Of a stretch of 10,477 bases of DNA, positions 1-10,477 are shown in pieces. Source of the stretch: Oscillospiraceae bacterium (GTDB lineage Bacteria > Bacillota > Clostridia > Oscillospirales > QAMX01); NCBI GenBank assembly GCA_902772625.1, contig CACYBP010000037.1, positions 1 through 10,477 of the forward strand, given 5' to 3'. Made by a program: the position numbers and the translations under genes. The notes under the pieces are model-generated. The model searched no databases. It saw only the letters and a program-made list of their open reading frames with translations, and was not told the origin of the DNA. Within the stretch, counting starts at the first letter, position 1, and each line of letters begins with the position of its first letter.

Positions 1-13
1 AAGGAGTCTTTGT

Positions 14-991
14 ATGCTTGACGAAAGAAAAAACCGCGCGCTCTCCTTCGGCCCCGACGGGAAATTCCGGATCCTGATGATCTCCGACGTGCACGCCGGG
101 AAGGGCTATCGCGAAAAAGACACGGTCAGGGCGCTGGACGCGCTGGTGGAAAAGACCGAACCCGATCTGGTGTTCATGGCCGGGGATATCTGCGGCCCGG
201 GGGTAATCCACGCGGAGTCGCCTGAGGAGGTGCGCGAGGTCCTGGACGGCCTTTCCTCGCCCATGGAAAAGCGCGGGATCTATTGGGCGCACGTCTTCGG
301 CAATCACGATGACAATTACGGCGTGGAAAAAGAAACGCAGGAGGAGATCTACGAATCCTATTCCCACTGCCTTTCCGAGGCCGGTCCCGCCGACGTGCCG
401 GGCGTGGGGAATTACGCCCTGCCCATCCGGGACGAAAAGGGGGAAAGGATCCTCTGGAATATCTTCGCCCTGGATTCCCACGACGGGATCGACGGCTTCC
501 GGAGCCTGTGCGGCCTTCGCGAGGAGCAGCCCTTTCTGGCCCGCAACAACCAGTGGGGAGACCCCATCTATTTCGAGCAGATCCTCTGGTACTGGGAGAC
601 CTCCAAAAAGCTTGAGGCGGCGGAGGGGAGAAAGATCCCGTCCCTGATGTTCATGCACGTGCCGCTTCCCGAGCACGATCTGGTCACCGAGCACAAGGAT
701 CAGTCCCGCTTCACGGGCCATCAGATGGAGGACGTGTGCTGCGCGCCGGTGAATTCCGGGCTGTTCGCCGCCTGCCTCCAGCGGGGCGACGTCCGGGGCA
801 TTTACACAGGACACGACCACGTCAACGATTTTGACGCCGAATACCTGGGCGTCCGGCTGGGGTACGACGGATTCCTCAGCTATCACGCCTCTCATAACGA
901 GGAGATCCGGGGCGGAAGGCTTTTCGAGCTTCGCGCCGACGATCCCGCCTCCTTCCGGACGCGCATGGTGCGGGTCCGTGACGTGCTTTGA
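14..991 (+). CDS. Calcineurin-like metallophosphoesterase, cytosolic
   Basis: This 325-residue protein shows the full metal-binding set of the calcineurin-like phosphoesterase superfamily, in order: D25-x-H27, GD at 57-58, GNHDD at 96-100, an MHVP motif with H215, and GHDH at 266-269. These residues normally bind two metal ions and cleave a phosphoester. There is no signal peptide or membrane segment, so it should act in the cytosol. The motif spacing and the ALDSHD segment (152-157) recall the Dcr2/Icc-like branch rather than exonucleases or 5'-nucleotidases; the substrate is unknown. The ATG is preceded by AAGGAG at 1-6 with 7 nt spacing, so the gene appears complete although it abuts the window edge. 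Only 17 nt separate its stop from the MoxR gene, which suggests cotranscription. The family call is firm; the role is not. Confidence 0.93.
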   Translation: MLDERKNRALSFGPDGKFRILMISDVHAGKGYREKDTVRALDALVEKTEPDLVFMAGDICGPGVIHAESPEEVREVLDGLSSPMEKRGIYWAHVFGNHDDNYGVEKETQEEIYESYSHCLSEAGPADVPGVGNYALPIRDEKGERILWNIFALDSHDGIDGFRSLCGLREEQPFLARNNQWGDPIYFEQILWYWETSKKLEAAEGRKIPSLMFMHVPLPEHDLVTEHKDQSRFTGHQMEDVCCAPVNSGLFAACLQRGDVRGIYTGHDHVNDFDAEYLGVRLGYDGFLSYHASHNEEIRGGRLFELRADDPASFRTRMVRVRDVL

Positions 992-1008
992 CGAAAGGAG
1001 CAGACAAG

Positions 1009-1983
1009 ATGGAACTTCGTGAGATCAAAAACCTGGCCGACCGGATCAAGGGCAATATTTCCAGGGTCATCGTCGGCAAACCCGAAACCGCCGAGCACGT
1101 GATCATCGCGCTTTTCTCCCGGGGCCACGTCCTCCTGGAGGACCTTCCGGGACTCGGCAAGACGCTGCTCGCCAAGACGCTGGCGAGATCGGTGGGATGC
1201 GATTTCAAAAGAACGCAGTTCACCCCCGACCTGATGCCCTCGGACATCACCGGCATCAATTTCTACGATCCCAAGAACGGCGAATTCCGTTTCCGCCCCG
1301 GCTCGGTCTTCACCAACGTCATGCTGGCCGACGAGATCAACCGCGCCACCCCGCGCACCCAGTCGGCTCTTCTGGAGGCGATGGAGGAAAGACAGGTCAC
1401 GGTGGACGGAGTCACCATGCCGCTTCCCGATCCCTTCATGGTCATCGCCACCCAGAACCCGGTGGAGATCCAGGGCACCTTCCCGCTTCCCGAGGCCCAG
1501 CTTGACCGCTTCATGATCAAGACCGGCATGGGCTATCCCTCGCTTCAGGAAAGCGACGAGATCATGCGCCGGTTCAACGGGGAAAACCCTTTGGAGGAGC
1601 TTTCTCCCGTGGCCACGGCCGACGAGGTGACCGACGCCCAAAGGTCCTTTGCAAAGGTGCGCGTCGGCGCCGACGTTTACCGGTATATCTCTCTGATCGC
1701 CGACGCCAGCCGCCGCCACCCCGAGGTGGTCTACGGCGTCAGCCCCCGCGGCACCCAGGCGCTTCTGCGCGCCTCCCAGATCGCGTCGATCCTGGCGGGG
1801 CGTGAATTCGTCACCCCCGACGACGTCAAGAAGATGGCGGTGCCGGTGCTGGCGCACAGACTGGTGGTCAAGAACGCCTCCCGCCTGAAATCCGGCCAGG
1901 CCGAAAAGGTCATGGAAAACGTGGTGGCCGGCGTCGCCGTGCCCACCGAGGATTTCGAGAGCGCCAACCTCCGGGAGCTTTAA
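1009..1983 (+). CDS. MoxR-family AAA+ ATPase
   Basis: This 324-residue protein is a typical MoxR ATPase in length and motif order: Walker A EDLPGLGKT (44-52), Walker B LADEIN (106-111) followed by the family signature RATPRTQSALLEAMEE, sensor 1 around ATQNP (147-151), LDRF (165-168) and a sensor-2 region GVSPRG (243-248). MoxR ATPases are thought to act as chaperones that help assemble or mature partner proteins, usually together with a DUF58/VWA-type protein, which is the next gene here. I chose the ATG at 1009 because AGGAG (996-1000) lies 8 nt upstream; an in-frame TTG at 988 would overlap the previous stop and has no ribosome site of its own. No membrane segment is seen. The family is certain; the client is unknown. 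Confidence 0.96.
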   Translation: MELREIKNLADRIKGNISRVIVGKPETAEHVIIALFSRGHVLLEDLPGLGKTLLAKTLARSVGCDFKRTQFTPDLMPSDITGINFYDPKNGEFRFRPGSVFTNVMLADEINRATPRTQSALLEAMEERQVTVDGVTMPLPDPFMVIATQNPVEIQGTFPLPEAQLDRFMIKTGMGYPSLQESDEIMRRFNGENPLEELSPVATADEVTDAQRSFAKVRVGADVYRYISLIADASRRHPEVVYGVSPRGTQALLRASQIASILAGREFVTPDDVKKMAVPVLAHRLVVKNASRLKSGQAEKVMENVVAGVAVPTEDFESANLREL

Positions 1984-2025
1984 GGCCTCCGGGAGATCTG
2001 CGCGCGGGAAAGGAGGGAACGAGTC

Positions 2026-3135
2026 TTGCAGATCGGCTTTATTTCGCTGACCGTGGCGGTGCTGGTCATTCTGGAGGCGGTGATCTACCGCTTTTTCGGC
2101 CGGAAGAAGATCACCTACACCCGGGAATACGAGCCGCATACGGTATTTGAAGGCGAAAAGATCGTCATGACCGAAAAGATCGCCAACGCCAAGCTCCTTC
2201 CCATGCCGTGGGTGCGGGTGGAAAGCATGCTGTCGCCCCATCTGCGCTATCTGGCTTATGAGAAGAACGGGGAGACGGGGAAAAAAGAACAGGTCTACGG
2301 AGAGCACAACAGCGTCTTTTCCATCGGCCCCTATTCCACCGTCACGAGAAAATACACCATGCTCTGCGAAAAGCGGGGCTATTACGCCCTGCGGGCGGTC
2401 AACCTGACCTCCCAGGACATTTTCGGCATCGGCGAACCGCAGAGCGCCGAGGCCGAGATCAACGCCGCGGTGACCGTCTATCCCCGCATCGCCGATATGG
2501 ACGAGCTGGGGGACATCTCCAAAAGCATGATGGGCGACGTGGTGGTCCGGCGCTGGATCGCCGAGGATCCCTTCATGATCCGCGGCACCCGGGACTACAC
2601 CACCGGGGATCCCCAGTCCAAGATCAACTGGAAGGCCTCGGCCCGTGTCGGCAGTTTCGTGGTGAACGAGCTGGACGCCACAGCCGATATCCGCCTTCTG
2701 ATCCTCTTCAACGTGCAGGCCGATCCCTATTTCCGCACCGACGTGGATCCCGACTGCATCGAATCGGGCGTATCGCGCGCGGCGGCGCTTCTGCAGTTCG
2801 CCGCCGAGCACGGCATCACCGCCTCTTTTGCCAGCAACTCGGTGGATTCTCCCCTGGGGGAAAACCGCACCGGCTTCGGGAACGGCAGCGGACACCTGGG
2901 CGAGGAATTCACCCAGCTTGCCTGCCTTTCCCGGGAAAGCAAGGTCAACTTCGGGCGCTTCCTGTCAGACGAGGCGCACCGGGGGATCTCCGACTGCGGG
3001 ATCCTTCTGATGACGGCCTATTGGGACGACGAGATCGCCGAGGGCGTGGAGGAACTGCGCCGGGACGGCAATCTGGTGGAGATCATGATGATGGACCGCA
3101 CGCCCGGTACCTTCGCGTCGAAAAAGGAGGCGTAA
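2026..3135 (+). CDS. DUF58 domain-containing protein
   Basis: This 369-residue protein has one N-terminal hydrophobic segment (about residues 4-21), a beta-rich region, and the DUF58 hallmark at about 183-207, in which RDYTTGD is followed by the INWKASAR-type core. After the motif comes a VWA-like fold region beginning near LLILFN. DUF58 proteins are the standard partners of MoxR ATPases, and this gene follows one directly. The start is a TTG, supported by AGGAGG at 2011-2016 with 9 nt spacing; it also leaves the membrane anchor intact. Most DUF58 proteins have two hydrophobic segments near the N-terminus, whereas only one is obvious here. The next gene begins 1 nt after the stop, so the two are almost certainly translated together. 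The molecular role of the family is poorly known. Confidence 0.93.
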   Translation: MQIGFISLTVAVLVILEAVIYRFFGRKKITYTREYEPHTVFEGEKIVMTEKIANAKLLPMPWVRVESMLSPHLRYLAYEKNGETGKKEQVYGEHNSVFSIGPYSTVTRKYTMLCEKRGYYALRAVNLTSQDIFGIGEPQSAEAEINAAVTVYPRIADMDELGDISKSMMGDVVVRRWIAEDPFMIRGTRDYTTGDPQSKINWKASARVGSFVVNELDATADIRLLILFNVQADPYFRTDVDPDCIESGVSRAAALLQFAAEHGITASFASNSVDSPLGENRTGFGNGSGHLGEEFTQLACLSRESKVNFGRFLSDEAHRGISDCGILLMTAYWDDEIAEGVEELRRDGNLVEIMMMDRTPGTFASKKEA

Positions 3136-3136
3136 G

Positions 3137-4465
3137 ATGAAGGATCGTCTGTTCGCGGGACTCTACGCGCTGCTCCTGTTCCTGCCCTTCTATATCATCG
3201 CGGCCCTGACTCTTCTGCCCCACGGGGAGATCTGGCTGTATCTTGCTTTTCTTTTCGGCATGACCGTGACGGGGACGCTTCTCGGCCGGCTTTTCCGGCG
3301 CCAGTCCTTTTATGCGGCCCTGATCGGCTTCCTTCTGGCCGCGGTGATCGCGGGATATATGCTTCTGAAGGGACAGGAGGCCGGGCTGATGAGCACCACC
3401 TTCCATCTCCTGATGGGGGCCCTGACGGTGACCGCCTTCCTGATCGGCATGCGCCCGGGGGTCAGGCCGTGGTACGAAACGGTGCAGGCCACCATGACGG
3501 TGTCGCTTCTGATCGTGTACGCCGTGATCATGCTCTTCATGGGGGTGGTCCGGCCCTTCGGAGCCTATACGACCCTCTATTCCGTGGCGGTGATCGCCGC
3601 GGCGGTGGTGGGACTCTTCGCCATGAACCGGTTCAATATCGCCACCCAGCTCAACCGCAACGTGCGCTATAAAAACAAAAAGGTCGCGCAAGAGGAGACG
3701 ATGGACGGGCGAAAAGAATCCCGCATGCCGGTGTCGCCCGCCCTGATCCGTCACAATCTGGCCCTGACGGCGCTGATCCTTCTTTTGGTGATCGTAATCA
3801 ATCCCCTGATCGGGGCGGGGCTCTCCGCCGCGGGGAGGGGGATCGTGTCGCTTCTGAACTACCGCCCGGAGGAGGAACGCCACGTGATCGAAAACGTGGA
3901 TTACGACCCCGGCGAGGTGGTGGAGCAGGTGATCAGGGAACCCAGCGAGGAGGCCAAGGAAATCGCCGCGATCATCACCTGGATCGGCGTGGGACTCTTC
4001 GGCGCGCTCCTGCTTTTCACTCTCTTCCGGAAGGGGAGGGCCCTGATCCGCAGGCTCATGTCCGGCGGTTCGGGAAAACACCGGAAGAAGAAGGAGTACG
4101 AGGAACAGGAGGACGAGCTTTACGAGGAGATCGTGGAATCCATCGATTTCAAGCTCTTCGGCGGAAAGAAGCTCGGCGACCTGATCCGGGAACGGGTCGG
4201 CTTCTTCGCCATGAAAAGCGAGGAGGAGCGGGTGCGCTTCCTCTTCCGGAGCTCAGTGAGAAAGGCGTCGGCCCGCGGCTATCGCCGCAAACCCGCCAAG
4301 ACCGCCTTCGAGATCCTGGGGGAGATCGCCTATGCCGACGGCGACCCGAAGCACGAAAAAGCCTACCGGGAGCTGGCCGACGTCTACGACCGCACCCGCT
4401 ACGACGGGAATCCGCCGGCCGAGGGCACGGCCGCCCGGCTCCGGGAGGAGCTTCGCTGGAAGTGA
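3137..4465 (+). CDS. Polytopic membrane protein with DUF4129-like C-terminus
   Basis: This 442-residue protein has about six hydrophobic segments in its first 170 residues, one at about 207-230 and one at about 275-297, and then a charged cytosolic tail. The end of the tail (about 365-425) contains RGYRRKPAKTAFEILGEIA and a Y-DRTRYDG motif. That pattern of basic helix, T-x-x-E and Y-x-x-x-RY matches the DUF4129 domain found at the C-terminus of the transglutaminase-like membrane proteins of MoxR/DUF58 operons. I see no Cys-His-Asp transglutaminase core: the loop between the seventh and eighth segments (about 230-275) is short and acidic. ATG is preceded by AAGGAGG (3124-3130). It lies 1 nt after the DUF58 stop. 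I infer it is the membrane component of the MoxR module. The membrane topology is clear; the domain name is by eye. Confidence 0.85.
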   Translation: MKDRLFAGLYALLLFLPFYIIAALTLLPHGEIWLYLAFLFGMTVTGTLLGRLFRRQSFYAALIGFLLAAVIAGYMLLKGQEAGLMSTTFHLLMGALTVTAFLIGMRPGVRPWYETVQATMTVSLLIVYAVIMLFMGVVRPFGAYTTLYSVAVIAAAVVGLFAMNRFNIATQLNRNVRYKNKKVAQEETMDGRKESRMPVSPALIRHNLALTALILLLVIVINPLIGAGLSAAGRGIVSLLNYRPEEERHVIENVDYDPGEVVEQVIREPSEEAKEIAAIITWIGVGLFGALLLFTLFRKGRALIRRLMSGGSGKHRKKKEYEEQEDELYEEIVESIDFKLFGGKKLGDLIRERVGFFAMKSEEERVRFLFRSSVRKASARGYRRKPAKTAFEILGEIAYADGDPKHEKAYRELADVYDRTRYDGNPPAEGTAARLREELRWK

Positions 4466-4469
4466 CGTC

Positions 4470-4498
4470 TTGAAAAAGGGCGAAAAGCGTGATACAAT
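4470..4498 (+). promoter_or_regulatory. Sigma-A promoter for the lipoprotein gene
   Basis: TTGAAA (4470-4475), a 17-nt spacer and TACAAT (4493-4498) with the extended -10 dinucleotide TG at 4490-4491. It starts 5 nt after the stop of the DUF4129 gene, and transcription would begin near 4505, giving a leader of about 24 nt. It separates the lipoprotein from the MoxR module, although no terminator lies between them. Confidence 0.8.
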
Positions 4499-4528
4499 AC
4501 CCTCTGCCATCTGAAGGGAGTGGATTCG

Positions 4529-5329
4529 GTGAGAATAAAGAGAACTGTGGCGGCGGTCCTTGCCGTTTTGATGCTTTTAAGCTTTGCCTCCTGCGACGGA
4601 AAGAAGACCGGAAGCGTGGAATTCGGCGGCGATGAAAAGCCCGGAACCAGCGAGACCCGCACCGGCGTCGACGCCTTCACCGGCGACGAAGAGAGCGATA
4701 CCTCCTCCTCCGAAGGGGGAGAGAGCGAGTATGAGACCTTCTTCAGCGTGGAAGAATACGACTATACCGCCGAGACCGATCCCGACGTCATCGCCTATTT
4801 CTCGGGCGATATCGGCGGCGCCCTGACAAAGCTCGCCCCGTCGCTCAAATCGGTGGCCTACGCCAGCTACTGCTATCCCCAGGAAATGACCGGCGCCCCC
4901 GAGGACGACATGCTCTGGTGCGCCATATACAGCATGATCGCAAGCTTTCATCAGTATCCCGAGGGCACTGAGACCGATTCCGAAGGCCGCGTGACGGTCA
5001 AGGGCACCGAGGCGCTGCGCAAAATGGCCGACGACATGTTCTCGGCCGACGTGGAGATCCTGGGCGTCCCGCACGAGGATTTCCTGGACTCTCTGATCTT
5101 CTTCGACAACGCCTCCGATACCTATACCTTCGAGCCGTCGGGCGGGGAGGGGCTGGAGATCCGCATCTGCGCCCTGGAGCCCGGCAAGGACGGCCGGATG
5201 AACGTCACGGTGCAGCTTTACAACAGCATTTTTGATTTTACCTCCTGGGTCAGCCTTTCGATCCGGAAGGAGGAAAGCTCCTCTTACGGCTACACGGTCT
5301 GGAGCGCCACCTCCTGGAGCGAGGAGTAA
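4529..5329 (+). CDS. Lipoprotein of unknown function
   Basis: This 266-residue protein starts with RIKR and a hydrophobic stretch ending in SFASC, a slightly atypical lipobox (Phe at -3) with the lipidated Cys at residue 22. Residues about 25-70 are a Ser/Glu/Gly/Asp-rich linker, which is usual for lipoproteins that hold a domain away from the membrane. The rest (about 75-266) is a globular, acidic domain with several Tyr and Trp; it contains two Cys besides the lipidated one within about 40 residues (in YASYCYP and MLWCAIY), and another in IRICALEP. I do not recognise the domain. I chose the GTG at 4529 because AAGGGAG (4514-4520) lies 8 nt upstream; the in-frame GTG at 4520 overlaps that site. 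It has its own promoter and terminator, so it looks monocistronic. It is likely surface-exposed. Confidence 0.85.
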   Translation: MRIKRTVAAVLAVLMLLSFASCDGKKTGSVEFGGDEKPGTSETRTGVDAFTGDEESDTSSSEGGESEYETFFSVEEYDYTAETDPDVIAYFSGDIGGALTKLAPSLKSVAYASYCYPQEMTGAPEDDMLWCAIYSMIASFHQYPEGTETDSEGRVTVKGTEALRKMADDMFSADVEILGVPHEDFLDSLIFFDNASDTYTFEPSGGEGLEIRICALEPGKDGRMNVTVQLYNSIFDFTSWVSLSIRKEESSSYGYTVWSATSWSEE

Positions 5330-5344
5330 ATCACAGGGAGATCC

Positions 5345-5381
5345 GCGCGGGGGGAGAGCATCTGCCCCCGCGCTTTCTTTT
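5345..5381 (+). terminator. Intrinsic terminator after the lipoprotein gene
   Basis: A perfect 9-bp GC stem, GCGCGGGGG (5345-5353) with CCCCCGCGC (5365-5373). It can be extended past one G-G mismatch by AGA/TCT around a GCA loop. It is followed by TTTCTTTT. It ends 1 nt before the GGAGG ribosome site of the next gene, so any transcript of that gene from upstream has to read through it. Confidence 0.85.
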
Positions 5382-5392
5382 CGGAGGACGCC

Positions 5393-6613
5393 ATGAAAAC
5401 GATGAACCGTGAAAAGAAAAACCGCCTGCCCCGCGCCTTGCTTTTCTGCGGCGCGGCGCTCGCGCTCTGCCTTCTTGCGGCGTGCGGAAGAAGTGCAGAG
5501 CCGGAAAGCGCCGAAAAGGTGCGCGTTCCCGTGCTCTTTGAAGAAGACGGGAAGACCCTGCCGGAGCCTCCGGAAGAGGAAAGCGGCCCCGACCGCGCGA
5601 TTCCCGAGACCGCGTCCTTTCAGGAGGCGGGAAGGCTTTTCTGGAACGGCGCGGAGGTGACGCTTTTCAAAAGGGACGGGGACGGGACCGCCTTTGCGAA
5701 GGCTTCCGCCCTGGCTTCGGCGGCGGGGGGCGAACTGCGGGAGGACGCCTCCGGCTTCACACTTGAAGTGGGGGAGGAGAGCTTTTTCGTATCGACCCTC
5801 GCGGGCGGCTTTTACCGGGGAAAGACCCGGGTGGGCGACCCGGTGACCTGGAAAGGGGAGCTTTATCTTCCCGCCTCCCCTCTGATCGAGGCGAGCGCTC
5901 TGCCGCGTCTGGACGACGGGGAGGATATCTATCTCACGAAGGCCGTGAAGAGCGCCGACGTCCCGAAGGGAGTGCGGCTGCCGGTGCTGATGTATCACGC
6001 GGTCAGCGACGACACCTGGGGCATCAACGAGCTTTTCGTGAAGCCCGCGGAAATGGAAAAGCAGCTGAAATATCTGGTGGACCACGGCTACACCACCGTC
6101 ACCTTCGAGGATCTGGATAGAATCGATTCGATCAAAAAGCCGGTGATGCTCACCTTTGACGACGGCTATAAGGACAATTACGAGGAGCTTTTCCCGCTCC
6201 TTCAAAAATACAACTGCAAGGCCACGGTCTTCATGATCTCCGGCAAGCTCGCAAAGACCCATTACCTCACCGAAGAGATGCTCCGGGAGATGGCCGATTC
6301 GGGGCTGGTATCGATCCAGAGCCACACCGTAAGCCATCCGAAGCTCGCGGAGATCACCGGCGAAAAGCTCCGCGCCGAGCTGCGGGATTCCCGGCTGGAG
6401 ATCGCACGGCTCACCGGCCGGATCCCCTTCGTCCTCTGCTATCCCTCGGGAAGCTACAACGGCGAGACCCGCCGGGTGGGGGCGGAATACTATTCCTTCG
6501 GCGTCAGGATGAACGGCGGGGGATATTCCACCTCGATGGATCCCTTCCTGATCCCGCGCTATTACGTCTCCCGGGCGACCTCGCTTTCCTCCTTCGCGTC
6601 GATGATCGGGTGA
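5393..6613 (+). CDS. Polysaccharide deacetylase lipoprotein with stalk domain
   Basis: This 406-residue protein has a lipoprotein signal peptide (basic N-terminus, hydrophobic core, LLAAC lipobox). A region at about 75-185 resembles the copper-amine-oxidase N-terminal-like stalk domain, with its G-E-LYLP pattern near the end. A NodB homology domain fills about 200-406. It carries the carbohydrate esterase family 4 motifs: TFDDGYKD (254-261; D256 the expected base, D257 a metal ligand), SHTVSHP (310-316; H311 and H315 metal ligands) and YPSGSYN (350-356). Family members remove acetyl groups from N-acetylated sugars such as peptidoglycan or exopolysaccharide at the cell surface. The late LxLH-type motif is not evident. 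ATG has GGAGG (5383-5387) 5 nt upstream. The terminator just ahead of it and the lack of a visible promoter leave its transcription unexplained. The true substrate is unknown. Confidence 0.92.
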   Translation: MKTMNREKKNRLPRALLFCGAALALCLLAACGRSAEPESAEKVRVPVLFEEDGKTLPEPPEEESGPDRAIPETASFQEAGRLFWNGAEVTLFKRDGDGTAFAKASALASAAGGELREDASGFTLEVGEESFFVSTLAGGFYRGKTRVGDPVTWKGELYLPASPLIEASALPRLDDGEDIYLTKAVKSADVPKGVRLPVLMYHAVSDDTWGINELFVKPAEMEKQLKYLVDHGYTTVTFEDLDRIDSIKKPVMLTFDDGYKDNYEELFPLLQKYNCKATVFMISGKLAKTHYLTEEMLREMADSGLVSIQSHTVSHPKLAEITGEKLRAELRDSRLEIARLTGRIPFVLCYPSGSYNGETRRVGAEYYSFGVRMNGGGYSTSMDPFLIPRYYVSRATSLSSFASMIG

Positions 6614-6681
6614 GGGATCTTCGCCTCCGTAATCAAGGACCGGCCGCGCCGGATACGAATACAAGAAAAGAGGAACGAACC

Positions 6682-7545
6682 ATGAGATACCGTTTTCTGC
6701 GCTTCCCGGGCGGAAAAAGCAAGGCCGTGACCTTCAGCTACGACGACGGCTGCCGCGACGATATCCGCCTGGCGGAGACCATGGCGCGTTACGGGCTGAA
6801 GGGGACCTTCAACCTGAACGGCGCCCAGCTGGGGAAGGACGGGACCGACTGGCGCCTGACCCCCGGCGAGATCAGAAGGGTCATTCTGGAGAAGGGCTTT
6901 GAGATCGCGAATCACGGCGCGGATCACCGCGCGAACGGCCTCCTGCGGCCCATCGAGGGGATCCGGGAGGTGCTGGACTGCCGGCTGGAGCTGGAAAAGG
7001 CCTTCGGCCGCATCGTCCGGGGCATGGCTTATCCGGACAGCGGGATCAACTTCTTCCAGAACGGCGCGTCCCGGGAATCGGTGAAGCGGTATCTTGAGGA
7101 TCTGGATATCGTCTACGCCCGGACCACCGTCAGCGATCCCTCCTTCCGCCTGCCGGAGGATTGGCTCGCCTGGAATCCCTCCTGCCATCATTCCGATCCC
7201 GACGCACTGAAATGCGTCGACGCGTTTCTGGCCGTCGATCCCGAAAAAGCGTACGTCGCTTCACGCTATCCGCGGCTCTTCATGCTCTGGGGACACAGCT
7301 TTGAATTCGAAAGGGCGGGGAACTGGGCGCTTCTGGAAGAGATCTGCGAAAGGCTTTCGGCGGAAGACGGGATCTGGCACGCCACCAATATGGAGATCTA
7401 TACTTACGTCAGGGCTTACGGGTCCCTGATTTTCAGCGCCGACCATCTGACGGTCCATAACCCGACCCTTCTGAAGATATGGTTCGACGCCGACGGCGCG
7501 CTCTATGCCGTGGAGCCGGGCGGGACCGTGAGGCTTCCCGGCTGA
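6682..7545 (+). CDS. NodB-type polysaccharide deacetylase, no export signal
   Basis: This 287-residue protein has a NodB-like core starting near residue 14: TFSYDDG (17-23; D21 and D22 in the base and metal positions), GTFNLN (41-46), NHGADH (77-82; H78 and H82 as metal ligands) and MAYPDSG near residue 115. It then departs from the standard family. A second half with HH in CHHSD, WGHSFEF and a short beta-rich C-terminus (about 258-287) follows. No signal peptide or membrane segment is seen, so it should act in the cytosol or leave by an unknown route. ATG at 6682 has AAAGAGG (6667-6673) 8 nt upstream; upstream in-frame codons begin at the end of the previous gene and look non-coding. It follows the lipoprotein deacetylase by 68 bp with no terminator between, so cotranscription is likely. 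Substrate unknown. Confidence 0.9.
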   Translation: MRYRFLRFPGGKSKAVTFSYDDGCRDDIRLAETMARYGLKGTFNLNGAQLGKDGTDWRLTPGEIRRVILEKGFEIANHGADHRANGLLRPIEGIREVLDCRLELEKAFGRIVRGMAYPDSGINFFQNGASRESVKRYLEDLDIVYARTTVSDPSFRLPEDWLAWNPSCHHSDPDALKCVDAFLAVDPEKAYVASRYPRLFMLWGHSFEFERAGNWALLEEICERLSAEDGIWHATNMEIYTYVRAYGSLIFSADHLTVHNPTLLKIWFDADGALYAVEPGGTVRLPG

Positions 7546-7593
7546 CCCCGCGAAAGCCGCTTCGCCTGTCCGGAAATCCACGGGGAACGGGAC

Positions 7594-7622
7594 TTGACAA
7601 GCGGCGCTTTTTCTGATTAAAT
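7594..7622 (+). promoter_or_regulatory. Sigma-A promoter for the ECF/kinase operon
   Basis: A perfect TTGACA (7594-7599), 17-nt spacer and TTAAAT (7617-7622) preceded by TG at 7614-7615 (extended -10). Transcription would begin near 7629, leaving a leader of about 143 nt before the GTG at 7772. The stretch 7546-7593 before it holds only weak hairpins and no T-run, so no clear terminator closes the deacetylase unit. Confidence 0.85.
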
Positions 7623-7628
7623 GATAAA

Positions 7629-7753
7629 AACGGCCTTTTCTGAAGGAAAGACCCGGAGAGGATCTCTCCGACGGGCAGAAGCCCTTTCCGTAAACAAGCA
7701 ATAACAGGATTGCCAGAAGGCGCCGGGGCGCAGAAGCGCCCGGGCATCTTTTT
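7629..7753 (+). promoter_or_regulatory. Structured leader, candidate riboswitch or attenuator of unknown class
   Basis: Between the promoter and the ECF gene the RNA can form a three-way junction. P1 is GGAAAG (7645-7650) with CTTTCC (7684-7689). P2 is CGGAGAG (7654-7660) with CTCTCCG (7664-7670). P3 is GGGC (7673-7676) with GCCC (7681-7684), sharing its last base with P1. A short hairpin GCC-AGAA-GGC (7712-7721) and then an intrinsic terminator follow. CCCGG (7652-7656) can instead pair with CCGGG (7723-7727), which would open both P2 and the terminator and so could act as antiterminator. I tested by eye for TPP, FMN, cobalamin, THF, preQ1, glycine, SAM, ZTP, T-box and purine signatures and found none. 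The promoter, folded RNA, terminator, transporter order is the usual riboswitch layout. The class and ligand are unknown. Confidence 0.5.
7722..7753 (+). terminator. Leader terminator upstream of the ECF gene
   Basis: GGGCGC (7726-7731) pairs with GCGCCC (7736-7741) around an AGAA loop; past one G-G mismatch (7725/7742) the stem extends by GCC with GGC (7722-7724 with 7743-7745). TCTTTTT follows at 7747-7753. It lies inside the leader, 18 nt ahead of the start codon, so it would control read-through into the operon. Confidence 0.8.
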
Positions 7754-7771
7754 GCGCAGGAAAGGAAAACC

Positions 7772-8587
7772 GTGAACAAGCACGTCAAAAAACTCATCTA
7801 CTCCGCCGTGTTTCTGGCACTCTGCATGGTGCTGCCCTTCCTGACCGGCCAGATCCCCCAGATCGGTCAGGCGCTGTCTCCGATGCATATCCCGGTGCTT
7901 CTCTGCGGATTCGTCTGCGGATGGCCCTGGGGACTTGCGGTGGGTTTCATCGCCCCGCTTCTGCGTTCGCTGATCTTCCAGATGCCGCCCATGTGGCCGG
8001 GCGCAGTGGCCATGGCCTTCGAGCTTGCCACCTACGGCTTCACCTCGGGCATCCTCTTCAAGGCGCTTCCCTCGAAGATCCGCCTGATGAACGCCGCGGC
8101 CGTCTCCTCCTTCTTCCTGGCCCTCGGCGCAGCGGTGACCGCCTACGGCTTCTATCTCAATCAGGCCGCGTCCTACGCCCTTCTGAAAAACATCGCCCTT
8201 CCCTCTGAGGACTTCGTCCCGGCGGAAAACCCCGGCAAGCTCTGCGTGATCTTCGGCCTGATCGCCCTGTCCCTCGGACTCTTCGCCCTGATCCTTCTCC
8301 GGACCAGAGCCGTCCTCGGCGCGAAGAAGAACGGCGGTTTTGAGATCATCGAATGGACCGGCACGGCGAGGGTGCTTCCGGTTCTGATCGTCTCCATGAT
8401 CCTCGGCCGGTGCGTCTGGGGCCTCGCGCGGTTCGTGATCGCGGGCTTCAACACCACCGCCTTCCCCTTCTCGGCCTTCGTCGCCGGCGCGGTGACCACC
8501 GCGATCCCCGGCATCATCCTCCACATCGTCCTGATCCCGGTACTGATGGCCGCCCTCGCAAGAGCGAAGCTGGTCCTGAACGACTGA
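7772..8587 (+). CDS. ECF-transporter S component with inserted membrane pair
   Basis: This 271-residue integral membrane protein looks like the substrate-binding S component of an energy-coupling-factor vitamin/micronutrient transporter. Residues 8-103 carry the family-like N-terminal part (a helix ending LPFLTGQIPQIG, then SPMHIPVLLCGF, GWPWGLAVGFIAPLLRS, and an AMAFELATYGF helix). Residues about 201-271 carry the usual end, with GRCVWGL and PGIILHIVLIPVL. Between them (about 105-200) sits an extra stretch with two hydrophobic segments, making the protein much longer than the common 170-200 residues. No ATPase or T subunit is nearby, so it would share a module encoded elsewhere (group II type). 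GTG has AAAGGA (7761-7766) 5 nt upstream. The adjacent kinase hints at a phosphorylatable ligand, but the substrate cannot be read from sequence. ThiT-, FolT- or pyridoxine-type identities are not excluded. Confidence 0.85.
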   Translation: MNKHVKKLIYSAVFLALCMVLPFLTGQIPQIGQALSPMHIPVLLCGFVCGWPWGLAVGFIAPLLRSLIFQMPPMWPGAVAMAFELATYGFTSGILFKALPSKIRLMNAAAVSSFFLALGAAVTAYGFYLNQAASYALLKNIALPSEDFVPAENPGKLCVIFGLIALSLGLFALILLRTRAVLGAKKNGGFEIIEWTGTARVLPVLIVSMILGRCVWGLARFVIAGFNTTAFPFSAFVAGAVTTAIPGIILHIVLIPVLMAALARAKLVLND

Positions 8588-8590
8588 ACG

Positions 8591-9658
8591 ATGACCGAAA
8601 GAGAAAAGAAGGAACTCCGGGAGCTGCTTTTAAGCCACGCACGGCGCTACCCGGCCATGGAACCCGAGGACTTTTTCAAGCTCCTCTATCAGATGACCTT
8701 CGGCCCCGGCCACATGGTCGGCGACGGGGAGGAGGCGCTTTCGCGCCTTTCCCGGGAACGGGCTGCCTCGCCCCTCCGGAAGATCCCCTTCCGGGAGGAT
8801 ATCGGCGGGGATTTCACCCGCCTGTGGCTTTCAAGCGAAGAAGGAAAGGACGTCCCCGACCGGATCCTTTCGCGGCTTTTCACCCTCTCCTCCCGGGAAA
8901 AGACCGGGACGCGGGACGAGTTTCTGGAAAGGCTGCTCTTCGCCGGCGAGCTTGCCTCCGAGGAGGTCTTCGCCTTTTCCGGCGGGTGGTTTGACGAGGC
9001 TCTGGAGGCCTACCGCGCGGCGGGGCTCCCGGCGCTTCATCACAGCGACGCCTTCCGGAAGGAGTACGCGCCGTCTTACCGGGTGGTTTCCCGGAAATAC
9101 GCAAGGCTTCTTCCCCTGATCCTCCGGATCGAGGAGCTGAAAAAGAAGAAGGACCGGCTTCTTATCACACTGGACGGCCGGTGTGCCGCGGGGAAGAGCA
9201 CCGCGGCGAAGCTTCTTGAGGCCTTCTATCCCGACGCCGCCGTGATCCGGATGGACGATTTCTTCCTGCCCCCCGCGCTTCGCACCGGGGCGCGCTACGC
9301 CGAGCCCGGCGGGAATATCCATTACGAAAGATTCCGGGAGGAGGTCGCCCCGAAGGCGGGGAAGGAAGGCTTTTCCTACCGCGTCTTCGATTGCTCGGCC
9401 ATGGCTTACGGGGAAAGCCGGACGGTGCCGCTCTCGTCCCTCACGGTGGTGGAGGGATCTTATGCCGGCAATCCGAAGCTCGGACTCGACCCCGATCTGA
9501 AGGTGTTTTTCACCGTGGATCCCGAAACCCAGCTTTCGCGCATCGAAAAACGGAACGGACCGGAGGCGAAAAAGGTCTTTTCCGAAAAGTGGATCCCCCT
9601 GGAGGAAGCGTACTTCGCCTCCTCCGGGATCGAAAAAACCAGCGATCTCGTGCTTTGA
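8591..9658 (+). CDS. Uridine-kinase-like P-loop kinase with unknown N-terminal domain
   Basis: This 355-residue protein has two parts. The C-terminal part (about 187-355) is a small-molecule kinase of the uridine kinase/phosphoribulokinase type: Walker A GRCAAGKST (196-204), MDDFFLP (221-227) in the place of the substrate-binding Asp motif, VVEGSYA as Walker-B-like strand, and RIEKRNG (317-323) as a possible lid. The N-terminal part (1-about 175) is helical and unfamiliar; its conserved-looking motifs are LLYQMTFGPGHMV (31-43), GGDFTRLWL, and HHSDAFRKEYAPSYRVV (150-166). It starts 3 nt after the ECF gene stop with no clear ribosome site, so translation is probably coupled to that gene. I infer that it phosphorylates the compound brought in by the S component, trapping it in the cell. 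The kinase fold is firm; the substrate and the N-terminal role are not. Confidence 0.88.
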   Translation: MTEREKKELRELLLSHARRYPAMEPEDFFKLLYQMTFGPGHMVGDGEEALSRLSRERAASPLRKIPFREDIGGDFTRLWLSSEEGKDVPDRILSRLFTLSSREKTGTRDEFLERLLFAGELASEEVFAFSGGWFDEALEAYRAAGLPALHHSDAFRKEYAPSYRVVSRKYARLLPLILRIEELKKKKDRLLITLDGRCAAGKSTAAKLLEAFYPDAAVIRMDDFFLPPALRTGARYAEPGGNIHYERFREEVAPKAGKEGFSYRVFDCSAMAYGESRTVPLSSLTVVEGSYAGNPKLGLDPDLKVFFTVDPETQLSRIEKRNGPEAKKVFSEKWIPLEEAYFASSGIEKTSDLVL

Positions 9659-9663
9659 CCCCG

Positions 9664-9709
9664 GCGCGGCGGAGAAGACGATCTTCTCCGCCGCGCTTTC
9701 TCTTTTCCT
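9664..9709 (+). terminator. Strong intrinsic terminator of the ECF/kinase operon
   Basis: A perfect 15-bp stem, GCGCGGCGGAGAAGA (9664-9678) with its complement at 9682-9696, around a CGA loop, followed by TTTCTCTTTT. It begins 5 nt after the kinase stop codon. Confidence 0.93.
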
Positions 9710-9735
9710 CCGGGGAAGAGAAAAGCGCCCGGCGG

Positions 9736-9784
9736 GGGAAAAGGCAAAAAGTACATTTTTCCCGAAAGGAAGCCTCTCCTTTTT
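9736..9784 (+). terminator. Two weaker terminator-like hairpins in an A/T-rich spacer
   Basis: GGGAAAA (9736-9742) can pair with TTTTCCC (9757-9763), and AAAGGA (9765-9770) with TCCTTT (9777-9782) before two further T. They may be a back-up for the strong terminator or insulation of the next promoter. The A/T-rich make-up of 9739-9800 stands out from the surrounding GC-rich DNA. Confidence 0.35.
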
Positions 9785-9797
9785 ATAGATTTACCCA

Positions 9798-9826
9798 TTG
9801 CAATCAGAAGGGGGGTATGGTATCAT
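9798..9826 (+). promoter_or_regulatory. Sigma-A promoter for the sodium-pump decarboxylase genes
   Basis: TTGCAA (9798-9803), a 17-nt spacer and TATCAT (9821-9826) with TG at 9818-9819 (extended -10). Transcription would start near 9833. The leader of about 70 nt can form a weak hairpin, CGGG (9854-9857) with CCCG (9867-9870), but nothing that suggests a known RNA switch. Confidence 0.8.
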
Positions 9827-9902
9827 ACAACAGTAGATTTGTGAAATTTCGGACGGGAAAAGAATACCCGCCTGAATGAGGAAAGTGAGAGGTGTTAAAG
9901 CG

Positions 9903-10271
9903 TTGAATAACCTGACCAACCCCACCTTCGGCGAGGCCGCTCTGATCGCGCTCATGGGCATCCTGTTCGTGTTCGCCGTTTTGGCCTTCCTGATGGTGAT
10001 CCTGATGATCTCGGCCGCGATCTTCGGCGCGATCGAAAGGAAGAAGAAGGCGAAGGCCGCATCCAAGGCTCCCGCGCCTGCCGCTTCGCCCGCCGCGGAA
10101 GAAAAGAAAGCGCCTCTTGCGAAAGGCTCCTGCGGCGATCTGAAGCTTCATGACGTTCCCGCGCGCGACGCCGCCATGGTCATGGCCATCGTTGCGGACG
10201 AACTGAAGACTCCTCTGAACGAGCTGCGGTTCACCTCCATCAAAAAGGCGGAAAGCGAGGAAGCGAAATGA
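9903..10271 (+). CDS. oadG: Sodium-pump decarboxylase gamma subunit (OadG family)
   Basis: This 122-residue protein has the layout of the gamma subunit of biotin-dependent sodium-translocating decarboxylases: one N-terminal membrane helix (about 14-41) carrying GILFVFAVLAFL, then a Lys/Ala/Pro-rich flexible linker (about 44-75), then a small C-terminal segment (about 78-122) ending in RFTSIKK. Gamma subunits anchor the carboxyltransferase alpha subunit to the membrane beta subunit. I favour the TTG at 9903, with AGAGGTG (9888-9894) 8 nt upstream, over an ATG at 9876 that lacks a ribosome site and adds nine mostly basic residues. The stop overlaps the beta-subunit ATG. The substrate could be oxaloacetate, methylmalonyl-CoA or glutaconyl-CoA, so the symbol names the family only. 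Alpha and biotin-carrier genes are not in the window. Confidence 0.87.
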   Translation: MNNLTNPTFGEAALIALMGILFVFAVLAFLMVILMISAAIFGAIERKKKAKAASKAPAPAASPAAEEKKAPLAKGSCGDLKLHDVPARDAAMVMAIVADELKTPLNELRFTSIKKAESEEAK

Positions 10272-10477
10272 ATTTAGGCGAAATTTTACTTAACCTCTGG
10301 GAGACCTCCGGCCTTTACGGGCTTTTCGGAAAGCTCGACTGGCAGTCGGCGGTCATGATCGGCATCGCCTGCATCCTTCTCTACCTCGGTATCGTCAAGC
10401 AGTACGAGCCCCTTCTGATGGTCGGCATCGCCTTCGGCATCCTTCTGACCAACATCCCCTTCGGCGATATCTATCAC
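10268..10477 (+). CDS. oadB: Sodium-pump decarboxylase beta subunit, N-terminal part (OadB family)
   Basis: The first 70 residues of a membrane protein that runs off the right edge. The sequence WQSAVMIGIACILLYLGIV (about 25-43) followed by KQYEPLLMVGIAFGILLTNIP (about 44-64) is close to the highly conserved beginning of the beta subunit, which decarboxylates the carboxybiotin and moves sodium across the membrane. The full family length is roughly 370-430 residues, so most of it, including the ion-binding Asp region, is missing here. ATG overlaps the gamma stop as ATGA (10268-10271), with GAGGAAG (10257-10263) 4 nt upstream, which points to coupled translation. As with the gamma subunit, the substrate (oxaloacetate, methylmalonyl-CoA or glutaconyl-CoA) is not decided by this part. 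Confidence 0.93.
   Translation, partial: MNLGEILLNLWETSGLYGLFGKLDWQSAVMIGIACILLYLGIVKQYEPLLMVGIAFGILLTNIPFGDIYH

Follow-up and report, generated by a model that had tools for sequence, protein, structure and literature searches.

An uptake-and-kinase gene pair that shares its leader RNA with lar operons: possible salvage of the nickel-pincer nucleotide

Known riboside salvage systems and the nickel-pincer nucleotide

Uptake of pyridinium ribosides is known from PnuC and nicotinamide riboside kinase (NRK), where the riboside is trapped as its phosphate by a P-loop kinase. In CblT/CblS, an S component and a kinase salvage the cofactor riboside alpha-ribazole; CblS is not known to be a P-loop kinase. 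The larC gene serves the insertion of nickel into the nickel-pincer nucleotide (NPN). The parts of the NPN literature covered here describe a single route to this cofactor, through LarB, LarE and LarC, and give no account of genomes in which NPN is used but not made; genomes with larB, larC and larE and without larA are noted in the covered part of one report (PMC11796402).

The locus described here lies in a window of 10,477 nucleotides from an Oscillospiraceae bacterium (contig CACYBP010000037.1), a gut bacterium, and encodes an S component of an ECF transporter (hereafter S) and a two-domain kinase. We propose, with a probability of about 0.6, that the two proteins import and phosphorylate an NPN-related pyridinium riboside for salvage, under the control of a leader RNA. 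The pair would resemble PnuC/NRK in riboside uptake and trapping, and its kinase belongs to the same superfamily; it differs in that the importer is of the ECF type, the N-terminal domain of the kinase has no Pfam family, and the cargo would be a sulfur/nickel pincer. With CblT/CblS it has in common an S component with a kinase and, as proposed, the salvage of a cofactor riboside, whereas its kinase is of the P-loop type and no cobalamin riboswitch was found upstream of S, either in the window or at the 53 loci searched. The LarB-LarE-LarC pathway has its leader RNA and a DUF3842 neighbour in common with the S-kinase loci; that pathway is one of de novo synthesis, whereas uptake is proposed here to replace LarB and LarE.

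The two-gene unit and its proteins

The unit was initially annotated as a promoter, a folded leader, an S gene, a kinase gene 3 nt further on and a terminator. Coordinates, folding and the match of S to PF12822 confirm this anatomy:

7594-7622, + strand: promoter TTGACA-17-TTAAAT, read from the sequence (-35 TTGACA at 7594-7599, -10 TTAAAT at 7617-7622)
7772-8587, + strand: gene for the ECF S component, starting at GTG and encoding 271 aa; 44.6 bits against PF12822
8078-8362, + strand: 95-residue insert in S (residues 103-197), from the alignment of S proteins
8591-9658, + strand: two-domain kinase gene, 355 aa
8591-9088, + strand: N-terminal helical domain of the kinase (residues 1-166), without a Pfam family, modelled at high confidence
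9089-9655, + strand: P-loop kinase domain (residues 167-355)
9663-9697, + strand: closing intrinsic terminator, a 16-pair stem followed by a T-rich tail

The promoter matches 10 of 12 consensus bases and is absent from the promoter scan because its -10 box has no A at position 2; a TTGACA box followed by a spacer of 17 nt is also found upstream of S at three other loci (L002, L003 and L004). In the window's list of 18 terminator-like sites, whose number is close to expectation (13.0, sd 3.9), the closing terminator has the longest stem.

The PF12822 score of S exceeds the Pfam gathering cut-off of 30.7 and places it among the ECF S components, which include RibU, ThiT, FolT and PanT. S differs from these in lying below the cut-off of every named vitamin subfamily in NCBIfam (FolT family 25.1 of 60 bits, ThiT 24.9 of 108.45 bits), and a known vitamin S family was therefore ruled out as its identity. 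The best Foldseek matches of the S model were RibU and ThiT, with a probability of 0.99 but E values of 0.07 or worse and rmsd of 8-10 Å. The initial annotation had supposed a new ligand, for which the NPN pathway would now supply a specific candidate. It had mentioned neither the insert in S nor the conservation of the leader as an RNA element. The insert, which also sets S apart from its relatives, is absent from 54 of 56 aligned S proteins (165-189 aa long) and present in the window and L002 only; it was modelled as helices at low confidence (pLDDT 53-74) and its position was judged to be between membrane segments four and five. A shared ECF module is encoded away from S in the same genome (G000), where CbiQ/EcfT scores 161 bits at C83. 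At L050 and L056 the gene order is EcfA, EcfA, T position, S and kinase, the T gene being assigned by position alone.

The kinase has the fold of the uridine kinase/NRK (PRK P-loop) superfamily and a Walker A motif, and it reaches no curated cut-off in Pfam or NCBIfam, that of uridine kinase included. Its stretch from the P-loop to DDFF aligns weakly with nicotinamide riboside kinase 1 (E 0.043), and NRK is not singled out by the fold comparison. The Pfam search of the window kinase gave no match within the N-terminal domain, and the 23 Pfam families matched by A3 (44 members) are all P-loop families by name. The invariant residues of the N-terminal domain are D27, K30, Q34, H41, E56, R77 and H151.

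In 56 of 87 kinase loci an S gene is found on the strand of the kinase gene and no more than 1.5 kb away (85 examined, together with the S-less L010 and L015, which were counted as misses), and the two are fused into one gene in L081. Across 117 genomes, 30 have both S and the two-domain kinase, 2 the kinase only, 22 S only and 63 neither (p 1e-11). The supposition that the two form an uptake-and-trap pair is partly supported by this adjacency and co-occurrence and by the conserved leader; against it stand the 22 of 52 S-positive genomes from which the two-domain kinase is missing. Neither outcome named beforehand as refuting it, rare adjacency of the two genes or clear membership of S in a known vitamin family, was observed. 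Among the neighbours is DUF3842, encoded on the kinase's strand and at most 1.5 kb from it in 19 of 85 loci.

The leader RNA and the genes downstream of it

The leader had been described as a folded element, and it holds up as such: positions 7629-7774 fold at -65.9 kcal/mol (z -5.43, with 0 of 200 shuffles as stable), and the element is conserved across loci. Its parts are as follows:

7629-7771, + strand: leader RNA with the recurring C-N(N)GAA-G hairpin element, from fold, family and covariation
7635-7650, + strand: hairpin P1, CUUUUC-UGAA-GGAAAG
7654-7670, + strand: extra hairpin between P1 and P2, inserted in the window copy, from folding
7673-7684, + strand: hairpin P2, GGGC-AGAA-GCCC
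7707-7724, + strand: hairpin P3, GGAUUGCC-AGAA-GGCGCC, a putative antiterminator
7722-7753, + strand: leader terminator hairpin with the loop AGAA, followed by a T run, from folding

In the window copy, P3 shares only 1-3 nt with the 5' arm of the leader terminator; on comparison of energies, imposing P3 has a cost of 6.9 kcal/mol and the terminator stem largely persists, so attenuation is only putative in this copy. The 5' end of the leader is predicted to pair, at long range, with the ribosome site.

The family is marked by C-NGAA-G hairpins with strong covariation. A search restricted to GAA loops gave 105 hairpins with an N(N)GAA loop followed by G, 87 of them closed by C-G. The hairpin density is 3.50 per kb in S leaders, 0.50 at gene starts in general and 0.74 at kinase genes with no S upstream (n=47); since these kinase genes are without the hairpins, the element belongs to S. 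It is an uncatalogued, conserved RNA element: a search of Rfam 15 with the window gave only sR4 (E 0.14, 22.3 of 50 bits), nothing was matched on the leader at E<=0.5 in 9 other leader loci, and no riboswitch reached its gathering score upstream of S in 53 loci. A known riboswitch class was ruled out on these 53 loci, and the FMN matches at L048 and L060 are located past the kinase gene, on its downstream side. Short tandem hairpin leaders are known from mini-ykkC, with ACGR loops, and from ANTAR targets, with hexaloops that have A1 and G4. The window family is like both in placing short tandem hairpins upstream of a terminator and differs in its N(N)GAA loops, mostly C-G closed, and in being without an Rfam match; no ANTAR-type hexaloop was seen among the GAA-loop hairpins.

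The distribution of the leader was followed with the model R2, whose training set comprised 22 leaders, 21 of them upstream of S and one upstream of an operon that begins with EcfA and includes both S and kinase. R2 matches were found in 26 of 245 genomes; 16 of the 26 lie upstream of S (at least nine of these 16 being training members), eight lie upstream of larE and/or larB, and one each lies upstream of alaS and of a FecCD importer. DUF3842 was found in the 3-kb loci of 5 of the 16 S matches and 4 of the 8 lar matches. The low-scoring matches at L208 and L210, with downstream genes unrelated by eye, were taken as chance. In the 2.08 Mb of G000 there is a single match at E<=1 (25.6 bits, genome-wide E 0.158), upstream of two genes for small membrane proteins and larC; similar small proteins are found upstream of larB or larE in L151 and L160. 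With R2, the leader in the window itself gives a weak match (16.2 bits, E 0.48 over 97 kb). As the leader is common to the S-kinase pair and the NPN-making lar genes, the pair probably salvages the cofactor instead of making it.

Proposed salvage of NPN weighed against other functions

The distribution of S is complementary to that of LarB and LarE. Across the 117 genomes, S and LarB are anti-correlated (5 with both, 47 with S only, 26 with LarB only, 39 with neither; p 2.6e-4), and all seven genomes that have LarC and neither LarB nor LarE have S. S is present in 20 of the 24 genomes that have LarA without LarB or LarE, and in 2 of the 10 that have LarA plus LarB/LarE. At L112 the S gene runs into larA, the stop of one and the start of the other overlapping in ATGA (LarA 602 bits; NF033504 cut-off 460). 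The overall anti-correlation of S with LarC is weak (12, 40, 27, 38; p 0.048) and is due to LarC occurring mostly with LarB/LarE. LarE and LarA show no association (9, 21, 22, 65; p 0.64), so that LarA by itself indicates NPN use poorly. LarC is encoded in G000 (TIGR00299 212 bits, cut-off 90).

Several observations were counted against NPN salvage. No LarA was found in G000 (an assembly 86% complete; its congeners G014 and G015 have it) or in five of the seven LarC-only genomes; four of the 24 LarA genomes without LarB/LarE are also without S at 160 bits, and five genomes have S together with both LarB and LarE. The weak R2 score of the window leader, the E value of the larC leader in G000 and a kinase fold not specific to NRK were counted likewise, as were the alaS and FecCD leaders, the neighbour of S in L133 and the S-positive genomes without lar genes. 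The last are numerous, since none of LarA, LarB, LarC and LarE was found at the cut-offs used in 22 of the 52. With the single alaS and FecCD leaders, they favour what we rank as the leading alternative, itself unlikely: that a different cofactor or vitamin precursor is imported and several salvage operons have acquired the leader as a general antitermination element, its sharing with lar genes leaving the ligand unfixed. Against this, S or lar genes lie downstream of 24 of the 26 leaders, and S accompanies LarC in every LarC-only genome. Ranked just behind it, and also improbable, is the import by S of an ordinary nucleoside (cytidine, uridine or similar) that the kinase makes into its monophosphate, the leader reflecting the status of CTP, the cosubstrate of LarC (PMC11796402, in the part covered). 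The uridine-kinase fold would fit such a cargo, as would the cytidine deaminase-like gene, named by eye, that adjoins S in L133; the window kinase, however, falls below the uridine kinase cut-offs, S and LarB are anti-correlated, and the leader is also found on larE and larB, for whose products no use of CTP is described in the covered part of that source.

It is very doubtful that S feeds the pathway from upstream by importing a pyridine precursor for LarB, such as nicotinic acid riboside. The substrate of LarB is nicotinic acid adenine dinucleotide (PMC11796402, in the part covered) and the kinase is of an NRK-like superfamily, yet S tends to be absent where LarB is present and is found in the genomes that have LarC only. 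Equally remote is nickel supply, in which the leader would sense nickel or its lack, S would import a nickel chelate and the kinase would be incidental: the lar steps do serve a nickel cofactor and one leader precedes a FecCD-type importer, but S belongs to PF12822 and is tied to the kinase, to the point of fusion in L081.

In the preferred reading, salvage of NPN, S and the shared ECF module encoded elsewhere would bring in NPN or a nickel-free form of it, most likely the dephosphorylated pyridinium riboside. The kinase would restore the 5'-phosphate and so trap the riboside; LarC would then insert nickel where needed, and LarA-type racemases/epimerases or other NPN proteins would use the cofactor. 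The leader RNA may set transcription through a putative choice between P3 and the terminator, following cofactor status. A wider claim is offered more tentatively, at somewhat less than even odds: that an ECF S component and a two-domain riboside kinase constitute the first NPN salvage system, serving LarA-type or other NPN enzymes in the absence of LarB/LarE and governed by a new class of riboswitch (C-NGAA-G hairpins) that senses the cofactor or a precursor and has the biosynthetic lar operons under its control as well, NPN being a shared "vitamin" of communities in the gut.

The leader is a likely new ligand-sensing RNA and a candidate for testing. Salvage of NPN, if true, would account for the LarA genes in genomes without LarB/LarE, would name an orphan family of S components and would supply a role for a two-domain kinase, the first domain of which belongs to no family; NPN would then join the cofactors exchanged among gut bacteria.

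Pairing of the S component with the kinase

The transporter and kinase genes of the window, together with the genes that follow them, are as follows.
7772-8587 (+): S, an ECF transporter S-component (PF12822)
8078-8362 (+): a 95-residue insert within S, helical by low-confidence prediction
8591-9658 (+): a two-domain kinase, with an N-terminal helical domain and a P-loop kinase domain
9876-10477: an OAD gamma-chain-like gene (PF04277), then a membrane protein, the start of a separate operon

With the kinase as query, relatives were detected in 18 of 21 genomes of the organism's family (E<=0.001), the match in one of these (G004) being weak and restricted to the kinase part. Public genomes held at least 570 candidate places encoding a relative, of which the best 80 were retained. 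With duplicates, the window itself, the partial or weak loci L016-L020 and the S-less L010 and L015 set aside, S was found within 1.5 kb of the kinase and on the same strand at 56 of 85 loci (56 of 87 with L010 and L015 as misses), and within 200 bp at 46 of 85. A single 538-codon open frame fuses S to the kinase at L081:4684-6294 (+), and at L050 and L056 the gene order is EcfA, EcfA, a 264-residue gene at the T position, S and kinase. Among 117 genomes, 30 held both S and the two-domain kinase, 2 the kinase only, 22 S only and 63 neither, the presence of S being scored at a threshold of 160 bits chosen after the scores were seen. A form with the kinase domain only was also found, and in L106 it adjoins S. 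Invariant residues of the N-terminal domain are D27, K30, Q34, H41, E56, R77 and H151, and this domain may serve as a second site of catalysis or binding.

Among 56 aligned S proteins, the insert recurs only in L002, from the same genus. The OAD gamma-chain-like gene and membrane protein also follow the kinase, by eye, in L002 and L003. Gut-1 RNA (RF01706) lies within two kinase loci (L021:11078-11151 and L073:5944-6014) and is probably unrelated.

The leader RNA and the genes behind it

The leader upstream of S is a conserved RNA, and it matched no Rfam family. In eight hand-picked leaders, aligned with MAFFT and given a hand-drawn structure, 96.9% of cells were paired with 30 two-sided changes, as against 78.4% and 10.4 in shuffles, and shifting the pairing partners cut pairing to 37-47%. 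Alignment of 22 leaders to the eight-leader model, which biases the result towards the structure, gave 95.9% pairing and 88 two-sided changes. For 13 rows of lar-type and other matches to R2, the covariance model of the leader, the values were 95.4% and 44; this set includes a second L151 match, probably due to chance.

Hairpins with at least 5 pairs and a 4-5 nt loop were counted in the stretch of at most 320 nt that precedes each of 95 distinct S genes. Loops ending in GAA accounted for 106 hairpins and the second most frequent ending for 31; the control means were 11.2 (maximum 19) over 50 rounds of dinucleotide shuffling and 12.75 (maximum 20) over 20 rounds of random stretches from the same loci. 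The density of GAA hairpins per kb was 3.50 in S leaders, compared with 0.50 at 549 general gene starts, which still contained S and kinase genes, and 0.74 at 47 kinase genes lacking an upstream S. At least one hairpin with GAA then G was present in 49 of the 95 leaders and at least two in 32, nearly half having none by the counting rule used; a C-G pair closes 87 of 105 such hairpins, whose 5' arms comprise 87 distinct sequences. In some copies, such as L094 and L101, the third hairpin and the terminator share a strand, the 3' arm of the former and the 5' arm of the latter, which is attenuator anatomy. In the window leader, the third hairpin overlaps the terminator by just 1-3 nt, an additional hairpin lies between P1 and P2, and R2 scores the copy weakly (16.2 bits, E 0.48).

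The training set of R2 comprised 22 leaders: 21 lie upstream of S, and the other lies upstream of an operon that starts with EcfA and also encodes S and kinase. A search of 245 genomes from the order at E<=0.1 per genome yielded matches in 26, one in each. At face value this threshold would admit about 24 by chance; the genomic positions of the matches argue against mere chance. It was found that 16 precede S genes (at least 9 being training members) and 8 precede operons with larE and/or larB. Family models run on L161 identified LarE (TIGR00268, 255 bits, cut-off 150) and LarB (NF033503, 254.7 bits, cut-off 175), the remaining loci being identified by phmmer. Another match (L159, or L190) precedes a FecCD-type ABC importer with its binding protein, adjacent to DUF3842, and the last of the 26 (L152) precedes alaS.

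In 30 chosen genomes searched with relaxed filters, G000, the window's own genome, gave a single match (C285, 25.6 bits, E 0.158), which lies ahead of genes for two small membrane proteins and for LarC (TIGR00299, 212 bits, cut-off 90); this order is repeated in G019 (E 0.6) and, by eye, in G015. In G000, the leader element is therefore common to the S-kinase and larC operons, neither copy having a strong score.

At L200:1719-2490 (-), L151, L160, L201 and L202, a pair of small membrane proteins separates the leader from larC, larB or larE; those opening the lar operons of L151 and L160 are of the kind MACFLVP/MTLLTT, and the L200 pair matched no Pfam or NCBIfam family. DUF3842 (PF12953) occurs near S or kinase and beside leader-larB/larE operons (L034, L036, L046, L101, L151, L158 and others).

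Distribution of S and the lar genes

According to PMC11796402, LarB, LarE and LarC make the nickel-pincer nucleotide cofactor (NPN), which is a pyridinium mononucleotide. The 117 genomes comprised 52 holders of S, 32 of the kinase, 34 of LarA, an NPN user (31 by PF09861 and 3 by the A8 profile alone), 31 of LarB, 39 of LarC and 30 of LarE, with LarB and LarE together in 29. S avoids LarB and LarE and is positively tied to LarA.

Co-occurrence in 117 genomes (both; first only; second only; neither; p)
S and LarB: 5; 47; 26; 39; 2.6e-4
S and LarE: 5; 47; 25; 40; 5e-4
Kinase and LarB: 2; 30; 29; 56; 0.002
S and LarA: 22; 30; 12; 53; 0.007

LarC without LarB and LarE occurs in 7 genomes including G000, with S in all 7, the kinase in 6 and LarA in just 2 (G015, G019). 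S was present in 20 of 24 genomes with LarA without LarB and LarE (lacking in G041, G079, G120 and G125), and in 2 of 10 with LarA and LarB or LarE. Altogether, S was present in 25 of the 29 genomes that have LarA or LarC in the absence of LarB/LarE, versus 22 of the 56 lacking all four lar genes (p 3e-5). On collapse to genera by hand, 20 genera of the former kind had S and 3 did not, as against 4 and 18 of those holding LarB/LarE (p 4e-6), the distribution tests ignoring deeper kinship. At L112, the stop codon of S overlaps (ATGA) the start of LarA (602 bits, cut-off 460), the only such LarA neighbour of S seen; a search of its genome (G119) for LarB, LarC and LarE found none. A second LarA type, NF052594, a putative hexonate epimerase, scored 624 bits (cut-off 500) when run on L167.

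Proposed salvage of an NPN-related riboside

It is proposed that S and the kinase salvage an NPN-related pyridinium riboside, with the leader as control. A cell with LarA or LarC but without LarB and LarE would need an external sulfurated nucleotide; S would bring in the riboside, and the kinase would put the phosphate back on it. Against this stand the 22 S-positive genomes without any detected lar gene, the failure to detect LarA in G000, the cytidine deaminase-like gene (named by eye) adjoining S at L133:4585-5052 (-), the good leader copy directly before alaS at L152 (45.6 bits; by eye, the sole such case), and a likeness of the kinase to nicotinamide riboside kinase that spans 40 residues only (E 0.043). 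NPN proteins beyond LarA are suspected (PMC11796402); if real, these would soften the objection from lar-less genomes, though they are not evidence here.

In the openly accessible literature, subscription journals being mostly outside its scope, no report was found tying larB/larE to a riboswitch or lactate racemase to an ECF transporter, and none on an ECF S component with uridine kinase or on DUF3842; matches for lactate racemase with riboswitch were judged unrelated from their listing. Prediction of larBCE in a haloarchaeon has been reported, salvage being unmentioned in the available part (PMC8305020), and the word "salvage" is absent from the main text, as available, of PMC7583248, PMC11770544, PMC12611868 and PMC11796402.

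DUF3842 may be a new participant in NPN metabolism. As for the cargo of S, LarC is absent too in 18 of the 20 genomes having S and LarA without LarB/LarE, and hence complete NPN is the better reading of the cargo in those genomes; in genomes that have LarC, the cargo may be nickel-free NPN.
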